A stretch of 33,152 nt of DNA, from NCBI GenBank assembly GCA_028282645.1, contig JANQHM010000068.1:1-33152 (forward strand). The letters are read 5' to 3'. This document shows positions 1-33,152 of the stretch, piece after piece. The position numbers were made by a program, and so were the translations under genes. The DNA is from Candidatus Gastranaerophilales bacterium. Lineage in GTDB: Bacteria > Cyanobacteriota > Vampirovibrionia > Gastranaerophilales > JANQFW01. Under the pieces are notes generated by a model. That model had not been told where the DNA came from. It worked only from the letters and a program-made list of their open reading frames with translations, and did no database searches. Positions within the stretch are counted from its first letter, which is position 1, and each line of letters starts with the position of its first letter.

Positions 1-363
1 CAACTCTCAAAAAATAAAAAATTATTTTAAGGCTAAAAATGTAAAGTATGCAGCCTGATTCGAATTTAATTGTCAAACATTAGTAGCTCGGAGTAATAAT
101 GGTTTGCAATGTTGATATAAATAATATATACTTAAATTTTAAACAGGAATTAAAGATAATTTAAAACCTGTTTTTTATTATCTATATTTATAAATTCATT
201 TTGTATTATAAAATTTTTCAGCTTCTGTTTTTCAGAAATTCTCAAACTCCGTGACGTGTTACATTTGACCTTTAAATTTTAAAAAAATAAAAAAAAAATA
301 AAAATAAGAAAGCCTAATATGCTATTATTATATATAGATAGAAGACAATTTTAGGAAGTAAAA
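1..363. other. Intergenic leader before def
   Basis: No convincing gene is visible in this stretch. It holds one terminator-like hairpin near 141-176, probably serving a gene left of the window, and an A-rich tract at 281-300. A TTGACC at 265-270 could be a -35 box, but no well-spaced -10 follows; TATTAT (323-328) and TATATA (331-336) are AT-rich candidates only. AGGAAG at 353-358 is the ribosome binding site of def. Confidence 0.5.
141..176 (+). terminator. Probable rho-independent terminator of an off-window gene
   Basis: AAACAGG (141-147) pairs with CCTGTTT (167-173) and is followed by a T-run. The 19-nt loop contains a smaller AATT/AATT pairing. The stem is short, so this is a moderate call. 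Confidence 0.5.
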
Positions 364-1011
364 ATGGCAGTATTAAGAATTGTAAGGTATGGCGAAGACA
401 TATTAAGACAACCAACAAAAGAAGTTAGCAAGATATCCTCAAAAATTAAAAAACTGGCTACAGATATGATAGAAACAATGTACGCTAATAACGGTGTAGG
501 TTTAGCAGCTACTCAGGTGGGCGAAAACTACAGAATGTTTGTAATTGATGTAGCTGAAGAAAATGAACCTGCTAACCCGTTGGTGTTTGTAAACCCCAAA
601 ATTGTAAAAAAATCTGATCCAATAAACAGTTACGAAGGCTGCTTAAGCTTTCCCGGCGCATATACAAACGTAAGAAGATATGCCAATATTGTGGTAAAAG
701 CAAAAGATTTAAAAGGAAAACCTTTTGTACTCGAAGCAACAGGCGGTTCCTTGCTTGCAATGGCAATACAACATGAAACAGACCACTTGAACGGCATTTT
801 ATTTGTTGATCACGCACGCAACAGATTTGAAACTAATAATGAGTTAATAAAACATAACCTGCCTTCAATAGACGATGAAAAGCTACTGAATGAAGATGAA
901 ATGGAAAATATAATTCAAATAGCAGAAGCTAAAGCAGCTGAAAAGGAAAAACAAAAAAAACTGCAAGAAGAACAAAATGCTCAAACAGTTACTATTGAAA
1001 ACCAAGAATAA
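364..1011 (+). CDS. def: Peptide deformylase
   Basis: Removes the N-formyl group from the initiator methionine of nascent proteins in the cytoplasm, using a bound metal ion. All three family motifs are present: GVGLAATQ (residues 44-51), EGCLS with metal ligand Cys93, and HETDH with His137, Glu138 and His141. The catalytic core ends near residue 160. About 50 further residues form a Lys/Glu/Gln-rich, probably helical tail that most deformylases lack. AGGAAG lies 5 nt upstream of the ATG. The gene starts an operon with fmt (19-nt gap), the enzyme that adds the formyl group, so both ends of the formyl-Met cycle are co-expressed. The family assignment is secure; a role for the tail is unknown. 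Confidence 0.97.
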   Translation: MAVLRIVRYGEDILRQPTKEVSKISSKIKKLATDMIETMYANNGVGLAATQVGENYRMFVIDVAEENEPANPLVFVNPKIVKKSDPINSYEGCLSFPGAYTNVRRYANIVVKAKDLKGKPFVLEATGGSLLAMAIQHETDHLNGILFVDHARNRFETNNELIKHNLPSIDDEKLLNEDEMENIIQIAEAKAAEKEKQKKLQEEQNAQTVTIENQE

Positions 1012-1030
1012 ATAAAAGTAGGGGGAAATT

Positions 1031-1972
1031 ATGAAAATCGTGTTTTTGGGCACACCGAAAATCGCTGTATCCTCTTTAAGATTCTTTATAGAAAAACAAG
1101 ATATAGAAGTTTTGGCTGTTATTACTCAACCTGACAGGCCTTCCGGAAGAGGAAAAAAGCTCACTCCGTCGCCTGTAAAGGTTTTGGCGCAAGAAAATAA
1201 CCTGAATGTTTATCAACCTTTATCTATTAAAAAAGATGAAGAATTAATAAATAAATTAAAGGATATGCAACCGGATGTATTTATTACCGTTGCATTTGGA
1301 CAAATTTTAAGCCAGGAAGTATTAAATATCCCAAGGCTGGGAGTTATTAACCTTCATGCCTCACTGCTACCAAAATACAGGGGTGCTAATCCGATTCAAT
1401 GGGCAATAATCAAAGGCGATAAAGTCACAGGTGTAACAGCTATGCTATCAACCATTGGTGTTGACGAAGGACCGATGCTAGTTAAAAAGGAAATAAAAAT
1501 TGATGAGAATATGAATTCTGAACAACTGGCTGAAAAAATTGCTGAAATGGGCCCGCAAGTACTTTATGATAGTATTATAGGCTTGGATAACAAATCTATA
1601 GTCCCTAAGCCTCAAAATCATCAAGAAGCCACACATTCCAAAAAGCTTAAAAAAGATGATAGCTGTATTAACTGGTCAGAAGATGCCCAAACCATACATA
1701 ACAAAATCAGGGGCATGTATCCGTGGCCCGGGACATATACATTAATGGGCGATCATCAAATAAAAATAATTGAATCTGAAGTAAAAAATGAAGAAAATAT
1801 TAAAAAAGCTGATCCTGGCGAAATAGTTGATATAATAAAAAGTGGAATTGAAATTGCAACAGGGTATGAAATCCTTGTTGTAAAGCAAGTTCAACCCCCG
1901 GGTAAAAAGGTTATGAATGCTGCTAGTTGGTGTAACGGCGCAAGAGTAAAGGTCGGGGATAAACTTCAATAG
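1031..1972 (+). CDS. fmt: Methionyl-tRNA formyltransferase
   Basis: Transfers a formyl group from 10-formyl-tetrahydrofolate to initiator Met-tRNA. The N-terminal Rossmann-type domain carries the catalytic triad: Asn107 and His109 in VINLHASLLPKYRGANP, and Asp145 in GVDEGPML. The C-terminal ~105 residues match the OB-like tRNA-binding domain. At 313 aa the length is normal for Fmt. A GGGGGA ribosome site lies 4-5 nt before the ATG. It sits 19 nt after def and 35 nt before the zinc peptidase, all on the same strand with no terminator between them. Confidence 0.97.
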   Translation: MKIVFLGTPKIAVSSLRFFIEKQDIEVLAVITQPDRPSGRGKKLTPSPVKVLAQENNLNVYQPLSIKKDEELINKLKDMQPDVFITVAFGQILSQEVLNIPRLGVINLHASLLPKYRGANPIQWAIIKGDKVTGVTAMLSTIGVDEGPMLVKKEIKIDENMNSEQLAEKIAEMGPQVLYDSIIGLDNKSIVPKPQNHQEATHSKKLKKDDSCINWSEDAQTIHNKIRGMYPWPGTYTLMGDHQIKIIESEVKNEENIKKADPGEIVDIIKSGIEIATGYEILVVKQVQPPGKKVMNAASWCNGARVKVGDKLQ

Positions 1973-2007
1973 TTATTAAAAAAAAGAAAAAAGGAGGATA
2001 ATAATAA

Positions 2008-2724
2008 ATGTTTTATGATCCTATCTATATGATGCTGGCAATAGTAGGAATGGCGTTGGTTTTTATACCGCAAATGCTTGTAAAAAGTACGTACTCTAAG
2101 TACTCAAAGGTAAGGAGTTCAACCGGCATGACCGGTGCCCAAGTTGCAGAGTCAATTTTGCGAGATAACGGTATATATGATGTTAGAGTTGAGCCGATTC
2201 AAGGAGAGCTGACAGATCATTATGATCCGTCTGATAAAGTAATAAAGCTCTCTGAAAATGTATACGGCACAAACTCTATTGCGGCCCAGGGTGTTGCCGC
2301 GCACGAAGTTGGACATGCCATACAGGACAGTAAAGGATATTTACCTATGAAAATGAGAGCGGGCTTTTTTCCGCTTGTAAACCTGGGGCAATTTTTAGGC
2401 CCATTGTTATTAATGGCGGGTCTTGGCTTAAGATTCTTTTTGCATACCGGCTTTGGCGGATTGGTTGATCTTCTTGCTTTAATAGGTATTGCTATGTATG
2501 GTTCTGTTGTGTTATTTCATATTATTACACTTCCCGTAGAATTAAATGCAAGCTTTAGAGCTGTAAAAGCACTTGCCAACGGCGGTTATGTTGTAGATGA
2601 TGAAATTGTCGGTGCTAAAAAAGTTCTTTCTGCAGCAGCTCTAACTTATGTAGCTACTGCTCTTTATGCCCTAATGGAACTACTTTACTGGATATGGGTA
2701 TTTTTTGGAAGAAGCAGAGAGTAA
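2008..2724 (+). CDS. YugP-type neutral zinc metallopeptidase, membrane bound
   Basis: A 238-aa protein of the zinc peptidase family found downstream of def/fmt in many bacteria (YugP, peptidase_2). The zinc motif HEVGH lies at residues 99-103 (AAHEVGHAIQD), followed by the proline/glycine-rich segment usual for the family. A hydrophobic helix at about residues 7-25, a long hydrophobic block at about 125-185 and a C-terminal one at about 210-235 indicate an integral membrane protein. GGAGGA lies 9 nt upstream of the ATG. It is the last gene of the def-fmt operon, and repeat R2-a begins 49 nt after its stop. The substrate is not known from sequence. Confidence 0.9.
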   Translation: MFYDPIYMMLAIVGMALVFIPQMLVKSTYSKYSKVRSSTGMTGAQVAESILRDNGIYDVRVEPIQGELTDHYDPSDKVIKLSENVYGTNSIAAQGVAAHEVGHAIQDSKGYLPMKMRAGFFPLVNLGQFLGPLLLMAGLGLRFFLHTGFGGLVDLLALIGIAMYGSVVLFHIITLPVELNASFRAVKALANGGYVVDDEIVGAKKVLSAAALTYVATALYALMELLYWIWVFFGRSRE

Positions 2725-2773
2725 AAATATAAATTCTAATTTTAACATGATGAAAGAACACTCTGATATTAAC

Positions 2774-2879
2774 TATACTAACTCTAAAATACTTTTCAGA
2801 TTATTCAATCATGCAAAAGTTAATAAAATAAACTATTCTATGAAAAGAGTAATCTGAAATTTAATTGAGAACCAGTATA
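2774..2879 (+). repeat. R2-a, full-length 106-bp intergenic repeat
   Basis: By hand alignment this copy matches R2-b (7977-8082, opposite strand) without gaps at about 90 of 106 positions, and the first 29 bases are identical. It opens with TATACTAACTCT and closes with AGAACCAGTATA, which are imperfect terminal inverted repeats. TTTCAGATTA (2794-2803) pairs perfectly with TAATCTGAAA (2850-2859). It starts 49 nt after the stop of the zinc peptidase, in the same orientation. It could be a MITE-like element or a conserved 3'-UTR RNA structure. Confidence 0.75.
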
Positions 2880-2989
2880 ATATAATATAGGGTGTTTTTT
2901 TGATATGGGAATAGCAATTTTTTATTATTTTTTGTTTTTATAATTATAGGAATATATTTTTAGGAAGTAATAAAAAGTTGTTAAATTTT

Positions 2990-3087
2990 GGTAGTGGTTG
3001 GTTAAGTACTGATGCTTACAAGTAAACTCAAATTATATCAAAAGCTTACAGCGATGCCATAAGATAAGAAAGGTGATGACCATCACC
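2990..3087 (+). repeat. R1-a, full-length REP-like palindromic repeat
   Basis: Runs from GGTAGTGG through a TACTGATGCTTACAAGTAAA block and a second GCTTACA to a terminal hairpin GGTGATGACCATCACC (3072-3087). Near-identical copies lie at 15339-15431 and 29977-30069. It ends 44 nt upstream of the next start codon, so it could affect that leader, or it may be a passive mobile repeat. Confidence 0.8.
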
Positions 3088-3131
3088 TAAATTTTTATTC
3101 TGATTCAAAAATTAAATTAAGGATATATGCA

Positions 3132-3647
3132 ATGACATACTTAAAAACACAGGACGTTCTACACGCGTCAAGTGATAATAGAAATCCTTATAGTACAGAA
3201 AGTACCGGACTTTGTAAAGCAAGTGGACAAAGCATTTTTAAATCTTCTTACTATGGAGATAATGCTTGGTACTACAATAATTATAATAACCCTTATTTTG
3301 AGTATAGTTATGATAATACTTATTTTGCCCCTGGCTCAGACGATGATGAAGATAGCTTTGATGATAAATGCCTTTGTCGTAAACATAAAAATTCGGGTTT
3401 ATTTGAAGAGTTTGGTGAATCAGCAGACCATGCCTTGAATAAGCATATTGTATCTCCGATTAAAGATGGTGTAGATACTGTAGCAGATTTTGAAGACTCT
3501 ATTTCAGAGCGCATAAGCGGAACCGGTAAAGATATATGGAATGAAACTAAACAAGTCGGAAATACTTTTATAGTTAACCCTATTAAAGGTATAGGAAAAG
3601 GTCTTGGTACTATTGCCGATGCTATAGTAAGCCCTTTTACATGTTGA
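3132..3647 (+). CDS. Unrecognised protein with Tyr/Asn-rich N-terminus and IV(S/N)PIK repeats
   Basis: I do not recognise this 171-aa protein. Residues 35-65 are rich in Tyr and Asn (for example YYGDNAWYYNNYNNPYFEY), followed by an acidic patch (DDDEDSFDD, about 70-78) and a CLC pair. The C-terminal half holds two related segments, IVSPIKDGVDTVAD (106-119) and IVNPIKGIGKGLGTIAD (about 147-163), then a third IVSPF and a terminal Cys. These Gly-spaced amphipathic stretches resemble membrane-interacting helices. There is no signal peptide. AAGGAT precedes the ATG by about 8 nt. The following gene on the same strand has a similar Tyr-rich N-terminus, so the two may work or be exported together. 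A real gene is likely; the function is unknown. Confidence 0.75.
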   Translation: MTYLKTQDVLHASSDNRNPYSTESTGLCKASGQSIFKSSYYGDNAWYYNNYNNPYFEYSYDNTYFAPGSDDDEDSFDDKCLCRKHKNSGLFEEFGESADHALNKHIVSPIKDGVDTVADFEDSISERISGTGKDIWNETKQVGNTFIVNPIKGIGKGLGTIADAIVSPFTC

Positions 3648-3769
3648 TTGAGGCTGATGGTCATAATTTTTTTGTTTATTTTTTTAATTTGAGCAATTTT
3701 TCAGATTTAAATGTTTTTATAAAGATGTGGGGAATAAACAAACAGTAAGGGAATTTTCGGGAGGATATA

Positions 3770-4711
3770 ATGTCTTATTATAATGCAGGATTTTATAACA
3801 CGGGTGTGTACCCTTATCAAGGAATGCCTCAATATGAATATCCGGTTAATAGCTGGCAATCGCAAGATGGATTGGATAATACTTATCAATCTTTATTTTC
3901 GAACAGTCGCAGTCTTTTAGATCAACCGGTATATCCAAAGCCAGAATATACACCATTTTCATTTACTCAATCTCAGCCTGCAATTACGGCAAGACGCTCT
4001 CAAAAACCTCAAGCAAATAAAAGCTCATATGATGATAATCGTTCTTTGTTTGAAAAAGAAATGCTAGCACTTGACAAAAGAAACCGTTATTTTTCTAATT
4101 ATTTTGACAGCTCCTCATCCGGGCTATCCACTGCATCGTGTAGCGATATTATGACCCCACAACTGGCAGCGGCAATATTAAAATATAACTTTAAGCTCCT
4201 GGACACTGCATTAGGTGAAAAAAGAAACGGCGTTTTTAACAAAGAAGACTTAAAGACTATTGCCAATAAGAAGAATAATAAGGGTTTACCCCAAAATTTA
4301 AAAGATGCTGCCAAATACTTGCTAGATAACGAAGCTGTATTTAATCAGATTGACTCTGAATGTAATGGTGAGACAGACGGCCTTATTAGTATGGAAGATT
4401 TGAAAAAATATTTTGGAGAGATGAGTATTAAAGAAGCTGCTCAAGTATTACTGGATCATATTAGGACTTTAGATACAGCTGACCCTGAAGGTGCTAAAAA
4501 AGACGATAAATTTGGCAAAAATGATTTAAAATCTATTGCAAATGATAAAAATGCGATAAAAGAGTTAAAAAAAGCTGCAAATTTATTCTTGAAGAATCAA
4601 TCAGCATATAATATTATAGATTCAGCATTAAACGGCAAAGTCGATGGTAATGTGGTAAAAGGAGACTTAGAAAAAGCTATTAAGGATGATCTTTTAAAAT
4701 CATTTGAATAA
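3770..4711 (+). CDS. Protein with four EF-hand-like loops in two tandem repeats
   Basis: A 313-aa protein. The first ~120 residues are low-complexity and rich in Tyr, Gln, Pro and Ser. Residues ~130-213 and ~220-305 are two copies of one ~85-residue module. Each copy carries two loops of the pattern D-(S/T)-x(5-12)-(D/N)-(G/D)-x(5-6)-D-L, at about 145-161, 195-211, 235-252 and 284-300 (for example DSECNGETDGLISMEDL). Each pair of loops is separated by an Ala/Leu-rich LKDAAKYLLDN-type helix. This recalls calcium-binding EF-hands and the repeats of some type III-secreted plant-pathogen proteins, but the loops are longer than canonical ones, so metal binding is inferred. GGGAGG lies 5 nt before the ATG, and a strong terminator follows. 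Confidence 0.8.
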   Translation: MSYYNAGFYNTGVYPYQGMPQYEYPVNSWQSQDGLDNTYQSLFSNSRSLLDQPVYPKPEYTPFSFTQSQPAITARRSQKPQANKSSYDDNRSLFEKEMLALDKRNRYFSNYFDSSSSGLSTASCSDIMTPQLAAAILKYNFKLLDTALGEKRNGVFNKEDLKTIANKKNNKGLPQNLKDAAKYLLDNEAVFNQIDSECNGETDGLISMEDLKKYFGEMSIKEAAQVLLDHIRTLDTADPEGAKKDDKFGKNDLKSIANDKNAIKELKKAANLFLKNQSAYNIIDSALNGKVDGNVVKGDLEKAIKDDLLKSFE

Positions 4712-4740
4712 CTTCAAATAAGAACCCATATATATATATA

Positions 4741-4778
4741 AAAAAGAGTATTGAACTAAACGACTAATACTCTTTTTT
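4741..4778 (+). terminator. Rho-independent terminator
   Basis: AAAAAGAGTATT (4741-4752) pairs with AATACTCTTTTT (4766-4777), with a 13-nt loop and flanking A- and T-runs. It can work on either strand and so may serve both the EF-hand-like gene (+) and dapA (-). The group II intron relic begins a few bases later. Confidence 0.85.
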
Positions 4779-4784
4779 ATTGTG

Positions 4785-4921
4785 GTTCGCCCGACATGGG
4801 CAGTAGCTAGGCGATGCAAGCTTTAACAAGACAGCTTCTTAAATCATTGAACCGCCTTATACGGAAGCGTACGTACGATAGTATGAGAGGTCGGCGGTGT
4901 TATTCACCGCCTCTACTCGAT
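4785..4921 (+). mobile_element. Decayed group II intron fragment (domains V and VI, no ORF)
   Basis: The segment from about 4848 matches the end of a group II intron. ACCGCCTTATACG-GAAG-CGTA-CG-TACGATAGT folds as domain V with a GAAG tetraloop and the expected 2-nt CG bulge. GAGGTCGGCGGTG / CACCGCCTC is domain VI, followed by the typical end CTACTCGAT. Compared with the usual pattern (CCGCCGTATACG..TACGGTGG), domain V has three lost pairs, so the intron is probably dead. No reverse transcriptase remains. GCCCGACATGGGC just upstream may be another intron hairpin. The fragment directly follows a terminator, a site preferred by group IIC introns. The 5' boundary is uncertain. Confidence 0.75.
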
Positions 4922-4937
4922 TTATCATTAAAAACTT

Positions 4938-5825
4938 TTATTTATAGTTTTTATAAACCTTTAAAAGATCTTGTTTTTCCAGTTCATTCATTGGAATTAA
5001 AGGTAATCTTACATAATCAGAAATAACGCCTAAGTCTGCTAAAGCTGCTTTTACCGGTACCGGATTCGGACACATAAATATGGCTTTGAATAACGGATAT
5101 GCGTTATGATGCAGTTCAGCAGCCTTTTTTACATTACCTTTTTTAAATTCAGCAATCATTTCATTTATTTGCTTTCCAATTAAATGAGAAGCTACACTAA
5201 CAACACCATGAGCTCCTAATGATAACATTGGTAAAGTTAAGCTGTCATCACCGCTGTAAACAGCAAAATCATCAGGGCATTTGCTTATTATTTCCGTTAC
5301 TAAATCTAAATTAGCGTTACTTTGCTTTACTGCAACAATATTATCAAACTTATAAGCTAACTCAGCTATAGTTCCGGGATTCATATTAATTCCGGTTCGG
5401 CTGGGAATGTTATAAAGTACTATAGGAAGATTAGTAGCTTCGGCAATTTTACTGAAGTGTTCAACCAGACCTTCTTGAAAAGGTTTATTGTAATATGGTA
5501 CAACAGATAATATAGCATCTGCACCCGCTTTGGTTACTTCTTTTGTCATTTCTACAGCTGTTTTTGTGCAGTTAGAGCCTGCACCCATTAAAATTTTAGC
5601 TTTATTTCCAATAGCTTTTTTTACAATTTTTAATAATTCAAGCTCTTCCGCATGTGTCAATGTAGGGGACTCGCCTGTTGTGCCTGCAATAAGTATGCAG
5701 TCGGTGCCGGTTTCTACTAAGTGTGCTGCAAGTATTTCAGCGCCTTTGTAGTCTACCTCCAAATCTTTTGTAAAAGGAGTAGCCATTGCCGTAATAACTT
5801 CTCCTGCATTATATCTTAATGTCAT
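4938..5825 (-). CDS. dapA: 4-hydroxy-tetrahydrodipicolinate synthase
   Basis: Condenses pyruvate with aspartate semialdehyde, the first committed step to diaminopimelate and lysine. The (beta/alpha)8 barrel has all key residues: GTTGES (48-53), the Tyr of VPYYNKP (about 111-112), YNIPSRTG with Tyr138 and Arg143, and the Schiff-base Lys167 in VAVKQSN. At 295 aa the length is standard. AGGGAG lies 7 nt upstream of the ATG. It is the third gene of a dapB-asd-dapA operon, 19 nt after asd. No lysine riboswitch was seen upstream of the operon. Confidence 0.98.
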   Translation of the reverse strand: MTLRYNAGEVITAMATPFTKDLEVDYKGAEILAAHLVETGTDCILIAGTTGESPTLTHAEELELLKIVKKAIGNKAKILMGAGSNCTKTAVEMTKEVTKAGADAILSVVPYYNKPFQEGLVEHFSKIAEATNLPIVLYNIPSRTGINMNPGTIAELAYKFDNIVAVKQSNANLDLVTEIISKCPDDFAVYSGDDSLTLPMLSLGAHGVVSVASHLIGKQINEMIAEFKKGNVKKAAELHHNAYPLFKAIFMCPNPVPVKAALADLGVISDYVRLPLIPMNELEKQDLLKVYKNYK

Positions 5826-5844
5826 TTAAAAACTCCCTTAAATT

Positions 5845-6873
5845 TTATACAACTACCCTTACTAAACCCATTTCAACCAATTTTTCAGCTATTCTAACGG
5901 TATTTAATGCCGCTCCGATTCTTAAATTGTCACCTACTACCCACATAGATATACCGTTATCAAACGCTAAATCTTTTCTGATTCTGCCCACGAATACAGG
6001 ATCTTTATATGCAGCATCTATTGGGGTCGGAAATTCGTAGTTAGCAGGATTATCATCTATTACTACTCCATATGATTCTTTTAAGATTTCTCTTGCTTTT
6101 TCAGGGCTCAAAGGTTTTTCAAACTCGATAGTTACAGCTTCACTATGGCTTCTGTATACAGGTACTCTTACTGCAGTAGCAGAAATAGGTGTTTCTTCTG
6201 GTAAATGTAGTATTTTTTTAGTTTCGTTTACCAGTTTCATTTCTTCTTTTGTATAATCATTATCTAAGAAAACATCAATCTGAGGAACGAGATTAAACCC
6301 TATCGGTTTTTTAAAAGCTTTGTTTTCAAAATTTTCATCTTTCAATGCAGCTTTTGTATTATCTGTTAATTCATCTATAGCATCTTTACCCCCACCGCTA
6401 ACAGATTGATATGTGCTTACTATAACTCTTCTAATACCTGCTGCTTCATGTAAAGGCTTTAATACAAGCATTAATTGAGATGTTGAACAGTTAGGATTTG
6501 CAATAATTCCTTTATGATTTTTTAAATCTTCATCATTAACACCTGCAATAACTAACGGAACATCCTTCTCCATTCTGAATAAACTTGTATTGTCCACAAC
6601 AACAGCACCTCTTTTAACGGCTTCAGGTGCGAGTAATTTACTGGTACCGGCTCCTGCTGAGGATAATACAATATCTACACCTTCAAACGCATCAGGGCTG
6701 GCTTCTTCTATTTTATATATTTTACCTGCAAATTTTATATCTTTGCCGGTACTTCTGGCACTGGCCAAAAATTTAATTGAATTAAATTTAAAATTTCTTT
6801 CCTCTAAAATACTCAAAATTTCTGAACCGACTACACCGGTTGCTCCTAATACCGCAATATTTGGGTTATTCAT
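5845..6873 (-). CDS. asd: Aspartate-semialdehyde dehydrogenase
   Basis: Reduces aspartyl phosphate to aspartate semialdehyde with NADPH, supplying the substrate of DapA and of the threonine/methionine branch. The dinucleotide motif GATGVVG is at residues 10-16, the nucleophile Cys129 in ANPNCSTSQ and the catalytic His243 in YRSHSEA. At 342 aa it fits the shorter asd type found in Gram-positives and cyanobacteria rather than the ~370-aa E. coli type. It lies 48 nt after dapB and 19 nt before dapA on the same strand. Confidence 0.98.
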   Translation of the reverse strand: MNNPNIAVLGATGVVGSEILSILEERNFKFNSIKFLASARSTGKDIKFAGKIYKIEEASPDAFEGVDIVLSSAGAGTSKLLAPEAVKRGAVVVDNTSLFRMEKDVPLVIAGVNDEDLKNHKGIIANPNCSTSQLMLVLKPLHEAAGIRRVIVSTYQSVSGGGKDAIDELTDNTKAALKDENFENKAFKKPIGFNLVPQIDVFLDNDYTKEEMKLVNETKKILHLPEETPISATAVRVPVYRSHSEAVTIEFEKPLSPEKAREILKESYGVVIDDNPANYEFPTPIDAAYKDPVFVGRIRKDLAFDNGISMWVVGDNLRIGAALNTVRIAEKLVEMGLVRVVV

Positions 6874-6921
6874 ATTTAAATCCTTCTCTTACCTTATATA
6901 ATAATTTGGAAATTATTTTTT

Positions 6922-7734
6922 TTAAAGAAGTTTTTCTAATCCGTAAACAAATTCCTCTTTTTTCATAATTTCTTTGAGCGCATGTACAACACCCGGCATA
7001 AAGCTTGTTCGATCAAATGAATCGTGCCTTATAGTTAAAGCTTGGCCTTTTCCTCCAAAAATAACTTCCTGATGCGCAACAAATCCAGGGAGCCTTACGC
7101 TGTGAATATGAATATTCGATTCTGTAAGACCGCCCCTGGAACCTTTAAGCGTTTCGGTTTCTGCGCAATTGTCCTTGCCGAATTTCTTTTGAGCCTCGCT
7201 CATCATTTGCGCTGTTTTAATAGCTGTTCCGGAAGGTGCGTCTTTTTTCTTGTTATGATGTGTTTCTATAATTTCCGCATTATCCATATATTCTGCAGCT
7301 TTTTGTGCAAACATCATCATTAAGACTGCACCTATTGCAAAGTTTGGAGCAATTAAAGTACCTATTTTTTTACTATTTGCAAGGTCTTTAATTTCATCCA
7401 GCTTCGCTTCTGACAGGCCGGTTGTTCCAATTACCGGTCTTGCTCCGCATTCAATTATTTCTTTTGTATGCTTGTATACTAAGTCCGGGGTAGTAAAATC
7501 AACAACTGCCTGAGCCTTACTATTTTTAACAGACTCTTTTAAGTTATCGGATATATTTACTCCGCAAGATTTATTTTCTACTATTTCACCTATGTCTTTT
7601 CCTAGATTACAAACATCGATTGCAGCTACTAATTCTAAATTTGAATCTTCGTTAACAGCTTTTATAACTTCTTGCCCCATTTTTCCGCAAGCACCGCTAA
7701 CAGCTACTTTAATTTTCTGGCTTGATTCTGACAT
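6922..7734 (-). CDS. dapB: 4-hydroxy-tetrahydrodipicolinate reductase
   Basis: Performs the NAD(P)H-dependent step after DapA. It has the N-terminal motif SGACGKMGQ (about 13-21), the GTTGLS loop and the catalytic/substrate-binding HHNKKKDAPSGTA segment in the middle of the chain. At 270 aa it is full length. AGAGGAAA lies 7 nt before the ATG. It is the first gene of the dap operon, with a 400-bp upstream gap holding a partial R1 repeat close to its leader. Confidence 0.98.
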   Translation of the reverse strand: MSESSQKIKVAVSGACGKMGQEVIKAVNEDSNLELVAAIDVCNLGKDIGEIVENKSCGVNISDNLKESVKNSKAQAVVDFTTPDLVYKHTKEIIECGARPVIGTTGLSEAKLDEIKDLANSKKIGTLIAPNFAIGAVLMMMFAQKAAEYMDNAEIIETHHNKKKDAPSGTAIKTAQMMSEAQKKFGKDNCAETETLKGSRGGLTESNIHIHSVRLPGFVAHQEVIFGGKGQALTIRHDSFDRTSFMPGVVHALKEIMKKEEFVYGLEKLL

Positions 7735-7803
7735 TGTAAAATTTCCTCTTTATTTAAATTTTCGACTTTACCTCATATTGGTATTTTTATAAATAAACTT
7801 TAC

Positions 7804-7836
7804 TGTGATGAGATAAAAAAAGTGATGACAATCACC
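7804..7836 (+). repeat. R1-d, partial copy of repeat R1
   Basis: GTGATGAGATAAAAAAAGTG and the adjoining ATGACAATCACC correspond to the last ~35 bases of R1-a, including a shortened version of its terminal hairpin (GTGAT/ATCAC). The rest of the element is absent. It lies about 70 nt upstream of dapB, so it would be in or near the dapB leader. Confidence 0.5.
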
Positions 7837-7931
7837 CTTATATTAAATATTGTCCATTCTAAATATAATGTTTCAATGGTAATTTAAAAAAATTTTATAA
7901 AACTTAGTTTCTTTTGAAAAATTATTTATAT

Positions 7932-7967
7932 AAAAAAACCTCCATTATAAGCTTTTATGGAGGTTTT
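7932..7967 (-). terminator. Rho-independent terminator
   Basis: AAAACCTCCAT (7935-7945) pairs with ATGGAGGTTTT (7957-7967). Read on the minus strand the hairpin ends in a run of seven T. It terminates transcripts of the prepilin-like gene (stop at 8137), with R2-b between stop and terminator, and insulates dapB. Confidence 0.9.
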
Positions 7968-7976
7968 ATATTATTA

Positions 7977-8082
7977 TATACAGGTTCCAGATTAAATTTC
8001 AGATTTCTCTTTTCAGAAAATAGTATATTTTACCAGCTTTTACCTGATTCAAGAATCTGAAAAGTATTTTAGAGTTAGTATA
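7977..8082 (-). repeat. R2-b, full-length 106-bp intergenic repeat
   Basis: Exactly the same length as R2-a and aligned to it without gaps. On the minus strand it starts with TATACTAACTCTAAAATAC and ends with GGAACCTGTATA. The internal pairing TTTCAGATT / AATCTGAAA is conserved. It begins 54 nt after the stop of the prepilin-like gene, in that gene's direction, and is followed by a terminator 9 nt later. Confidence 0.75.
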
Positions 8083-8136
8083 AATATTATTATTTATACA
8101 GGAAGATAATTTTTAAGGTAAAAATAATTTTGACCT

Positions 8137-9351
8137 TTATCCTTTATCATTAGAGGCTTTTGAATCGTCATCAGACTGATCATTATTCCAAGGCCAGCCT
8201 CCTGAAGATGGAGCAGAATAATTATCAGAGTTCCAATCCCAATCACCACCATAATTTTCCTGATGCTCATTGATTAAATCTATGAGCCAGTCAAACCAAC
8301 TACTTTCATCATCATTGTTATTTGGACTCTCATTCTCAGTTTGAATATCAAGATTATGGGCTAGAATCTCCGTGTTATAACTCTCAGGTAATATATCAAA
8401 ATATGTACCTTCACGATAAATATTTATTTGTTTTGCAATTTCTTCTTTTTCAGTAACTGTTAAACTTGTATCGTTATAAATATTTTTTAATTCATTTATA
8501 AGAATTTTTGTTTCGTTAGTTTCTTCAGGTGCTGGAGGCGGTGGTGGCGCTGGAGTATAATCATCATCGTCATCATCATCGTCATCATCGTCGTCATCAC
8601 GACCTGTATAAGGAGGTGGTGTTTCTTCAGGTTTTGCTGCTACCTCAATTTGTTTAGAGATTGATTTAATTTCGTGACGTCTTCTGCTGTCAACTCTATA
8701 CTCAATGCTTTCACCTAAAGAAATAATGTCATTAACATATTGTTCAACAACTTTTTTAATGTCTTGTTTGTTGTTTAGTTTATTTAAAAGCTGAATCGTT
8801 GCATCAGTTAGCTCAACCGCAATTTCACCATCTTTAGAAAGCTCAAGGCTTATGTTTAAGTCATTTATAACTTTTAAAAGAGGATCATTTGCAGTAACGA
8901 TAAGGTCATCTTTTTCGACATATTCATTTATTGTTTGTTTATATTTACTGATTGCTAACAATAAATCACTTATGTCTTCATCGTTCTGCGTGTTTTTCTT
9001 GACAATATCTTCCAGTTGTTCTACGTACATATTTAAGACCGAAATATGATCTTTAATTTCACCGTAAGCACCACTGGTTTCAATCATTTGTTTGTTTTTT
9101 AAACCTTCTAATATGGCTTTTTCTGTAGGGGCAACATAATTTTCGCCCTCAACAATAATCTTTGTGTTACTTAATACTGATTTCTCATCTTCTTCAAATA
9201 AATGTCTGTTTTTATTAAAAGTTGAGTCAATCTGCTTGTTACCAAAATAAGCAGATAATTGTGCTCCAAAACCTTCAAGTGCGACAATACTTACCAAGAA
9301 AACAAGACAGCTAATAAGCATAAAATCAATTGATACGCTTCCTTTTCTCAA
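8137..9351 (-). CDS. Type IV prepilin-like protein with poly-Asp tract
   Basis: A 404-aa protein whose N-terminus fits a class III (type IV pilin/Flp) signal: MRKG followed by SVSIDF, with possible cleavage after Gly4, an acidic residue at +5 (Asp rather than Glu), and a hydrophobic helix to about residue 30. A largely helical middle region follows, then a Pro-rich linker split by a run of 13 Asp (about 252-264) and PAPPPPPAPEE. The C-terminus is rich in Trp, Asn, Asp and Gly. It probably sits at the cell surface; the Asp run might bind cations. The start codon is TTG, chosen because AGGGAG sits 6 nt upstream and the signal motif begins there. No pilus assembly genes are in the window. Confidence 0.8.
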   Translation of the reverse strand: MRKGSVSIDFMLISCLVFLVSIVALEGFGAQLSAYFGNKQIDSTFNKNRHLFEEDEKSVLSNTKIIVEGENYVAPTEKAILEGLKNKQMIETSGAYGEIKDHISVLNMYVEQLEDIVKKNTQNDEDISDLLLAISKYKQTINEYVEKDDLIVTANDPLLKVINDLNISLELSKDGEIAVELTDATIQLLNKLNNKQDIKKVVEQYVNDIISLGESIEYRVDSRRRHEIKSISKQIEVAAKPEETPPPYTGRDDDDDDDDDDDDDYTPAPPPPPAPEETNETKILINELKNIYNDTSLTVTEKEEIAKQINIYREGTYFDILPESYNTEILAHNLDIQTENESPNNNDDESSWFDWLIDLINEHQENYGGDWDWNSDNYSAPSSGGWPWNNDQSDDDSKASNDKG

Positions 9352-9384
9352 TTTTATCTCCCTGTATAATTTTTTAACCTAATT

Positions 9385-9446
9385 TATATATTCCACGTTT
9401 CGGTAAATTTTAAACACATTTTTGAAATTAATTTACATTTCTTAAT
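9385..9446 (-). repeat. R3-a, ~60-bp direct repeat upstream of the prepilin-like gene
   Basis: On the minus strand it reads AAATGTAAAT, a ~35-bp AT-rich spacer, then AAACGTGGAATATATA. R3-b (9808-9866) has the same two blocks with similar spacing. It ends 33 nt upstream of the TTG start, so the AACGTGGAATATATA box may be a promoter element. Confidence 0.5.
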
Positions 9447-9640
9447 AAGAAAAATAAATTTTCCACCTAAAATTTAGATTTTAAAATAGACTCGGGAGTT
9501 TAATTTTTAGTAAATTCCCAATAAGTTAAAAAAAACAATATCATTTGCTTGTATTTTATGCAGCTGTAACGGTTAAGATTTTTAAATATCCACAATAATA
9601 TTATCAAGCTTGTTTATAGAATTGTATAACTGTCCGGTAT

Positions 9641-9683
9641 ATTTTTATTTAAAGTTATTCCTTACTTTACTTTAAATAAAAAT
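9641..9683. other. Perfect 15-bp inverted repeat (hairpin)
   Basis: ATTTTTATTTAAAGT (9641-9655) and ACTTTAAATAAAAAT (9669-9683) are perfect complements with a 13-nt loop. It has no GC-rich core or T-run typical of a terminator. It may be a protein-binding site or RNA structure, or the ends of a small decayed element. Confidence 0.6.
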
Positions 9684-9807
9684 TGTTCTACTTATTTAGC
9701 TTAGGGCCGGGATAAAAAGAGCTGAATGCTTAGTTTAGGTTAAAAAAAGAGAGAGATAAAATTATATTAAATTGAATTTTTTTATTAATCATAAGTTTCT
9801 TCTATAG

Positions 9808-9866
9808 TATATATTCCACGTTTGACATTTTTTTAAACATATTTTTTAAGTAAATTTACATTTTTT
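9808..9866 (-). repeat. R3-b, second copy of the R3 box
   Basis: Shares AAACGTGGAATATATA and the AAATGTAAAT block with R3-a about 420 bp away. No gene starts downstream of it on the minus strand, so it may be a duplicated, now orphan promoter or the promoter of a non-coding RNA. Confidence 0.45.
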
Positions 9867-9929
9867 AAAATTTAATAGAATTATTTAACACTACTTAATA
9901 TATATTTTAGTATTAAACCTTGCTAAAAT

Positions 9930-9959
9930 ATGAAAAAAAAGTATTTTTGAGTTAGTATA
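9930..9959 (-). repeat. R2-d, truncated copy of repeat R2
   Basis: The minus strand reads TATACTAACTCAAAAATAC and then a T-run, matching the first ~20 bases of R2; the right half is not recognisable. It begins 14 nt after the stop of the cation ATPase, in that gene's direction. Confidence 0.5.
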
Positions 9960-9973
9960 TCTAAAATATCATA

Positions 9974-12610
9974 TTATTTAGCATTTCTAATAAATTTATC
10001 TATTTCTACGAAAAAAATCACACTGGAAGCAACCAAAATATTTATTCCCCAAGTATTTGCATCTAGTTCCGTTGTGTGAAAAATATACTGAAATGCTGGT
10101 AAATTCAATACTAAAATCTCCGCAAATAAAGAAACAAACAAACTAATCAACAAAAAAGGATTAGAAAATACATTAAGCTTAAATACTGATACATTAAAGG
10201 ATCTGGCGTTCCAGACCTGGAATAACTGAAAAAATACCATAGTGTTCATTGCTGCGGTACGTGCATACAACAATGATTTTTCCTGGTTCAGCATTAACCA
10301 GAAAACCAGCAACGTCCCAAGCCCGATTACCAGCCCGACTATAACAAGTCTTTTAAGTAAAAAATCGTTCATTATATTTTCTTTGGGGCTTCTGGGAACG
10401 GCATATTTAAGAAGCTTTTCACCGGGTTCATAGGCAAGAGCTACGTCTTGAATGCCGTTTGTTACCAAGTTAATCCATAAGACTTGTGTTGCAAGAAAAG
10501 GCAAAGGCAAATTTAATAATAATGACAATAAAATCACCAGAGACATACCGCAGGCAGTGCCTAACAAAAAGAAAATAACTTTTTGGATATTATCATAAAT
10601 AGTACGCCCTACAATAACCGCATCATATATAGAAGAAAAATTATCATCTTTTAGAATTATATCTGCCGCCTCTTTGGCTACATCGGTTCCGGCTTTGCCC
10701 ATTGCAACACCAATATTTGCTTTTTTTAGGGCAGGGGCGTCATTGATACCATCGCCGGTTACTGCAACTATATTATTCTTTTTTTGTAGCAGACTAACAA
10801 TTTTTAATTTATGATGAGGTGAAACCCTTGCAAACACTTGAACATTATCAATATTTTTTTCCAAGTAATCATCTTCGTTATTGTCAATATCTGCACCGGT
10901 CATTACAATTTTACCGGGTTTAAGCAAGCCTATTTGCTTGGCTATTGCACTTGCGGTAATTTTATGGTCACCAGTCAGCATTATTGTATGGATATTAGAG
11001 CTTGCTGTATTTTCCACTGCTTCTGTAACACTTTCTTTTGGAGGATCAATTATACATTGAAAACCGGAAAAGGTTAAGTTTTTAACGCTTTCTGCCTCTA
11101 AGTCAAGTAAATTAGGTTTTATATTATCGGGTAAATATTTAAAACCAAAGCCCAGTACCCTTAAACCACTGTCTGCAAATTTTGTGTATTCATCCTTTAT
11201 AGCTTGATTATCTGATAGATTTGAAAATTTTAATATTTTTTCCGGACTACCTTTGACGAGTATATAGTAACCGTCTTTGTGCTTAAATAAGCTGGACATA
11301 AACTGTCTTACAGAATTGAACGGTATTTCATCGATTAATTCGTATTCATCCCGGCAAAATTCCGGATTAATTCCATATTTCATAGCAGAGACAATTAAGG
11401 CTGCTTCTGTAGGGTCACCATCTATTTTCCAGTCACCATTTTCCTGAAATAAATCCGTGCTGTTGCAGAGTACGCCTGTTATTAATAATTGATGCAAGTC
11501 GTTATCATTATTAACTTCAACTTTATTATTGTAAACACTGCCTTCCGGACTGTAGCCACTGCCGCTGAAAGAATAAATTTTGTTATTTGCAAAAGCATTG
11601 GTAACCGTCATTTGGTTTTCTGTTATTGTACCTGTTTTATCTGAGCAGATGTAGTTACAGCTGCCTAATGTTTCTACTGCTATTAATTTTCTAACTATAG
11701 CCTTTTTACGTGCCATTTGATTTATGCCTAGTGCCATAGTTATCGTAATTACGACCGGTAAACCTTCAGGAATTACTGAAACTATCATGCTTATAGAGAA
11801 GAGCACTATTTCATCCAGGGGAATTTTCTTGAATAAGCCTATAGCTACTACGATAACAGAGAGAACTATTGTTATTATTCCCACATATTTGCTAAATACT
11901 GCCAGCTTTTTTTGTAGTGGAGTCAGGTCTTTTTGGGTTGTTTTAACCTCTTTTGATATTTTACCCAGCTCTGTATGTTCGCCCGTTGCTACTACGAGTC
12001 CTTTTCCTTTACCTTGAGTTACTACTGTGCCCATAAAAGCCATATTTTTTTGCTCTGCGGAGGGGAGATTTTTGCTGTCTATTGGATTTGTAACCTTTAG
12101 AATAGAAATAGATTCGCCTGTTAGCATAGATTCATCTATTTCCAGCTCTTTTGTTGAAAAAATTCTTATATCGGCGGGTATTTTGTTTCCTGCGGTTAGA
12201 ACAATAATATCACCTTGGACAAGGTCTTGAGAGTCTATTCTTTTTTCTTTGCCGTCTCTAACTACAATTGCTTTTGGTGATGCCAGTTTTTTTATTGCTT
12301 GCATTGCTTTTTCGGCTTTGTATTCTTGTATAAATCCGATTATTGTATTTATTAATACAACCAGTATGATAACCATTGTATCTACATAGTGGTGAATTAA
12401 TATAGTAAACAAAGCTGCTATTAGCAATATGTATACCAACGGATCTTTCATTTGATGAAAGAAGAGGAATAGTAATGAAGACTTATCTTCTTGAGTTATT
12501 AAATTTTTTCCGTATTTTTTTAACCTTAGTGCTGCCTCTTCCTTACTTAGCCCTTCTTCGCTGACTTCAAAGTGTTTAAACAGCTCTTCCACAGATTTGT
12601 TATAAAACAT
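9974..12610 (-). CDS. P2-type cation-transporting ATPase
   Basis: An ATP-driven cation pump of the inner membrane, about 878 aa. In order it has the cation ATPase N-domain, a pair of membrane helices, TGES (about 164-167), PEGLP in M4 (about 281-285), the phosphorylated Asp in DKTGT (about residue 324), TGDGINDAPALKKANIGVAMG, and a C-terminal set of helices. M6 reads NLVTNGIQDVALAYE: the Asp of the calcium-pump motif NxxTD is Asn here, so calcium specificity is not assured. The start was moved 12 nt downstream of the longest frame because GGAG lies 6 nt before that ATG, while the upstream ATG (12622) has no ribosome site. It is monocistronic; R2-d follows the stop. Confidence 0.93.
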   Translation of the reverse strand: MFYNKSVEELFKHFEVSEEGLSKEEAALRLKKYGKNLITQEDKSSLLFLFFHQMKDPLVYILLIAALFTILIHHYVDTMVIILVVLINTIIGFIQEYKAEKAMQAIKKLASPKAIVVRDGKEKRIDSQDLVQGDIIVLTAGNKIPADIRIFSTKELEIDESMLTGESISILKVTNPIDSKNLPSAEQKNMAFMGTVVTQGKGKGLVVATGEHTELGKISKEVKTTQKDLTPLQKKLAVFSKYVGIITIVLSVIVVAIGLFKKIPLDEIVLFSISMIVSVIPEGLPVVITITMALGINQMARKKAIVRKLIAVETLGSCNYICSDKTGTITENQMTVTNAFANNKIYSFSGSGYSPEGSVYNNKVEVNNDNDLHQLLITGVLCNSTDLFQENGDWKIDGDPTEAALIVSAMKYGINPEFCRDEYELIDEIPFNSVRQFMSSLFKHKDGYYILVKGSPEKILKFSNLSDNQAIKDEYTKFADSGLRVLGFGFKYLPDNIKPNLLDLEAESVKNLTFSGFQCIIDPPKESVTEAVENTASSNIHTIMLTGDHKITASAIAKQIGLLKPGKIVMTGADIDNNEDDYLEKNIDNVQVFARVSPHHKLKIVSLLQKKNNIVAVTGDGINDAPALKKANIGVAMGKAGTDVAKEAADIILKDDNFSSIYDAVIVGRTIYDNIQKVIFFLLGTACGMSLVILLSLLLNLPLPFLATQVLWINLVTNGIQDVALAYEPGEKLLKYAVPRSPKENIMNDFLLKRLVIVGLVIGLGTLLVFWLMLNQEKSLLYARTAAMNTMVFFQLFQVWNARSFNVSVFKLNVFSNPFLLISLFVSLFAEILVLNLPAFQYIFHTTELDANTWGINILVASSVIFFVEIDKFIRNAK

Positions 12611-12690
12611 AATATACTCCATTTAAAAATATCATACTTTCCCAACATTTTGTTTTATATCACAAACAAATCATAAATAAAAATTATAGC

Positions 12691-12745
12691 GGTTAATCGA
12701 GTGCTGATGCTTATAACTAAAATTAAATTATATTTAAAGGGATGC
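12691..12745 (+). repeat. R1-e, degenerate copy of repeat R1
   Basis: GGTTAATCGAGTGCTGATGC and the following TTATAACTAAAATT resemble the GGTTAAGTACTGATGCTTACAAGT block of R1-a at roughly 70-75% by eye. The terminal GGTGATG hairpin is replaced by a different hairpin. Confidence 0.35.
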
Positions 12746-12769
12746 TTTTCGCTAGTTAGAAAAGCACCC
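12739..12769. other. Stem-loop, 11-bp stem with one bulge
   Basis: GGG-A-TGCTTTTC pairs with GAAAAGCA-CCC around an 8-nt loop GCTAGTTA; the A at 12742 is bulged. No T-run follows. It is more GC-paired than its surroundings, which suggests a selected structure or the end of a small element. Confidence 0.55.
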
Positions 12770-12863
12770 ATCACAAACTTTGCTCTTTTAGCCTTAAAGA
12801 GGGACAAAAAAAATATTCATAAGACTTTAATCGTATATAAAATATCATTTAAATATAAAAACA

Positions 12864-12905
12864 AATATCCTGAAGATTCTTTAAAATAAGAATTTCCAGG
12901 ATATT
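12864..12905. other. Long stem-loop in the recD2 upstream region
   Basis: AATATCCTGAAGATTCTT (12864-12881) pairs with AAGAATTTCCAGGATATT (12888-12905): 18 positions with one mismatch and one G-T pair around a 6-nt loop. No T-run follows in either direction, so it is not a typical terminator. Confidence 0.6.
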
Positions 12906-13085
12906 GTTATAAATTTAAAATTCAATTTAGCACTAAAGGGGATTTTTCTTAACTTGTACCTTTCCAACATTTATTTTTTTTACACACAAATTTTTTTGCT
13001 TAGTCCACCACTCCTTTCTAATTTTTATATTTAAGTAAAGATTTGAATAAATTTATAGTTCCTATTATCTTTATTCCCAAATTCT

Positions 13086-13114
13086 TTGCATTTATAACAC
13101 TTTTTTTGTAATAA
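13086..13114 (+). promoter_or_regulatory. Possible recD2 promoter
   Basis: TTGCAT (13086-13091), a 17-nt spacer and TAATAA (13109-13114), ending 35 nt upstream of the recD2 ATG. In DNA this AT-rich such matches arise by chance, so the call is weak. Confidence 0.35.
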
Positions 13115-13149
13115 TTAAAATAAATTAACATAATTCAAATTGAAAAATA

Positions 13150-15327
13150 ATGGATCAAAAAAACGAAAGTATTAAAGGCTATATAGATAAAGTAACTTAC
13201 TGGTCTGAAGAGACCGGCTTTATTGTAGTGCAGGTTATTGATGAGAAAGAAAATGAGATAACTTTAACAGCTAACGGCCCAAAGTTAAATGAGGGTGAAA
13301 GTATCGAGGCAAAAGGCGGGTGGATAGAAAATAAAGAGTACGGAAAGCAGTTTCAGGCAACTGATATAACTACATCATATCCTGAAACTCCTGAGAGTAT
13401 TAAAAAATTTTTGGCCTCAGGATTGATAAAAGGAATTGGCAGGCATTATGCAGGTATTTTAACCGAAAAATACGGGAAAGATATTTTTAAAATTTTAGAT
13501 AAAGAACCTTCAAGACTATTGGCTTTAAAGGGCTTTGGTGAGTCTAAACTTGAAAAACTACAAAAAAGCTGGAAAGAACACAAAGCAATAAAAGATATAA
13601 TCTTAAACTTTGGTAAAGAATTGACCGCGGCAAAAGCATTAAGAATTTATAAGGAATATGGCAAGCATTCTGTTAATAAAATTAAAGAAAATCCGTATCA
13701 ACTTGTTGAAGATATTAAAGGTATAGGCTTTAAACAAGCTGATTTAATTGCTCAAAATTTATATATATCAAAGTATTCGGAAAATCGTATAACTGCTGGA
13801 ATTTTGCACGTTTTAAATGACATCCAGAAGGATGGTCACTGTGCTTTTCCTTATGAGGATCTAATTAACAAAGGGGCTTACCTTCTTAATATTAGCCAAA
13901 AATTAGTTGCACAGTCGGTAAACGGAATGATTAACGGTGGTAAATTAATAAAAACAAAATTATCAGATAATCAGGAGTACGTTTATTTAGATATTCTTTA
14001 TAATATAGAAAAAGAAATTACTCAAAAATTATTATTTTTAAATGAAAATGAACCGCCTTGCAAGGATATTGATGCTGATGAGTATATAAGCAGGTTTGAA
14101 AATGAAAATAATTTAAAACTTGCGCCTGAACAAGTTAAAGCTATTAAAATGGCTGTAAATCATAATGTTTTAGTAATAACAGGCGGACCGGGCGTGGGAA
14201 AGACTACAATAACAAAGTTAATATTAAATATTTTTAGTGATAACAAGCAAAGATCACATTTATGCGCACCAACCGGCAGAGCTGCAAAAAGGTTGTCGGA
14301 ATCGACTGAAAGCGAAGCCAGCACAATTCATAGGCTGCTGGAGTTTGATCCGTTTACGGGGAGATTTAAATACAGTGCAAAGTCAAAATTAAGAGGTGAA
14401 ATCTTTATTGTAGATGAAAGCAGTATGCTTGATCTGTTTCTTGCAAATGCATTGATAAAAGCTTTACCGGAGCATGCCGTATTAATATTTATCGGTGACA
14501 AGGATCAATTACCTTCTGTAGGGCCGGGAAATGTTTTGAAAGATATAATAGAATCAAATAAAATACCGGTATGTAAGTTAGAAAAAATTTTTAGGCAAGA
14601 AAAAGGAAGCAACATAGCATTGAATGCACAGAGAATTAATTGCGGCAGCTTGCCTGATTATCCAAGGACAAAAGTTAATGAGCCCAACACTACCGATTTT
14701 TATTTTATTGAATCTAACAAGCCTGAGAATGCCCTTAGCGTTATTAAAAAATTAATAAAAGAATCTGTTCCGCAAAAATTCGGCTTTAATCCGTTAAGTG
14801 AAATTCAGGTTTTATCGCCTATGTACAAAGGTGTAATAGGCGTAGAGTCTTTAAACAAAGAAATACAAAAAATTTTAAATCCTAAAGGTACTTATATTAA
14901 AAAATTCAATTCTATTTATAGAGTTAATGATAAAGTAATGCAAACCGTTAACAACTACGAAAAAAACGTTTTTAACGGTGATATAGGAAAAATTCAACAT
15001 ATAGACACTGAACAGGAAGAGTTAACAATCATTTTTGATGATAACGAAATTAAATACGGCTATGATGAACTGGATGAGATAACACACGCCTACGCTATTA
15101 CCATACATAAAAGTCAAGGCAGTGAATATCCCGCTGTTATAATACCGGTTCACAGTCAACATTATGTTATGTTACAAAGAAATTTAATTTACACGGCAGT
15201 TACCAGAGGAAAAAAGCTTGTAATACTTGTAGGCAATAAGCCGGGGTTGATTCAGTCAGTCAGGCGAAATGATACAAAAAACAGATTTACAGGCTTAAAG
15301 CAATTTTTGCTTAATCACGCAGGGTGA
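13150..15327 (+). CDS. recD2: RecD2-like ATP-dependent 5'-3' DNA helicase
   Basis: A superfamily 1B helicase acting in DNA repair in bacteria, usually independent of RecBC. At 725 aa the length matches RecD2. The N-terminal OB-like segment (KGYIDKVTYWSEETGFIVV, about 9-27) and a helix-hairpin-helix region (about 85-200) precede the motor. The motor has Walker A GGPGVGKTT with Lys351, Walker B VDESS (421-425), GDKDQLPSVGPG (449-460), HKSQGSEYP and motif VI AVTRGKK near the C-terminus. The start is supported by family alignment from the first residues, although no clear Shine-Dalgarno precedes it. It is followed at once by repeat R1-b. No recB or recC is in the window. Confidence 0.93.
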   Translation: MDQKNESIKGYIDKVTYWSEETGFIVVQVIDEKENEITLTANGPKLNEGESIEAKGGWIENKEYGKQFQATDITTSYPETPESIKKFLASGLIKGIGRHYAGILTEKYGKDIFKILDKEPSRLLALKGFGESKLEKLQKSWKEHKAIKDIILNFGKELTAAKALRIYKEYGKHSVNKIKENPYQLVEDIKGIGFKQADLIAQNLYISKYSENRITAGILHVLNDIQKDGHCAFPYEDLINKGAYLLNISQKLVAQSVNGMINGGKLIKTKLSDNQEYVYLDILYNIEKEITQKLLFLNENEPPCKDIDADEYISRFENENNLKLAPEQVKAIKMAVNHNVLVITGGPGVGKTTITKLILNIFSDNKQRSHLCAPTGRAAKRLSESTESEASTIHRLLEFDPFTGRFKYSAKSKLRGEIFIVDESSMLDLFLANALIKALPEHAVLIFIGDKDQLPSVGPGNVLKDIIESNKIPVCKLEKIFRQEKGSNIALNAQRINCGSLPDYPRTKVNEPNTTDFYFIESNKPENALSVIKKLIKESVPQKFGFNPLSEIQVLSPMYKGVIGVESLNKEIQKILNPKGTYIKKFNSIYRVNDKVMQTVNNYEKNVFNGDIGKIQHIDTEQEELTIIFDDNEIKYGYDELDEITHAYAITIHKSQGSEYPAVIIPVHSQHYVMLQRNLIYTAVTRGKKLVILVGNKPGLIQSVRRNDTKNRFTGLKQFLLNHAG

Positions 15328-15338
15328 TTAAAAAATTT

Positions 15339-15431
15339 GGTGATAGTCATCACCTTTCTTATGTCATCGGTGTAAGCTTTTGATATAACTTAAATTTACT
15401 TGTAAGCATCAGTACTCAACTGACCACTACT
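15339..15431 (-). repeat. R1-b, full-length REP-like palindromic repeat
   Basis: Reverse-oriented relative to R1-a. It begins 11 nt after the recD2 stop with the hairpin GGTGATAGTCATCACC followed by TTTCTT, which could also slow or end recD2 transcription. The body closely matches R1-c. A further GGTAAGTGA..TATCACC stretch at 15441-15463 lies just beyond it. Confidence 0.8.
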
Positions 15432-15509
15432 AAAAATTTAGGTAAGTGACGAAAGCTATCACCTTTTAAAGACTAATTTCCTCTACAAGTAAAATATTGG
15501 ATATTCAAA

Positions 15510-16313
15510 ATGACTAATAATAAAGATTTTAAATTATTAATTTCGTCATGTTCAAAGGATAATATTGTAAATTCAATTAAACTTGCCCAAAGACTGGGTA
15601 CCGGTATGGAAATTTGTGATTTTGTTGACCCTGATATACTAGAAAATAAATTTGAAACTACCTTAAAAGAATTTAAAAGGGCTTTTTATACTTTTAGCCC
15701 TAATATAACACTTCATGCACCTTTTTATGACCTTAATCCTATTGCTATAGATCCGGGTGTTAAGGCGTTTACATTAAAAAGGTACGAGCAAATTATTCAT
15801 GCGGCACAAGAATTATATGTAAATGCAGTTGTTTTTCATACTTCTTATAGCTCTCAAATAAAACTGGGGTTTTATAATAATTATTTTATAGAAAGGCAAA
15901 GCAAGTTTTGGCAGGAGTATATAAAAATTTTTGCTGATTTGGATATTCAAGTCTTTTTGGAAAATACTTATGAGCCGCATCCTGATATATTAAACAAAAT
16001 TATTGATAATGTTGATAATTCATATTTAAAAATATGTCTTGATGTGGGGCATGTTAATGTATATTCAAATCTGCACATTTCTCAGTGGATTGAGAAATGC
16101 GCAGATAGAGTTGGCTATATGCATTTTCATAATAATTGTTCTAAATATGACTCTCATAAATCTCTGACAAAAGGTACTATTAATTTTGTTAAGATCTCTG
16201 AAACTTTACGCAAGTTTAGGCTTAGTCCCCAAATATCTCTTGAAATATTTGATGAACATTCAATAATAGAAAGCATAAACCTATTAAATTCATTAAAATT
16301 TCAAGTTCATTAA
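15510..16313 (+). CDS. TIM-barrel sugar phosphate isomerase/epimerase-like protein
   Basis: A 267-aa protein of the xylose isomerase-like barrel family (AP endonuclease 2 fold). Visible barrel-end motifs with likely metal ligands are HAPFYDLNP (about 74-82), FHTSY (about 113-117), LENTYEP, CLDVGHVNVYS and MHFHNNCSKYDSH, then LEIF near the end. These supply the Glu, Asp and His ligands expected for a divalent-metal site. The fold covers sugar isomerases, epimerases and endonuclease IV, and this sequence lacks clear endonuclease IV hallmarks; the substrate is unknown. The ribosome site is weak (GGAT about 8 nt upstream). It converges on the next gene with a 4-nt gap. Confidence 0.75.
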   Translation: MTNNKDFKLLISSCSKDNIVNSIKLAQRLGTGMEICDFVDPDILENKFETTLKEFKRAFYTFSPNITLHAPFYDLNPIAIDPGVKAFTLKRYEQIIHAAQELYVNAVVFHTSYSSQIKLGFYNNYFIERQSKFWQEYIKIFADLDIQVFLENTYEPHPDILNKIIDNVDNSYLKICLDVGHVNVYSNLHISQWIEKCADRVGYMHFHNNCSKYDSHKSLTKGTINFVKISETLRKFRLSPQISLEIFDEHSIIESINLLNSLKFQVH

Positions 16314-16317
16314 AGGC

Positions 16318-16917
16318 TTATGATAGATTAGCTACGATTGCTTGAATATCAACGTTTTCATCAGCAGCTTGCGCCAATGCATCAATATCACAAGCTTTAA
16401 CCAAGTCGTATGATAATTTGTCAGCTATTATTTGGTTGATTTTATCAATTGCTACAAAGTGAGATTCAGGTATAGCTTCAGAATTTTTTAATTCTGCTAC
16501 AAATTCCTGACTAACTTTACCAACGTAATCACGTATTTCCTGGCCTGCAAGAGTTATTTCATCTTGAGCGTTGTATTTGCTTTGAAGATCAGCTATTACA
16601 TAGTTTGCTTTGCTTAAAGCTGTTTGTTGCCAATCTGCTAAGTCTGCATAGTAAGGTTTAACAGTACCTTGTAGTTTGCCGACAAATTTATATAATCTGT
16701 CACAAGATAATGTTATTGCGCCGTCAGCCATGAAGTCTGCTTTAAGGTCTTTCATTTTTTCTATTACATTGTCAAAGTAGTATGCTTTATTAGTCATAAA
16801 AGCTTTGAACTGGTCTGCCATTTCTCCAAATACAGCTTGCTCTTTTTTTGTATAAGGCTCATGGCTTTTGAAAAAGTCTTTTGCTAGTTTCATTACCGTT
16901 TCTTTTACTTTTAACAT
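16318..16917 (-). CDS. Unrecognised helical 199-aa protein
   Basis: I do not recognise it. The sequence is predicted-helical throughout, of mixed charge, with no signal peptide, membrane segment or Cys cluster, which suggests a cytoplasmic protein. AAGGAG lies 7 nt before the ATG, one of the best ribosome sites in the window, so it is probably well translated. Its stop is only 4 nt from the convergent stop of the TIM-barrel gene. Ala-, Asp- and Lys-rich composition is like that of its neighbours, with no sign of transfer. Confidence 0.75.
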   Translation of the reverse strand: MLKVKETVMKLAKDFFKSHEPYTKKEQAVFGEMADQFKAFMTNKAYYFDNVIEKMKDLKADFMADGAITLSCDRLYKFVGKLQGTVKPYYADLADWQQTALSKANYVIADLQSKYNAQDEITLAGQEIRDYVGKVSQEFVAELKNSEAIPESHFVAIDKINQIIADKLSYDLVKACDIDALAQAADENVDIQAIVANLS

Positions 16918-17121
16918 TAGTGTTCTCCTTCTAAAATCTTACTTTACTACTTATGTTTGAGCTAAATAAAAAATTAACTTTATATTATGTAGTGTTGTAA
17001 AAAATAAAACTTCAGGCATGCCCTTATTTTCTTATTTCAAATTGTTAATAATTAAATAGTAACTTGTCTAGCAAAATTGTAAAAAAGTTTTATACATAAA
17101 GTTTAGAAGGATAACATGGTA

Positions 17122-17192
17122 GCCTTTTAGACTTTTATTCTATTAGCTTTTACTCGATTGAATAATCTGAAAAGTATTTTTGAACTGATATA
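17122..17192 (-). repeat. R2-c, truncated copy of repeat R2
   Basis: On the minus strand TATATCAGTTCAAAAATACT and then TTTCAGATTATTCAATC match the left ~70 bases of R2-a, including the left arm of its stem. The right arm and right end are lost. It begins 1 nt after the stop of the GGDEF gene, in that gene's direction. Confidence 0.6.
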
Positions 17193-17193
17193 A

Positions 17194-19143
17194 TTATATT
17201 TTTTTATCTGTTGTAACGCTGTTTTTAAGTTTTTCCACAATCTCGACAAACATATGTACTAATCTTTCGTCCCATTTAACATTTGCACCTTCTTTTAGTA
17301 ATTGTATTGCCAGTTCATGCGCCATTGCCTTTCTGTAGGGACGGTCGCTTGTCATTGCAAAGTAAGCGTCTATAACAGATATAATTCTTGAAGCCAATGG
17401 AATTTGACTGCCTTTTAATTCTCCGGGGTATCCTGTTCCGTCCCAGCATTCCTTGTAGCTTTCCATTATATTTACTACGCAGGCGGAGGGCTTTAACGGT
17501 TTGAGAATTTCTTTTGCCTCGCTTACCGGATGTTTGATAATTCTTTGTTTTTCTTCATCATCTAACGGACCCGGCTTTAAAAGAATATCTTCCGGTATCA
17601 TCATTTTGCCCACATCGTTTAATAAGATTGCAAGCTTTAGACAATCTTTTTCACCTCTTGACATATTTAGCCTTTTTGCCATTTCTGCGGCAATTTCTAT
17701 TTTTTGTTGAATGTCTTTTCTTTGAAAAGCCGGTTCAAAAGTAAAGGTTAGTGAGTCAACAATATAATATAAAAAGTCTTGTAAGTCCTGCTGGTCATTA
17801 GGTGCTTTTTTAAGTTTTTCTATTAAGTCATCTGCCAGTTCTTTGTTAATGGGTACTCTTTGTTTTGTTAAAATATCTACAAACGTAAGAAGGGCCATAA
17901 CCTGCCAGTTCATTTCTTCTTTTTGAGAAGCTAATTGAACTTGATTTCTGCCGTTTCTTTTAGCTTTATAAAGTGCTTGGTCCACGAGTTCTAAAATTTC
18001 ACCGATAGAATCCGTATGCCTTAAAAAAGTTGCTACCCCTACACTGGTAGTTATTGATCCTACTCCGGGCAGGGGAGAAGATTCAATTGCAATCCTCAGA
18101 CGCTCTGCAGCTACCATTGCACCTTCTGTATCAATGCCGGGAAGTATTACAGTAAACTCTTCACCTCCAAATCTTGATGGAATATCAATTGAGCGGGCGT
18201 TCATTTTTAATACTTCGCCGATTCTTTTTATTGCTGCATCTCCGGCGGGGTGACCGTAATTATCATTTATAAACTTTAAATGATCTAAATCTAATGATAT
18301 TAAAGAAAACGGCTGATTTAACCTTATTGCCCTGTCTGCTTCTGTTACCAGGCATTGATCAAAGTATCTTCGGTTATAGAGACCCGTTAGACTATCTGTA
18401 ATTGCTTGTTCTCTTATTTGCTCGAATAAATTAGCAATAGTTACCGCTAATTCCATTTGTCCTGCTAATAAAGAGAGAAAATTCTTTTCTGTATGCGTTA
18501 TTTCATTTCTTACTGATACAACTACCAAACAGCCAAAGTTATCGTCTTGCACTTTAATTGGCAATATTGATACTGAGCGTTTGTTTAACAAGTTATCCAA
18601 CGCGTTTAATTTTTTATTTTCAATATTTTGTACGGCGCAATCAAATAGTATGCTAAATTTTTTGAGATTTATTATATTGCTGCTTTGTATGGCTTCTGCC
18701 ATTGGATTTTTTTTTGTGTCATAGCATACTTCAAGATTTTTTATATCATCACCTAGTATGTCGTTAACTTTTTTAGCATACTCATTATCTGTAATTGATC
18801 TTACTTTTAGACCTTTGAACGGTCCGATTTGGTTAATTTGAAATATCATGCAGCATACATAGCCAACATCATTTGCCAGGCGGTTTACAATAGTGTTTAG
18901 CACTTCCGATAATGGCTCGGATGAATTCATTGTTGATAATATATGTTTTAGGGTTAAAATGCTTTTATTTGCCTGGTTTAATTCCAGTGTTCTTTCAGCT
19001 ATTTCTTTTTCCAGGATATAATTACGTTCAAAAACTTCTTTAAAGTTATGCACATCGTCTAAAACGCTATTTTCTAAGCGTCCAATGCGTTTTTGATATC
19101 TTTTAAGAATTCTTTTCCATCTTTTATAAAGGTTTGAGAACAT
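17194..19143 (-). CDS. GAF-GGDEF diguanylate cyclase with degenerate HD-GYP domain
   Basis: A 649-aa signalling protein. Residues ~1-65 are a basic and then coiled-coil-like N-terminus with no clear membrane segment. A GAF-type sensor spans ~75-243, GGDEF ~245-405 and HD-GYP-like ~410-640. The cyclase active site is GGEEF (326-330), preceded at the right distance by an RxxD product-inhibition site (RSID, 317-320), so it should make cyclic-di-GMP. In the C-terminal domain the HD pair is Asn-Asp (509-510, LLNDVGK) and the HHE motif is replaced by SYKE (562-565), while GYP (571-573) remains. The metal site is therefore lost and phosphodiesterase activity is unlikely. R2-c starts 1 nt after the stop. 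Confidence 0.92.
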   Translation of the reverse strand: MFSNLYKRWKRILKRYQKRIGRLENSVLDDVHNFKEVFERNYILEKEIAERTLELNQANKSILTLKHILSTMNSSEPLSEVLNTIVNRLANDVGYVCCMIFQINQIGPFKGLKVRSITDNEYAKKVNDILGDDIKNLEVCYDTKKNPMAEAIQSSNIINLKKFSILFDCAVQNIENKKLNALDNLLNKRSVSILPIKVQDDNFGCLVVVSVRNEITHTEKNFLSLLAGQMELAVTIANLFEQIREQAITDSLTGLYNRRYFDQCLVTEADRAIRLNQPFSLISLDLDHLKFINDNYGHPAGDAAIKRIGEVLKMNARSIDIPSRFGGEEFTVILPGIDTEGAMVAAERLRIAIESSPLPGVGSITTSVGVATFLRHTDSIGEILELVDQALYKAKRNGRNQVQLASQKEEMNWQVMALLTFVDILTKQRVPINKELADDLIEKLKKAPNDQQDLQDFLYYIVDSLTFTFEPAFQRKDIQQKIEIAAEMAKRLNMSRGEKDCLKLAILLNDVGKMMIPEDILLKPGPLDDEEKQRIIKHPVSEAKEILKPLKPSACVVNIMESYKECWDGTGYPGELKGSQIPLASRIISVIDAYFAMTSDRPYRKAMAHELAIQLLKEGANVKWDERLVHMFVEIVEKLKNSVTTDKKI

Positions 19144-19215
19144 TATGATATCCTAATATATATTTTATACAATTTTAGAACTTGATATATCATTACTATA
19201 ATTTTTTATACCATT

Positions 19216-20292
19216 TCATAGCGGATATGTAAACTTATCTTTTACTGCATTTAATATTATATCAGGCGTAATCAACCTGACGCACTCCATATTAAAATCT
19301 TTTCTTGGGCAATTACGCTTAAAGCAGGGCTGGCAGGCTAAATCAGCTGCAAATGCCATATGTTTATGACCATATGGGCGACTTCTGTTTTTAGCTGTAG
19401 AACCAAATATTGTAAATATTATAGGTTTGCCTGTTGCGTCGGCTATATGCGCCGGTCCGGTATCGGGTGCTACCATTAACTCACTTCTGTTAAATACCTC
19501 TATGAGTTGTAGCAGTGATGTTTTACCTACAAGAGAAGTATAATTTTTTGTCTTTGAATGTGAGACAATTCTTTCTATAAGTTCTTTATCAGAAGGTGCA
19601 CCTATAAAGACAACGTCAAAATTGTTTTGCAGCTCATCAAGCAATACAGCCCAGTATTCATCAATCCAGTGTTTTGTTCTCCAGATTGTAGAAGGGCATA
19701 AAATTGCTATAGGCTTAGTTATATCAGAGAGAAGAGATTCAACATGTTGTTTATCTTCTGTAGGTACAGGGGGAAGTGAAAATTTTACTTCATCAGTATT
19801 TGCACCCAGGTGCCTTGCCGGTTCCAGATATCTGTCTACTATCATTCGCTCAGTGTCAAATATGTCATGAGCTTTTAGTTTTTCATTTACAAAAAAGTCT
19901 GCAAATTCTCTTGTTTTGGCGTGTGCAATTCGCCTCGGGCTACCGCTCAGGAATGTCATTAAACCGCTTTTAAATAATTCTTGCAAATCTATTGCTATGT
20001 CATATTTTTTTTGTCTTAGTTCTTTTATTAGGGCAAAAAATTCTTTGATATTTTTTAGGCATTTTTGTTTTTTCCATTTTGCTTTTTGCAAAATATGTAC
20101 GTTATCAATAAGGGGATTATTTTTTATCAAATCAACGGCTTTATCTTCGACTAACCAGCCTATTGTTGAGTTTGGATATTTAGATTTTATTGCATTTAGT
20201 ATAGGCAATGAGTGTACTACATCACCTATTGCACTTAATCTGACTATTAATATTTTTATTTCTTCTCCTGAAGATTTGTTTGTGTTGTTCAT
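19216..20292 (-). CDS. Glycosyltransferase family 9 (LPS heptosyltransferase I-like)
   Basis: A GT-B fold enzyme that adds heptose to the LPS inner core at the cytoplasmic face. The N-terminal motif ILIVRLSAIGDVVHSLPIL (about 14-32) and the following GWLVED segment are typical of heptosyltransferase I. The C-terminal half has LCPSTIWRTKHW and the nucleotide-sugar site APDTGPAHIADATGKPIIFTIFG. At 358 aa it is normal length. No strong ribosome site precedes the ATG. It lies 72 nt upstream of the GGDEF gene on the same strand. The acceptor and exact donor cannot be told from sequence, so no symbol is given. Confidence 0.88.
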   Translation of the reverse strand: MNNTNKSSGEEIKILIVRLSAIGDVVHSLPILNAIKSKYPNSTIGWLVEDKAVDLIKNNPLIDNVHILQKAKWKKQKCLKNIKEFFALIKELRQKKYDIAIDLQELFKSGLMTFLSGSPRRIAHAKTREFADFFVNEKLKAHDIFDTERMIVDRYLEPARHLGANTDEVKFSLPPVPTEDKQHVESLLSDITKPIAILCPSTIWRTKHWIDEYWAVLLDELQNNFDVVFIGAPSDKELIERIVSHSKTKNYTSLVGKTSLLQLIEVFNRSELMVAPDTGPAHIADATGKPIIFTIFGSTAKNRSRPYGHKHMAFAADLACQPCFKRNCPRKDFNMECVRLITPDIILNAVKDKFTYPL

Positions 20293-20420
20293 AGCTTATA
20301 CTTTGTTTTAAAATTATACTAACTATATACTATAACACAAATAAAAAAATTATATTTACAGAGATTTTAATAAGCTGTACTGGCAGCTTGGGCTATATAC
20401 TGGAGAAGTTTTTAAAAAAT

Positions 20421-20516
20421 GAACCTCCTCGACCCAAGGGTCGAGGTATCAGCCCCATAACTTTAAACGCAAAGCTTTGCTTTGCATAAGTTAGTTACCC
20501 AAGGGTCGGGGTATTC
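20421..20516. repeat. Palindrome-rich element, IS200/IS605-end-like
   Basis: CCTCGACCCAAGGGTCGAGG (20427-20446) is a perfect 20-bp palindrome. A second incomplete copy CCCAAGGGTCGGGGTATTC lies at 20498-20516, and between them is AAAGCTTTGC/TTTGC pairing. Its GC content stands out. Short hairpins flanking a ~50-bp spacer resemble ends of IS200/IS605-type elements or their palindrome-associated derivatives; no transposase remains. It abuts the stop of the next gene. Confidence 0.4.
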
Positions 20517-20932
20517 TATCGAATAAACAATTTTTTCGCTAACGTTTGAGCCTTCTCGCAAGTAAGATTTTCAATGTCTTTAACCGCTTTAAAAAACTGC
20601 ATTGCATATTGTTTAAAGCCTTTTTCTCCTTTAAACTCTCCTATGTATATTTTAGTTCCTCCAATAAATTTGCCCTGTTTTTTTCCATTAGCAAAGTCTC
20701 TAGGAAGGTCAACTTCATAACGCACCTTCCCCGCGGCATCCTTTGATAGGTAAGGTTTTAGCGAGACAGAGTCTCTGGTAATTTCTAAATTTTCAGACTC
20801 AGCTACTTTAACTCCAGTTAAAAAATCCTTCTTAATAATAGTTCCACCAGGATATTCCTTTGTTGTTATATTATCACTTCTCTCGCTCTTTAATGGTCTG
20901 ATACCTATTCCTTTAAAGTTTATTGTGTTCAT
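20516..20932 (-). CDS. NFKGIGI-family small protein, copy 1
   Basis: A 138-aa protein of unknown function. It begins MNTINFKGIGIRPL and has the core YPGGTIIKKD and the C-terminal block IGEFKGEKGFKQYAMQFFKAVKDIENLT..AQTLAKKL. The upstream neighbour (21046-21477) has the same N- and C-terminal blocks, so the two are tandem paralogues that differ mainly in the middle. Short N-terminal 'NFKG' motifs recur in small proteins that I associate with Gastranaerophilales; their role is unknown to me. AAGGAT lies about 8 nt before the ATG, inside a leader shared with copy 2. The palindromic element begins at the stop codon and may have replaced the original end. Confidence 0.7.
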   Translation of the reverse strand: MNTINFKGIGIRPLKSERSDNITTKEYPGGTIIKKDFLTGVKVAESENLEITRDSVSLKPYLSKDAAGKVRYEVDLPRDFANGKKQGKFIGGTKIYIGEFKGEKGFKQYAMQFFKAVKDIENLTCEKAQTLAKKLFIR

Positions 20933-21053
20933 TTTAAATATCCTTTTTTTTCTTTATTTATACAACACAAATATAATACTCCAAAAAAAGTAAATAGTAT
21001 AAAAATTTTAATAAATATTTTTAAGGTTTTGAGCTATCTTCTGAATTATCTCA
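20891..21053 (-). repeat. R5, ~165-bp direct repeat (leader of copy 1)
   Basis: It closely matches 21436-21604 over the start of the gene, its AAGGAT site, the promoter region and the 3' end of the preceding paralogue. On the minus strand both copies hold TTGRAK-like and TAWWWA-like boxes 16 nt apart around TATTATATTTGTGTTG, a shared candidate promoter. This is the trace of a tandem duplication. Confidence 0.8.
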
Positions 21054-21477
21054 ACAAATTTTTCGCTAACGTTTGAACCCCTTCGTAAGTAAGACCTTCA
21101 ATTTTTTTAGCCTCTTCAAAAAATTTAATTGCGAATTGTTTAAAGCCTTTTTCTCTTTTAAAGTCTCCTATTCGTATGGGTATATAGTGGCGATAGGAAA
21201 CAGCAGGAGGACCTGACAAGGTGTCAACAGGAGAATATTTTAACTTTACGGCTCCAAGTTCGACTTTTTGTAAAAACACTTTATCTTTATCTCCGTTTTT
21301 AAAAGTTGTAGTTAACGGCTCAGAAAGATAGACCTCTTTGCAGAATTGCGAAGAACATCTTTTACTGGGATATTTTTCAATAATAATTCCACCAGGATAT
21401 GTCTTTCTTGTTATACCATCACTTGTCTCTGTACTTAATGGTTTAATACCTATTCCTTTAAAGTTTATTGTGTTCAT
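21046..21477 (-). CDS. NFKGIGI-family small protein, copy 2
   Basis: A 143-aa paralogue of the downstream gene: MNTINFKGIGIKPL, then YPGGIIIEKY, and at the end IGDFKREKGFKQFAIKFFEEAKKIEGL..VQTLAKNLLR. The middle differs and holds two Cys (SSQFCKEVY). The start was set at the MNTINFKG methionine, not 16 codons upstream, because the AAGGATATTTAAAATG leader is identical to that of copy 1. The 3' end runs into a GAGATAATTCAGAAGATAGC segment that copy 3 reads in a different frame, so the C-termini have been reshuffled. Confidence 0.75.
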   Translation of the reverse strand: MNTINFKGIGIKPLSTETSDGITRKTYPGGIIIEKYPSKRCSSQFCKEVYLSEPLTTTFKNGDKDKVFLQKVELGAVKLKYSPVDTLSGPPAVSYRHYIPIRIGDFKREKGFKQFAIKFFEEAKKIEGLTYEGVQTLAKNLLR

Positions 21478-21604
21478 TTTAAATATCCTTTTTTCTTTAA
21501 TTACAACACAAATATAATAATTCAAAAGAAATAAATAGTATAAAAATTTTAATAAATCTTAATAAATCTTTTTAAGGTTTTGAGCTATCTTCTGAATTAT
21601 CTCA
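21436..21604 (-). repeat. R5, second copy (leader of copy 2)
   Basis: Direct repeat of 20891-21053 with a few substitutions and a 10-bp tandem insertion (AATAAATCTT twice, 21551-21570). It spans the leader of copy 2 and the 3' end of the truncated copy 3. Confidence 0.8.
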
Positions 21605-21702
21605 TTGGGAATTTTACTTAATGGTTTAATACCTATTCCTTTAAAGTTTACTGATGGCGTGTGGTTTCTTTTTGCCGTTGCATTTAAATCTTGTAATCGC
21701 AT
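21559..21702 (-). CDS. NFKGIGI-family remnant, 47 aa
   Basis: A short open frame reads MRLQDLNATAKRNHTPSVNF and then KGIGIKPLSKIPNEIIQKIA and QNLKKIY. It holds the family's N-terminal motif joined almost directly to a C-terminal 'I-x-Q-x-I-A-Q-N-L-K' block like the KAQTLAKKL ends of the other two copies. About 90 residues of the middle are missing. A plausible AGGGAAG site lies about 9 nt upstream of the ATG, so it may still be translated. It is either an internal-deletion remnant or a minimal family member. Confidence 0.5.
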   Translation of the reverse strand: MRLQDLNATAKRNHTPSVNFKGIGIKPLSKIPNEIIQKIAQNLKKIY

Positions 21703-21817
21703 GTTTTTTATCTTCCCTATTATTAAAGCTGGTTATATCAATATTAGATGATAGCTTAAGGACAATATACAATATAATAGAGAGCTTTTATATCATTTAT
21801 TTTTTTATAAATTTTTA

Positions 21818-22936
21818 TTATACAAAATTTATTTTATGCGGTAGTAGATCATCTAACCAATAAGCATTATCATCTCTTTTATATACAAATACTTTACCAA
21901 TCAGATCAGTATTTTGGGCTCTGTGGTACTTAAGATAAATATGTTTATCATCTACACCAATAATTTCAATTTTACCGGAGGCGTGTGACATAACGTATTT
22001 AGCTCTTATTGCAGTACCCGAAGCATATTTTTTTGATTCTTCAAACAGGAAATAAGCTCTTGTTATAGGCACCGCATAAGGTTTATTTCCTGCTGTCGGC
22101 CTGCATTGAAATGCATAATAAGGTGTGCATCCGTTGACTGCCAGTTCATTATACAATTCTGCTAAAATATTTGAATCATCATTAACACCCTTTAAAATAG
22201 GACATTGGTTGCATAATGTTACACCGGCATCATTTAATGCTTGAATCGCGTTAATAGCTTCTTCAGTCAGCTCTTTCGGATGATCAAAATGTGTCATTAT
22301 ATATATTCTTTTTTCCGGGGTACTGTATTTTCTCAGCGTCCTTAGCAATGCATCGTCTTCTGTTATCCGCATCGGATTAAATGATGTCATTTTTGTACCG
22401 ATTCTGATTATTTTTACACGTTCAATTTTATGCAGTTCTTTAATTATATTTTCTAAACGTTCAGTTGATAATAATAACGGATCACCACCTGTTAATAAAA
22501 CATTTGTTATTTCCGGATGATTTTTAATATATTGTATTCCTATTGTCGTATCAACCGCAACTTCTGAATTGTTATCCATAAATAAGCGTTTTCTGAAGCA
22601 ATACCTGCAAACTCCTCCACATGTTTCGTTACAAAGTAATAGAGCAGTATGTTTATACTTATGCTGCACGCCAGGAGCAACAGTTATTGCTTTTTCATTA
22701 CATGCATCCAGTTGACCGTTATCATCTATTTCTGAAAGATTTGGTATAATAATTCTTTTGATTGGATCATTCGGGTTATTCCAATCAATTAAGTTCAAAT
22801 AGTAATCATTTGCCCTAAAAGAATAAATATTACAAACTTTTTTCAGTGCTTGTAGTTCATTTACCGTTAAATTTTTTACTTTATCGATGCAATTTATATA
22901 CTTTACCGTTCTTTTTTTACTCTCGATTTTAGCCAT
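21818..22936 (-). CDS. KamA-family radical SAM protein (lysine 2,3-aminomutase-like)
   Basis: A 372-aa radical SAM, PLP-dependent aminomutase family member. The [4Fe-4S] cluster motif is C106-x3-C110-x2-C113 in CGGVCRYCFRKR, followed by the SAM-binding LLTGGDPLLLS (147-157) and FQCRPTAGNKPY. Lys322 in SHASGKIEI is at the place of the PLP lysine, although the usual PGGGGK is changed to SHASGK. The length lies between EpmB and KamA. Family members move an amino group between carbons 2 and 3 of lysine or related amino acids, or modify EF-P; which applies here is open. No epmA or efp is nearby. AGGG lies only 4 nt before the ATG. Confidence 0.85.
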   Translation of the reverse strand: MAKIESKKRTVKYINCIDKVKNLTVNELQALKKVCNIYSFRANDYYLNLIDWNNPNDPIKRIIIPNLSEIDDNGQLDACNEKAITVAPGVQHKYKHTALLLCNETCGGVCRYCFRKRLFMDNNSEVAVDTTIGIQYIKNHPEITNVLLTGGDPLLLSTERLENIIKELHKIERVKIIRIGTKMTSFNPMRITEDDALLRTLRKYSTPEKRIYIMTHFDHPKELTEEAINAIQALNDAGVTLCNQCPILKGVNDDSNILAELYNELAVNGCTPYYAFQCRPTAGNKPYAVPITRAYFLFEESKKYASGTAIRAKYVMSHASGKIEIIGVDDKHIYLKYHRAQNTDLIGKVFVYKRDDNAYWLDDLLPHKINFV

Positions 22937-23152
22937 TCCGCCCTAAACTCGCTTTTCATCATAATACTAAACATTTCTATTAACCATACTACACATATTA
23001 CAATAAAGAATAATTAATTGCAAATTTCTCTTTACATTTTTTATTATTATTAAAAATTTAATAATAATGATTTAACATCAAAAAACGAACTCCTTCATTT
23101 GATAAAAAAATAAATGCAGAAAATATATTGATTGCATCTTGATATTATTTAA

Positions 23153-23524
23153 TTATTTAGAAACAATATTATTGATTTTTTTATAGGCCGCTTCCGAGTA
23201 TTTCTTCTTATACAGAATTTTGTCTTTGCTGTTCATTATTATTATGTAAGGAATTTTATTGGGTACTCTTAATCCGAGCTTTCTGGCCGTATCCAATGTT
23301 GTGTTTTGGTCTATATTTAAATTTATGATATCTACATTGGGATGTTTGTCAGTTAAATTTAACAAGTCATGCTTTGCTTGCCTGCTATCGGCATTCCAGT
23401 TTGCATAGAAAAATACTACTTTGTATTTATTTAGTGCGATTGCCGGCAAAGTAAAGATTATACAAGTAATAGCCAAGAATATGAACAAGAAAGATTTTTT
23501 ATATTTTTTAAAATAATTATTCAT
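23153..23524 (-). CDS. Secreted thioredoxin-fold protein without CxxC
   Basis: A 123-aa protein with an N-terminal signal or anchor (about 11-31, FLFIFLAITCIIFTLPAIA). The rest has the thioredoxin pattern VVFFYANW (36-43), a middle strand VDIINLNID, and the cis-proline in KIPYIII (Pro92). The active-site WCGPC is WNADS here (43-47), so both redox cysteines are gone and it cannot act as a disulfide oxidoreductase. It overlaps the DUF192 gene by 4 nt (ATGA), a sign of translational coupling, so a shared periplasmic role is likely. Confidence 0.75.
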   Translation of the reverse strand: MNNYFKKYKKSFLFIFLAITCIIFTLPAIALNKYKVVFFYANWNADSRQAKHDLLNLTDKHPNVDIINLNIDQNTTLDTARKLGLRVPNKIPYIIIMNSKDKILYKKKYSEAAYKKINNIVSK

Positions 23525-23997
23525 AATTTAATTCCTTTATTATTATTTTGCAGGTTTTTTATTAAAATTTCAAGCTTTTTATCAAAAATAATTTTTTGTC
23601 CTACTTGAATTCCATATTTTTGACAAAAGCCGCCATTTAGTTCAAGGGCGTAATCGGTAAGCACTCCGGACGGATAGATCGGGCAAGGTTTATTTTTACA
23701 TGTTGGAAGTTTGTTATATATTTTAACAATTTTGTTTTTATAAATAAAGACCAGGTCTAGTGGAAAATTTACATTTTTCATCCAAAAATTTGTTTTTTGA
23801 GGTTTATCAAATAAAAAAATCATTCCGTTTTTTTCGCGCAGGTGTGTTCTAAACATTAGTCCTTGCCTCTTTAACCGAGGAGTATCTGCAATTTCTACGG
23901 TTATGTCCATATTATTAATTTTTATATTAGCGTGATTTGCAACTGTTTTAAGCGGCAATAGCATTAAAATTAATAATGATAAAAAGATTTTTTTCAT
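23521..23997 (-). CDS. Secreted DUF192 protein
   Basis: A 158-aa protein with a signal peptide (MKKIFLSLLILMLLPLKTVA). The DUF192 core is clear: GLMFRTHLREKNGMIFLFD and FWMKNVNFPLDLVFI, followed by the usual acidic/hydrophobic strands and an ALELNGGF segment. Two Cys in CKNKPCP could form a disulfide. The biochemical function of DUF192 is not established. It lies 70 nt downstream of the KAP gene on the same strand and is coupled to the thioredoxin-like gene. AGGGAAAGG sits about 12 nt before the ATG. Confidence 0.85.
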   Translation of the reverse strand: MKKIFLSLLILMLLPLKTVANHANIKINNMDITVEIADTPRLKRQGLMFRTHLREKNGMIFLFDKPQKTNFWMKNVNFPLDLVFIYKNKIVKIYNKLPTCKNKPCPIYPSGVLTDYALELNGGFCQKYGIQVGQKIIFDKKLEILIKNLQNNNKGIKL

Positions 23998-24067
23998 CTA
24001 TAATAAAACCTTTCCCTTAGATGCATTTATTCCCTAAACTTAAACTTATTAAACTATTTATTATTTT

Positions 24068-26629
24068 TTAACTATTATAATCATTAATTATTTTTTCAGC
24101 CAGACTCCAATTATCCTCTGGTGTTGGATTGTTACATATATTAAAGATTAGATATGCTAATTGCTTTGTATTGTCTTCATCTCTTTTAGTTAAATCAATA
24201 CCTTTTTTAATTATGTCTTTTGCAAGTTTTTTGCTTAAATCAGGAGCAATATGAAGGTTATTTAGTATAGGGGGGAGTTTTTCATTAATTATATAGTTAT
24301 CAATTATTTTTTCAGCTAGAGCTAGATTCTCATCAGCTGTAGGTTGAGGATATATATCGAAAATTAACTCTTGTAGCTGCTTTTTAGTTTCTTCATCTTT
24401 GTAGTTATCAATATTAACAGGTTTTTTTCTTATTTTTATTGCTAAGTATTCGCTTAAGTAAAAAGCAATATTAAAGTCCTCTCCGATTAATAATGAAATA
24501 AGCGATAAAATATCCACAAGATCTTTAAGATCTTTTAAACTATCTTTAGCTACAAAAGGTCCAACACTTTCAATTTTAATTGAAGGATCTAAGTATATAA
24601 TTTTTTTTAATTTTTCAAAATGTTTATTAATACCTCTATTATTAATAAAATATTTAAAATCTTCAATATTTTCATTTTCATCTTTATATAAGTTTTTTAA
24701 ATCTTCCCTTTGGAATAAAAGCAAAAATTTTAACCTGTTATCTTTAACTACAATTTTTTTATCCTGATCCCTGATAGTGTTTATTATGTATTCATATGCA
24801 TTAAAAAGAAGATATAATATTCTGTAATCCTTTAACTGTTCAGGCTGTTTTTTATTGTTTATGCAAAATCTTAATTCTGAAAAGTATGTTCTTATCTTTT
24901 TAGTAAGATCATAATCAAAATGTGAAAATTCTTGAGTTCGGTTTTCTATATCAGGAGAAATATTGCCTTGAGCTTTATCATCTTGATCTTTATCATCTTT
25001 AATATTATCCCAATTTTTAAATACAACCAGGTATAATATTAAAATATAATAAATAAACTCTGTTTTATTTTCTTTGCTATCAGGTTCTTTAATTATTTTT
25101 AATTTTTTCAATAATTTAATTTCAAAACAATATTGAGATATTAAAAATTCTATTGTTCTTATATTAGTAGTAATATGACATATTATTCTTAATAATAATT
25201 TTACTAATGATTCATCTTTCTTTAAAAGAATGTCATTAAAATAATATGAAGAATGTTCATTAAAATAGGAATGAAGATTCTCTTGATACTTGTCAGGAAG
25301 ATAAAAGCATTGTTTAAATATTTTTTTTAAATACTCATTACTATCAAAGTAACTGCTTGAATTTTTATCATTATTATTGATGCTAGCATCACCCATTAGC
25401 GGGATCTTTAAAATTCTTTCCTTATCAAAAGCAACAATAAACAAACAATTATCAATTCTAAATAAGCTTCCCAGAGCTTTAACAAATGTAATAATTTCAT
25501 TGCTATCACATCTATCTATATTATCAACGAATATAACAAGTTTTTCCTGGTTATTATCATTAATCTCATCATTATGATTTAATTTATTATGTGTTAACAC
25601 TTCATATATTAAATATGGAATAAAAACAAAAAATGAGATGAAGAAAAAAATTATATTAAGAAAAACTAATAAAACCTGGCTAGAAGGCTTTAGGTTTAAA
25701 AAAATAAGAGTATTTTCCAATAGTGGATTGATTTTATTACTTAACAAAATATAAAAAATAAAAATGGAAATAGCTGTTATAAATACAGAAGATATTTTAT
25801 TTCTAAATATTTTTGTAACTAAATCACTTAAAAAAAATTTTTGTAACCAAATAGAATAATAATCATCTTTTTTTGATTTAAAAAAAGAGTTATCATTATC
25901 TTTTAGACTGTTTAACCTGGCATTTTTATACAATTCTTCGTCATTTAACCACGAACTTATTATATTTCCCAGATAATTCTGAAATAACTTTTCATTATAT
26001 TCAGAATTTTCTTTATAATAATTTAAATATAATTTATTTAAATTTAATGAATATTCAAAAATATTGCCGGGAGCCCTAAGCTTAATTTCTCCCTGATATA
26101 TAGAATTAAATATCGCGGGTATTGAAATATAAACCCTGTCCAGCTTAAAGCAAACATATGCAATCGGAAAAAAGAGCACTGCGTAAAGCTTATTAAAAAA
26201 AGGAATTTTTTTACCGTTATCATTTTTAATAATTGGGTAAAATTTTTCTTTATACTCTTCATCAGCTTCTATACTATTCATTATTTCGTTCAATAATGAA
26301 AGTAAAACACTTTTTTTACAGCTGCAAGCTGAACTAAAAGCATCAAAGTTTATTATTTTAATTTTTTGATTTAATAAATTTTCATTTTTTTGATTTAATA
26401 AATTTTTATTTATTTGGTTAATTAAAGTTGTTTTCCCACTCCCCCAACTTCCAAATATTGCTATGGAAAAAAAGTCTTCTTTTTCAGGGTTATCTTCTTT
26501 TTTTTCGGATTTTTCAGGATTTTTTCCTTCATTGTTTGATTTCTTTTTAGGAAGTATTATATCAGTTATAATTTCAGTAATAGTATCGGCATAACCCTTA
26601 AAGCTAAAGGATATTTTTTTATTACCCAT
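24068..26629 (-). CDS. KAP-family P-loop NTPase, membrane-embedded
   Basis: An 853-aa protein. Walker A is GSWGSGKTT (60-68); Walker B is LVIFVDNIDRC (364-374), followed by the LFIVAFDKE strand typical of KAP NTPases. Between A and B are hydrophobic segments at about 145-162, 278-298 and 318-346, the usual KAP layout of membrane helices inserted in the NTPase. A charged linker (28-52) precedes Walker A. The C-terminus holds two related units, about 752-779 and 824-851, of the form L-x-x-x-I-F-x-I-x(7)-(D/E)-N-x-x-L-A-E-K-I-I. This W/L-x-x-A-E pattern is the one repeated in the divergent neighbour. GAGGAA lies 5 nt before the ATG. Some KAP proteins, such as PifA of F plasmid, exclude phages; an immune role here is inference. 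Confidence 0.88.
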   Translation of the reverse strand: MGNKKISFSFKGYADTITEIITDIILPKKKSNNEGKNPEKSEKKEDNPEKEDFFSIAIFGSWGSGKTTLINQINKNLLNQKNENLLNQKIKIINFDAFSSACSCKKSVLLSLLNEIMNSIEADEEYKEKFYPIIKNDNGKKIPFFNKLYAVLFFPIAYVCFKLDRVYISIPAIFNSIYQGEIKLRAPGNIFEYSLNLNKLYLNYYKENSEYNEKLFQNYLGNIISSWLNDEELYKNARLNSLKDNDNSFFKSKKDDYYSIWLQKFFLSDLVTKIFRNKISSVFITAISIFIFYILLSNKINPLLENTLIFLNLKPSSQVLLVFLNIIFFFISFFVFIPYLIYEVLTHNKLNHNDEINDNNQEKLVIFVDNIDRCDSNEIITFVKALGSLFRIDNCLFIVAFDKERILKIPLMGDASINNNDKNSSSYFDSNEYLKKIFKQCFYLPDKYQENLHSYFNEHSSYYFNDILLKKDESLVKLLLRIICHITTNIRTIEFLISQYCFEIKLLKKLKIIKEPDSKENKTEFIYYILILYLVVFKNWDNIKDDKDQDDKAQGNISPDIENRTQEFSHFDYDLTKKIRTYFSELRFCINNKKQPEQLKDYRILYLLFNAYEYIINTIRDQDKKIVVKDNRLKFLLLFQREDLKNLYKDENENIEDFKYFINNRGINKHFEKLKKIIYLDPSIKIESVGPFVAKDSLKDLKDLVDILSLISLLIGEDFNIAFYLSEYLAIKIRKKPVNIDNYKDEETKKQLQELIFDIYPQPTADENLALAEKIIDNYIINEKLPPILNNLHIAPDLSKKLAKDIIKKGIDLTKRDEDNTKQLAYLIFNICNNPTPEDNWSLAEKIINDYNS

Positions 26630-26728
26630 TTAAATTCCTCAAAAAAATAAATTTATAATTGTAAAATTTTAAATTTTTTATTACTATAAATAAAATATAT
26701 TTAACTTGCAACTACGAAAGAGAAAAAA
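26630..26728. promoter_or_regulatory. Shared divergent promoter region, KAP / DUF2934-like genes
   Basis: The 99-bp gap is the only upstream DNA for both genes and is almost pure A+T. TATAAA-like boxes occur on both strands, but no -35/-10 pair can be chosen with confidence. The layout predicts co-regulation. Confidence 0.45.
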
Positions 26729-27394
26729 ATGAATACTAAACCTGGTGATAAACCTGATAAATTTATTAAAGAAATTCCTGGTGATAAGCCTTATAAATTT
26801 ATTAAAAAAATTGGAAAACATAAGGAGAATCTAAGTGTATTAACGGAAGTATATTGGCCTTGTCTTTATAAAATTACAGAGGAATTGCTGCCATATTATT
26901 ATTCTAAAGATATTTATAGACAAGGATGCTCGGCAGATGATAACTGGCTTGATGCTGAAAAAACAATGCTTGAATTATTTATTGCAGCCTATTATGAATC
27001 TATTAATAATAACTACCGAAGCAAAGAAGGGCATTGGTATTATGTTGAAAATAAACTAAACTGGATTAGAAAAAGAGCTTATGATATCTTTGCTAAGCGC
27101 AAGAGTAATCATGAGCATAATTGGTATTTAGCAGAAGAAGAGTATAAAATAATTGAGTTAATGGCTTACTATAATTACCTGGATAAAATGTTTAATAGTT
27201 CGATTAGTAATTGGGAGGAAGCTGAAAAAAAATATTTAAGCTCTAAAAATAAAGTTAATTTGCAAGACAAAGTTGAACAAGTACGCTGTTTAGCTTATAA
27301 ATTAAGTAATAATGACAACACAAACCATGAGGCGGAATATTATTGGTATAAAGCGGAGCATCAATACAGACATAAAATAATAGAAAATTTGTAA
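26729..27394 (+). CDS. DUF2934-like repeat protein with five W-x-x-A-E units
   Basis: A 221-aa soluble protein. The N-terminus has a 12-residue direct repeat, PGDKPDKFIKEI and PGDKPYKFIKKI (5-28). The rest carries five Trp-centred units: NWLDAE (W73), HWYYVE (W103), NWYLAE (W132), NWEEAE (W162) and YWYKAE (W206). The first four are 29-30 residues apart. Between them lies I/L-x-x-x-A-Y, as in IRKRAYDIF, which fits the DUF2934 pattern (RAY...HW..AE). Two such units also end the divergently transcribed KAP NTPase, so the two proteins may bind each other or a common ligand through this motif. No catalytic motif is seen. The ribosome site is weak (AAAGAG). Confidence 0.75.
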   Translation: MNTKPGDKPDKFIKEIPGDKPYKFIKKIGKHKENLSVLTEVYWPCLYKITEELLPYYYSKDIYRQGCSADDNWLDAEKTMLELFIAAYYESINNNYRSKEGHWYYVENKLNWIRKRAYDIFAKRKSNHEHNWYLAEEEYKIIELMAYYNYLDKMFNSSISNWEEAEKKYLSSKNKVNLQDKVEQVRCLAYKLSNNDNTNHEAEYYWYKAEHQYRHKIIENL

Positions 27395-27438
27395 CATTTT
27401 GCAACAATACTTGTACTTTTCATGCAAATATCACCAAT

Positions 27439-27465
27439 GCATTATATAATAAAGATATATAATGC
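27439..27465. other. Inverted repeat, 10-bp arms
   Basis: GCATTATATA (27439-27448) and TATATAATGC (27456-27465) are perfect complements with a 7-nt loop. It lies 45 nt after the stop of the repeat protein. There is no T-run; it could be an operator or a weak 3' structure. Confidence 0.5.
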
Positions 27466-27666
27466 GTATAACTAAAATAGTTAAAATGGCGGATTTAAAA
27501 AAAATCAAAAATTATATAATTAGAACTACTGCTATATGTTAAGATTTATTAATACACATTGTTAAGATATTTAAATACTTATACATATTTAATGTTAAAA
27601 AAGCAATCAAGATGCAATATTTATCTTTATATTTATAGCAACAACTTAATTAAAGGTATACCTATT

Positions 27667-27987
27667 ATGAATTATGAAACAACTCTTATTAAATTTTTAT
27701 ATAAACTGGATTCAGGGCTATATAAATTATCAAAAGACCAATTTTTTAGTAACGATGTAGACATTTTTGTAAATACAGTTAATAACGATATTAATATAAA
27801 TAGTGAAATGATTAAATTTCTCCTTAGATACTTGTGGGAGAACAGATATATAGCTTTTCAGGATGGCCAGGCTATCGTAACAGAAAAAGCGAAAGCCGAA
27901 CTTTTGAATAAATATGAATCACAACTGAATTCTAGTGAGATTAAAAAGGGCGATTTAAAAGTTTTATATGATAAAATAACTGCATAA
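27667..27987 (+). CDS. Small winged-helix-like protein
   Basis: A 106-aa protein starting MNYETTLIKFLYKLDSG. The longest frame begins 36 codons earlier, but that part is unlike a real N-terminus, and AAAGG lies about 9 nt before this ATG. The segment INSEMIKFLLRYLWENRYIA followed by FQDGQAIVTEKAKAEL looks like helix-turn-helix plus a beta wing, as in small DNA-binding regulators. No motif proves this. It lies 270 nt after the DUF2934-like gene on the same strand and could regulate the island. Confidence 0.55.
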   Translation: MNYETTLIKFLYKLDSGLYKLSKDQFFSNDVDIFVNTVNNDININSEMIKFLLRYLWENRYIAFQDGQAIVTEKAKAELLNKYESQLNSSEIKKGDLKVLYDKITA

Positions 27988-28008
27988 TAGCTATTTATAC
28001 AGGTATCC

Positions 28009-28081
28009 TTTAATATATAATAGTTTATTTTGTAAATATTTTAAAGGTAAGTGATTGACAAGTAAACTATTATATATTAAA
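28009..28081 (+). promoter_or_regulatory. Strong promoter inside a 19-bp perfect inverted repeat
   Basis: TTTAATATATAATAGTTTA (28009-28027) and its exact complement TAAACTATTATATATTAAA (28063-28081) are separated by 35 nt. TTGACA (28055-28060), a 17-nt spacer and TAAAAT (28078-28083) form a near-consensus promoter, and the right arm covers the spacer and part of the -10. Two half-sites bound by one regulator would form a repression loop. It drives the 52-aa peptide gene. Confidence 0.65.
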
Positions 28082-28117
28082 ATATTTATATGTAATACAT
28101 AGATAAGGAAATTATTT

Positions 28118-28276
28118 ATGAAGAATATTTTAATCATATCTTTATTATTATTCCTGTCTCTTACTCCTGTGCTTAGATGCTCAGTTTTTTACAACCTTGA
28201 ACAAACTGATACAAGCGCGTCAATTATGCCCGAAGCATATTTTTGTGAGTATATAAAAACTTTGTACTCAAAATAA
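28118..28276 (+). CDS. 52-aa secreted or membrane peptide
   Basis: A short frame with a convincing signal peptide: MKN, the hydrophobic core ILIISLLLFLSLTPV, then LRC at residues 19-21. The mature part would be about 32 residues with two or three Cys (SVFYNLEQTD...AYFCEYIKTLYSK). The -3 to -1 residues do not fit a good lipobox, so lipid attachment is doubtful. AAGGAA lies 8 nt before the ATG, and the strong promoter just described ends 34 nt upstream. Its last 9 nt overlap the end of the convergent activase gene. No homologue is known to me. Confidence 0.6.
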   Translation: MKNILIISLLLFLSLTPVLRCSVFYNLEQTDTSASIMPEAYFCEYIKTLYSK

Positions 28277-29026
28277 CCCCTTCAATAATACATAACGACC
28301 TAATGGAACGACATCGCAGTATAATTTTAAAGTTTCCGTAAAGCAATTATTGCTGCAAAATCCGCCTGATAAATACATTTTCTGTGGCTTTTTGGCGAAT
28401 TTCCACGTATTGTAAGCGATACCGTGCAAATATTTGGCTATAGCTATATCGGCCGGGGTGTTTTTGGATATGTCATCCATTATTTTTTCCATTGCAAAAA
28501 CACCGCAAACTAAGGGTATTTTTTCGGTTTGTATTGATATTTTATTAGGGTCAACATTGTAGAATTTACATAACATATCTACAGTTGCGCCTGTTACGCT
28601 GCCGCAACTGCTGTTCCAGTCAAGGTCTTTGTATTTTCCGTCAATAAATTGTACCCATTTTAAATCTCTGCTGCCTATGTCTACAATTGTTGCGTCTTTC
28701 AAGTTTTTAACCAGTTTTTTTGCTCCGTAAGCCAGTGATATAACTTCGTTTTCGTAGTAGCCGCCACTTTTTATTCTTTTTTTTACCATATGCCCGGTTG
28801 CATTGTCGAATTCTACGGGTAAAGTCGCGGCTAAAGTACTTGGTATTAAAAATAAATTTCCGAAAAATTTTTTATTATCTTTATCATAAAAAAACTTTGA
28901 TTCTTGTATTTGGTATTGTTGAAAGTCTTTATTTACAGATAATATAATACTTTTAAAATCTGCTTTACAGCTTATTTCAAGAATTTTACTCCAGCTTGTC
29001 CCTGCATCAATTATTAATTTAGTCAT
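28268..29026 (-). CDS. BadF/HgdC-type ATPase (2-hydroxyacyl-CoA dehydratase activase-like)
   Basis: A 252-aa ASKHA-fold ATPase. Phosphate-1 motif IIDAGTSWSK (5-14), phosphate-2 VDIGSRDLKWVQ (115-126) and LSGGF (219-223) are in place. The two cysteines that bind the inter-subunit [4Fe-4S] cluster in HgdC-type activases have counterparts: Cys141 in NSSCGSVTGA and Cys174 in PLVCGVFAMEK. Family members use ATP to push one electron into a partner dehydratase or reductase. No recognisable dehydratase subunit is in the window; the upstream gene (30-nt gap) is the likely partner. Its 3' end overlaps the 52-aa peptide gene by 9 nt, tail to tail. Confidence 0.82.
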   Translation of the reverse strand: MTKLIIDAGTSWSKILEISCKADFKSIILSVNKDFQQYQIQESKFFYDKDNKKFFGNLFLIPSTLAATLPVEFDNATGHMVKKRIKSGGYYENEVISLAYGAKKLVKNLKDATIVDIGSRDLKWVQFIDGKYKDLDWNSSCGSVTGATVDMLCKFYNVDPNKISIQTEKIPLVCGVFAMEKIMDDISKNTPADIAIAKYLHGIAYNTWKFAKKPQKMYLSGGFCSNNCFTETLKLYCDVVPLGRYVLLKGLF

Positions 29027-29056
29027 AAAAAAATAAAACTTTTTCTCTCTACTTAT

Positions 29057-29785
29057 TTATCCCAGGCGTATAAAAGCTTCTATCTTTGCTTTGACTGAAT
29101 TTGATGCAACATCATCCACATCCAGATATAAACCGTTATACTTTCTTGCTAAATGTTTACCTAACTGCATTTTTGCACAAAAAGTCTGTGCGTAAAATAC
29201 TGTTGGAATATTTTCATCTACAAACATTTCTAAATCCAGGTCTGCTGGTGCTCCTGCCTCGACGCACCTTGTCCAGCCGTAAACATGAGTGTTGTCTGGG
29301 AATAAGTCAAGTATGCTTATATCGTTGGGAGGTACGCCCCAGAAGCCGTAATCGGCTTTTTTAATGCGGAATTCTTTTTTAACAGGCACTATAATATTAT
29401 CCATTATGGTTAAAACTTTTTGCTTTAAAGGCAAATCACTTGTAGAAACAGGTATTTTTATTTTTTTTGTACAAGTTTTATTATATTTTGTTTCTATAAT
29501 ATTAAAGCCTAATTCTGTTAAAATTCTTGCCGCGAATCTACCGGCATCACATTTTTCTTCACCAACAGATGCTATAATAAGTTCAAGATTATTTTTTAAG
29601 TAAACAGCGTTGTCTACAATGTTTTTGATTATTTTACAACTGTTATCAGGTAATAGCTCGGTGTTTGGATGGTTAAGATTTTGATCCAGGTCTATGATTT
29701 CAAAACCCGGGTATTTAAGTTTAATTTGGTTTAGTATTTCAGGGTCGGGAAAGCCCCACATACCAATTAGCTTATTTTTGCTCAT
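29057..29785 (-). CDS. Unrecognised protein paired with the activase
   Basis: A 242-aa protein I do not recognise. It has two similar sequences, IGMWGFPDPEIL near the N-terminus and YGFWGVPPNDISIL in the middle, which suggests an internal duplication. Five Cys are spread along the chain (for example GEEKCDAGR, YGWTRCVEAG and AQTFCAKM) and could bind a cluster or metal. No signal peptide. The ATG was preferred to the in-frame TTG three codons upstream, although the GGGG ribosome site is close (3 nt). It lies 12 nt after the 44-aa gene and 30 nt before the activase, so it may be the activase's target, but it does not resemble HgdA/HgdB. Confidence 0.7.
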   Translation of the reverse strand: MSKNKLIGMWGFPDPEILNQIKLKYPGFEIIDLDQNLNHPNTELLPDNSCKIIKNIVDNAVYLKNNLELIIASVGEEKCDAGRFAARILTELGFNIIETKYNKTCTKKIKIPVSTSDLPLKQKVLTIMDNIIVPVKKEFRIKKADYGFWGVPPNDISILDLFPDNTHVYGWTRCVEAGAPADLDLEMFVDENIPTVFYAQTFCAKMQLGKHLARKYNGLYLDVDDVASNSVKAKIEAFIRLG

Positions 29786-29797
29786 AATCCCCAAGTA

Positions 29798-29932
29798 CTA
29801 GTTTGCTACGTCATTTTTTCGCAGTTCTTCAAATTTGTCCTGAATTCTTTTTAGCTCTTTATGTTGTAAATAAATAATAGCACATAAAGTTATTATTGCT
29901 ATGGATAATATATATGTTGATATTGGCAGCAT
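29798..29932 (-). CDS. 44-aa single-span membrane protein
   Basis: A short frame: MLPISTYILSIAIITLCAII forms one membrane helix, followed by a charged, coiled-coil-like tail QHKELKRIQDKFEELRKND. GGAGAG lies 8 nt before the ATG. The stop is 12 nt upstream of the next gene on the same strand, so it is probably the first gene of the activase operon. Unknown function; it may anchor a complex to the membrane. Confidence 0.6.
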   Translation of the reverse strand: MLPISTYILSIAIITLCAIIYLQHKELKRIQDKFEELRKNDVAN

Positions 29933-29976
29933 AATTTTTCTCTCCGGTATTTTGCTTATAGTCATTACCTTTTATG

Positions 29977-30069
29977 GGTGATGGTCATCACCTTTCTTAT
30001 GTCATCGCTGTAAGCTTTTGATATAACTTAAGTTTACTTGTAAGCATCAGTACTCAACTGACCACTACC
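29977..30069 (-). repeat. R1-c, full-length REP-like palindromic repeat
   Basis: Nearly identical to R1-b: hairpin GGTGATGGTCATCACC (29977-29992), TTTCTTATGTCATCGCTGTA, two TGTAAGC repeats and the end CAACTGACCACTACC. It lies 71 nt downstream of the Wzz-like gene stop and 44 nt upstream of the 44-aa gene start. Confidence 0.8.
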
Positions 30070-30139
30070 CTTTTATGTTATGCTATATATTTTTTTATAT
30101 CAATACACTTTATTATGTAAATTTAATGTTTAAATTTTT

Positions 30140-32242
30140 TTATAAATGTATGTATTCTATATAATCTTTGTAATCTTTTTCTAATTGCATTGTTGTTGTT
30201 CTTACTATTGACCCTATTAGCGGAATATCAGAGTTTTTTAGCAGTTTTACGGTTTTATCCAGCTTGGTTGTTGTTGCCAGCTTGTCAACAAATAAAACTA
30301 CCCCGTCTGTGTGTTTTGCTATAATCAAAAATTCGGGAGAGATATTTATTGATGATGTATCGACCAGTACCCAATCGTATTTTTTCTTTAGTGTTGCCAG
30401 GATAAATTTAAATGCAGTTGTACCAAAATATTTATACGGATCGTGGACTGATTTTGTATTTAATAAAAGGCTTATACCGTTTTCATCCTGGGTTAGGCCT
30501 TTTGTTACATCGTCAAAAGTTATATGATTACCTTGGCTTATTTTTAATTCTAGCTCTATGATTAGAGATGATAAGTCTTTATTGATATTTTGGTTTACAC
30601 TTGAAAATAATATGGGATGTCTCATTTCCGTATCCAGTAAAGCTACTGAGTAACCAAGTCCTCTTAGCTCTTTGGCTACTGAGTATATTACATTAGAACC
30701 CATTTTATTTAACTGGGTTGATGAAAATGATATCATTTTGGTGTTTAATTTTTCGTTTTTGATTAAAAATGAAGATACTAAACTCTTTATAGAAAAATCA
30801 TATAGGTCTCTTGAATTTTCATCATCTTCTTCCAGCCAGGGTATAACACCGAGTACATTTGTTTTTGTGATTTTTTCTATTTCTTCCAGATTTTCTGAGG
30901 AATCGGAAATAAAGGTTTTTATTATTGATATTATTATACCTGTAAACGCACCGAGTATCAAAGATAAAAGCAATAAGCCTATAGATGCCTTGTGTTGCTG
31001 CTCTGGCTGTAGGTCAGGCGGGTCGAGGATAACTATATTGCTTGTGATATTTGTGCCATTTAATTCTACTTCCAGTTGTTTTGATTTTAATTTATTAAAT
31101 AAATTTTCCAGTTTTTTAATTTCATTTTTGAGGTTGTCTGCATTGAAAATTTTTTGTGATAAGCTTTTTTCCAGCCTGGACATTTGGTTTAGTGTTTTTA
31201 TGTAGCATATTTTTTCGGCTTTTAATGAAAGATGCCTGGTTTCAGCAGCTATAAGATTCCTTGCCATTTCTGTCCTTACAGAATCGTGGATTGTGGTCCA
31301 ATTTGCAAGCTCTACCGTACCCAGTGAATCGTATACCTGGTTTTCAATTTGATCGGTTAGGATGTTTATTTTTTTTGCGAGATGTATTACACGCGGATTA
31401 CCTACTTTATAATTGGCTACTTCTGTTTGATACTGGCGAATTGTTTTAAATAATTCTGATTTTAAATCGTTCAGCAATGTATTTTGCTTGCCTAGTGCAA
31501 CTGCGTTTATTGCTTCTTCTACGCTCATACCGAGTTGTTTTTTCAGATTGTTTATTTGAACATTAGTGCTTGTTATTTCCGCATTTATGTTATTGAGTAG
31601 TATTGTAAAATATTTTTTTTGCTCAAGCAGTTTTTTTATTTGTTCTTTAGAGTCCAGCGTTCCTGTTTCTAATTTGTAATATTTATAGTTATTTTTTGTT
31701 CTTTCCAGCCTATTTTGGATATTTTTCAGTTTTTTATTTAAAAAATTTAATTTATCGGCATTAACTGCTTTGTTTATATCTAAATTTCTTCGGTTATATT
31801 CATTTAGTAATATTGATAATAGTAGTTGAGCTTCTTCCGGGTTGTCCCACAGCATATCTACATTAATAATATTTGAGGAGTGCTTTAGGTTAACTATTAT
31901 GTTATTATTAAAATCTATTTCTTTTTTTTCTTTTCTTAAGTTATTTGCTTTTATATAATCATTTAAAAACTTATTTAGTGTTTTGGATTTTAAAATTTCT
32001 TTTTGGTCTTTTAAATTTAAGCCTGAGTCCGGTAATACGTCATACTCGTTTTCTATTTGTTGTAGGGCAGGCTTTTTTATCCAAATTTTCGCGCTTGACT
32101 TATAAAGATTTTTATTAACCCCGCAGGCATATATTACTGAAGCAAATAAGAACACCAGTGTTGTAAAAAGTATTAGTTTTTGATCTTTGATAATATATTT
32201 TAAGTATTTACTCTCTAATAATTTAAAAATTTTCATCCCCAT
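30140..32242 (-). CDS. Wzz/BY-kinase fusion, probable pseudokinase
   Basis: A 700-aa protein with the layout of polysaccharide co-polymerases: a membrane helix at about 22-40, a long periplasmic coiled-coil region (about 150-400), a second helix at about 418-443, and a cytoplasmic BY-kinase-like domain. Walker A' VALLDTEMRHP (533-543) and Walker B WVLVDTS (624-630) are recognisable. The Walker A loop, normally GEGKST, reads STQLNKMGSN (508-517), with no GK(S/T), so ATP use is doubtful. Three tyrosines remain at the very end (691, 694, 697: DYKDYIEYIHL), like the autophosphorylation cluster. It probably controls chain length or export of a surface polysaccharide. The nearest glycan gene is 10 kb away. 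Confidence 0.88.
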   Translation of the reverse strand: MGMKIFKLLESKYLKYIIKDQKLILFTTLVFLFASVIYACGVNKNLYKSSAKIWIKKPALQQIENEYDVLPDSGLNLKDQKEILKSKTLNKFLNDYIKANNLRKEKKEIDFNNNIIVNLKHSSNIINVDMLWDNPEEAQLLLSILLNEYNRRNLDINKAVNADKLNFLNKKLKNIQNRLERTKNNYKYYKLETGTLDSKEQIKKLLEQKKYFTILLNNINAEITSTNVQINNLKKQLGMSVEEAINAVALGKQNTLLNDLKSELFKTIRQYQTEVANYKVGNPRVIHLAKKINILTDQIENQVYDSLGTVELANWTTIHDSVRTEMARNLIAAETRHLSLKAEKICYIKTLNQMSRLEKSLSQKIFNADNLKNEIKKLENLFNKLKSKQLEVELNGTNITSNIVILDPPDLQPEQQHKASIGLLLLSLILGAFTGIIISIIKTFISDSSENLEEIEKITKTNVLGVIPWLEEDDENSRDLYDFSIKSLVSSFLIKNEKLNTKMISFSSTQLNKMGSNVIYSVAKELRGLGYSVALLDTEMRHPILFSSVNQNINKDLSSLIIELELKISQGNHITFDDVTKGLTQDENGISLLLNTKSVHDPYKYFGTTAFKFILATLKKKYDWVLVDTSSINISPEFLIIAKHTDGVVLFVDKLATTTKLDKTVKLLKNSDIPLIGSIVRTTTMQLEKDYKDYIEYIHL

Positions 32243-32414
32243 TACCCGATAAAGTTTATTCCACTACTCTAATTTATTAAAATTTAGTTATTTTGAAACC
32301 ATTAGTATGGAGTAAATTAAACAACAATCAATTACTATATAAAGGTGAAAGCTTTTTACCACTGTTTAATTTAGTAATTTTTTTAAAGAAAAATTTATAA
32401 AATTTAATATTTAA

Positions 32415-32443
32415 TTGAATAAAATTTTTGCCTTGTGTAATAT
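32415..32443 (+). promoter_or_regulatory. Probable promoter of the coiled-coil gene
   Basis: TTGAAT (32415-32420), a 17-nt spacer and TAATAT (32438-32443) preceded by TGTG. It lies 70 nt upstream of the ATG at 32514 in an otherwise empty 270-bp divergent gap. Confidence 0.5.
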
Positions 32444-32513
32444 ATATAGTTGATTGATAGATTTTAAAGAATATTATGTTTAAATCTATAAGTAAAATAA
32501 AAAGAGGTGGAAA

Positions 32514-32930
32514 ATGTTAAAACTATATGCTCAAAGACCTATGAACAGACTTGTTGTTTCTGGCCAAAAAAATAATGCTACGAATAAAGATAAGTACAAC
32601 TTGACTTTTACAGGTCCTAGTGAAACTAGTACAAAGAACAACGGAGGGAACAATATAACTTCTGAATTAGACGATTTGAAAGGGAGACTGGATCAATTAG
32701 AGTTTTGCCAAAACAGTTTATCCTTTACTCAATGCATTTTAATTGATAAACAGAACAATGGCTTTGCGGATATAATAGAAAGTTTAGAGGGCTTAAAGAA
32801 TAGGCAAGATATTTTAGAGAAGAATCAACAGGACTTAGCGACTGCCCAAAACGCTTTAAATGCGAAACAAGGAAATTTGGAATTGAATCAAAAGAAATTA
32901 GCGACTGGCCAAGCAGATTTTTTTCATTAA
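32514..32930 (+). CDS. Coiled-coil protein with N-terminal FTG motif
   Basis: A 138-aa protein of unknown function. After a basic N-terminus comes YNLTFTGPSE (28-37), similar to the NFKG motif of the 20.5-21.7 kb genes and of small proteins in this kind of genome. Residues ~50-138 form a coiled coil with a repeating (K/R)(Q/N)(D/N)xLExxQxxLA pattern, for example LEKNQQDLATAQNAL and LELNQKKLATGQADF. This looks like a recently expanded ~14-residue repeat. GAGGTGG lies 5 nt before the ATG. There is no signal peptide. Confidence 0.7.
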   Translation: MLKLYAQRPMNRLVVSGQKNNATNKDKYNLTFTGPSETSTKNNGGNNITSELDDLKGRLDQLEFCQNSLSFTQCILIDKQNNGFADIIESLEGLKNRQDILEKNQQDLATAQNALNAKQGNLELNQKKLATGQADFFH

Positions 32931-32988
32931 GCAATGTTACAAAATTAGCATTTTTACATTGAAAGAACCTGCAAAAAATTTAAAAACA

Positions 32989-32997
32989 TGTTATGAT
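32989..32997 (+). promoter_or_regulatory. Extended -10 element before the last gene
   Basis: TGTTATGAT matches TGnTATAAT at all but one position of the -10 hexamer; no good -35 is needed in such promoters. It lies 74 nt upstream of the partial gene at 33071. Confidence 0.4.
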
Positions 32998-33070
32998 ATA
33001 TACTAAGGATATAAAGTGTAAGCACATCCGGTTTTTAATTTTATAAAGAAGATAATCCAAAGGCTAAAAA

Positions 33071-33152
33071 ATGAACATTATTCAATACGTTAAAATAATA
33101 TTTTGTATTTTGTGGAACATCATAGTATTTCTATGTCCAATTATAGCTCCAC
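33071..33152 (+). CDS. Start of a membrane or secreted protein, cut by the window edge
   Basis: The frame opens MNIIQYVKIIFCILWNIIVF and continues LCPIIAP to the last base. It is strongly hydrophobic, so this is a membrane helix or signal peptide. AAAGG lies 8 nt before the ATG. Nothing more can be said from 27 residues. Confidence 0.55.
   Translation, partial: MNIIQYVKIIFCILWNIIVFLCPIIAP

Follow-up and report, generated by a model that had tools for sequence, protein, structure and literature searches.

A predicted DUF2934-like repeat on a membrane KAP NTPase and on its divergent neighbour in a Gastranaerophilales genome

Two divergently transcribed genes of a Candidatus Gastranaerophilales bacterium encode proteins that carry the same kind of small repeat unit, twice at the C-terminus of a membrane NTPase of the KAP family and five times in a neighbouring 221-aa protein. 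The locus raises the question of whether the two proteins form one system, as the initial annotation had proposed, or whether each has separately acquired a unit that circulates more widely. The window, by which is meant the whole 33,152-nt stretch analysed (GenBank assembly GCA_028282645.1, contig JANQHM010000068.1), corresponds to contig C305 of a 3.1-Mb genome in 307 contigs. The open reading frames, strands and coordinates were found as first annotated, and the ORF coordinates leave a divergent intergenic region of 99 bp at 26630-26728. Promoter-like sites within this gap did not rise above the shuffled expectation, and a terminator scan likewise gave nothing above shuffles.

The NTPase is an 853-aa protein encoded on the reverse strand at 24068-26629. 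Its assignment to the KAP-family P-loop NTPases is upheld by Pfam PF07693 (E=7.1e-25; 88.3 bits, against a curated cut-off of 20), with a match that includes residues 349-497. The translation contains both a Walker A (GSWGSGKTTL) and a Walker B (LVIFVDNIDRCD) motif; the Walker A stretch lies at residues about 59-68 (26426-26455, reverse strand) and the Walker B stretch, LVIFVDNIDRCDS, at residues about 367-379 (25493-25531, reverse strand), inside the 349-497 match. A hydropathy scan places two hydrophobic helices at residues 277-301 and 315-348 (25586-25801, reverse strand), both between Walker A and Walker B, which is the known KAP architecture. With the membrane crossed twice, the C-terminal tail would be found on the side that also holds the NTPase.

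PifA and Tmn are KAP P-loop NTPases of the same build, in which two membrane helices interrupt the NTPase domain. For Tmn, a KAP NTPase, two transmembrane domains are part of the published description (PMC11846954); its likeness to the protein studied here is one of architecture only. PADLOC returns PifA (1.6e-13) and QatA (5.9e-11), both confined to the NTPase stretch, and neither PifA nor QatA has full-length similarity to the window KAP. The QatA equivalog model NF041923 scores 30.5 bits where 600 are needed, and the PifA match, rather than extending over most of the profile, consists of two stretches, the best of which covers profile positions 37-106 of 720. What sets the window protein apart from known KAPs is its tail of two DUF2934-like units together with its five-unit neighbour.

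This neighbour is encoded on the forward strand at 26729-27394. Its five DUF2934-like units, at 26879-27376, are marked by W73, W103, W132, W162 and W206 with the residues and spacings originally given, and in the search of the organism's own genome they score E=1.2e-11, 3.5e-9, 2.6e-11, 4.3e-11 and 1.3e-11, respectively. The protein is made up of these units and a short N-terminal repeat, a 36-nt tandem duplication (26741-26812, forward strand; two times 12 aa) that reads PGDKPxKFIKxI twice, is 92% identical and appears recent. Against DUF2934 (PF11154) the whole protein reaches 16.8 bits, below the curated cut-off of 22, and no other family match passes its cut-off. A structure model is helical throughout at low confidence (pLDDT 62.6).

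The two tail units of the KAP protein were also correctly placed at residues 764-779 and 836-851. In their full extent, the first occupies residues 752-779 (24293-24376, reverse strand) and has a leucine, L769, at the position of the tryptophan, whereas the second, at residues 824-851 (24077-24160, reverse strand), retains it as W841. The two agree in 15 of 28 residues and 55 of 84 nt, so their duplication is not recent; 60 shuffles of the tail give at most 10 identical residues. The profiles used for the genome search were built with the KAP sequences left out. A six-frame search of the 3.1-Mb genome with such a profile gave matches at E<=0.1 in only three proteins, namely the 221-aa protein with its five units, a three-unit protein of 108 aa from contig C57 and the KAP tail, the last at 24092-24166 with E=0.0019, which becomes 7.5e-4 with a broader profile (A7). 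Within the protein, residues 822-850 score 15.6 bits against the KAP-free profile.

The tail match might be no more than a resemblance between helices rich in lysine, asparagine and isoleucine. This explanation would account for the first KAP unit, which lacks the tryptophan, is missed by the family profile and is recognised through its likeness to the second, and for the behaviour of a profile made from the partner's five units alone, which gives the full-length KAP protein 7.0 bits, inside the shuffle range (maximum 8.4). Against it, the KAP-free profiles single out, genome-wide, the very gene that sits beside the five-unit protein, none of 10,000 KAP shuffles reaches the observed score (their maximum being 10.1 bits), and the two KAP units corroborate each other. 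Chance is hence considered very improbable, and the claim of a real shared repeat has held, with the genome-wide search, the shuffles, the KAP unit pair and a 42-nt core described below in agreement. Because the partner-only profile scores the KAP protein within noise, the link between the two proteins runs via the wider unit family.

The units of this family are predicted to be DUF2934-like helix-loop-helix repeats. The relation to DUF2934, suggested at the outset, is borne out by weak matches, at E<=1, in nine of the 14 unit proteins, the best (1.5e-5) in a stand-alone family of short proteins; another unit, that of a restriction-like protein discussed below, straddles the cut-off of 22, with 24.2 bits in the genome search and 20.7 by hmmscan. 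The helix-Trp-x-x-Ala-Glu pattern of DUF2934 is common to the window units, whereas tandem arrays of three to five units, with helices shared between units, distinguish the window family. To our knowledge DUF2934 has no known function, and a full-text literature search for DUF2934-like units gave just four mentions, all in passing. When 13 stand-alone relatives are aligned, of which 11 have three units and two have two, the tryptophan, the alanine and adjacent positions are invariant or nearly so, and in the three-unit family the C-terminal unit is conserved while the neighbouring genes vary. From this alignment AlphaFold2 models the three-unit protein as all-helical (pLDDT 93.7), with helices at residues 6-24, 30-58, 62-87 and 93-107 and with tryptophans 34, 66 and 97 near helix starts. 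The model suggests that n units give n+1 helices, which are taken to pack antiparallel on account of the hairpin loops, and each tryptophan is predicted to open a long helix common to the next unit. A fold search with this confident model gave nothing significant (best E 0.74 against the PDB and 1.9 against viral structures), a sequence search of solved structures yielded no relative of the units, and NCBIfam holds no model for the stand-alone family.

Beyond the window, the unit occurs both by itself and in fusions. A stand-alone unit protein of 107-108 aa is present in several families of the order, across the 383 genomes searched, in neighbourhoods that include RelA/SpoT-like, rubrerythrin-like, argC and other genes (flanking ORFs named by eye); one 108-aa three-unit member of this order-wide family lies near argC, argJ and argB (L008:3838-4161). 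The unit is also found in three fusions other than the KAP protein, each time at or near the C-terminus. One is an Eco57I/type IIG-like protein (genome G016, L012:1354-2382; Eco57I Pfam 1.5e-11, PADLOC type IIG 8.3e-33). The other two, in genomes G055 and G211 (L100:5687-9594 and L099:7388-9143), are proteins with four transmembrane helices, counted by eye, which end in one unit and directly follow an MvdC/MvdD-like ATP-grasp peptide maturase; the G055 locus has a HEPN/RES gene and an integrase fragment alongside. In both genomes this terminal unit is the only one, a further G211 match at E=0.51 being noise. At E<=0.001, 386 genomes sampled across the phylum gave only the organism's own genome and G055, and named genomes, viral contigs, phages and plasmids gave no KAP or unit relatives by sequence. 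Judged by these occurrences, the repeat is a mobile module of the order, found alone, in arrays and fused, and not private to the KAP pair. The description of the repeat as rare thus applies to its own genome, with three proteins, and fails as a mark of the pair.

Is the KAP tail nonetheless especially close to the units next door? At the DNA level there is some sign of it. A 42-nt core taken from the last KAP unit was compared with all 42-mers of the window on both strands. Its best non-self match is the first KAP unit (31/42), followed by two partner units, unit 1 at 28/42 and unit 3 at 25/42, with the next at 24. These two partner units, as the best window matches outside the KAP gene, together with the internal duplications in both genes, would fit a history in which units were copied between adjacent genes at a fast-changing, AT-rich spot while the KAP protein acts alone; Tmn is an example of a KAP system made of a single gene (PMC11846954). 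Any such copying would have to be old, given 28/42 nt at best, and the retention of the Trp and Ala-Glu core in most units, amid diverged surroundings, speaks for selection on the unit; we regard this explanation as unlikely. At the protein level, the KAP units taken as isolated stretches reach 15.4 and 16.7 bits when matched with the 4-TM tails; with the neighbour's units the values are -0.3 and 14.2 bits. The full-length protein scores 8.7 and 11.6 bits against 4-TM tail profiles (shuffle maximum 8.9). As far as profile comparison goes, the neighbour's units are therefore no closer to the KAP tail than the rest of the family is, and a derivation of the KAP units from those of the neighbour was dropped, since the profiles show no special closeness.

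Whether the two genes belong together also depends on how often they meet. The search for further divergent pairs, which the initial annotation had called for, turned up no second example, whether among the 383 genomes of the order or in phage and plasmid sequences. At E<=1e-6 a KAP profile has matches, some of them not strong, in 116 of the 383 genomes, and none of the 30 best KAP loci carries a unit; most KAPs occur without unit proteins and most unit proteins without a KAP. That homologues of each gene might occur mostly without the other had been named beforehand as evidence against a joint system, and at the family level this is the pattern found. Within its own genome, however, two of the only three unit proteins are adjacent. 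The only sister species (92% complete) has neither the KAP nor any unit. A clean insertion site was sought there and rejected: the gene pair of the left flank sits beside RuvC in the sister species and on the right flank the contig ends, so that no empty site can be demonstrated. From these comparisons, membership of the unit family is supported for the KAP protein and the 221-aa protein each, whereas a private bond between them is not supported.

In a different arrangement, the KAP and the 221-aa protein would have taken their units separately from the genome's pool and each would dock to a third cellular partner common across the order, no mutual contact being needed. The order-wide three-unit family, with its conserved C-terminal unit and varied neighbours, would be consistent with such a partner-binding role, as would the single unit per genome on the 4-TM proteins of G055 and G211 and the fact that the 4-TM tails match the KAP units no worse than the neighbour's units do. 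It leaves the adjacency of two among three unit proteins to coincidence or local duplication. Docking to a third partner has perhaps a one-in-three standing in our judgement and is a close rival of direct binding between the pair.

The genes around the pair are for the most part housekeeping genes, and the check for a defence island found none: the KAP protein aside, PADLOC on the window proteins gives only weak matches, pVip (1.3e-4) on a radical SAM protein and MkoB (0.0056) on a 142-aa ORF. The GC content is 0.236 for the KAP gene, 0.290 for the five-unit partner and 0.249-0.406 for the others; the value of 0.249 belongs to the small ORF downstream of the partner, the window genes besides this and the KAP lying at 0.285-0.406. 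This small AT-rich ORF, at 27559-27987, has weak MkoB and phrog_33967 matches and possibly encodes a winged-helix protein.

Further along the window, 28268-29026 encodes a 252-aa protein with a weak match to the BadF/BadG ATPases, actin-like and, by eye, ParM-like, adjoined by a gene for a 245-aa protein. An intergenic element of about 95-115 bp at 29970-30080 is repeated at least 40 more times in the genome (338 candidates at first look), the copies being nearly all 88-100% identical and one 84%; the sister species has many copies as well. It contains the palindrome GGTGATGGTCATCACC, its RNA folds better than shuffles (z -3.9), and an Rfam search gave no match. Sequence from the end of the contig (32904-33152) recurs at many sites of the sister genome, 66-89% identical, which probably means that the assembly broke within a repeat.

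A direct association of the two proteins would take the following form. Two DUF2934-like helical-hairpin units would have been added to the C-terminus of a membrane-anchored KAP, and the divergent gene next to it would encode a soluble array of five. The units would be protein-binding, the cytosolic tail and the five-unit protein would associate through hairpins that pack like with like, and the five-unit protein may then serve as an adaptor, sensor or brake over an ATP-driven assembly of the membrane NTPase. The model for this is provided by the effector-associated adaptor domains (EADs) known from bacterial conflict systems, small terminal and mostly helical domains carried by an NTPase and by neighbouring proteins, for which like-with-like binding has been proposed (PMC7159879, PMC8195603), KAP being among the NTPases described with them (PMC8195603). 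The likeness of the window units to EADs is one of arrangement, drawn from the published description: an NTPase and the product of an adjacent gene share a small terminal domain.

Several observations fit direct binding. The unit is significant genome-wide and lies on adjacent genes, with three carriers in the genome; the 853-aa protein has a KAP core with its membrane insertion; the three-unit relative is confidently modelled as helices, presumably antiparallel, with tryptophans at their starts; the unit recurs on the Eco57I/type IIG-like and 4-TM proteins, with the HEPN/RES and integrase context in G055; and the KAP gene and the small ORF are low in GC, with the sister species devoid of KAP and unit. 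On the other side, the pair is known from one genome, and the 221-aa partner, unlike the EAD-bearing proteins, has no effector or signalling domain. Moreover, EADs of proximal genes are expected to be closest relatives, a rule towards which the DNA core points within the window and the protein profiles do not, the KAP units being not closest to those of the neighbour. Nor could like-with-like binding between two proteins be the general function of the unit, as there is a single unit in G055 and G211 and only the stand-alone protein in many genomes. Binding between the KAP tail and its neighbour is accordingly put forward as our tentative first choice, held at somewhat under even confidence. 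A phage-defence role of the pair is plausible in view of the KAP relatives (the PifA match and Tmn) and of the type IIG and HEPN/RES contexts. The initial interpretation is thereby partly supported and too narrow.

What is new here is a KAP protein with a DUF2934-like tail beside a five-unit gene, the KAP architecture itself being already known. Tmn is a single-gene, phage-exclusion KAP whose mechanism has been reported as unexplored (PMC11846954), and a tail repeat held in common with a separate neighbour offers a handle on how KAP NTPases of the phage-exclusion type might be regulated. The DUF2934-like units now belong to a family that spans the order, with a fold predicted at high confidence and several fusions, which makes a binding function testable. 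A broader and rather doubtful possibility is that the unit is an undescribed adaptor domain, linking conflict proteins of the order to stand-alone arrays by unit-unit binding; those conflict proteins would comprise the KAP NTPase, the type IIG-like restriction protein and the 4-TM protein with its ATP-grasp maturase. If this were true, the window pair would be the NTPase version of such a link, and it would provide the first function for DUF2934.
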